A model generated the notes under the pieces. It was not told the origin of the DNA, did no database searches, and saw nothing but the letters and a program-made list of their open reading frames with translations. A stretch of 24,168 bases of DNA, from positions 1-24,168 of IMG/VR virus record IMGVR_UViG_3300042352_000176; one strand, given 5' to 3'. The position numbers were made by a program, and so were the translations under genes. This DNA is from a virus. Positions 1-24,168 of this stretch are shown one piece after another. Each line of letters starts with the position of its first letter. The stretch's first letter is position 1.

Positions 1-3
1 GCA

Positions 4-237
4 ATGCTAATTACCACATCTAGATTCACAGATACAACAAACATGTGTTTCAGGGCTGAATTTAAGCTATCTACTTTGTCATCTGAAAGGTACTACATGA
101 ACTTTATCAGACACGAGGATGGCACATATATATGCGCTCTAGCTAAGAGACTAGATGGTAATAGATTCGTGTATATATTCAATGAACATGAATTGAGTCT
201 AAACTTATTAACTGATTCATCTCAAAATCCTTTTTAA
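4..237 (+). CDS. Hypothetical protein, possibly 5'-truncated by the window edge
   Basis: A 77-aa reading frame that ends in TAA. No known domain is recognised. It is followed by a structured gap and a promoter, so it ends one transcription unit. The frame is open up to the first base of the window, so the true start may lie upstream. The ATG at 4 has no visible supporting signal. Confidence 0.5.
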   Translation: MLITTSRFTDTTNMCFRAEFKLSTLSSERYYMNFIRHEDGTYICALAKRLDGNRFVYIFNEHELSLNLLTDSSQNPF

Positions 238-248
238 TTTTTCATGGC

Positions 249-296
249 TGTAGGGGAAGCGACATATCTATTCCTAGATTAATTTAATCCCCTACA
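249..296. other. Nested inverted repeat between two transcription units
   Basis: TGTAGGGG (249-256) pairs perfectly with CCCCTACA (289-296). Inside lies a second perfect stem, ATCTA (266-270) with TAGAT (275-279) and loop TTCC. It sits between the end of the 77-aa gene and the -33 box of the next promoter. No strong T-run follows, so it is not a classical intrinsic terminator. It could be a terminator of another kind, an operator or a folded leader/trailer RNA. Confidence 0.5.
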
Positions 297-299
297 AAT

Positions 300-330
300 T
301 TTGTCAAACAAAATATTATAACTAACTTTG
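300..330 (+). promoter_or_regulatory. Bacteroidota-type promoter (TTTG-N19-TAACTTTG)
   Basis: TTTG at 300-303 and TAACTTTG at 323-330 are separated by exactly 19 nt. This matches the known Bacteroidota primary-sigma consensus TTTG / TAnnTTTG. Transcription should begin a few bases after 330, giving a short A-rich leader before the ATG at 354. It drives the amidotransferase and probably the packed genes behind it. Confidence 0.8.
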
Positions 331-353
331 TAAACAATCAAATAATCAAAACT

Positions 354-1361
354 ATGTGTACATTCTTTGTAAAAAAACCTAAGCAAGTCTTAAAGCAAGA
401 CCATTTCAACACCATCATAGAAAACAATCCTCAAGGATTCGGATTCGTATACACCACAGGTGACAGGCTAGTCATCGTTAAGTCAGCAAAGCCTGATGCA
501 AAGCAATTATGGAATAAGTATCAGGATGCTGTTGCTAAATATCCTCAATCACATTTCATAGGTCATGGCAGGATTGCCACAGGCAGTAATGTAGACTATG
601 AGAATACACATCCATTTCTTATCAACAAAGGTTTGGTATTCGTTCACAATGGTATCATCAGACAATTCCCATCAACAGCCAAGCGCAGTGACACATACCA
701 ATACATGGAGCAGGTATTACGCAAGTTACCTAGAGACTTTTACAAACAGAAGGCTATCATGGATTTGATAGGCAGAGACATTGTAGGTAGCAAGTTTGCA
801 TTCCTGACTATTGACAACAAGGTATATATCGTTAACGAGCATGCATGCGTTACAGATACAGAGACAGGTGTATTGTTCAGCAACAGCAACTACAAGCCTA
901 GCGAATGGTTAGATTATGGTGGCACTAAGATTCACAAGTATGACAGCAAGAAGACTAACAAGTACAACTATGATTGGGACAAAGGTGCTACACAAAGCAA
1001 GTTAGACTTTCATATTGACAGAGACTCAGCAGAAATTAAACATCAGGCAGGTGACTACATCCATTGCCTAGATTGTGATGATTGGGTATACAAGACATCA
1101 TACGAGAAGAAGTTTGATTGTTGCACATCATGTGCTAAGGATTACGGATACCTTACATTGATGGGTACAGAGACAGGACAATTTGAAAAAGAAGTTGAAG
1201 GATTGTACCATTGCGATGAATGTAATGTAAATGTGGCATCACACAGATACGATGGATTCCATCTATGCAGTGAATGTGAGAAGATGTACATAGGTGCTAA
1301 GCCTATCTACTCAGAGATAGAGGAATATAACAATTCATTTGATAACTATGAAAACATATAA
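354..1361 (+). CDS. Class II glutamine amidotransferase-like protein with zinc-binding C-terminus
   Basis: A 335-aa protein. The N-terminal ~190 residues look like an Ntn-hydrolase class II glutamine amidotransferase. Cys2 directly follows the initiator Met and would be the nucleophile after Met removal. HGRIATGS (71-78), NTHPF (84-88), FVHNGII (96-102) and SDT (112-114) match the conserved glutamine-site motifs. Such domains release ammonia from glutamine for an acceptor. No synthase domain is fused to it, so the acceptor is unknown. The C-terminal third has two Cys clusters (C238/C241 with C257/C260, and C287/C290 with C305/C308) typical of zinc ribbons. It is the first gene after a perfect promoter, consistent with early expression. 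A role in DNA-base or host-protein modification is possible but unproven. The fold call is fairly sure, the function is not. Confidence 0.8.
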   Translation: MCTFFVKKPKQVLKQDHFNTIIENNPQGFGFVYTTGDRLVIVKSAKPDAKQLWNKYQDAVAKYPQSHFIGHGRIATGSNVDYENTHPFLINKGLVFVHNGIIRQFPSTAKRSDTYQYMEQVLRKLPRDFYKQKAIMDLIGRDIVGSKFAFLTIDNKVYIVNEHACVTDTETGVLFSNSNYKPSEWLDYGGTKIHKYDSKKTNKYNYDWDKGATQSKLDFHIDRDSAEIKHQAGDYIHCLDCDDWVYKTSYEKKFDCCTSCAKDYGYLTLMGTETGQFEKEVEGLYHCDECNVNVASHRYDGFHLCSECEKMYIGAKPIYSEIEEYNNSFDNYENI

Positions 1362-1363
1362 AC

Positions 1364-1567
1364 ATGGAAAAATTTTTAACAGAGCAACAGCAGAAAGTAT
1401 TAACTATTGGCAAGTGGGACATAGCTCCCACACCAAAGTATCTTACACTATATCCTGAAGATTTTGTACAAGACATTGAGTCATGGAACCAAGTATGTGA
1501 CCAATTGAATGTACCTTATGATTCACCTTATGTACATATTTTATTCATCGCAACAAAAACCAATTAA
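1364..1567 (+). CDS. Hypothetical protein (67 aa)
   Basis: A small soluble protein starting 2 nt after the amidotransferase stop. It has no recognisable domain, and Tyr/Trp/Pro are frequent. The tight spacing supports co-transcription and translation with its upstream neighbour. Confidence 0.6.
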   Translation: MEKFLTEQQQKVLTIGKWDIAPTPKYLTLYPEDFVQDIESWNQVCDQLNVPYDSPYVHILFIATKTN

Positions 1568-1568
1568 C

Positions 1569-1784
1569 ATGGACAAAGTAAATTTAATTAAGATTGATAC
1601 CAAAGAACATTTTGAAGTATCAATGGATGAGAACAAGTATTATGCTACACATGAATACAATAATCAGGGACATGACAAGTGGTGGGTGTTTAGTGACATG
1701 GGAGTTCATGAGAATGATGTATTGTATTTTTCTGTAGTGAATTTATGTAACAACAAGTATAAAAAAATAAATCATATCGTATGA
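1569..1784 (+). CDS. Hypothetical protein (71 aa)
   Basis: The start was set at the ATG at 1569, one base after the preceding stop, giving a protein beginning MDKVNLIKIDTKEH. A longer frame from 1509 would overlap the upstream gene by 59 nt, and its extra residues are hydrophobic and unlike the rest. The product is acidic with several aromatic residues (WWVF). No family is recognised. It overlaps the next gene by ATGA. Confidence 0.6.
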   Translation: MDKVNLIKIDTKEHFEVSMDENKYYATHEYNNQGHDKWWVFSDMGVHENDVLYFSVVNLCNNKYKKINHIV

Positions 1785-2083
1785 GCATGAGCATGACAGG
1801 TCAGGAAGTCCTGATAAATATATTAACTAAGATAGTAGTAGATGTAGCTATTCAGAACGATGATGACTACAATGATTTCATGGATGCTGTAATAACATCC
1901 ATCCTGTATGTCACTAAGATAGAACAACTATGGGATGATGCAGAGATACAGACAGCCATAACTATCATCAATCATCGTGCTAAAGAGTTAATCAATACAA
2001 TTGATTTTGATGAGGATGAACATAAGCCTAACATCCAAGCAATAAACGATATAATTAACAGGGCATTTGACAATTTAAATTAA
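1781..2083 (+). CDS. Hypothetical acidic helical protein (100 aa)
   Basis: An acidic, probably all-helical 100-aa protein rich in Asp and Ile, with no recognised domain. The start overlaps the upstream stop (ATGA). A second in-frame Met follows closely (MSMSM), so the exact start is uncertain by a few residues. It belongs to the run of small early genes. Confidence 0.6.
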   Translation: MSMSMTGQEVLINILTKIVVDVAIQNDDDYNDFMDAVITSILYVTKIEQLWDDAEIQTAITIINHRAKELINTIDFDEDEHKPNIQAINDIINRAFDNLN

Positions 2084-2090
2084 AAAAACA

Positions 2091-2288
2091 ATGAGCATAT
2101 TAAAACAACAGGTATCAACATTCACAGATTTGACACCTAGAGAAAGACAAATATTTATCGCAGAATTGTATCACAATGCGTGGTATTCAGAAGATAGATA
2201 TAAACAACTAGAGGAGTTATATAACCTATGGGTGAGTGACCCTATCAAAGAAAAAGCATTCTTAAACGAAATAAACGAAACATCATGA
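2091..2288 (+). CDS. Hypothetical protein (65 aa)
   Basis: A small helical protein containing LTPRERQIFIAELYHNAWYS and ending four bases into the next gene (ATGA overlap). No family recognised. It lies in the early small-gene operon. Confidence 0.6.
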   Translation: MSILKQQVSTFTDLTPRERQIFIAELYHNAWYSEDRYKQLEELYNLWVSDPIKEKAFLNEINETS

Positions 2289-2473
2289 AACAAGCGCATG
2301 TACAAATCACAATCACATGTCCCACATGCAAGGGTGATGGATTCTATTTAGACTATGCAGGAAGTGAGGAGCAAGGTTTAGATTATGAAAAAGCATACGA
2401 ATGTAAAGATTGCAAAGGAACAGGATTAATTAATAACACAACATACAACAATGGAGAATTTGAAAGGCGTTGA
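2285..2473 (+). CDS. Small DnaJ-like zinc-finger protein
   Basis: A 62-aa protein with two CxxCxGxG motifs, CPTCKGDG (residues 12-19) and CKDCKGTG (40-47). This is the pattern of the DnaJ cysteine-rich domain, where each pair of such motifs binds one zinc ion. No J domain is present, so it is a stand-alone zinc finger. A role as a small adaptor or binding protein is a guess. The gene overlaps both neighbours, by ATGA upstream and 23 bp downstream. Confidence 0.7.
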   Translation: MKQAHVQITITCPTCKGDGFYLDYAGSEEQGLDYEKAYECKDCKGTGLINNTTYNNGEFERR

Positions 2474-2741
2474 ACTAATTGTCAGCATAGCATCACAGCT
2501 AACACTAGAAGCAGTTATGTCAAAAGACGAGCAGTTTAAAAAGGTAAGATGTTTACAAGCATCGCATCTAATCAAAGCATGTAGCGATTTATCAGGTAAG
2601 AGCGTAATTGATTTGCTAGTATTAAGCAAAGCAATGACACTATCTATGAACGATGGCTACAGGCAATTTGAACGAGAGATGGAAGGTGAGGAAATTTTAA
2701 AAAACATATTCAAGGATGAAGAAAATAAAAAAGGTGATTGA
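2451..2741 (+). CDS. Hypothetical helical protein (96 aa)
   Basis: A predicted helical, soluble protein with a charged C-terminus (many Glu and Lys). No domain recognised. The gene begins inside the zinc-finger gene and overlaps the following small membrane-protein gene by 26 bp, typical of this packed early region. A reverse-strand frame over the same bases is a shadow. Confidence 0.6.
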   Translation: MENLKGVELIVSIASQLTLEAVMSKDEQFKKVRCLQASHLIKACSDLSGKSVIDLLVLSKAMTLSMNDGYRQFEREMEGEEILKNIFKDEENKKGD

Positions 2742-2868
2742 GGTCGCAATAGCATTGGGTATTGGTGCGTTTCTATGGGACAAAGACATAAGCGCATCTG
2801 ATAATATATGGATGATGATACCCATGTATTTCATATTCGGATTGATGTACTATTTCTTAAAACAATAA
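2716..2868 (+). CDS. Small two-segment membrane protein (50 aa)
   Basis: A 50-aa product with a basic N-terminus (MKKIKK), a hydrophobic stretch at residues 7-20, a short polar turn (DKDISASDN) and a second hydrophobic stretch at 31-48. Two inner-membrane spans are likely. It overlaps the previous gene by 26 bp in another frame. Phages often carry such proteins early to act on the host envelope, but nothing here specifies a function. Confidence 0.6.
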   Translation: MKKIKKVIEVAIALGIGAFLWDKDISASDNIWMMIPMYFIFGLMYYFLKQ

Positions 2869-2895
2869 TTTTCATTAACCAAAAAATAAAAACAA

Positions 2896-3189
2896 ATGAA
2901 AAATCTAAGAACAAAAAATGGTTTACAAGTTAACCAAATCGGAGAGACAAAAGACCTAATTTTAGGTTTAGTAGCAGGACAAAAATCATTCCTAGCATGG
3001 AACAAGTCTGATGGCAAACAGCACCACAACAAGCATAGGAGCAAGTTTGACCTGATGTTTGAGGAACCTGTGAGCAATGAAAGGTTTGTGGTGGTTAAAA
3101 AATGGGGTAACAGGCTATCAGCTAATATCCTAGAAAGAGAGCCAAAGAAAACCAAGTCTGTAGTTAAATGTATCAAAATAACAATCTAA
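2896..3189 (+). CDS. Hypothetical basic protein (97 aa)
   Basis: A basic 97-aa protein rich in Lys with a HHNKHRSK stretch near the middle. It may bind nucleic acid, but no family is recognised. The stop codon shares its last base with the start of the next gene (TAATG), so translation is probably coupled. The leader is A-rich without a Shine-Dalgarno sequence, as usual in Bacteroidota. Confidence 0.6.
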   Translation: MKNLRTKNGLQVNQIGETKDLILGLVAGQKSFLAWNKSDGKQHHNKHRSKFDLMFEEPVSNERFVVVKKWGNRLSANILEREPKKTKSVVKCIKITI

Positions 3190-3596
3190 TGTCAGACAAA
3201 ATCCAAAGGCTTATTGATGAGCTAAAGCAAGAATGCCTAAAGGATAATAAAAGATGTGTTGTCATCCTCAAGAAAATTGGGGATGATGACATTCATCAAA
3301 AAATTATTCAATATGTTGTCAATCGTATTACTGAAATTTATAATGTTTCTGTGGAAGAAATCATTTCATGGAGAAAATCATCAGATGCCAAGCAAGCAAA
3401 AAAGATGATAGTTTTTATACTTATAAATAGGTACGCCATAAAAGTTTCCCATTTGGCTAACTATTTAGGAGTGAGCTGTCAATCAATTAGTTACATGGCA
3501 TCTAACCCCAATTCAGTGTATGCAATTAATAATTATAAATTATTCGTGTCTAAAATAGAAGATGAATTAAGCAATGCATTAGATTTGCAATCTTAA
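3189..3596 (+). CDS. DnaA domain IV-like / helix-turn-helix protein
   Basis: A 135-aa protein. The start at 3189 was chosen because it forms TAATG with the upstream stop; an ATG at 3168 would add seven residues. The segment SVEEIISWRKSSDAKQAKKM (residues 54-73), followed by a helix-turn-helix-like stretch (about 78-103, with HLANYLGVSCQSISYM), resembles the DNA-binding domain IV of DnaA. In DnaA this region has a conserved Arg-Lys and ends in a recognition helix carrying DHxTV. The DHxTV signature itself is missing here, so sequence-specific binding to a DnaA box is not implied. It precedes the replication genes, which fits a role in replication or transcription control. Confidence 0.5.
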   Translation: MSDKIQRLIDELKQECLKDNKRCVVILKKIGDDDIHQKIIQYVVNRITEIYNVSVEEIISWRKSSDAKQAKKMIVFILINRYAIKVSHLANYLGVSCQSISYMASNPNSVYAINNYKLFVSKIEDELSNALDLQS

Positions 3597-3605
3597 TTTT
3601 TTGAT

Positions 3606-3716
3606 ATGAATATAGACATGAACGACATTGAGCAGGTAAAGAAGGCATTGGCAATCCTAGAAGCACAGAGAGAGATTCTAATTAAACAACTAAGAAAACT
3701 GATATATCAATCATGA
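3606..3716 (+). CDS. Very small coiled-coil protein (36 aa)
   Basis: A 36-aa helical peptide (MNIDMNDIEQVKKALAILEA and onward) with a heptad-like Leu/Ile pattern. It overlaps the next gene by ATGA, which supports it as a real, coupled reading frame. It may form a helical bundle with the coiled-coil protein that follows. Confidence 0.5.
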   Translation: MNIDMNDIEQVKKALAILEAQREILIKQLRKLIYQS

Positions 3717-4039
3717 AATCATTTACCGAAAGAGAGGTATTGCTACAGGTAAAACGAGTATACTCAAAGGATGAGGTCATTGCAGAGTTACATAGGCAGA
3801 TAAAGGATTATGGCTTTCAGGTAGGCATTCTAGAATCAGAGATAGCAGAGTTAAAGGATGAGAATGCTACTCTTAAAAAGAATGGGGTAAGGAATAGACA
3901 GGATGAGTATGTTCTAGCTCTTAAAACCACTATAGAGGGTATATCTAGAAACAAGAACAAATACAAGAAGCTGAGCGAGGAGTTAATGCGCAAGAATGCT
4001 GTACTTAGTATAAGGCTTGATAAACTATTAAACAAATAA
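3713..4039 (+). CDS. Coiled-coil protein (108 aa)
   Basis: The protein is almost entirely charged and helical. A long predicted coiled coil (residues ~20-60, LESEIAELKDENATLKKN) is followed by a second helical stretch. No catalytic motif is visible. It is coupled to the 36-aa gene by ATGA and ends 2 nt before the next start. It is perhaps a structural partner of replication proteins, but this is a guess from position only. Confidence 0.6.
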   Translation: MKSFTEREVLLQVKRVYSKDEVIAELHRQIKDYGFQVGILESEIAELKDENATLKKNGVRNRQDEYVLALKTTIEGISRNKNKYKKLSEELMRKNAVLSIRLDKLLNK

Positions 4040-4041
4040 CT

Positions 4042-4266
4042 ATGAAAACAGCAATGCAATTACTATTTGAAGAATTTGAATCATTATCAAAAGCATCAAA
4101 GGATGCAGGAGATACCCAAACATCAGGTCTTATTGATTTTTTATGTGAAAGAAAACTAGTAGCACTTGAAAAAGAAAGAGAGCAGCTATTGAATGCATTT
4201 AGAGATAATTCTTGGAATAAATCTTTTAATCAATACTACAGCGAAACCTATAACCAAAACAAATAA
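4042..4266 (+). CDS. Small conserved-looking phage protein (74 aa)
   Basis: A helical 74-aa protein starting MKTAMQLLFEEFESL and ending in a Tyr/Asn-rich tail (NQYYSETYNQNK). I recall similar short proteins from Bacteroidota phages, but no function is known to me. It lies 2 nt from both neighbours, directly before the initiator gene. Confidence 0.6.
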   Translation: MKTAMQLLFEEFESLSKASKDAGDTQTSGLIDFLCERKLVALEKEREQLLNAFRDNSWNKSFNQYYSETYNQNK

Positions 4267-4268
4267 GT

Positions 4269-4598
4269 ATGGACAAGTCGTACTATGCTATTATACCTGC
4301 ATCTGTCAGGTATGATAAGAAGCTAACGCCCAATTCTAAGCTATTGTATGGGGAAATCACAGCCCTATGCAATGAAAAGGGCTATTGTTGGGCAAACAAC
4401 ACATACTTTAGCACATTATACAAGGTGTCTAACAGAACCATCACAAATTGGATTAACGAGTTAAAAGGAGCAGGTCATATCATTGTAAACTATGAGAGGG
4501 CAGATGTAGAAGGATACTCAAAAAGGTATATTATGTTGGCTGATACAAATGTGTATGCTAAGCCAATGGGTAGGAAAAAATCTTCTAGTACCCCCTGA
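4269..4598 (+). CDS. Winged-helix (HTH_36-like) replication initiator candidate, C-terminus interrupted
   Basis: A 109-aa protein. YYAIIPASVRYDKKLTPNSK (5-24) and the following helix-turn-helix (about 40-70, with NNTYFSTLYKVSNRTITNWI) match the HTH_36/replication-initiator N-terminal domain common in phages of low-GC hosts. It probably binds the iterons that begin at its own 3' end. The gene sits directly before the helicase gene, as lambda O sits before P. The frame stops at TGA (4596-4598) inside a five-C tract, with TAA one codon later. It then stays open in the same frame to 4742, where it would overlap the helicase start by ATGA. Relatives usually have a longer low-complexity tail, so this copy looks shortened by length change in the C-tracts, or is phase-variable. 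Confidence 0.7.
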   Translation: MDKSYYAIIPASVRYDKKLTPNSKLLYGEITALCNEKGYCWANNTYFSTLYKVSNRTITNWINELKGAGHIIVNYERADVEGYSKRYIMLADTNVYAKPMGRKKSSSTP

Positions 4599-4680
4599 AA
4601 ATAATTTCTATACCCCCATGAAGAAATTTTCTATACCCCCCTGAAAAAAACTTCATACCCCCATGAAAAAATTTTCTACC
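4583..4680 (+). repeat. Four C-rich iterons, 22-23 bp period (putative origin)
   Basis: Four head-to-tail copies of a unit around TTCTATACCCCCATGAAA. The TACCCCC cores start at 4589, 4611, 4634 and 4656, so the period is 22, 23 and 22 bp, about two helical turns. C-tract lengths are 5, 5, 6 and 5. This is the length and spacing expected of initiator-binding iterons. They overlap the 3' end of the winged-helix gene and lie next to an AT-rich repeat, as in lambda ori. Confidence 0.75.
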
Positions 4681-4742
4681 ATAATAATACAATGAATAAT
4701 ACAAGGAATAATACATTAATAATAATACATACTATACTATGA
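4605..4742 (+). other. In-frame continuation of the initiator gene beyond its stop
   Basis: Same frame as the gene at 4269. After TGA-AAA-TAA it is open for 45 codons, encoding repeats such as PHEEIFYTP and PHEKIFYHNNT, then NNT repeats, and ends in TGA at 4740-4742, overlapping the helicase ATG as ATGA. This is the expected 3' end of an intact ancestral gene. It may be a remnant, or be joined on by slippage in the C-tracts. Confidence 0.55.
4683..4729 (+). repeat. AT-rich AATAATACA repeats (candidate DNA-unwinding element)
   Basis: Four perfect copies of AATAATACA start at 4683, 4695, 4707 and 4721 (spacing 12, 12, 14 bp), immediately downstream of the iterons and ending 9 bp before the helicase ATG. 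AT-rich direct repeats beside iterons are typical of the strand-opening part of theta origins. In frame they encode NNT repeats. Confidence 0.6.
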
Positions 4743-6541
4743 GTAATACTATAACAGAGAACAATATTTTAGAGAGTTTAATAAGCATTTATCCTAGTAT
4801 GTTGAAGACTAATGATGTGAAATATATATCAGTAGCCAATGCATTGACATGGATTAAGATAGGTAGATGGGCTGATAAGGTTTCTCAGGTAAAGAATGGT
4901 GTGTTAAATAAGAAAGAACTTCCTGCAATCATATGGGGAGGTCAGTTTAAGGCAGGAGATAGAACTAACGAAGGTATCAGTCACTACTCAGGGTTAGCTC
5001 CATTAGACTTTGACATGAAGGATTCTACAGATGAAGAGATACAGGATAAGATAGATATGCTAAAGGCAGACCCATTTATCTTAGCTATCTGGCGTTCATC
5101 TTCTGGTAAAGGAATCCATTGCTTAATGAGAATACAATCACAGGAGGATTACTCAGCACATTACAGAGCTATTATCAGTAAGTATGATGGCATTGACCCT
5201 GCATGTAGTAACATATCTAGATTATTATTTGTGAGCCATGACCCTGATATCCATGTGAATGAGGAGAGCTTAATATTCACAGATATAATCAGAGAGGAGA
5301 GATTGATATTACCATCAGAGCCAACACTAGCTACTAAAACAGACTTTAGAAAGCTAGAGATGGTATGTAATCTATTCCTGAATGCTAAGGAAGGAGAGCG
5401 AAATCATAAGATGTTGAAGGCAGGAAGGCTACTTGGTGGATTCATAGCAGGTGGTTTAGTTCAGGAGGATATAGGCGTACAAGCCCTTTTAGGTGCATTA
5501 GAGACACGCAGACACGAATTGGGTGAAGATGACTACAAGGCCGCTAAAATCACTTTAAATAACGGATTAGAGCATGGATTACTATCTCCCTTGGTAGAGA
5601 TACAAGATGAGTTTATAAAGATGTCCCTTCAAGAGTCTATGAGAGAGGAGGATTTATATAAGTTCATACAGACAGAACAGGAAGGCTTAGACTTTCTTCT
5701 AAAGTACAAGAGAGGTGAGTTTGATAAAGGATTAGATTGTGGTTATCAAGAGTTAGACCCACACTTTAAGTTTATAAAGAAGGCGTTGACGGTAGTTTTA
5801 GGTCATGGGCATAGCGGTAAGACTTCTTTTGCGTTATGGTTTTTGAACTTAGCCGCTAGACTACACAATTGGAAATGGGCTGTTTATTGTGGTGAGAATT
5901 CTGTTGAGAGCGTTAGATTGATTCTTAATCAATACTATCTAGGAAAGAGAATTGAAGATAGCAAGGAGGAGGAGATTATTAAATCTAATAAGTGGGTAAG
6001 CAATAGATTCATCATCCTGAAGAATGAGGATTTACTTGAGCCGTATCAGGTGCTTGATTTAATTGATAAGGTTAGACAGGTGCATTCAATTGATGGTGCG
6101 TTGATTGACCCATTCAATTATCTTAAGCTAGCAGGTAAGGAAAGATATAACGCTGTGATTGATGCGTACACTCAGTTCAGGAACTACTCATTGAAAACAG
6201 GTATAAACCTTTGGTTAACAGCACATACGAATACCGAGTCTCAGAGAGAGGACAGGATGCCTACACCTGCACATGCAGAGATGGGTTCAATGCTATACAA
6301 CAAGGCAGACCAATTCATATGCGTACACAGACACAGCTATGATGATGTGGATGGTGGTATAAAAAATAACGGATGCTCTGTTTATGTAGCCAAGACTGAT
6401 AGAGACCAATTGTATGGATTAGTAAAAGGTAAATACAAAGAGCCTATTGAGTTCAGGTATACTCGTGTTGGATTCATTGACCAATATGGATTATTCCCAT
6501 TAGCATCGCATAACAATATACAATCAGAAATAAATTTCTAG
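4739..6541 (+). CDS. Primase-helicase fusion (BT4734/VirE-N-like primase plus DnaB-like RecA domain)
   Basis: A 600-aa replication enzyme. Residues ~1-195 resemble the BT4734/VirE N-terminal PrimPol-like domain: LDFD (89-92) supplies the catalytic acidic pair, SSSGKGIH (120-127) the small-residue/His motif, and ISR (159-161) the conserved Arg. A helical linker (~205-285) follows. Residues ~325-600 form a DnaB/RecA-like ATPase with Walker A GHGHSGKT (355-362), Walker B ALIDPF (454-459) and a TAHTNTESQRE motif (494-504). The enzyme would prime and unwind DNA at the fork, serving as the phage's own primosome. It starts right after the putative origin and would overlap the intact initiator frame by ATGA. 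The catalytic residues listed are all present. It ends in TAG, followed by a new promoter. Confidence 0.85.
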   Translation: MSNTITENNILESLISIYPSMLKTNDVKYISVANALTWIKIGRWADKVSQVKNGVLNKKELPAIIWGGQFKAGDRTNEGISHYSGLAPLDFDMKDSTDEEIQDKIDMLKADPFILAIWRSSSGKGIHCLMRIQSQEDYSAHYRAIISKYDGIDPACSNISRLLFVSHDPDIHVNEESLIFTDIIREERLILPSEPTLATKTDFRKLEMVCNLFLNAKEGERNHKMLKAGRLLGGFIAGGLVQEDIGVQALLGALETRRHELGEDDYKAAKITLNNGLEHGLLSPLVEIQDEFIKMSLQESMREEDLYKFIQTEQEGLDFLLKYKRGEFDKGLDCGYQELDPHFKFIKKALTVVLGHGHSGKTSFALWFLNLAARLHNWKWAVYCGENSVESVRLILNQYYLGKRIEDSKEEEIIKSNKWVSNRFIILKNEDLLEPYQVLDLIDKVRQVHSIDGALIDPFNYLKLAGKERYNAVIDAYTQFRNYSLKTGINLWLTAHTNTESQREDRMPTPAHAEMGSMLYNKADQFICVHRHSYDDVDGGIKNNGCSVYVAKTDRDQLYGLVKGKYKEPIEFRYTRVGFIDQYGLFPLASHNNIQSEINF

Positions 6542-6547
6542 ATATAT

Positions 6548-6578
6548 TTTGTTTGTATACAACATTTACTTAATTTTG
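6548..6578 (+). promoter_or_regulatory. Bacteroidota-type promoter (TTTG-N19-TAATTTTG)
   Basis: TTTG at 6548-6551 and TAATTTTG at 6571-6578 are spaced 19 nt apart, matching the consensus. The ATG at 6590 lies only 11 nt after the -7 box, so the leader is a few bases long and A-rich. It starts a second early unit behind the helicase. Confidence 0.8.
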
Positions 6579-6589
6579 AAAAAAAAGCG

Positions 6590-7183
6590 ATGATTAGTGA
6601 AAATGAGTACTTAGAAGAAGTTACTAAGCTGTACAAAAAAACACTAGAAGACAGGTTAATTAGCAGGTTTAAAAAAGAGTTCCATGAAAAGATAGGATAC
6701 ACGCCCCATGTTATTACTCTATATGATGACAGGAGTTATTTGCCTAGAATAAAATTATATGAATTGGTAAATGTAATCAATGATATAATGGAGCGTGAGT
6801 TTGGAGATAGAAAGATAAACAGGAAGCTAATTAGAATAACATCTATATTAAGAAGTAGAGATGCTACTGAGTATAGATTTATCTACTTTAAAATAGCAAG
6901 ATTAATGGGCTATAACCTTAAAGAAATAGGTTCAGAGTTGCAATCAAAATTCTATAAAGGATATGACCATACAACTGTTATTCATGGGATAAAAACTTTT
7001 GATGACCTATTGTCAACTAGTCAACCATTTGCACTTAGATATCAGCACGTGATTGATAACATTAGAAAAATATACGAAAAAGAAAATGAAAATGATGGAA
7101 GTAAAGGGATTGGAGAACAGGATACCTGTGAGGAAAATATACTTGGACACGAAGCAGGAAGTGAGCTACAAGTCAATATGTGA
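6590..7183 (+). CDS. Stand-alone DnaA domain IV-like DNA-binding protein
   Basis: A 197-aa protein. Residues ~75-145 match the DnaA C-terminal DNA-binding domain: a helical run with RSRDATEYRFIYFKIARLMG (88-107), then YNLKEIGSELQ (108-118) and the recognition-helix signature DHTTVIHGI (126-134), equivalent to DHSTVIHA in DnaA. No AAA+ ATPase domain is present. It could bind DnaA-box-like sites, compete with host DnaA, or help load the phage helicase encoded just upstream. The C-terminal 30 residues are polar and overlap the next gene. It has its own promoter with a near-leaderless start. The domain call is fairly sure, the role is inferred. Confidence 0.7.
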   Translation: MISENEYLEEVTKLYKKTLEDRLISRFKKEFHEKIGYTPHVITLYDDRSYLPRIKLYELVNVINDIMEREFGDRKINRKLIRITSILRSRDATEYRFIYFKIARLMGYNLKEIGSELQSKFYKGYDHTTVIHGIKTFDDLLSTSQPFALRYQHVIDNIRKIYEKENENDGSKGIGEQDTCEENILGHEAGSELQVNM

Positions 7184-7298
7184 TGCTAGTAGAAGAACAG
7201 GCATAAACCATGAGACTATTAAGAATTCATTAAACCCAATAAAACGAAAGAGGTTCATTGAAGAAAACAGAGAGTTCATATTCAGAATAATAAAATAA
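7086..7298 (+). CDS. Small NUMOD1/IENR-like helix-turn-helix protein
   Basis: About 70 aa from the ATG at 7086; ATGs at 7092 and 7095 are equally plausible, and a longer frame from 7053 would add poorly supported residues. VRKIYLDTKQEVSYKSICDA, followed by SRRTGINHETIKNSL, resembles the NUMOD1/intron-encoded-nuclease-repeat DNA-binding motif found at the ends of homing endonucleases. Here it stands alone without a nuclease domain. It may be a small DNA-binding regulator or the remnant of a homing endonuclease. It overlaps the 3' end of the DnaA-like gene by roughly 98 bp in another frame. Confidence 0.55.
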   Translation: MKMMEVKGLENRIPVRKIYLDTKQEVSYKSICDASRRTGINHETIKNSLNPIKRKRFIEENREFIFRIIK

Positions 7299-7304
7299 AC
7301 ACAA

Positions 7305-7430
7305 ATGAAAAACCTATTAAACACAAAGAAAGTAGCCATTGACATCGTAAAAGGATTTGGATTCCATGTAGTATATTGGGATTCTTGGCATATTATGATT
7401 GGGTGTTTTGTATTCACAATTGAAATCTAA
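7305..7430 (+). CDS. Hypothetical small protein (41 aa)
   Basis: A 41-aa frame starting MKNLLNTKKVAIDIVKGFGF with a hydrophobic, aromatic C-terminal half (WDSWHIMIGCFVFTIEI). It lies 6 nt after the preceding gene and 4 nt before the next. No family recognised. The spacing supports it as a gene. Confidence 0.45.
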   Translation: MKNLLNTKKVAIDIVKGFGFHVVYWDSWHIMIGCFVFTIEI

Positions 7431-7434
7431 GACT

Positions 7435-7563
7435 ATGAAACATCTTATAAAGAAAGCAGGACAACTATCATTTTTCCTTCTAGTATCTGTGCCATTGGCT
7501 TGTACTTTGTATTTGACAGCACATGTTATCTTTGAAGTTAAGCGGATAATTAAGTCTATATGA
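7435..7563 (+). CDS. Small single-span membrane protein (42 aa)
   Basis: A basic N-terminus (MKHLIKKAG), a hydrophobic span at about residues 11-33 and a basic tail (VKRIIKSI). It overlaps the following lipoprotein gene by ATGA, which suggests the two act together. An inner-membrane protein placed before a coiled-coil lipoprotein resembles an inner/outer membrane spanin pair, though this one is very short. Confidence 0.5.
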   Translation: MKHLIKKAGQLSFFLLVSVPLACTLYLTAHVIFEVKRIIKSI

Positions 7564-7835
7564 AAATAAATTCAAAATATTTTTGGCTAATTATATGCAT
7601 TGTGTTTTTGATAAGCTGTTACTCAGAGATGACTAGCAAAAAGCTAGAAGCTAAAATAGCTGAGCTAGAGGCTGAAAATAACAGGCTTATATCTGTAAAC
7701 GATTCACTATTCACTGAGAATTTTGTTAACAGGCAGATAATTAGCAGATATGAGATTGGCATTGACATGTACAAGGAACAGCATCCAAGAGAGGCTCTTG
7801 AAATATTAGAAATCATTTTAAATAAAACAGAATAA
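7560..7835 (+). CDS. Coiled-coil lipoprotein (91 aa)
   Basis: A lipoprotein signal peptide: a hydrophobic core (FWLIICIVF) ending in the lipobox LISC, with Cys20 as the lipidated residue. It is followed by a coiled coil (about 26-50, KKLEAKIAELEAENNRLISV). The +2 region lacks the Lys/Glu-rich surface-export signal described for some Bacteroidota lipoproteins, so a periplasm-facing membrane anchor is likely. It sits among tiny membrane-protein genes in the early arm. Candidate roles are superinfection exclusion or an outer-membrane spanin-like function. The lipoprotein nature is well supported, the role is not. Confidence 0.65.
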   Translation: MKINSKYFWLIICIVFLISCYSEMTSKKLEAKIAELEAENNRLISVNDSLFTENFVNRQIISRYEIGIDMYKEQHPREALEILEIILNKTE

Positions 7836-7837
7836 TT

Positions 7838-7945
7838 ATGGAATGGCTTAAGTATCTACAAATAACACTAGCAGTAATATGTTGGATTTTTATGGGAATC
7901 TATGTTTATATAAGAGTAAAAGAAATTCGCAATGAACGTAAATAA
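7838..7945 (+). CDS. Small single-span membrane protein (35 aa)
   Basis: A 35-aa product with one hydrophobic span (about 8-26, QITLAVICWIFMGIYVYI) and a basic C-terminal tail (RVKEIRNERK). It starts 2 nt after the lipoprotein stop and overlaps the next gene by 14 bp. It is probably an inner-membrane partner in the same envelope-directed cluster. Confidence 0.5.
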   Translation: MEWLKYLQITLAVICWIFMGIYVYIRVKEIRNERK

Positions 7946-8246
7946 AATAGGAGCAGAAATAGCATCTCTAATGAGGTTAATGAAAGCGTCAGCTTTATAT
8001 GCAGAAAGCGTAAGGCAGTATCCAATAGCTACAGAGTACAAGAACATATGTTACTCAATTATAAAGGATTATAATAAGTTGTCTAACGCAATTAGGTTTA
8101 TGAATCCTGGGGCTAAGGCGTTAATAGAATCAGATATGGAAGACGATAGAGTTCATTACATATCAGAGGTGGTTTTATTGATGAGTCTAGTTACAGAAGA
8201 TGATTGCAAGGATATATTAGAATCTTTGAAAAAATACATAGATTAA
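7932..8246 (+). CDS. Hypothetical helical protein (104 aa)
   Basis: A soluble, helical 104-aa protein with no recognised domain. It starts within the end of the small membrane-protein gene. Its stop lies at the -33 box of the next promoter, so it is the last gene of this unit. Confidence 0.6.
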   Translation: MNVNKIGAEIASLMRLMKASALYAESVRQYPIATEYKNICYSIIKDYNKLSNAIRFMNPGAKALIESDMEDDRVHYISEVVLLMSLVTEDDCKDILESLKKYID

Positions 8247-8278
8247 TTTGGATGTTTACAATCAAGTAACTATATTTG
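8247..8278 (+). promoter_or_regulatory. Bacteroidota-type promoter (TTTG-N20-TATATTTG)
   Basis: TTTG at 8247-8250 and TATATTTG at 8271-8278 are separated by 20 nt. The predicted leader to the ATG at 8298 is about 15 nt and purine-rich at its end. It drives the DUF3310 protein and the recombination pair. Confidence 0.8.
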
Positions 8279-8297
8279 TATACCTAAACCAAAAGCT

Positions 8298-8537
8298 ATG
8301 ATGTTTTTTGATGAAAATGAACAAATAACACCAACAAAGGTACAAATAGGAGGAACGCATTACAATAAGATGAAGATTCAGCCTATTGAGTTCATATACG
8401 AGAACAATATACCATACATGGAGGCTAATGTTATCAAGTATGTATGCAGACACAAGTCTAAGAATGGATTGCAGGATTTAGAGAAGGCAAAGCACTATAT
8501 TGATTTATTAATTGAGAAAGAATATAAAACCAAGTAA
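8298..8537 (+). CDS. DUF3310 protein (T7 gp1.7 nucleotide-kinase-related family)
   Basis: A 79-aa protein. IGGTHYNKMKIQPIEFIYEN (residues 16-35), NVIKYVCRHKSKNGLQDLEK (42-61) and AKHYIDLLIE are the hallmark segments of DUF3310. This family is widespread in phages and includes the C-terminal part of T7 gp1.7, a nucleotide kinase. A role in nucleotide metabolism is therefore plausible, but this protein consists only of the short domain. Two ATGs in tandem open the gene; I chose the first. It abuts the annealing-protein gene with no gap. Confidence 0.8.
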   Translation: MMFFDENEQITPTKVQIGGTHYNKMKIQPIEFIYENNIPYMEANVIKYVCRHKSKNGLQDLEKAKHYIDLLIEKEYKTK

Positions 8538-8951
8538 ATGAAAAACCTAATGAAAGCGTTGGGAGATTTCCAACAAGAATGCCCTGTTATCCATAAAGAT
8601 ACTATAGGACACAAGTACACATATGCAGATTTACCTAAAATCTACAGCGTTATCAACCCATTACTAAAAAAGCATGGATTAGTTGTATCTCAGCCATTAC
8701 AGGATAATACGATTAAGACAATTCTATACCATGTACCATCAGAAGAATTCTTAGAGTCATCTACGCCAATACCATATGTACAATTATTAGGAGGCATGAA
8801 TGAATACCAAGCATATGGCTCAGGTGTAACTTACTTTAGAAGATACGCCCTATCTAGTATGTTAGGCTTAGTTACTGATAAAGACACAGACGCATCAGGA
8901 GAGCAGGCATCTTCTAGTAAGACTATACCTACACCACAAAACTTTTTCTAA
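8538..8951 (+). CDS. ERF-family single-strand annealing protein
   Basis: A 137-aa ERF-type recombinase. YADLPKIYSVINPLLKKHGL (28-47) and GSGVTYFRRYALSSMLGLVT (94-113), followed by DKDTDA, are the two signature blocks of the family. ERF proteins anneal complementary single strands and act with a 5' exonuclease. The partner exonuclease is the next gene, overlapping by TAATG. The protein is shorter than P22 Erf (about 200 aa) and ends in a Ser/Thr/Pro tail finishing in PQNFF, which could be an SSB-like protein-contact tip (speculative). Confidence 0.85.
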   Translation: MKNLMKALGDFQQECPVIHKDTIGHKYTYADLPKIYSVINPLLKKHGLVVSQPLQDNTIKTILYHVPSEEFLESSTPIPYVQLLGGMNEYQAYGSGVTYFRRYALSSMLGLVTDKDTDASGEQASSSKTIPTPQNFF

Positions 8952-9742
8952 TGATTGATATTAACGAAAGACCATTGTCGTTTAGCTCGTTATCAAACTT
9001 TGCTATATCGCCACTACACTACATAAAGTATATTACCCAACCTAAAACAACATCCCCTCAGATGCAGTTAGGTAGCCTTGTCCATACCCTCATATTGGAA
9101 CCAAAAGAGGCTTCTAAATACATCGTGTCTCCTAAGTTTGACCTTCGTAAGAAGGCAGACAAGGAGGCAAAGGAGGAGTTTGAATTAGCTAACAAAGGAT
9201 TAGAGGTTATTGACCCTGATGTTTGGCAACAAGCAAAGGACATGCAAGAGTCAGTGTATTCGTATAAGAAAGCTAAGTCTGTTCTTGATAACATGAAAGA
9301 AACAGAGAAGCAGTTCATTATTAATATAATGACTATGCCAATGCGAGGATTCATTGATGGTATTGGGTACATGTTAGATAATCCATACATAGTAGAGTTG
9401 AAGACATCTAAAACAGCAGACCCTAATGAGGTGCCTAAAGATTTCTTTAATAAAAAATATTACATCCAAGCGGCTGTGTATACACTAGCTCTTAGAGAAC
9501 TTGGAATAATAGAGAGAGATGAGTATCCTCCATTTATGTACATAGTAGTAGAGAGTGTTTACCCATACATCACAACAGTTTTTCAAGCAGACAGGGCTTA
9601 TGTTGATTATGGTATTCAAGAACTAACACGATTGCTCGGTGAATTTAAGATGTGGATGGATGCAGGATATCCTGTAAGTGGATACTCAAAGACAGGTGTT
9701 GAAGAGATTCATACACTTGGGCTACCAATGTGGATAAAATAG
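8951..9742 (+). CDS. PD-(D/E)XK exonuclease (RecE/DUF3799-like), recombination partner of ERF
   Basis: A 263-aa nuclease of the RecB/Exo VIII superfamily. LGSLVHTLILEP (40-51) carries the conserved His, FIDGIG (134-139) the metal-binding Asp, VELKTSK (148-154) the ExK core, and YIQAAVY (171-177) the QxxxY motif. These are all the catalytic elements expected of a 5'-3' dsDNA exonuclease that feeds single strands to an annealing protein. It is coupled to the ERF gene by TAATG, the usual two-gene recombination cassette. It probably serves concatemer formation and repair. Confidence 0.85.
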   Translation: MIDINERPLSFSSLSNFAISPLHYIKYITQPKTTSPQMQLGSLVHTLILEPKEASKYIVSPKFDLRKKADKEAKEEFELANKGLEVIDPDVWQQAKDMQESVYSYKKAKSVLDNMKETEKQFIINIMTMPMRGFIDGIGYMLDNPYIVELKTSKTADPNEVPKDFFNKKYYIQAAVYTLALRELGIIERDEYPPFMYIVVESVYPYITTVFQADRAYVDYGIQELTRLLGEFKMWMDAGYPVSGYSKTGVEEIHTLGLPMWIK

Positions 9743-9766
9743 GTAGAAAATGTTAATGTTTGTGGG

Positions 9767-9774
9767 TAGTTTTG
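9767..9774 (+). promoter_or_regulatory. Probable promoter -7 box (TAGTTTTG)
   Basis: TAGTTTTG fits TAnnTTTG in the 57-bp gap before the gene at 9800. A clear TTTG is missing at the 19-21 nt position upstream, so this is weaker than the other promoters in the window. Confidence 0.5.
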
Positions 9775-9799
9775 TAAAAGAACAAACACAGCAAACAAA

Positions 9800-10177
9800 A
9801 TGTCTAGATATGACACGATTAGTATACCTACAGAATGGCTTCCTGAAATAATCAAAAAGGATGAATTTTGGGATACCATTTCTGAATGGCAGACTAAGGA
9901 TTTAAATAACGAGTATGATATATACATATTCAATCCTAAGTCAAAACAAATGTTCATGCAGGATTATGAATTAGAATTGGTAGATAAGCCACATTCTATA
10001 TTTGGTAAGACCATGGAGATGCGTTTAACTAGCAAGATAAAGCAGTTGTTTGATGATACTATATCTTGTTCGTCTATGCCAGGCACACATTTTTACCAAA
10101 TAAAGTTGAGTATCGTAAAGGGAGTATTAACAGATATTAAGATAATAAAAATATTCAATTTTAAAAGAGAATTATAA
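9800..10177 (+). CDS. Hypothetical protein (125 aa)
   Basis: A soluble 125-aa protein beginning MSRYDTISIPTEWLPEIIKK with mixed helix/strand character and no recognised motif. It is first in a new unit behind a probable -7 box and coupled to the next gene by TAATG. Its place between the recombination cassette and the SSB-like protein hints at DNA metabolism. Confidence 0.65.
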   Translation: MSRYDTISIPTEWLPEIIKKDEFWDTISEWQTKDLNNEYDIYIFNPKSKQMFMQDYELELVDKPHSIFGKTMEMRLTSKIKQLFDDTISCSSMPGTHFYQIKLSIVKGVLTDIKIIKIFNFKREL

Positions 10178-10407
10178 TGGCAAAAGAAGGATTTACACAA
10201 GGTTCATTAAAGAAAGCTTACCCTAGCTTGTATGATTCAATGATGGAAACAAAGGGTGAAAGAGCTCCTGAAGGATGTTACAACACATATGTGAATTTTT
10301 TTAGAGAATACACAACAGCTAGTGGGGAAAGAAGAAAGGTATCACTACAATCTATAATAGACTATCTAGAAAAATCAGGATACTCTATTAAGATAACAGC
10401 AAAGTAA
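10177..10407 (+). CDS. Hypothetical protein (76 aa)
   Basis: A basic 76-aa protein. The C-terminal half (RRKVSLQSIIDYLEKSGYSI) could form a helix-hairpin or winged-helix-like unit, but no family is recognised. The start shares a base with the upstream stop (TAATG). Confidence 0.6.
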   Translation: MAKEGFTQGSLKKAYPSLYDSMMETKGERAPEGCYNTYVNFFREYTTASGERRKVSLQSIIDYLEKSGYSIKITAK

Positions 10408-10431
10408 TTTTAAACCAAAAATAAAATCAAC

Positions 10432-10683
10432 ATGGCAGAAGTAAAAAACCAAAACACAATTGCGATTTTTAAAAACGCAGACAAGAAATCAGAAAAGAGT
10501 CCTGACTACAGCGGAAGCTTAGAAATCAATGGAGTAAAGTACAGAACAGCTTTATGGCTAAAGCAATCTAAGACAGGTACAGCCTTCTTAGGTGGATTAG
10601 TTGAGTTAGCTGAAGAGAAGCAAGCACCTGCTGCAGCTAAGCCTGCTTATCAGCCTGTAGTTAATGATGACTTGGGGTTCTAA
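10432..10683 (+). CDS. Small SSB-like protein with acidic C-terminal tip
   Basis: An 83-aa protein. The N-terminal ~58 residues are beta-rich (TIAIFKNADKK, YSGSLEINGVKYRTALWLKQ, GTAFLGGLVEL), resembling the compact DUF736-like/OB-type pattern. A flexible Ala/Pro linker follows, and the chain ends in NDDLGF. Bacterial SSBs end in a similar acidic-hydrophobic tip (DDDIPF) that recruits partner proteins. With the ERF/exonuclease pair nearby, a single-strand-binding role is plausible. The motif comparison is by eye and the fold is not proven. A strong terminator follows the gene. Confidence 0.5.
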   Translation: MAEVKNQNTIAIFKNADKKSEKSPDYSGSLEINGVKYRTALWLKQSKTGTAFLGGLVELAEEKQAPAAAKPAYQPVVNDDLGF

Positions 10684-10747
10684 TTAAAATCTATCCATTG
10701 ATACAACAATTAATAGATAGACTACAATTAACTAAAATTTAAGTAAT

Positions 10748-10775
10748 GGGGGTGCTTTGGCATCCCCTTCTTTTT
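10748..10775 (+). terminator. Rho-independent terminator abutting the resolvase start
   Basis: GGGGGTGC (10748-10755), loop TTTG, then GCATCCCC (10760-10767) form an 8-bp stem with one G-T wobble, followed by TTCTTTTT (10768-10775). The next base is the A of the ATG at 10776. The following genes therefore depend on read-through or antitermination, as no promoter fits between. Confidence 0.85.
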
Positions 10776-11225
10776 ATGAGAAAATTTAATGTCACAATAA
10801 ACAATATACCTAGCTACTTTATCGTTAGCAGGAAGAAGAGATACACATCTATGAATCTTTTCTATTCTAATACTCATTGGAGTGTAAGGAAAGGTGTTGT
10901 TGACAAGGCAAAGAAAGCTCTATCATTATTTATAGACAGGAAGTTATTTAATAAGAAGACAAAGAACAAGCTACTAATCAAGTATACGTATTCATCAAAT
11001 AAGACTACATTTGATATAGAGAATAGATTAGGTTTTTGGAGCAAGGTGTTTTTAGATTATGCGAAAGGCTCTAGCCTTGTAAAGGATGATAATGTAAAAC
11101 ACATAAGCTCTATTGTTTATGAATCGTACTACCATAAAGAAAAGGAAGACATACTTCAAATAGAAATATATGATATACCTAGCAAAGGTGACATTGGGGA
11201 TACCATCGGAGAAGATAGTGTCTGA
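10776..11225 (+). CDS. RusA-like Holliday-junction resolvase
   Basis: A 149-aa protein. The start was placed at 10776, because an ATG at 10746 would make the terminator stem-loop coding and add ten unsupported residues. The region TTFDIENRLGFWSKVFLDYA (77-96), followed by LVKDDNVKHI (101-110), has the RusA-family arrangement of acidic residues (Asp80, Asp94, Asp104/105) and the D-x-x-N block. These residues bind the metal ions that cut four-way junctions. The enzyme would resolve recombination and replication branches before packaging. The last ~15 residues overlap the next gene and are low in conserved features. Family identity is probable; overall similarity to E. coli RusA is low. Confidence 0.65.
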   Translation: MRKFNVTINNIPSYFIVSRKKRYTSMNLFYSNTHWSVRKGVVDKAKKALSLFIDRKLFNKKTKNKLLIKYTYSSNKTTFDIENRLGFWSKVFLDYAKGSSLVKDDNVKHISSIVYESYYHKEKEDILQIEIYDIPSKGDIGDTIGEDSV

Positions 11226-11400
11226 GATAGTTGTGACAGAAAAGTCTTTAATAGACTACGAACTGACGGAATACCAAAGGAACAGGGCTTTATCCTGTGC
11301 AGGAATAGAGAGAAAGACAAAGACAAAATATGATAAGTGGAAGGATGCTAGGCTCTTAAAAATAGATATAATCAAAGAGATAAAAGGCATAACAACATGA
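11170..11400 (+). CDS. Hypothetical protein (76 aa)
   Basis: A charged 76-aa protein without a recognised domain. The frame overlaps the resolvase gene by 56 bp from the ATG at 11170; a GTG at 11188 is an alternative start. It overlaps the downstream nuclease gene by ATGA, which supports it as a translated link between two nuclease genes. Confidence 0.55.
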   Translation: MIYLAKVTLGIPSEKIVSEIVVTEKSLIDYELTEYQRNRALSCAGIERKTKTKYDKWKDARLLKIDIIKEIKGITT

Positions 11401-11816
11401 TTCAACAAGAACCAGATGTGAAGTTCAGCGGATATGATATAAAGAATACCGCTCCAAAGAAAAAGTATGGCAACTTCAGGACTGACCTTAAAAGAGGCAG
11501 AGAGCAAGAGCAGATGGTGGCTGATGTATTTAATGGTAGCAAGTTTGAGGTTAAGTCAGACTACATGGCACACAGAACAGGCAACATAGCTATTGAGCTA
11601 ATGAGCAGAGGTAAAGAATCTGGAATCAATACTACAGAGGCTTGTCATTGGGTGTATAAGATTGTGTCGGCAGACTTGATACTAGTTATTACAACAGAAA
11701 AGTTGAAACGTTTTATAGAAGAAAATATGGATAAGTATAAGATTGTGATGGGTGGAGACAACAACACATCTAAGATGATTCTTATACCTATAAAAGACTT
11801 GATACTAATTAAGTAG
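11397..11816 (+). CDS. PD-(D/E)XK-type nuclease-like phage protein
   Basis: A 139-aa protein. RGREQEQMVADVF (33-45) gives an N-terminal Glu. KFEVKSDYMAHRTGNIAIEL (49-68) contains the ExK core (Glu51, Lys53) and the TGNIAIE strand, followed by GKESGINTTEACHWVY (72-87). This order is typical of small phage restriction-like/Hjc-like nucleases. It may cut branched or host DNA. It is the last plus-strand gene, and its stop is one base from the stop of a convergent minus-strand gene. Confidence 0.65.
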   Translation: MIQQEPDVKFSGYDIKNTAPKKKYGNFRTDLKRGREQEQMVADVFNGSKFEVKSDYMAHRTGNIAIELMSRGKESGINTTEACHWVYKIVSADLILVITTEKLKRFIEENMDKYKIVMGGDNNTSKMILIPIKDLILIK

Positions 11817-11817
11817 T

Positions 11818-12099
11818 TTACTTACGAGAGCTAAGTCCATTCCTGCCATTCCTTGCTCTATTCTTAGATTGACTCTCTCTAGTCAATGCGCCTCCTTTAG
11901 TGTGAGACATATCTTTCCCATCCCCATTACCATAGGTGCCTGCCTTTCTATTAGCTCTGTTAAGCTCAGCTCTATACTTCTTTCTTTCTTTGGTTGCATG
12001 ATATTTCTTGTCGTATTTTTTCTTACGTTCAATAGATTCCTTTGACCAATTAAGAGCGTTATAGCTTGGGTGCTTACCTGCTAACTTATTTTTAGACAT
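11818..12099 (-). CDS. Small very basic phage protein (93 aa)
   Basis: Highly basic, rich in Lys, Arg and Asn, with a helical middle (KKYDKKYHATKERKKYRAEL) and a C-terminal block KDMSHTKGGALTRESQSKNR. I recall similar SHTKGG...SKNRARN proteins in many phages, often near structural genes, without known function. It is probably a nucleic-acid-binding or packaging accessory protein. It is coupled to the holin-like gene by TAATG and is the last gene of the minus-strand arm. Confidence 0.6.
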   Translation of the reverse strand: MSKNKLAGKHPSYNALNWSKESIERKKKYDKKYHATKERKKYRAELNRANRKAGTYGNGDGKDMSHTKGGALTRESQSKNRARNGRNGLSSRK

Positions 12100-12284
12100 T
12101 ACTTCTTTTTAAGTTTTTTACTAACCCATCCTCCTATCTGTATGACTAGCCACACAAGGGATAACAATGTTACTAAGAATTGTAACACAGGGGTCATAGT
12201 CATTATGTTCATGTAATTAAGCCATGTTAATATGGTTGCTGGCACACCTACCATTCCTGATGCTTCTGATACTCCTTGACTCAT
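12099..12284 (-). CDS. Holin-like small membrane protein (61 aa)
   Basis: A 61-aa protein with a moderately hydrophobic N-terminal segment (about 10-28), a strong span (about 32-53, PVLQFLVTLLSLVWLVIQIG) and a basic tail (SKKLKKK). Size, layout and position directly after the endolysin gene fit a holin or pinholin. A second holin candidate sits on the other side of the endolysin, so either or both could set lysis timing. Confidence 0.55.
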   Translation of the reverse strand: MSQGVSEASGMVGVPATILTWLNYMNIMTMTPVLQFLVTLLSLVWLVIQIGGWVSKKLKKK

Positions 12285-12286
12285 TG

Positions 12287-12886
12287 TTAAGCTTTTAATA
12301 GATTATAATATTCTTTAAAATGAGCTATTCTATCAGCAAGACCGATAGTGCCTCCGTTAACCCTTTTTGTAATTTTAGTTACCACATCTTCTCCTGCACC
12401 TGTATCAGCTATTGCATTTAATCCGTTCTTACTCCAAAACCATGCAGCTGATAATAAAGGATATTTTGTAGCAACCAAATCAGGGTTTGCTTCAATGTTA
12501 TCTTCTACTGTTTTATCAAATGCTTGGTAGTTAGTTTTACCTGTTAATTGGATATAACCTCTACCACGAAACTTAAACCCATCTCCACTAGCCTGATTAC
12601 CATTACCCATTCTGTTTGCGTACACAATATTAGCAATCTTTTCTGGCTTACGTTGATATTCTTGTGCGCTTTCTGGTGTAAAGTATTTCTTAAAAATACC
12701 ACACAAACCTTTTGCGCTATAGTTTAAATTCTCTGTTGTTACTCTGAACCCACCACTTTCATGACCTGTTTGAGCTAAGAAATGAGCTAATCTCTGTGGA
12801 GTATTAACACCAAATTTAGTAGACACTTCTGGTATCTGATTTATTACTGAGTCTGGGATGTGACCTTTTAATCTATCTAGATTCAT
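12287..12886 (-). CDS. GH19 chitinase-fold endolysin
   Basis: A 199-aa glycoside hydrolase family 19 lysozyme-type enzyme that cuts peptidoglycan glycan strands. HFLAQTGHESGGF (35-47) carries the catalytic acid Glu43, with a second acidic residue at Glu52 (TENLNYS). FKFRGRGYIQLTGKTNY (104-120), ANPDLVA (133-139), AAWFW (147-151) and ITKRVNGG (172-179) complete the family pattern. No signal peptide is present, so it needs a holin to reach the wall. The gene is coupled by TAATG to the upstream holin candidate and followed 2 nt later by another. Its length is typical of single-domain phage GH19 lysins. All key residues are present. Confidence 0.9.
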   Translation of the reverse strand: MNLDRLKGHIPDSVINQIPEVSTKFGVNTPQRLAHFLAQTGHESGGFRVTTENLNYSAKGLCGIFKKYFTPESAQEYQRKPEKIANIVYANRMGNGNQASGDGFKFRGRGYIQLTGKTNYQAFDKTVEDNIEANPDLVATKYPLLSAAWFWSKNGLNAIADTGAGEDVVTKITKRVNGGTIGLADRIAHFKEYYNLLKA

Positions 12887-13131
12887 TATTTATCTTTTAT
12901 GTTCTTGTTACCAAATACAGCCTCTACACCTGTGATGCCACACATAGTCAAAGCTGTGTACATCAATCCGTTAAATACTATAGGCTCAATAACAAACGTA
13001 ATTCCTATTGCTCCTGTAACCACATCTGTTAGGGCATATATAGCCATTAACAGAAACGATACAAATCCTAACACAGCCTTTTGATTTATGTCAGACTTAT
13101 CGCTGAACATTCTAAGTAAAAAATCTTTCAT
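12886..13131 (-). CDS. Holin candidate (81 aa, two spans)
   Basis: An 81-aa protein with a charged N-terminus (FSDKSDINQK), a hydrophobic span at about 19-36, a second hydrophobic region at about 40-72 and a charged tail (GNKNIKDK). It lies directly before the endolysin and overlaps it by TAATG, the usual place for a holin. The sequence resembles small phage holins from Bacteroidota phages as I recall them, but topology is judged by eye. Confidence 0.6.
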   Translation of the reverse strand: MKDFLLRMFSDKSDINQKAVLGFVSFLLMAIYALTDVVTGAIGITFVIEPIVFNGLMYTALTMCGITGVEAVFGNKNIKDK

Positions 13132-13133
13132 AA

Positions 13134-13736
13134 TTATTTTATTTTCCAGTAAATAGATGCGTTAACAAACGGTGTCTTATTGATGTCAATTCCTGCTCCT
13201 ACATTGTATAGCTTATCACACTTTGTATTTAAAAGTAGATTTACCTGTACGTTGTTTACAAAGTTTACCTTGTCAAATGACGCTCCTACACCCCAAAATA
13301 ACTTGGTCTTAGGTAGCTCTTTAACAATGGTAGTCTCTTTAATAGTTCTTTGCTTCACATTAGCTGTGAACATCCTAGACTCAATCGTATTCTTACTAAT
13401 GGTGTCCAATAGTACAACATATCCTAAGCTGTCAGGTAAACGTAAGGTATCCTTGTATACATTCTTGGCGAAATACATTTTAATAATTTCTAATGTGTCT
13501 ACATTCATTGGGACTTGCACGAAGATTGTCGTATCGTGGTAGATGTCCTTACCTTGTTTGGTAATCACCTTAGTCTTAATAATGTCAACAGTATCTATCT
13601 CATGCTTAATAACCTCGTAAGGTTTACCTGCAATATATTTTATCTTAGGCGAGAATGGGTTTTTAACCCCTGTCATCTTTGAGAATATAAGACCGACAAC
13701 TATCACCAATACAGCACCCTGTAATATCTTTTTCAT
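13134..13736 (-). CDS. Membrane-anchored periplasmic protein of the lysis cassette (spanin-like position)
   Basis: A 200-aa protein. An N-terminal hydrophobic anchor (residues ~4-20, ILQGAVLVIVVGLIF) is followed by a beta-rich extracytoplasmic region with several Thr/Val/Lys-rich strands. It ends in a strand-rich segment (FWGVGASFDKVNF, NVQVNLLL, YNVGAGIDI, ASIYWKIK) like part of an outer-membrane barrel. It is the first gene of the holin/endolysin cassette. A link between inner and outer membrane, the job of spanins, would suit its place and shape, yet no classical coiled coil is seen. It may have its own promoter (TAAATTTG 5 bases upstream of the ATG). Confidence 0.6.
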   Translation of the reverse strand: MKKILQGAVLVIVVGLIFSKMTGVKNPFSPKIKYIAGKPYEVIKHEIDTVDIIKTKVITKQGKDIYHDTTIFVQVPMNVDTLEIIKMYFAKNVYKDTLRLPDSLGYVVLLDTISKNTIESRMFTANVKQRTIKETTIVKELPKTKLFWGVGASFDKVNFVNNVQVNLLLNTKCDKLYNVGAGIDINKTPFVNASIYWKIK

Positions 13737-13740
13737 ATTG

Positions 13741-13748
13741 CAAATTTA
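13741..13748 (-). promoter_or_regulatory. Possible near-leaderless promoter -7 box (TAAATTTG)
   Basis: On the minus strand TAAATTTG is followed by CAAT and the ATG at 13736. It fits TAnnTTTG, but no TTTG is found 19-21 nt upstream. It lies next to a palindromic operator-like region. Confidence 0.4.
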
Positions 13749-13783
13749 ATGAATAAAACTTATAGTGTATTTGCATGAGCTTG

Positions 13784-13820
13784 TAAGTCAATGTGACTTA
13801 TATGGGACATATATAAGTCA
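13784..13820. promoter_or_regulatory. Operator-like palindromes (TAAGTCA half-sites)
   Basis: Three half-sites occur: TAAGTCA 13784-13790, TGACTTA 13794-13800 and TAAGTCA 13814-13820. The first pair makes a 7-bp inverted repeat with a 3-nt gap. The second pair extends to a perfect 10-bp inverted repeat (TGACTTATAT / ATATAAGTCA) with a 7-nt gap. Half-site spacing of 10 and 20 bp places them on one helical face. The 240-bp gap 13737-13976 holds no gene. Confidence 0.55.
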
Positions 13821-13947
13821 AAAAGTGCTTTTTATGACACATTATACCCTTTCGCATATAAAATTGGAAATATACTTCTAATTATACGCAATAGAATATA
13901 AAATAGGTACAAATAAATTACATTTTAGATATATATTTCTAATTCAG

Positions 13948-13975
13948 TGCATGAAAAATCAGAAAAATTCATGCA
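13948..13975 (-). terminator. Hairpin just after the barrel-protein stop (weak terminator candidate)
   Basis: TGCATGAA (13948-13955) and TTCATGCA (13968-13975) form a perfect 8-bp stem one base beyond the stop of the 412-aa gene. The 12-nt loop is T-rich on the minus strand, but no T-run follows the stem. It could stabilise the 3' end or terminate weakly. Confidence 0.4.
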
Positions 13976-13976
13976 A

Positions 13977-15215
13977 CTATAGGTTAAACTTTGTTCCTAA
14001 CTGCAATCCAATTGTATGAAGCGGCCCCATGTATTTAATATTAGTTGCAAGTCTAAATCTCTTAGACAATGCTATGTCAAATGATGAGCCTAATATGTAG
14101 CTTAATTGACTCATAGATGTCAAATCCTTTGATTTACTTGTATAACTCAGTGGGTTAGACATTAAAAAAACCTCTGGTGTTATAGTCAATCTTTTGCTGT
14201 AAACGTATGGCTTCATGCCAAATAACACTATAGAAGAAGTCCAGAATTGTTGTTTTACAGCCTCAAATGGGATAGATGTATTAATAATAGTCAAGGCATA
14301 GCCATAAATGTATGACTTATGGGACATTACATATGATTTACCTAGTATATGTATGATGCCTCCATCATTATATGCCATTGTGTAAGAAGTTGTCCCTACG
14401 CCACATAAAGTCCCATTCTGAATATCCATCTTAGAATACCTTGTAGATAGGGCAAATTGTCTTAAATTTGAGAAGATTGTCAATGTAGAGCCGTAAGACA
14501 CGTCTCCTGCCATAGATGCTCTAGAAACGCCTAAATTTGCCATTAAATTAAAGTCACCTTGAAACTGCTGAACCGCACTCAAATCAGACGAAAAAATCAA
14601 TGGGGTTTGTCCTGCCTTTGCGGAAGACTTTTTCTTTTCCTCTTTCTTCTCTTCTTTCTTTTCTTCTTTTTTATCCTCGGATTTACTCTCAGATTTACTT
14701 TCAGAGGACTCAGAACTGCTTTCGCTAGAACTACCATCATTCTGAGACGAGCTAGAGCTAGAGCTACCATCACTCTGAGAGGAAGTTGGTTGGCTAGAAG
14801 GTGCAGAAGATGGCGCAGGAGCAGGAGCAGGAGTTGGAACACTTACACTGCTAGCAGCACTCGCAGCGGCACTTGATGCTGCTGAACTTACTGCTGCTGA
14901 AACTGAATTTGTTACCGTTTGCTGTGTTAATTGTTGAGTAAGTTGTGTAACAGGGCATGGCGCTGAATACTCTGCGTATACTTGATTTACCCAAGTCATT
15001 AAAGCACCTGACTTTACATCCTGAGCTGTTATGTATTTAGACTTACCCATAAACACAATTGTAGTACCTTGAATTGGCACTACAAAGACTGTGACCTTCT
15101 TGCTACATGGGTCTATAAATGTACTTGTAAGTATCTGCGCTTTTGCACTCGTCAATGAAAGTGTCAAAAGTGTACAGAATATCGTACGAAAAAGTGTTTT
15201 ATTTAGGGAATACAT
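13977..15215 (-). CDS. Secreted protein with Ser/Glu/Lys-rich linker and beta-barrel-like C-terminus
   Basis: A 412-aa protein. A signal peptide (residues 1-26, ending SAKA-Q) is followed by a small N-terminal domain (~27-90) with two Cys (37, 87) that could pair. Residues ~91-202 are low complexity: Gln/Thr, then Ala/Ser, Pro/Ala, long Ser runs and KEEKKEEKK repeats. Residues ~205-412 show alternating hydrophobic/polar strands (TLTIFSNLRQFALSTRY, SYVMSHKSYIYGYALTI, RLTITPEVFLMSN, FRLATNIKYMG, IGLQLGTKFNL) like an 8-10 stranded outer-membrane barrel. The gene overlaps the CsgG-like gene by 17 bp, so the two are probably translated together and may form one complex in the outer membrane. No virion role is evident. 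No named family is recognised. Confidence 0.65.
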   Translation of the reverse strand: MYSLNKTLFRTIFCTLLTLSLTSAKAQILTSTFIDPCSKKVTVFVVPIQGTTIVFMGKSKYITAQDVKSGALMTWVNQVYAEYSAPCPVTQLTQQLTQQTVTNSVSAAVSSAASSAAASAASSVSVPTPAPAPAPSSAPSSQPTSSQSDGSSSSSSSQNDGSSSESSSESSESKSESKSEDKKEEKKEEKKEEKKKSSAKAGQTPLIFSSDLSAVQQFQGDFNLMANLGVSRASMAGDVSYGSTLTIFSNLRQFALSTRYSKMDIQNGTLCGVGTTSYTMAYNDGGIIHILGKSYVMSHKSYIYGYALTIINTSIPFEAVKQQFWTSSIVLFGMKPYVYSKRLTITPEVFLMSNPLSYTSKSKDLTSMSQLSYILGSSFDIALSKRFRLATNIKYMGPLHTIGLQLGTKFNL

Positions 15216-15921
15216 TCTTTTTAATCATTCTTGATAGGATGCGAGCACACGCAATATCTAGTGCTTTCTTTGTTGCAGTTCCTATCGTTGACTGATTAAA
15301 TTTAACTTCACTAAGATTCTCGTCATTCAATAGGCTTGCTTCTCGTGTAGTTTTAGCTTCTCCCAATCCAGATGCAGCTATGATTTCACCTGTCTGCGCA
15401 TCCGTAAATCTTACCTGTAATCCTATTCTTGTGACAACAGTCTCCTTAATGCCATCTTTTACCCTAATCTCTTCATCTTCTGAAACAGAATAATCATAGC
15501 ACTCAATCTCAACAAAGTAATGTGCTAGTCTAATCTTTCCTCTTCCATCCAACTTATCTTGAGAAATTCCTGCTTGAGAGGCCTGGAATTGTTTAACCAT
15601 TCTATTCTTAATCTCAGTCTTGTCCTCCGTGAAAGTGAAGCGATTGAGGTTTTCCAGGTACTCCATAGAGATGTTTGCCACGCCCAAACCAACCCTCTTT
15701 TCCTTAAGTTCTGGATACATTTCATACATTTCGTCATTTATTCCGCATTTAAGTATTTGAATTGGTATAGTCGGCCCATCATAGTCCATGTACTGACTGA
15801 TGTCAATCTTAGTCTCAAAACTAGCTTTATAGTTCTCTGTCTTAGTTGTCGCTACCTGAGCTTGACCATTAATAAAGCAAAGGATTATAATTATGGTACA
15901 ACAAGATTTTATAATTTTCAT
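15199..15921 (-). CDS. CsgG-like secretion-channel family protein
   Basis: A 240-aa protein. The ATG at 15921 was chosen because it opens a clear signal peptide (MKIIKSCCTIIIILCFINGQ, cleavage near QAQ); the frame extends 22 residues further upstream without such logic. The mature part has the CsgG pattern: RVGLGVANISMEYLENLNRF, later FTDAQTGEIIAASGLGEAKT (a conserved pair of strands), and a C-terminal helix ATKKALDIACARILSRMI. CsgG forms the outer-membrane channel that exports curli subunits. The lipidation Cys of E. coli CsgG is not clearly present here. The gene overlaps the barrel protein by 17 bp and has a smaller CsgG-like relative at 18980-19444. The family call is probable, made without a profile search. 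Confidence 0.7.
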   Translation of the reverse strand: MKIIKSCCTIIIILCFINGQAQVATTKTENYKASFETKIDISQYMDYDGPTIPIQILKCGINDEMYEMYPELKEKRVGLGVANISMEYLENLNRFTFTEDKTEIKNRMVKQFQASQAGISQDKLDGRGKIRLAHYFVEIECYDYSVSEDEEIRVKDGIKETVVTRIGLQVRFTDAQTGEIIAASGLGEAKTTREASLLNDENLSEVKFNQSTIGTATKKALDIACARILSRMIKKNVFPK

Positions 15922-15922
15922 A

Positions 15923-15953
15923 TATCGCTCATTTAAATTATACTTATCGCTCA
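15923..15953 (-). promoter_or_regulatory. Direct repeat TGAGCGATA x2 before the CsgG-like gene
   Basis: On the minus strand TGAGCGATA occurs at 15953-15945 and 15931-15923, start to start 22 bp (two helical turns). The second copy ends one base before the T of the start region. It may be an operator, or alternative pairing partners for the CGGCTCA arm of the adjacent hairpin. No TAnnTTTG box was found in this gap. Confidence 0.45.
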
Positions 15954-15958
15954 AAAAT

Positions 15959-15985
15959 GAGCCGAATACGATTGATAAACGGCTC
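15959..15985 (-). terminator. Intrinsic terminator or attenuator between the small-gene group and the CsgG-like gene
   Basis: On the minus strand GAGCCG (15985-15980) pairs with CGGCTC (15964-15959) across a 15-nt loop, followed by ATTTTT. An alternative stem, GCTCA/TGAGC at 15949-15962 with an AAAA loop, uses part of the same arm, so the two structures exclude each other, as in attenuators. Confidence 0.5.
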
Positions 15986-16003
15986 AAGATTGATTGATAT
16001 ATG

Positions 16004-16027
16004 AGTCAGATTTTGCGGTTTCTGACT
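16004..16027. repeat. Inverted repeat AGTCAGA-N10-TCTGACT
   Basis: AGTCAGA (16004-16010) and TCTGACT (16021-16027) form a perfect 7-bp inverted repeat just after the stop of the 187-aa gene. The flanking bases on the minus strand (ATAAGTCAGA) repeat the TAAGTCA half-site seen at 13784-13820. Confidence 0.45.
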
Positions 16028-16034
16028 TATGTTT

Positions 16035-16598
16035 TTATTTATCTTTCAATAATCCACACTTTTGACACTCAAGTTCTCCGTCTCCGTCAGAATCTCCCCA
16101 CTCATGCTCACATTGTCTGTGTGCTTGGTATTCAAACTCTAACTTCTCCATCTCTTGTTCGTGTTCTTGTTGGTCTCTTTTAAGTTCAAAGTTTTGTCTG
16201 TTTTCTGTAACAGCTAAATCTCTAGCTGCAGCAGCTCCTTGAACAAATGCATCAGGAATGGTAGGGCCAAATGGCTTGTTAGTTTCTTTCATGTCATTTG
16301 TGTGAGACATAGAAACACCATCTTCTTCATCCATCTTCTGTACTAACATTTTATCCTTGTCTGTATCAGAGAACCAGTAGTCTATAATCTTACCATAGCT
16401 ACCAATAAAGGCACCCAATAATAACATTAATAACTCTTTCCATTCCCCTGCCATAGAAGCATTGTTAGATACTGCTACAAATATCCCTGCGATAATTAAA
16501 ATAAACCCACCAAGAACAGCAGCGGTAATATACCATCTGCGTTCCATCATTGCGTTTAAAAGTTCTTTAAAACCTGTTGGCTGTTTAGCGTTGTCCAT
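16035..16598 (-). CDS. Two-span membrane protein with coiled coil and zinc-ribbon end (3TM-holin-like)
   Basis: A 187-aa protein with two spans (about 22-43 and 53-70), the second containing LLMLLLGAFIGSYGKIIDYW, which resembles gene-transfer/3TM-type phage holins. After a polar linker comes a Gln/Glu-rich coiled coil (~132-160). The C-terminal zinc ribbon has ligands Cys163, His165, Cys178 and Cys181. The long cytoplasmic tail is more than a plain holin needs. It could be a holin with a regulatory domain or a membrane anchor for a phage assembly. A hairpin follows the gene. Confidence 0.6.
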   Translation of the reverse strand: MDNAKQPTGFKELLNAMMERRWYITAAVLGGFILIIAGIFVAVSNNASMAGEWKELLMLLLGAFIGSYGKIIDYWFSDTDKDKMLVQKMDEEDGVSMSHTNDMKETNKPFGPTIPDAFVQGAAAARDLAVTENRQNFELKRDQQEHEQEMEKLEFEYQAHRQCEHEWGDSDGDGELECQKCGLLKDK

Positions 16599-16699
16599 AC
16601 GTTATATATTACTTCTTGATTTTGTTTTACTAATTTACTCTTTTTAACACCTGAGCGAATACTTCGTTTCGCTTTAGGCTTTGACGTCTTCTTTGCCAT
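16556..16699 (-). CDS. Tiny basic protein (47 aa)
   Basis: A 47-aa frame starting MAKKTSKPKAKRSIRSGVKK, strongly basic at its N-terminal half. The start is 3 nt after the stop of the gene before it, and the 3' end overlaps the next gene by 43 bp. It could bind nucleic acid or anionic membrane surfaces. Too short for a firm call. Confidence 0.45.
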   Translation of the reverse strand: MAKKTSKPKAKRSIRSGVKKSKLVKQNQEVIYNVWTTLNSQQVLKNF

Positions 16700-16702
16700 A
16701 TA

Positions 16703-17002
16703 TTACCATTTAGGAGCCTCTTCCTTAAAATCATCGCCCTCTTTTTTCTTAGGAGTTGCAGCTGGCTTTGCAGGTTCTGACGCCTTTTCTTTAATGATAA
16801 CAGTCTTACCACCTCCTGCAGCTTGTTGTTGCGTTTGATTGATATTAATGACTGGAGCCGCTGTTTGTGTTGGGGTTTCTTTCTCATCTCCTCCTGTTAA
16901 TTTTGTTGTAATCCAACCACCTACTCCTAGAGTGATTGTGCTAATGAATCCTATGATAACATTTTTCATAGAACTACCTGTGCTTTCTTGTTCTTCTGCC
17001 AT
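16703..17002 (-). CDS. Single-span membrane protein with Pro/Lys-rich tail (99 aa)
   Basis: A 99-aa protein. A short polar N-terminus is followed by one hydrophobic span (about 13-34, KNVIIGFISTITLGVGGWIT). A long polar, Ala/Pro/Lys/Gln-rich tail (~37-99) follows. The tail is low complexity and may cross a wall or contact a partner. It starts 6 nt after the lipoprotein stop in the envelope operon. No family recognised. Confidence 0.55.
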   Translation of the reverse strand: MAEEQESTGSSMKNVIIGFISTITLGVGGWITTKLTGGDEKETPTQTAAPVININQTQQQAAGGGKTVIIKEKASEPAKPAATPKKKEGDDFKEEAPKW

Positions 17003-17008
17003 TGTATT

Positions 17009-17362
17009 TTATTTTATAATTATTGGGGTTCTAGTTTCTGAGCCATTTATATTCATCAAAATTAAGTCATATGTTCCACTTGCTAATCCAGTTAGGTTAT
17101 CCTGCTTTACCAATAAGCCATCTATTGAGCTTACCCCATAAGATTTGTAAACTTTACCGCTCATATCCTTGATTGTAACATTATACTTGATAGATGGTTG
17201 TAGGTTAAAACTCATTGTGATTTGACCTAATGTAGGTACAGGAGACACATTAACATACCCCTGTTTTTCAGGTGTTTTAGCTTGTTGCTCTGGATAATAT
17301 TGTATTTTTTTGCATGATACTACAAGCAATACTAAGCATGTGATGATACTGATTCTTTTCAT
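17009..17362 (-). CDS. Lipoprotein with T9SS type A-like C-terminal sorting domain
   Basis: A 117-aa protein. The signal peptide ends in the lipobox VVSC, with Cys17 lipidated. Lys-Lys-Ile-Gln after it lacks the acidic surface-export signal, suggesting a periplasm-facing outer-membrane lipoprotein. Residues ~36-117 match the T9SS type A C-terminal domain: YVNVSPVPTLGQITMSF (cf. the usual PNPxxGxhxh start), YNVTIKDMSGKVYKSYG, a Leu-x-x-Leu-x-x-Gly-x-Tyr turn (NLTGLASGTYDLIL) and TPIIIK at the end. In Bacteroidota this domain directs secreted proteins to the type IX machine. Lipid anchor and sorting domain on one short chain is unusual. It may act as a T9SS decoy or adaptor for the adjacent cohesin/dockerin protein, with which it overlaps by TAATG. 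The motif match is by eye but good. Confidence 0.7.
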   Translation of the reverse strand: MKRISIITCLVLLVVSCKKIQYYPEQQAKTPEKQGYVNVSPVPTLGQITMSFNLQPSIKYNVTIKDMSGKVYKSYGVSSIDGLLVKQDNLTGLASGTYDLILMNINGSETRTPIIIK

Positions 17363-19008
17363 TATTTAAAATTATTTATACCGATTAAACGAATCTGTGC
17401 AGTGTTTAACTTAATACCAACTTGATTACCTCTGTTATCAGACGCATCCATATTATCTGTTACCCATACATTAGTATTTATATCAACACCAGGCGTTAAT
17501 GCCTTGAATTTAATTGTAAATGGAATCGTTGTTCCAGATATAGGCTCTTTTAAAGTCTTATCTATACCACCAAACTTAACATACCCATTCTCGTTTGTAT
17601 AGAAGTTTAGCCAAGATGCGTTTGTATTGGCCTTTATTTCTTGCAACTGAATTTTAGTTGCATCATATGCAAACTCAAACTGCAATCCGCATAAGCTTAA
17701 TCCGTCTGAATTGATATTCATAGGTATAGATATATTATCAGACTCAATCACAGCATTTTCTAGGCTTACTAAAACAGCTTTTTTTACTATTGGAGTATTA
17801 ACCAATGAAAATGATTGGATTGTTCCATCTGTGGCTACAACCTGTGAGCTATGGCTTCTATTAATATCACCTGCAATTAGATAGTTTAAATCTAATGCTT
17901 GATTGGCAGTAGTAGTACGGAAATAGATAAAATTCTGAACTGGTAAAGTATCTTTACTAAAATCAGCTCTTTTATATGTGTATATATTAGGAACCATTGT
18001 CAGCGTATTGGCCACATGAGCCAATATCAAGTATGGGTCGGCAGCATCAAAAGAACCATTATAGTTAGCATCAGCAGCTAGCCAAGCAGCACCTGTCTTT
18101 AGGTTAGTCTTATTAAAAGTGCCATTTAGGTTAACAGAACCAAACTCATTTAAGGCGGCTGTAGCATCTGATACCGTAATAGCATTTTTAGCTACACTAG
18201 CGATACTATCTATACCAACTGATACTTTGTATGTTCTATTTGATGCAAGCTCCGTAGAAGCTTTAAAAACACCATTTACATCAGGATATAATAAAGTAGA
18301 TATTCCTGAAGCGGAGTCGGTAAACTTGATATTAGTCTGAACAGAAGGACTTTTATATATATTACCAGTAACCAAAGTATTAGCATTAGCGTCTAGTGTT
18401 ATGAATGTGCTTTTAGGTAGAGGCATATACGTATCAATATAAGTACCATCTGATTTCCAGCCAGATACAAAGTTCATATACAAACTATCATAAGCTGTTC
18501 CAGCTGTAGTTGCGTTTACCTTAATACGTATCCTGATATATTTCCCATTACGTAGATTACTATTTGAAGTAACTGTAGTATAGATTCTTTGGATAGCATT
18601 ATTGCTGCTTGGTGAATACGTATAGTTAGCATAGTTATAGTTCTGTGAACCATTTGTTGTTGTATTTTGAGCTGTTCTTTGATAGGTAAATCCTGGATGG
18701 AAGCTATTCTGAATACTCATTGTAGCATTTGCAGGCATAGCACTACTATCTCCACTAAAACTAGTTACACCTAATATAGTAAATGTTCTATAGTTATACT
18801 GAAAGTCAAAGTATAGCGTTCTGGTAGAAGATAGTTCCTCCTTATACATAACCACCATATCAACAGTGTCTCCCTTTAAGATAGACGTGTCCTTTATGTT
18901 CTTAGTTATATTAGACTTTTCTAAATATATTGTAGGAATCTGCGCATTTGTCACAAATATTCCAAAAATAGTGACAAGACTAAGGATTAATTTTCTCAAT
19001 AAGTTCAT
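17362..19008 (-). CDS. Secreted protein with cohesin-like and dockerin-like segments
   Basis: A 548-aa protein. Signal peptide (1-22, TNA-Q). Residues ~24-205 form a beta-sandwich-like domain with a cohesin-type start (SILKGDTVDMVVMY). Residues ~213-270 look like a carboxypeptidase-regulatory/Cna-B-type domain. Residues ~275-335 hold a dockerin-like pair: ITVSDATAALNEF (277-289), then DANYNGSFDAADPYLILAHV (313-332), with the Ca-binding Asp-x-Asn-x-x-Gly pattern. GDINRS (380-385) may be a third piece. Residues ~410-545 form a second cohesin-like domain (ISIPMNINSDGLSLCGLQFE, then FAYDATKIQLQEI). Such modules join surface complexes in bacteria. The T9SS sorting domain usual in relatives is absent here but lies on the next gene. 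The start overlaps the CsgG-like gene by 29 bp. Confidence 0.65.
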   Translation of the reverse strand: MNLLRKLILSLVTIFGIFVTNAQIPTIYLEKSNITKNIKDTSILKGDTVDMVVMYKEELSSTRTLYFDFQYNYRTFTILGVTSFSGDSSAMPANATMSIQNSFHPGFTYQRTAQNTTTNGSQNYNYANYTYSPSSNNAIQRIYTTVTSNSNLRNGKYIRIRIKVNATTAGTAYDSLYMNFVSGWKSDGTYIDTYMPLPKSTFITLDANANTLVTGNIYKSPSVQTNIKFTDSASGISTLLYPDVNGVFKASTELASNRTYKVSVGIDSIASVAKNAITVSDATAALNEFGSVNLNGTFNKTNLKTGAAWLAADANYNGSFDAADPYLILAHVANTLTMVPNIYTYKRADFSKDTLPVQNFIYFRTTTANQALDLNYLIAGDINRSHSSQVVATDGTIQSFSLVNTPIVKKAVLVSLENAVIESDNISIPMNINSDGLSLCGLQFEFAYDATKIQLQEIKANTNASWLNFYTNENGYVKFGGIDKTLKEPISGTTIPFTIKFKALTPGVDINTNVWVTDNMDASDNRGNQVGIKLNTAQIRLIGINNFK

Positions 19009-19444
19009 AGCAAGCCTTTTTTATTGCAGTTGTTAAATTTTGTTGATTGAACTTGCCGTCTGTTCCGACAAGTATTGTTGATGTTGACACCTCGGATGCG
19101 CTACCTTCTACCAAGATTGGCTTGCTTTTACTTCCGTCTTTGGAAATATACCCCTTGATTCTTATCACGACATCTGTATTGTCTTTATGGAATACTGATA
19201 GATTGCTTTTAGTCTTCACTACATCCATATAAATCAACTCGGCAAAGATAATATTTTTAGATTTTGGGTTAATTGAGTATCCTTTCTCTTGGATTATCTC
19301 TTCAATGATATTAGCTACACCAAACTCTATTTTTCTATTACCTGCCAAATCACCTAATTTAATGCTGTTTTGGACAGATATAGTCACATCTTGAGCCATA
19401 CTAGATGTGCTCAATATTAACAATAAATATAATAAGTACTTCAT
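18980..19444 (-). CDS. Small CsgG-like secreted protein
   Basis: A 154-aa protein. Signal peptide MKYLLYLLLILSTSSMAQ. The mature chain aligns by eye with the larger CsgG-like protein at 15199-15921: EFGVANIIEEIIQEKGYSIN (cf. LGVANISMEYLENLNRFTF), then IIFAELIYMDVV, RIKGYI, and the end FNQQNLTTAIKKACYELIEK (cf. FNQSTIGTATKKALDIACAR). It lacks about 90 residues of the larger form. It may be a partner or a shorter paralogue from gene duplication. It is the first gene of the envelope operon, with its own promoter only 4 nt before the ATG. Confidence 0.6.
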   Translation of the reverse strand: MKYLLYLLLILSTSSMAQDVTISVQNSIKLGDLAGNRKIEFGVANIIEEIIQEKGYSINPKSKNIIFAELIYMDVVKTKSNLSVFHKDNTDVVIRIKGYISKDGSKSKPILVEGSASEVSTSTILVGTDGKFNQQNLTTAIKKACYELIEKINP

Positions 19445-19448
19445 AATG

Positions 19449-19456
19449 CAAAGGTA
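19449..19456 (-). promoter_or_regulatory. Promoter -7 box TACCTTTG, near-leaderless
   Basis: On the minus strand TACCTTTG (19456-19449) is followed by CATT and the ATG at 19444. A TTTC lies 21 nt upstream, one mismatch from the -33 box, inside the loop of the preceding terminator. Transcription would start at or next to the ATG. Confidence 0.65.
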
Positions 19457-19463
19457 CTAAAAT

Positions 19464-19488
19464 AAAAAAGCCCTGTAGAAACAGGGCT
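19464..19488 (-). terminator. Rho-independent terminator after the 152-aa gene
   Basis: On the minus strand AGCCCTG (19488-19482), loop TTTCTA, CAGGGCT (19475-19469) form a perfect 7-bp stem, followed by TTTTTATTTT. It ends transcription from the promoter at 20027-19996 and insulates the envelope operon. Confidence 0.9.
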
Positions 19489-19517
19489 CGGAAATAACCA
19501 TATGTATGTCAGTCGTA

Positions 19518-19976
19518 CTAGTTCATAGGGACAACAGTTGCTTCTTCAACTGCTGCAGTAGGTTCAGCCTTAGCTTCTTCCTTCTTGCCTAATAATACCT
19601 CAAGTAAGATTGGGAAATAGTCATCAGTTTCAATGCTAAATAACTCCTCAACCTTTAATTTAGGTACAGCTATTGTTTTTTCAATAGACTCCAATTCTTG
19701 GATTCTCTTAATAAGTTCTTCCTGATTTTCAGGAGCCACTACATAAGATTCACCTTCTTGATTACCTAATTCTTTAAAGATTTCAAGACGTGCTTCTTCA
19801 TAAGACTTAACTTCTTCAGCTACAGCCTTGTTTAACTCAGTGTTTAACAAGTACTTAGCTCTGATGCTTAGCTTGTGAGATAACACACCTTTGCTTCTTT
19901 CGCCAGTCTCTCTGTTAAGTAGACGGCCATTTAATTCTTCAAATAGTGTTACAATTTGACCTAACGTTAGTTTCAT
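19518..19976 (-). CDS. Hypothetical acidic helical phage protein (152 aa)
   Basis: A 152-aa acidic, helical protein beginning MKLTLGQIVTLFEELNGRLL and ending in a Glu/Ala-rich tail (EEAKAEPTAAVEEATVVPMN). The layout resembles DUF1617-type tail-region proteins of other phages, but I cannot confirm it. It is a monocistronic unit with a perfect promoter upstream and a perfect terminator downstream, a sign of independent, probably strong expression. Confidence 0.65.
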   Translation of the reverse strand: MKLTLGQIVTLFEELNGRLLNRETGERSKGVLSHKLSIRAKYLLNTELNKAVAEEVKSYEEARLEIFKELGNQEGESYVVAPENQEELIKRIQELESIEKTIAVPKLKVEELFSIETDDYFPILLEVLLGKKEEAKAEPTAAVEEATVVPMN

Positions 19977-19995
19977 AGAAATATATATTTGTTTA

Positions 19996-20027
19996 CAAAG
20001 TTATAGTACTACAAAGATTGTACCAAA
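19996..20027 (-). promoter_or_regulatory. Bacteroidota-type promoter (TTTG-N20-TAACTTTG)
   Basis: On the minus strand TTTG (20027-20024) and TAACTTTG (20003-19996) are separated by 20 nt. The leader to the ATG at 19976 is about 12-15 nt and A-rich. It is the clearest minus-strand promoter in the window. Confidence 0.8.
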
Positions 20028-20030
20028 TTT

Positions 20031-20195
20031 TTACCACTTTTTTTCATTACACCCATGCCCATCTAGGCTATATATAATTTTCATGATTGGACAACCGCAT
20101 TTTTCGCAAATCATCCCATGAGATGTGTCAATATTATGCTCACATTTTAAACATATTTCAAGCCTTTCTTGAGCTAATTCTACTATATCTTTCAT
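20031..20195 (-). CDS. Small zinc-ribbon protein (54 aa)
   Basis: A 54-aa protein. RLEICLKCEHNID (11-23) and MICEKCGCPIM (28-38) supply two CxxC pairs, plus Cys35 and Cys49, typical of small zinc ribbons found beside tail or structural genes in many phages. It starts 1 nt after the stop of the 301-aa gene, so the two are co-translated. It ends 4 nt before the next promoter's -33 box. No function is known to me. Confidence 0.7.
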   Translation of the reverse strand: MKDIVELAQERLEICLKCEHNIDTSHGMICEKCGCPIMKIIYSLDGHGCNEKKW

Positions 20196-20196
20196 A

Positions 20197-21102
20197 TTAA
20201 AATAATACTACAGGAGGATTTAATTGATTTGTTTCATATCCAAATATTGCTACATAAACTCCAAAACCACTGTTTACTTTAAAAGATACATAAAACTGGT
20301 TTGAGCCTGTTGCGTTTTTAATACTAGCCATTGAAAGAGAGCCGTTTATATAAACACCTTGACTTTCATATCTTAATTGAGATGTAGATTTTTTTGTACC
20401 ACCAATAAACCACGTAGCAGCTATTACTAAAAAAGTTATTATAAAATCCCAAATACCACGGTCAACTTCCTCTTCACTATCTGCATCTGCTACTAAATAA
20501 AGTCCTGTTCCTGTACCAACAATAGCCTCTCCAATAATAACATTATCTCTTGTTTCATCAGAAAGCCTTTTAACGTCTACTATTTGATGAATTTTAATGT
20601 CTTCAACTTGGTATGAACCTAAGTTATTAAAAAACAAATACCCATCAGAAATATATGGTTGCGGATATGATGCATTTGGAGTTGGATAACAAAGTCCAAC
20701 TTGAGATATAGAATAAACTTGAAATTGGTTATTTGTGTATGTATTTTCTTGCATACAAAACCTTCCTACATATCCATAGGAATTTTGAAGAACAGTATAT
20801 GTTCCTCCATCTGTTCCTATATAATTAAAATATGCACCAGTTGCCCCAGGGATACTACTTCTTGTTACATCATATTGATAATACTGAGGTCTTGGTTTAG
20901 AGAATATACCATCTCTTATATTTTCATATGTTATAATTCTATTATTTGGGTACGAACTTATCCCTGCACTTTCATTGTCTACATAATAATATGTATTCAA
21001 CTCTTCTTTTGTGACTAATTTATTAGTGCTTGCTGGTATTGTTGAAGATTTTCTTTGTAAACCCAAAGCATTTAATCCTCTCATTGTAGCTGCTGTACCC
21101 AT
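20197..21102 (-). CDS. Tail-associated hypothetical protein (301 aa)
   Basis: A 301-aa protein downstream of the tail fibre and coupled by TAATG. The N-terminal part (TNKLVTKEELNTYYYVD, then NNRIITYENI) is typical, as I recall, of Bacteroidota phage tail/adhesin proteins. The middle is Tyr/Gly/Ser-rich beta structure (~70-200). A hydrophobic stretch, IWDFIITFLVIAATWFIGG (about 221-239), could be a membrane span or buried strand pair. The last 60 residues are again beta-rich. It could be a fibre accessory or host-contact protein. The hydrophobic stretch is odd for a virion protein. Confidence 0.6.
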   Translation of the reverse strand: MGTAATMRGLNALGLQRKSSTIPASTNKLVTKEELNTYYYVDNESAGISSYPNNRIITYENIRDGIFSKPRPQYYQYDVTRSSIPGATGAYFNYIGTDGGTYTVLQNSYGYVGRFCMQENTYTNNQFQVYSISQVGLCYPTPNASYPQPYISDGYLFFNNLGSYQVEDIKIHQIVDVKRLSDETRDNVIIGEAIVGTGTGLYLVADADSEEEVDRGIWDFIITFLVIAATWFIGGTKKSTSQLRYESQGVYINGSLSMASIKNATGSNQFYVSFKVNSGFGVYVAIFGYETNQLNPPVVLF

Positions 21103-23816
21103 TATAATGTGCTTTTTAGTCTTTCTTCTAATTCTTTAACTCTTCTTTCTAAAGATGCAATCTTTAAAGTATGAACATCCATATAGTTTACAGTTAGTAC
21201 ATCTTTACCTTCTACAGCATCTGGTATAACTGATTGCACTTGCTGTGCAGAATAACCATATCTTACTATATCACTTCCGTGTCTAGTAAATTTAATCACA
21301 TCAATACCAAGCCCACTAATATCTGGATTAGTCTCGGTTACATTTTTGTATCTAATATCTGATGCTTCAAAGAATGCGTTAGCAGTAAGATGTCCTGATG
21401 TATTTAATGACATTAATATATTAGCAGCATTAGCACTATACCATCTATATGAATTTGCTTGTGTTGCCATTCCAACATTAGCCATATCAACAATTTCAAC
21501 TAATCCATTACCAGATAATGTGCCATTCCCATTAAATCTATATTTATTTACACGTATGCTATTGCTGTTAATAAAGACAGCCTCGCTGTTTGCGGCAACA
21601 AGGCACAATTCCCCTGTAGCGTAATTACCTATTGAAGCATTAAAACCACCTGTAGGATACATTCTAAAAGATGTAGAATTCGTTTCTCCTGTTGCCTGAA
21701 GTTGTATATAAGGTTCTACAGAAAGAACATGCAATGGCAAATTATTCCCCCCACTATTAATAGTAAGTCTACCACTCATGCTGTCGCCACTTCTAACAAC
21801 CCAGCCTCCATAGTTCCCTAAATCATTTGTAAATTGACTTAATGCCGTTGGTCTTCCAGACACATTACCCCAAGCAACACCACCTGCTGTATAAGAACCT
21901 ATATTAGAAGATGTTATTATTGATGTCCAACCATTCCAAGTTGAGTCAATACCATTTCTAAATCTAAGGCCAGGGGCTCCACTTGCGTTAACACCTGTTT
22001 CATTAATAAATGCTAATTGATATGAAGAGTCTCCAGTAGAAGCTACAGTACCATCCCAAGGAGAATAAGTCATTACACCTGCATAATTTCCTGTTGCACC
22101 TGTAATAGAGTTTGCATTTGCAAAATCAAACCTAATTGCTCTTACAGTACCATTAGGTAATTTACTGCCTGCTAATCTATCTCCATCAGGAGATGACAAA
22201 AAAGTTGATATTGTAGCTGATGTAGCTGACGTCGCTGTCGCAGCATTACCACTAATATTTACTTGGTCTCCTGTATTTGTTCCTGAAGAAGTACCACTAT
22301 GTGAACCACTAAAATTAGCTGCAGATATATTTCCACTTGTCCATATACCAGAACCTATTGCTGCGGTAGTAACACCTGCTTGCATCAACAATAACTGATG
22401 ATTTAACCCTGCTTTTGATTGCGGATTATTACCTGCGCCTCCGTAGTCTGGATTATATGACCAAGCTAGTCCGTAAAGATTTCCTATATTATTTGAAGCA
22501 CCTCCATCTGCTAAAACATAAGCAGCACCCATAGCAAATATTGCTTGAGTCTGTGCAGCATCATAAACACCTACAAGCCCCTTCCTTCCATTACTAAAAA
22601 CTATATTTTGTGCTGTAGAATTTCCTCTATTTGTAACAGTAGCTAATGTGTCAGTGTATGCTGTTAAAAATGAACCATAGTTTCCTAAGTCATTTGTAAA
22701 GTCAGATAATTTAGTTGGTCTACTAGTAATGCTAGTCCATGCTAATGATGTTACAATTGTATCAGGTGGTATTACCCATGTACCATCCTCTCTTAAATAA
22801 CGAGTAGTTGAAGAGCCTCCTGGGTTTGGCACTAAGCCTGCAACCGTTCTGGTAAAATTATTATAAGTTGTATTTACTGAGCTAATTACACCATTTGCAT
22901 CTATTGATACATTTGTGCCTGCGCTAAATGACGCTCTAGCTCTAGCTGTAGTAAAGTATAAACTACCAACAGCTTCGGTAACTTGAGATGTATTATAATC
23001 CCCAGCATTAGCTACAACAACACCTTGTCTACCATATACAGAAATAACAGATGAACTATTATCAATTTTAATCCAACCAGCTGCTGTTTTAACAGCTAAG
23101 TCATTAACATTCCAAGTAGTAATTCCACCTAAATTAGTTGAACCAGCTACGGAAACCCTCCATGTAAATCCAGTAGTAGTAGTGCCTGATATATTAGGAG
23201 TATTGGTATTTGCATTCCAATCACCTTGTATGTTTACTCCACCAGTCACAGCAGAATCAACATAAGATTTTACTGCTGCTTGCGTTGGATATAACGTACT
23301 AGAGTTTCCTAAAGCAGCATTATTTGATTTGTTAGACGCAATTTCATAACCTGCAGATGCATGGTTCCCCCATCCAAATGCAGCATCCCAATCGCTTATC
23401 TTAGTTGTAGTAATAGCCTTTACATGAGATGGGACTGTGGGGTCTGTCTCTGTAAATGATGTAAGGTATCCAGCTAAAGCATGATTACCCCATCCAAACG
23501 CAGTATTCCAATTTGCTGAATTATTTGTAATAGAAGCTCCCCAGCCAGTACCACTTGATAAAGCGATACCTGCTGACGGATATACCATAGAATCTATAGT
23601 CCAACTTCTATTTGCTGAAAGGTCGTAAGTAACCCCATTAATAGTCAAAGTTCTAGATTGTAGAACCTGACCACTATTCTGAGCGTCTACGTATTCTTTT
23701 GTAGCTACTTCTTTATTGACAAAAATAGACAAACTAGCAGGTAACGAAATGTTACCTATATTATCGTATGAAACTAAATTCCTGAGAAAACCAGTATCTA
23801 TTGCTTTTAAACTCAT
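21102..23816 (-). CDS. Tail fibre with C-terminal S74 intramolecular chaperone
   Basis: A 904-aa fibre. The N-terminus (MSLKAIDTGFLRNLV, then VATKEYVDAQ) is typical of fibres that attach to a baseplate or tail. Repeats are visible: WNTAFGWGNHALAGY (103-117) and WDAAFGWGNHASAGY (143-157), and two copies of an RPT-LS-FTNDLGNYG block. The C-terminal ~86 residues form a peptidase S74 chaperone domain: SDIRYK (819-824) with the Ser819/Lys824 dyad, YGYSAQQV and a closing coiled coil (IASLERRVKELEERLKSTL). In this family the domain helps trimer folding and then cuts itself off at the Ser. The fibre therefore likely matures to about 818 residues. It binds the host surface, and the middle region is the probable specificity determinant. 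Confidence 0.85.
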   Translation of the reverse strand: MSLKAIDTGFLRNLVSYDNIGNISLPASLSIFVNKEVATKEYVDAQNSGQVLQSRTLTINGVTYDLSANRSWTIDSMVYPSAGIALSSGTGWGASITNNSANWNTAFGWGNHALAGYLTSFTETDPTVPSHVKAITTTKISDWDAAFGWGNHASAGYEIASNKSNNAALGNSSTLYPTQAAVKSYVDSAVTGGVNIQGDWNANTNTPNISGTTTTGFTWRVSVAGSTNLGGITTWNVNDLAVKTAAGWIKIDNSSSVISVYGRQGVVVANAGDYNTSQVTEAVGSLYFTTARARASFSAGTNVSIDANGVISSVNTTYNNFTRTVAGLVPNPGGSSTTRYLREDGTWVIPPDTIVTSLAWTSITSRPTKLSDFTNDLGNYGSFLTAYTDTLATVTNRGNSTAQNIVFSNGRKGLVGVYDAAQTQAIFAMGAAYVLADGGASNNIGNLYGLAWSYNPDYGGAGNNPQSKAGLNHQLLLMQAGVTTAAIGSGIWTSGNISAANFSGSHSGTSSGTNTGDQVNISGNAATATSATSATISTFLSSPDGDRLAGSKLPNGTVRAIRFDFANANSITGATGNYAGVMTYSPWDGTVASTGDSSYQLAFINETGVNASGAPGLRFRNGIDSTWNGWTSIITSSNIGSYTAGGVAWGNVSGRPTALSQFTNDLGNYGGWVVRSGDSMSGRLTINSGGNNLPLHVLSVEPYIQLQATGETNSTSFRMYPTGGFNASIGNYATGELCLVAANSEAVFINSNSIRVNKYRFNGNGTLSGNGLVEIVDMANVGMATQANSYRWYSANAANILMSLNTSGHLTANAFFEASDIRYKNVTETNPDISGLGIDVIKFTRHGSDIVRYGYSAQQVQSVIPDAVEGKDVLTVNYMDVHTLKIASLERRVKELEERLKSTL

Positions 23817-23831
23817 TGCTTACTATTTAAG

Positions 23832-23839
23832 CAAAGATA
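23832..23839 (-). promoter_or_regulatory. Possible promoter -7 box (TATCTTTG) before the fibre gene
   Basis: On the minus strand TATCTTTG (23839-23832) fits TAnnTTTG and lies 15 nt before the fibre ATG. No TTTG was found at the right distance upstream; the nearest is 26 nt away. It is a weak candidate for a separate fibre transcript. Confidence 0.4.
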
Positions 23840-24166
23840 CTAACAATCTACTACGTTCTCAGCTCCAAATAATCCTACTAATTTATCTTTAAGCTTAGCA
23901 TAGCCGAATTCAAAGATAGTCTCGTCTTCTAAAGGAGTCAAGTCAGGAACTGTAGCTGTGTATGTTTCTTCCACATCTTGCATTTCCCAAGTAGAACTTG
24001 CAGGAGTTATAACCTCTCCCTCTGAATCTAAAACAGCGTCTGTTACTACTTCTACATTTCTTTGTACTGTTCTTGTAGCTTCTACTTCTTTAGTCATAGC
24101 AACCCATAGGTTATCACCTACTTGTTGGTTACGAGCCTGGCCGCCAGTAGAAGGGGTCGGATACAT
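23840..24166 (-). CDS. Hypothetical protein, probably 5'-truncated by the window edge
   Basis: 108 residues are visible, ending in TAG. The chain is acidic with Val/Thr-rich strands (ATRTVQRNVEVVTDAVLDSE) and a helical end. The frame is open to the window edge, so the ATG at 24166 may be internal. Position upstream of the fibre suggests a tail-region protein. No family recognised. Confidence 0.55.
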   Translation of the reverse strand: MYPTPSTGGQARNQQVGDNLWVAMTKEVEATRTVQRNVEVVTDAVLDSEGEVITPASSTWEMQDVEETYTATVPDLTPLEDETIFEFGYAKLKDKLVGLFGAENVVDC

Positions 24167-24168
24167 CA

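Follow-up and report, generated by a model that had tools for sequence, protein, structure and literature searches.

A Bacteroidota-phage gene cassette with a predicted CsgG-fold protein, a predicted outer-membrane barrel, and an exported cohesin protein that may be displayed on the infected cell

The window analyzed here, a 24,168-nucleotide stretch of virus DNA (IMG/VR record IMGVR_UViG_3300042352_000176, positions 1 to 24,168), contains a cassette of genes that, according to the ORF list of the window, all lie on the minus strand within 13977-19444. An initial annotation, made from the sequence alone, had placed five exported ORFs in this interval; the ORF list confirms their positions and strand, and their signal peptides and lipobox are visible in the sequence. 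Two membrane-protein genes omitted at that stage (16703-17002 and 16035-16598) are also cassette members. The description of the genes as nearly all linked by overlaps holds in part: at three of the six junctions, the genes overlap or abut (18980-19008, 17362, and 15199-15215), and the rest are gapped by 6, 104, and 113 bases. The cassette and the features next to it are as follows:

19468..19489, minus strand: hairpin resembling a terminator, immediately upstream of the cassette (9 pairs including 5 G-C pairs, followed by a T-run)
19449..19456, minus strand: TANNTTTG box, four bases from the first cassette ATG (from sequence)
18980..19444, minus strand: first cassette gene; small CsgG-superfamily-like exported protein, 154 aa (signal peptide; profile link to the 240-aa family)
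17362..19008, minus strand: exported cohesin protein, 548 aa (PF00963; dockerin-like calcium loop at residues 313-324; cohesin domain at 424-525)
17009..17362, minus strand: lipoprotein, 117 aa, consisting almost entirely of a T9SS type A sorting-like domain (TIGR04183; lipobox)
16703..17002, minus strand: 99-aa protein, hydrophobic N-terminal stretch followed by a Pro/Lys-rich tail (topology from sequence)
16035..16598, minus strand: 187-aa protein, holin-like in its two apparent membrane segments, with a Cys/His motif at the C-terminal end (segments from sequence)
15199..15921, minus strand: exported protein with a CsgG fold, 240 aa (AlphaFold2 model, structure alignment, hhalign)
13977..15215, minus strand: predicted 12-strand translocator-type outer-membrane barrel, 412 aa (AlphaFold2, Foldseek, VIA-align)
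13134..13736, minus strand: adjacent 200-aa protein with a hydrophobic N-terminal segment, a spanin candidate (from sequence)
12886..13131, minus strand: adjacent small holin-like protein (named from sequence only)
12287..12886, minus strand: adjacent GH19 chitinase-type endolysin (PF00182, 41.2 bits)

The length of the 240-aa protein is counted from the ATG at 15921; the ORF list gives 262 aa from an upstream TTG. The TANNTTTG box is presumably of the Bacteroidota -7 type. The hairpin is weak evidence for a terminator, since six terminator-like sites were seen in the region versus 4.1 expected.

The 240-aa protein, which is the most conserved cassette member among close relatives, is assigned a CsgG fold from its predicted structure. 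When its AlphaFold2 model (pLDDT 77, pTM 0.69) was searched with Foldseek, rows 1 to 22 were all CsgG/curli-complex chains (E values from 4.9e-7), and VIA-align placed it on CsgG (4uv2) with a Z score of 12.3 and an rmsd of 3.1 over 151 aligned residues. Comparison of the 240-aa family with CsgG by hhalign gave 84.6% locally and 94.5% globally, and a phage CsgG was the top row of a BFVD search, in which the later rows were mostly unrelated. Single-sequence profile searches gave no CsgG (PF03783) match for either the 240-aa or the 154-aa window protein, and the CsgG link of the window protein therefore rests on family profiles and the model. At an E value of ≤0.1, PF03783 matched 2 of 58 relatives of the 240-aa protein (best E value, 1.9e-4), a count to be read beside the 3/58 scored by an unrelated family; no sequence match to PDB chains was returned by the family profile up to an E value of 10.

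As to a lipidated N-terminal Cys, the invariant and near-invariant columns of the 58 aligned 240-aa members contain no Cys at all, and before column 115 Cys occurs in at most 11/58 per column. By a crude rule, the signals of these proteins in 40 loci are SPI type in 36 cases and lipo type in 4. The two pore-hairpin regions were compared at what we take to be their positions in CsgG. Relative to E. coli CsgG, the first region, which is acidic, is shorter by ∼5 residues, yet the monomer model keeps one long hairpin there (strands 135-153 and 157-174); the second is shorter by ∼10, and no hairpin is formed there in the model (pLDDT 59-67). Given the long acidic hairpin of the model, the 240-aa protein may still form a pore; the 412-aa barrel is the better membrane-spanning candidate. 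Searches for CsgE, CsgF, and curlin repeats, in which the E. coli control was detected each time, gave no hits in four records (the window, a 73-kb contig, a 317-kb contig, and the genome of Flavobacterium phage immuto), some of which may be fragments.

Two CsgG-like proteins had been proposed initially. The predicted fold of the 240-aa protein bears this out for one of them, while the profile comparisons tie the 154-aa protein to CsgG indirectly, through the 240-aa family (profile match, 97%). Since direct profile comparison of the 154-aa protein with CsgG gave 2.7%, it is not named a CsgG here. Its family profile retrieved chance-level rows only from the PDB, and PF03923 (Lipoprotein_16, which we take to be of the YajG type) was found in 15/45 relatives at an E value of ≤0.1.

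For the 412-aa protein, the AlphaFold2 model (pLDDT 73, pTM 0.55) consists of an N-terminal domain, an Ala-rich helix, a disordered linker, and then a barrel, with 12 long strands, by our count, within residues 206-411. The protein is thus predicted to be a 12-strand translocator-type outer-membrane barrel, in agreement with its first description as barrel-like. FapF ranked first in the Foldseek search but was rejected as a specific relative, as NalP and other autotransporters outrank it by VIA-align Z score (21.3 for NalP and 17.5 for FapF); FapF is also absent from the PDB chains matched by the family profile up to an E value of 10. Most of those profile matches lie in the low-complexity linker and were set aside. 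The oligosaccharide porins KdgM and NanC are among the structure matches of the barrel. As for the remaining membrane proteins, the 99-aa protein has a hydrophobic stretch in 28 of 40 cases by the crude rule and matches phrog_24719 (unknown function) weakly (E value, 1.3e-4), and the 187-aa protein gave no Pfam or NCBIfam match above the cutoff.

The assignment of the 548-aa protein as a cohesin protein is upheld by a PF00963 score of 31.2 bits (cutoff, 24.1). Its relatives were examined in two hand-chosen sets, 23 fused proteins (from a set taken for its fused or full-length proteins) and 47 nonfused ones; the cohesin domain was found in 17/23 and 16/47, respectively. The head of the window protein has no Pfam match. 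Among the 47 nonfused relatives, Lectin_C heads occur in 10, PA14 in 7, and GLEYA in 2, a minority that counts against a display role. Close relatives have either exchanged the N-terminal part or let it diverge strongly, and it shows the lowest conservation among the parts compared (in one relative, L009, 28% versus 90% for the 240-aa protein and 79% for the small protein). Fast change alone is no mark of a binding head, however, because the T9-type lipoprotein diverges equally in another relative, L010 (28%). The dockerin claim is weaker. A dockerin has two calcium loops; one dockerin-like calcium-loop motif lies at residues 313-324 of the window protein, and the motif recurs in 24/47 nonfused and 7/23 fused relatives (shuffled means, 0.15 and 0.055), but the family matches are only weak: Pfam Dockerin_1 at an E value of ≤0.001 in 2/23 fused and 0/47 nonfused proteins, and a PDB profile match to the ScaH dockerin at an E value of 0.018.

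A T9SS-domain lipoprotein had also been named, and the 117-aa protein fits this description marginally. TIGR04183 (T9SS type A) scores 23.6 bits, barely above its cutoff of 23, and the lipobox Cys is invariant across 52 aligned T9-type members; PF18962, the Pfam counterpart, stays below its cutoff (21.8 versus 27), and only 8 of the 52 separate T9-type lipoproteins match a T9SS domain at an E value of ≤0.01. By Pfam and NCBIfam, the window 548-aa protein lacks a T9SS sorting domain, which is carried by the next gene, while all 23 of the chosen fused cohesin proteins of other phages bear a T9SS sorting tail (E value, ≤0.001). The T9SS link is thereby stronger than the initial annotation could have recognized, since cohesin and T9SS parts form one protein in other phages. 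For the window cohesin protein, T9SS export is no more than a candidate route, as the separate lipoprotein matches the T9SS domain only marginally. Taken as families, the CsgG, cohesin/dockerin, and T9SS matches first proposed hold in part.

The conservation of the cassette was assessed in 40 nonredundant, full-flank viral loci, selected from 161 (82 with full flanks) after removal of near-duplicates and based on at most the best 80 matches per scan. The cohesin, 99-aa, 240-aa, and barrel genes co-occur in 40/40 loci, the small CsgG-like gene is present in 38/40, and the 187-aa gene is present in 20/40. Iterated profiles of the loci themselves defined the families, so remote members depend on these loci; as a check, pairwise blast clustering was used, in which the same four families alone were universal, followed by holin-like (28), T9-type (25), GH19 (20), and 187-aa (20) families and then by an exported HESxH-motif family (13/40) and an exported nuclease (10/40). 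When the small gene was used as a reciprocal bait (38 full-flank loci out of the best 80, with near-duplicates retained), cohesin, 99-aa, and T9-type genes were found in 38/38 loci, the barrel in 36/38, and the 240-aa gene in 34/38. The cassette recurs in many Bacteroidota phages. Of the 780 locus pairs, 154 share no family outside the core and 626 share at least one, with holin-like and GH19 families counted as outside.

Export signals accompany this linkage. By the crude rule, SPI- or lipo-type signals were assigned to 35/38 small CsgG-like, 62/64 cohesin, 40/40 240-aa, and 42/43 barrel proteins, against a background of 74/404 other ORFs of ≥100 aa in the 40 loci; T9-type proteins were lipo type in 22/28 cases. 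The early view of a phage-encoded, exported envelope module that is unusual as a set is supported. Sequence distances correlate best among the two CsgG-fold proteins and the barrel (r of 0.85 to 0.92), with lower values against cassette proteins for cohesin (0.62 to 0.72), 99-aa (0.62 to 0.68), GH19 (0.57 to 0.69), and holin-like (0.29 to 0.41) proteins. Such correlations are weaker evidence because joint inheritance can give the same result, as GH19, about equal to the cohesin and 99-aa proteins, illustrates.

By sequence search, the 240-aa family is nearly exclusively viral. At least 572 matched stretches lie in viral contigs, and within the bacterial family of one match, the gene was found in 1 of 299 genomes, that of the match itself. 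As this genome had led to the choice of that family, the figure is best read as 0 of 298 other genomes. A peptide-pattern search of genome contigs gave two loci; both hold most or all of the cassette plus a GH19 gene and are therefore probably phage DNA in MAGs. A host origin of the family is accordingly thought unlikely. Carriers of the cassette include a 66-kb relative of the Flavobacterium elemo phages and the 160-kb phage immuto; an elemo phage with a related portal (record labeled partial) contained none of nine families searched, with the 187-aa family outside the nine.

Holin-like homologues occur in the flanks of 29/40 loci and 37/38 reciprocal-bait loci, GH19 homologues occur in 20/40 and 32/38, and homologues of the 200-aa spanin candidate occur in 25/38 reciprocal-bait loci. 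The cassette follows tail-fiber genes in the window phage and ribonucleotide-reductase and nuclease genes in immuto. In the latter phage, the endolysin gene lies ∼5.7 kb away from the cassette, a distance that counts against display before lysis.

Among the jobs listed in the initial annotation, surface display fits the modular domains best. We put at roughly even odds the reading that this phage-specific and probably late cassette presents an exchangeable adhesin of the cohesin type at the surface of the infected cell ahead of lysis; judging from the head domains, the displayed proteins are probably sugar binding in some phages. Every cassette part would pass through the host Sec system. On the periplasmic side of the outer membrane, the two CsgG-fold proteins, possibly arranged in a ring, would cooperate with the 12-strand barrel as an outer-membrane assembly, both folds being model predictions, and the 99-aa protein would link this assembly to the inner membrane. 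The cohesin protein would then cross the outer membrane via the host T9SS, the barrel assembly, or both, with its sorting tail either fused to it or, as in the window, on a separate lipoprotein. Outside, it may attach to glycans of the surface and possibly to itself, dockerin binding cohesin, and so coat the cell and mask its receptors; progeny would then not be lost on debris, other phages would be repelled, or neighboring cells would be held. Conservation, linkage, export signals, domain matches, and the T9SS-tail fusion are the observations from which we infer the complex, its export route, its timing, and its purpose. A more ambitious version, which we consider doubtful, is a virus-exclusive secretion and display machine: a periplasmic ring of the two related CsgG-fold proteins, lying below the barrel and with the 99-aa protein as its link to the inner membrane, would build a head-to-tail cohesin/dockerin adhesin polymer, lectin tipped in some phages, partly via the host T9SS, and in some would also export the nuclease and HESxH protein.

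In the main rival, the outer membrane would be breached or destabilized as infection ends by the CsgG-fold proteins together with the barrel, and the nuclease and HESxH protein that some loci export would clear debris. Holin-like, 200-aa, and GH19 genes adjoin the cassette in many loci, the nuclease and HESxH genes are present, the 240-aa model keeps one long hairpin, and the authors of the report on methylophage Melnitz have proposed that phage curli genes (CsgGF) may regulate lysis (PMC9004378). Such a lysis aid nevertheless appears unlikely, for it leaves the lectin heads, cohesin domain, dockerin-like loop, and T9SS tail unexplained; the second pore hairpin is not formed in the model, a spanin candidate already adjoins the cassette in some loci, and GH19 flanks only half of the 40. 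Less probable again is that the exported-looking proteins decorate the tail or capsid. Lectin-like and Ig-like folds occur in phage fibers, and the window cassette follows tail-fiber genes; yet nearly all members carry crude-rule signal peptides, a predicted outer-membrane barrel and a lipoprotein are included, and the immuto cassette has a different position.

A phage curli operon making fibers by type VIII secretion is a very improbable reading. The CsgG fold of the 240-aa protein and the CsgG/CsgF modules that two reports describe in pelagiphages (PMC7029224 and PMC9599517) speak for it, but a curli-type export system is not supported, given the nonconserved N-terminal Cys, the short second hairpin region, and the missing CsgE, CsgF, and curlin repeats in the four records. 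Import of a nutrient or polymer useful in infection, through barrel and ring, draws on the KdgM and NanC matches and is the most improbable reading considered, as the matches extend to many 12-strand barrels, lysis genes are frequent neighbors, and the adhesin-like parts are exchangeable.

Compared with known systems, the cassette resembles the pelagiphage and Melnitz curli modules in having a phage CsgG-fold protein within a conserved exported gene set. CsgF is part of those modules, joined in pelagiphages by curlin repeats (PMC9599517), and neither was found in the four records searched here; the cassette, unlike them, combines a translocator barrel with cohesin and T9SS proteins and belongs to different hosts. 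Cryophage is described as encoding proteins that carry type A sorting domains of the T9SS, of which one also has PA14 (PMC7468147); there they belong to three variable cargo genes (an endoglucanase, a GH39, and a PA14 gene); the words CsgG, cohesin, and curli are absent from the text of that paper, the only one on such domains found in a search without preprints and most subscription journals. FapF and autotransporter translocators such as NalP share the 12-strand barrel, helix, and periplasmic N-terminal part, and FapF also has a disordered linker (PMC5557850); identity to the 412-aa protein is ∼8%, and the N-terminal domain of the latter is alpha/beta with two invariant Cys residues. In PelC, LptE, and other CsgG-fold accessory proteins, a CsgG-like domain likewise adjoins a barrel partner at the outer membrane, but they rank below CsgG in structure comparison of the 240-aa model and differ in partner and substrate, and the 240-aa family has no sequence match to any PDB chain up to an E value of 10. 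The Llp lipoproteins of T5-like phages are alike in proposed effect: Llp, which the infected cell makes and carries on its surface, blocks superinfection and presumably also loss on debris (PMC4728585), but it is a single lipoprotein, and the cassette is a multigene envelope set of inferred function. Within the same literature coverage, no publication was found on CsgG with cohesin in a phage or on T9SS with lectin in Bacteroidota phage genomes, and the cassette as a whole set seems undescribed.

If the display reading is true, Bacteroidota phages share a common way to manage the host surface through exchangeable adhesins before lysis; if the machine reading is true, a secretion system is kept by phages and not by cells. 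The cassette of a cultured isolate, Flavobacterium phage immuto (host, Flavobacterium sp. LMO8), makes the display reading testable and, should that reading be right, would provide a cultured system in which to ask why CsgG-type modules are carried by phages. Annotation of the immuto cassette members goes no further than hypothetical, cohesin, or lectin proteins.

The exported genes that the initial annotation had proposed as one module hold together: their linkage is largely conserved across 40 non-redundant viral loci, and on this sequence evidence we treat the set as a cassette. In the window, it comprises seven minus-strand genes downstream of the tail-fibre genes, with lysis-associated genes beyond the barrel gene.

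Genes of the cassette (13977-19444) and those following it, in order
Gene 1, minus strand (18980-19444): small CsgG-like protein, 154 aa
Gene 2, minus strand: cohesin protein, 548 aa
Gene 3, minus strand: T9SS-tail lipoprotein, 117 aa
Gene 4, minus strand: 99-aa protein
Gene 5, minus strand: 187-aa protein
Gene 6, minus strand (15199-15921): CsgG-fold protein, 240 aa
Gene 7, minus strand: barrel, 412 aa
After the barrel gene, minus strand: 200-aa protein (13134-13736), then holin-like protein, then GH19 endolysin

The 40 loci were drawn from 161 viral loci carrying the 240-aa gene (among the matches listed, the best 80 per scan), 82 of which had full flanks. The cohesin and 99-aa genes lie upstream of the 240-aa gene in all 40, the barrel gene is likewise present in 40/40, and the small CsgG-like gene in 38; one of the two loci without it, L055, shares a contig with L214, where the small gene is seen. 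Accompanying genes were holin-like (29 loci), GH19 (20), 187-aa (20), and separate T9-type, the family of the 117-aa lipoprotein (19). As a check, the 893 ORFs of these loci were clustered by blast. Only the core families (cohesin, 99-aa, 240-aa, and barrel) occurred in all 40 loci, followed by holin-like (28), T9-type (25), GH19 (20), 187-aa (20), and then families of 13 and 10 loci; 154 of the 780 locus pairs had no common family outside the core, and 626 had at least one. With the small gene as reciprocal bait (38 full-flank loci, near-duplicates retained), the cohesin, 99-aa, and T9-type genes were each found in 38 loci, holin-like in 37, barrel in 36, 240-aa in 34, GH19 in 32, and 200-aa in 25; three of the four loci without the 240-aa gene sit on contigs showing it in another locus. 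In L030, L031, L034, L249, and L252, a shorter barrel-type gene (~297 aa) lies between the cohesin and T9-type genes. By a crude sequence rule, SPI- or lipo-type export signals were called in 35/38 small, 62/64 cohesin, 40/40 240-aa, and 42/43 barrel proteins, compared to 74/404 other ORFs, and the lipobox Cys is invariant in 52 T9-type members.

Viral contigs contain at least 572 stretches that encode the 240-aa family. Among 299 genomes of one bacterial family, only G001, the lead that prompted the survey, carries it; CsgG proper occurs in 16 of 60 genomes of that family. A genome scan retrieved two MAG contigs, each of which carries the whole cassette or most of it, plus a GH19 gene. Among 50,697 phage records, the sole relative of the 240-aa protein found was Flavobacterium phage immuto (four records), whose cassette (10,527-16,409; annotated as lectin, cohesin, and otherwise hypothetical) is followed ~5.7 kb downstream along the record by an endolysin gene. 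One elemo phage lacked all nine families tested. The window itself is a 24,168-base virus record; exact 60-base probes of its reverse complement recur, order kept, in a 73,267-base contig (that behind L005), which contains terminase and portal genes, the portal being 26% identical to Flavobacterium elemo phage portals. ORFs of the same length and start reappear at 66,072-base spacing at the contig's ends; the contig is therefore probably a complete genome of ~66 kb (unit, 66,072 bases) with duplicated ends. Window positions 354-1361 weakly match class II glutamine amidotransferase (22.7 bits; cutoff, 23), and cysteine pairs follow further along.

The description of "two CsgG-like proteins" stood in part. 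As modeled (pLDDT 77, pTM 0.69), the 240-aa protein has a CsgG fold: CsgG was the top structural match (Z 12.3, rmsd 3.1, 151 residues aligned), with Cj1090c, PelC, and LptE types among those ranked below, and profile comparison of the family with CsgG gave 84.6% (local) and 94.5% (global). At the positions that we take to be the two pore-hairpin regions of CsgG, manual counting found the first ~5 residues shorter and acidic, its long hairpin kept in the model, and the second ~10 residues shorter, with no hairpin there in the model. Because the model does not form this second hairpin, the family has no conserved N-terminal Cys, and CsgE, CsgF, and curlin repeats were not found in the four records searched, we do not place the 240-aa protein in the curli channel family. 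The small protein matches the 240-aa family (97% by profile) and, weakly, PF03923; direct profile comparison with CsgG gave no measurable relation.

In the model of the 412-aa barrel protein (pLDDT 73, pTM 0.55), an alpha/beta domain forms the N-terminal part, a helix spans residues 88-121, and strands occupy residues 206-411; the linker is disordered. Foldseek ranked FapF first, while ranking by Z placed NalP (21.3) and other autotransporter translocators ahead of FapF (17.5). The overall plan predicted for the window protein resembles that of FapF, which is described as comprising a coiled coil, disordered linker, plug helix, and 12-strand barrel (PMC5557850). Linker length differs widely between relatives; in the window, a 12-base tandem repeat (14631-14678) lies within this Lys/Glu-rich linker.

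The "cohesin/dockerin protein" has a Cohesin domain at 424-525 and a single dockerin-like calcium-loop motif (position 313). Fused forms, joining the cohesin part and the T9SS tail in a single protein, occur in other phages: all 23 fused members chosen matched TIGR04183 and PF18962 at E ≤0.001, with Cohesin in 17 and Dockerin_1 in 2. Among 47 non-fused members, likewise chosen, we detected Cohesin (16), Lectin_C (10), PA14 (7), and GLEYA (2). Of the parts compared between close relatives, the cohesin N-part shows the lowest conservation: L009 retains 90% in the 240-aa protein and 79% in the small protein, but 28% in this part. The T9-type lipoprotein diverges equally (28% in L010). Distances matched best within the group formed by the CsgG-fold pair and the barrel (correlations of 0.85 to 0.92), with lower values against cassette proteins for cohesin (0.62 to 0.72), 99-aa (0.62 to 0.68), GH19 (0.57 to 0.69), and holin-like (0.29 to 0.41). 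Because GH19 reaches values similar to those of cohesin, much of this agreement may come from joint inheritance.

Surface display toward the end of infection is a reading that fits the exported machinery, the adhesin-like protein, which is exchangeable and bears a T9SS tail, and the lysis genes frequently found nearby; we infer this timing solely from gene position. A protein so displayed might mask receptors, exclude other phages, or hold cells. Llp of T5-like phages is a model for masking (PMC4728585), sibling capture is proposed for pelagiphage curli (PMC7029224), and a lysis role is proposed for Melnitz (PMC9004378). A literature search on CsgG/cohesin/T9SS phage combinations found no published description of this gene set. 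Phage-encoded T9SS cargo is reported for Cryophage (PMC7468147). The 200-aa protein, which adjoins the lysis genes, has an N-terminal hydrophobic segment and a strand-like C terminus and could be a single-protein spanin.

Upstream of the cassette lies a terminator-like hairpin (19468-19489). Minus-strand TANNTTTG boxes at 19449-19456 and 13741-13748 precede, by four bases each, the start codons (ATG) of the small CsgG-like gene, the first of the cassette, and the 200-aa gene, respectively, suggesting leaderless transcripts. With every ATG among a gene's first 46 codons accepted as a start, and boxes counted up to 10 bases from it, we found boxes at 4/38 small, 4/7 200-aa, and 2/20 187-aa genes and at none of 64 cohesin, 28 T9-type, 40 99-aa, 40 240-aa, 43 barrel, 28 holin-like, and 19 GH19 genes (background, 155/13,956 ATGs, 1.1%). 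This distribution weakly suggests one transcription unit in the window's phage group. The full TTTG-gap-TANNTTTG pattern occurs five times in the window (0.96 expected), at sites other than these two.

Two further exported-looking families accompany the cassette. One, absent from the window, is found in 13/40 loci near the cassette on either strand (~150 aa, HESxH motif) and is a possible zinc peptidase. The other, in 10/40 loci by blast clustering, is a DNA/RNA non-specific endonuclease with a signal-peptide-like start; in 8 of these loci, it lies ≤1.5 kb from genes of the cassette, and two members match PF01223.

Examples of the two families
HESxH family: L121:5115-5570, L155:11718-12170, L164:12372-12818, and others
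Nuclease family: L022:7025-7657, L067:3480-4133, L088:9935-10513
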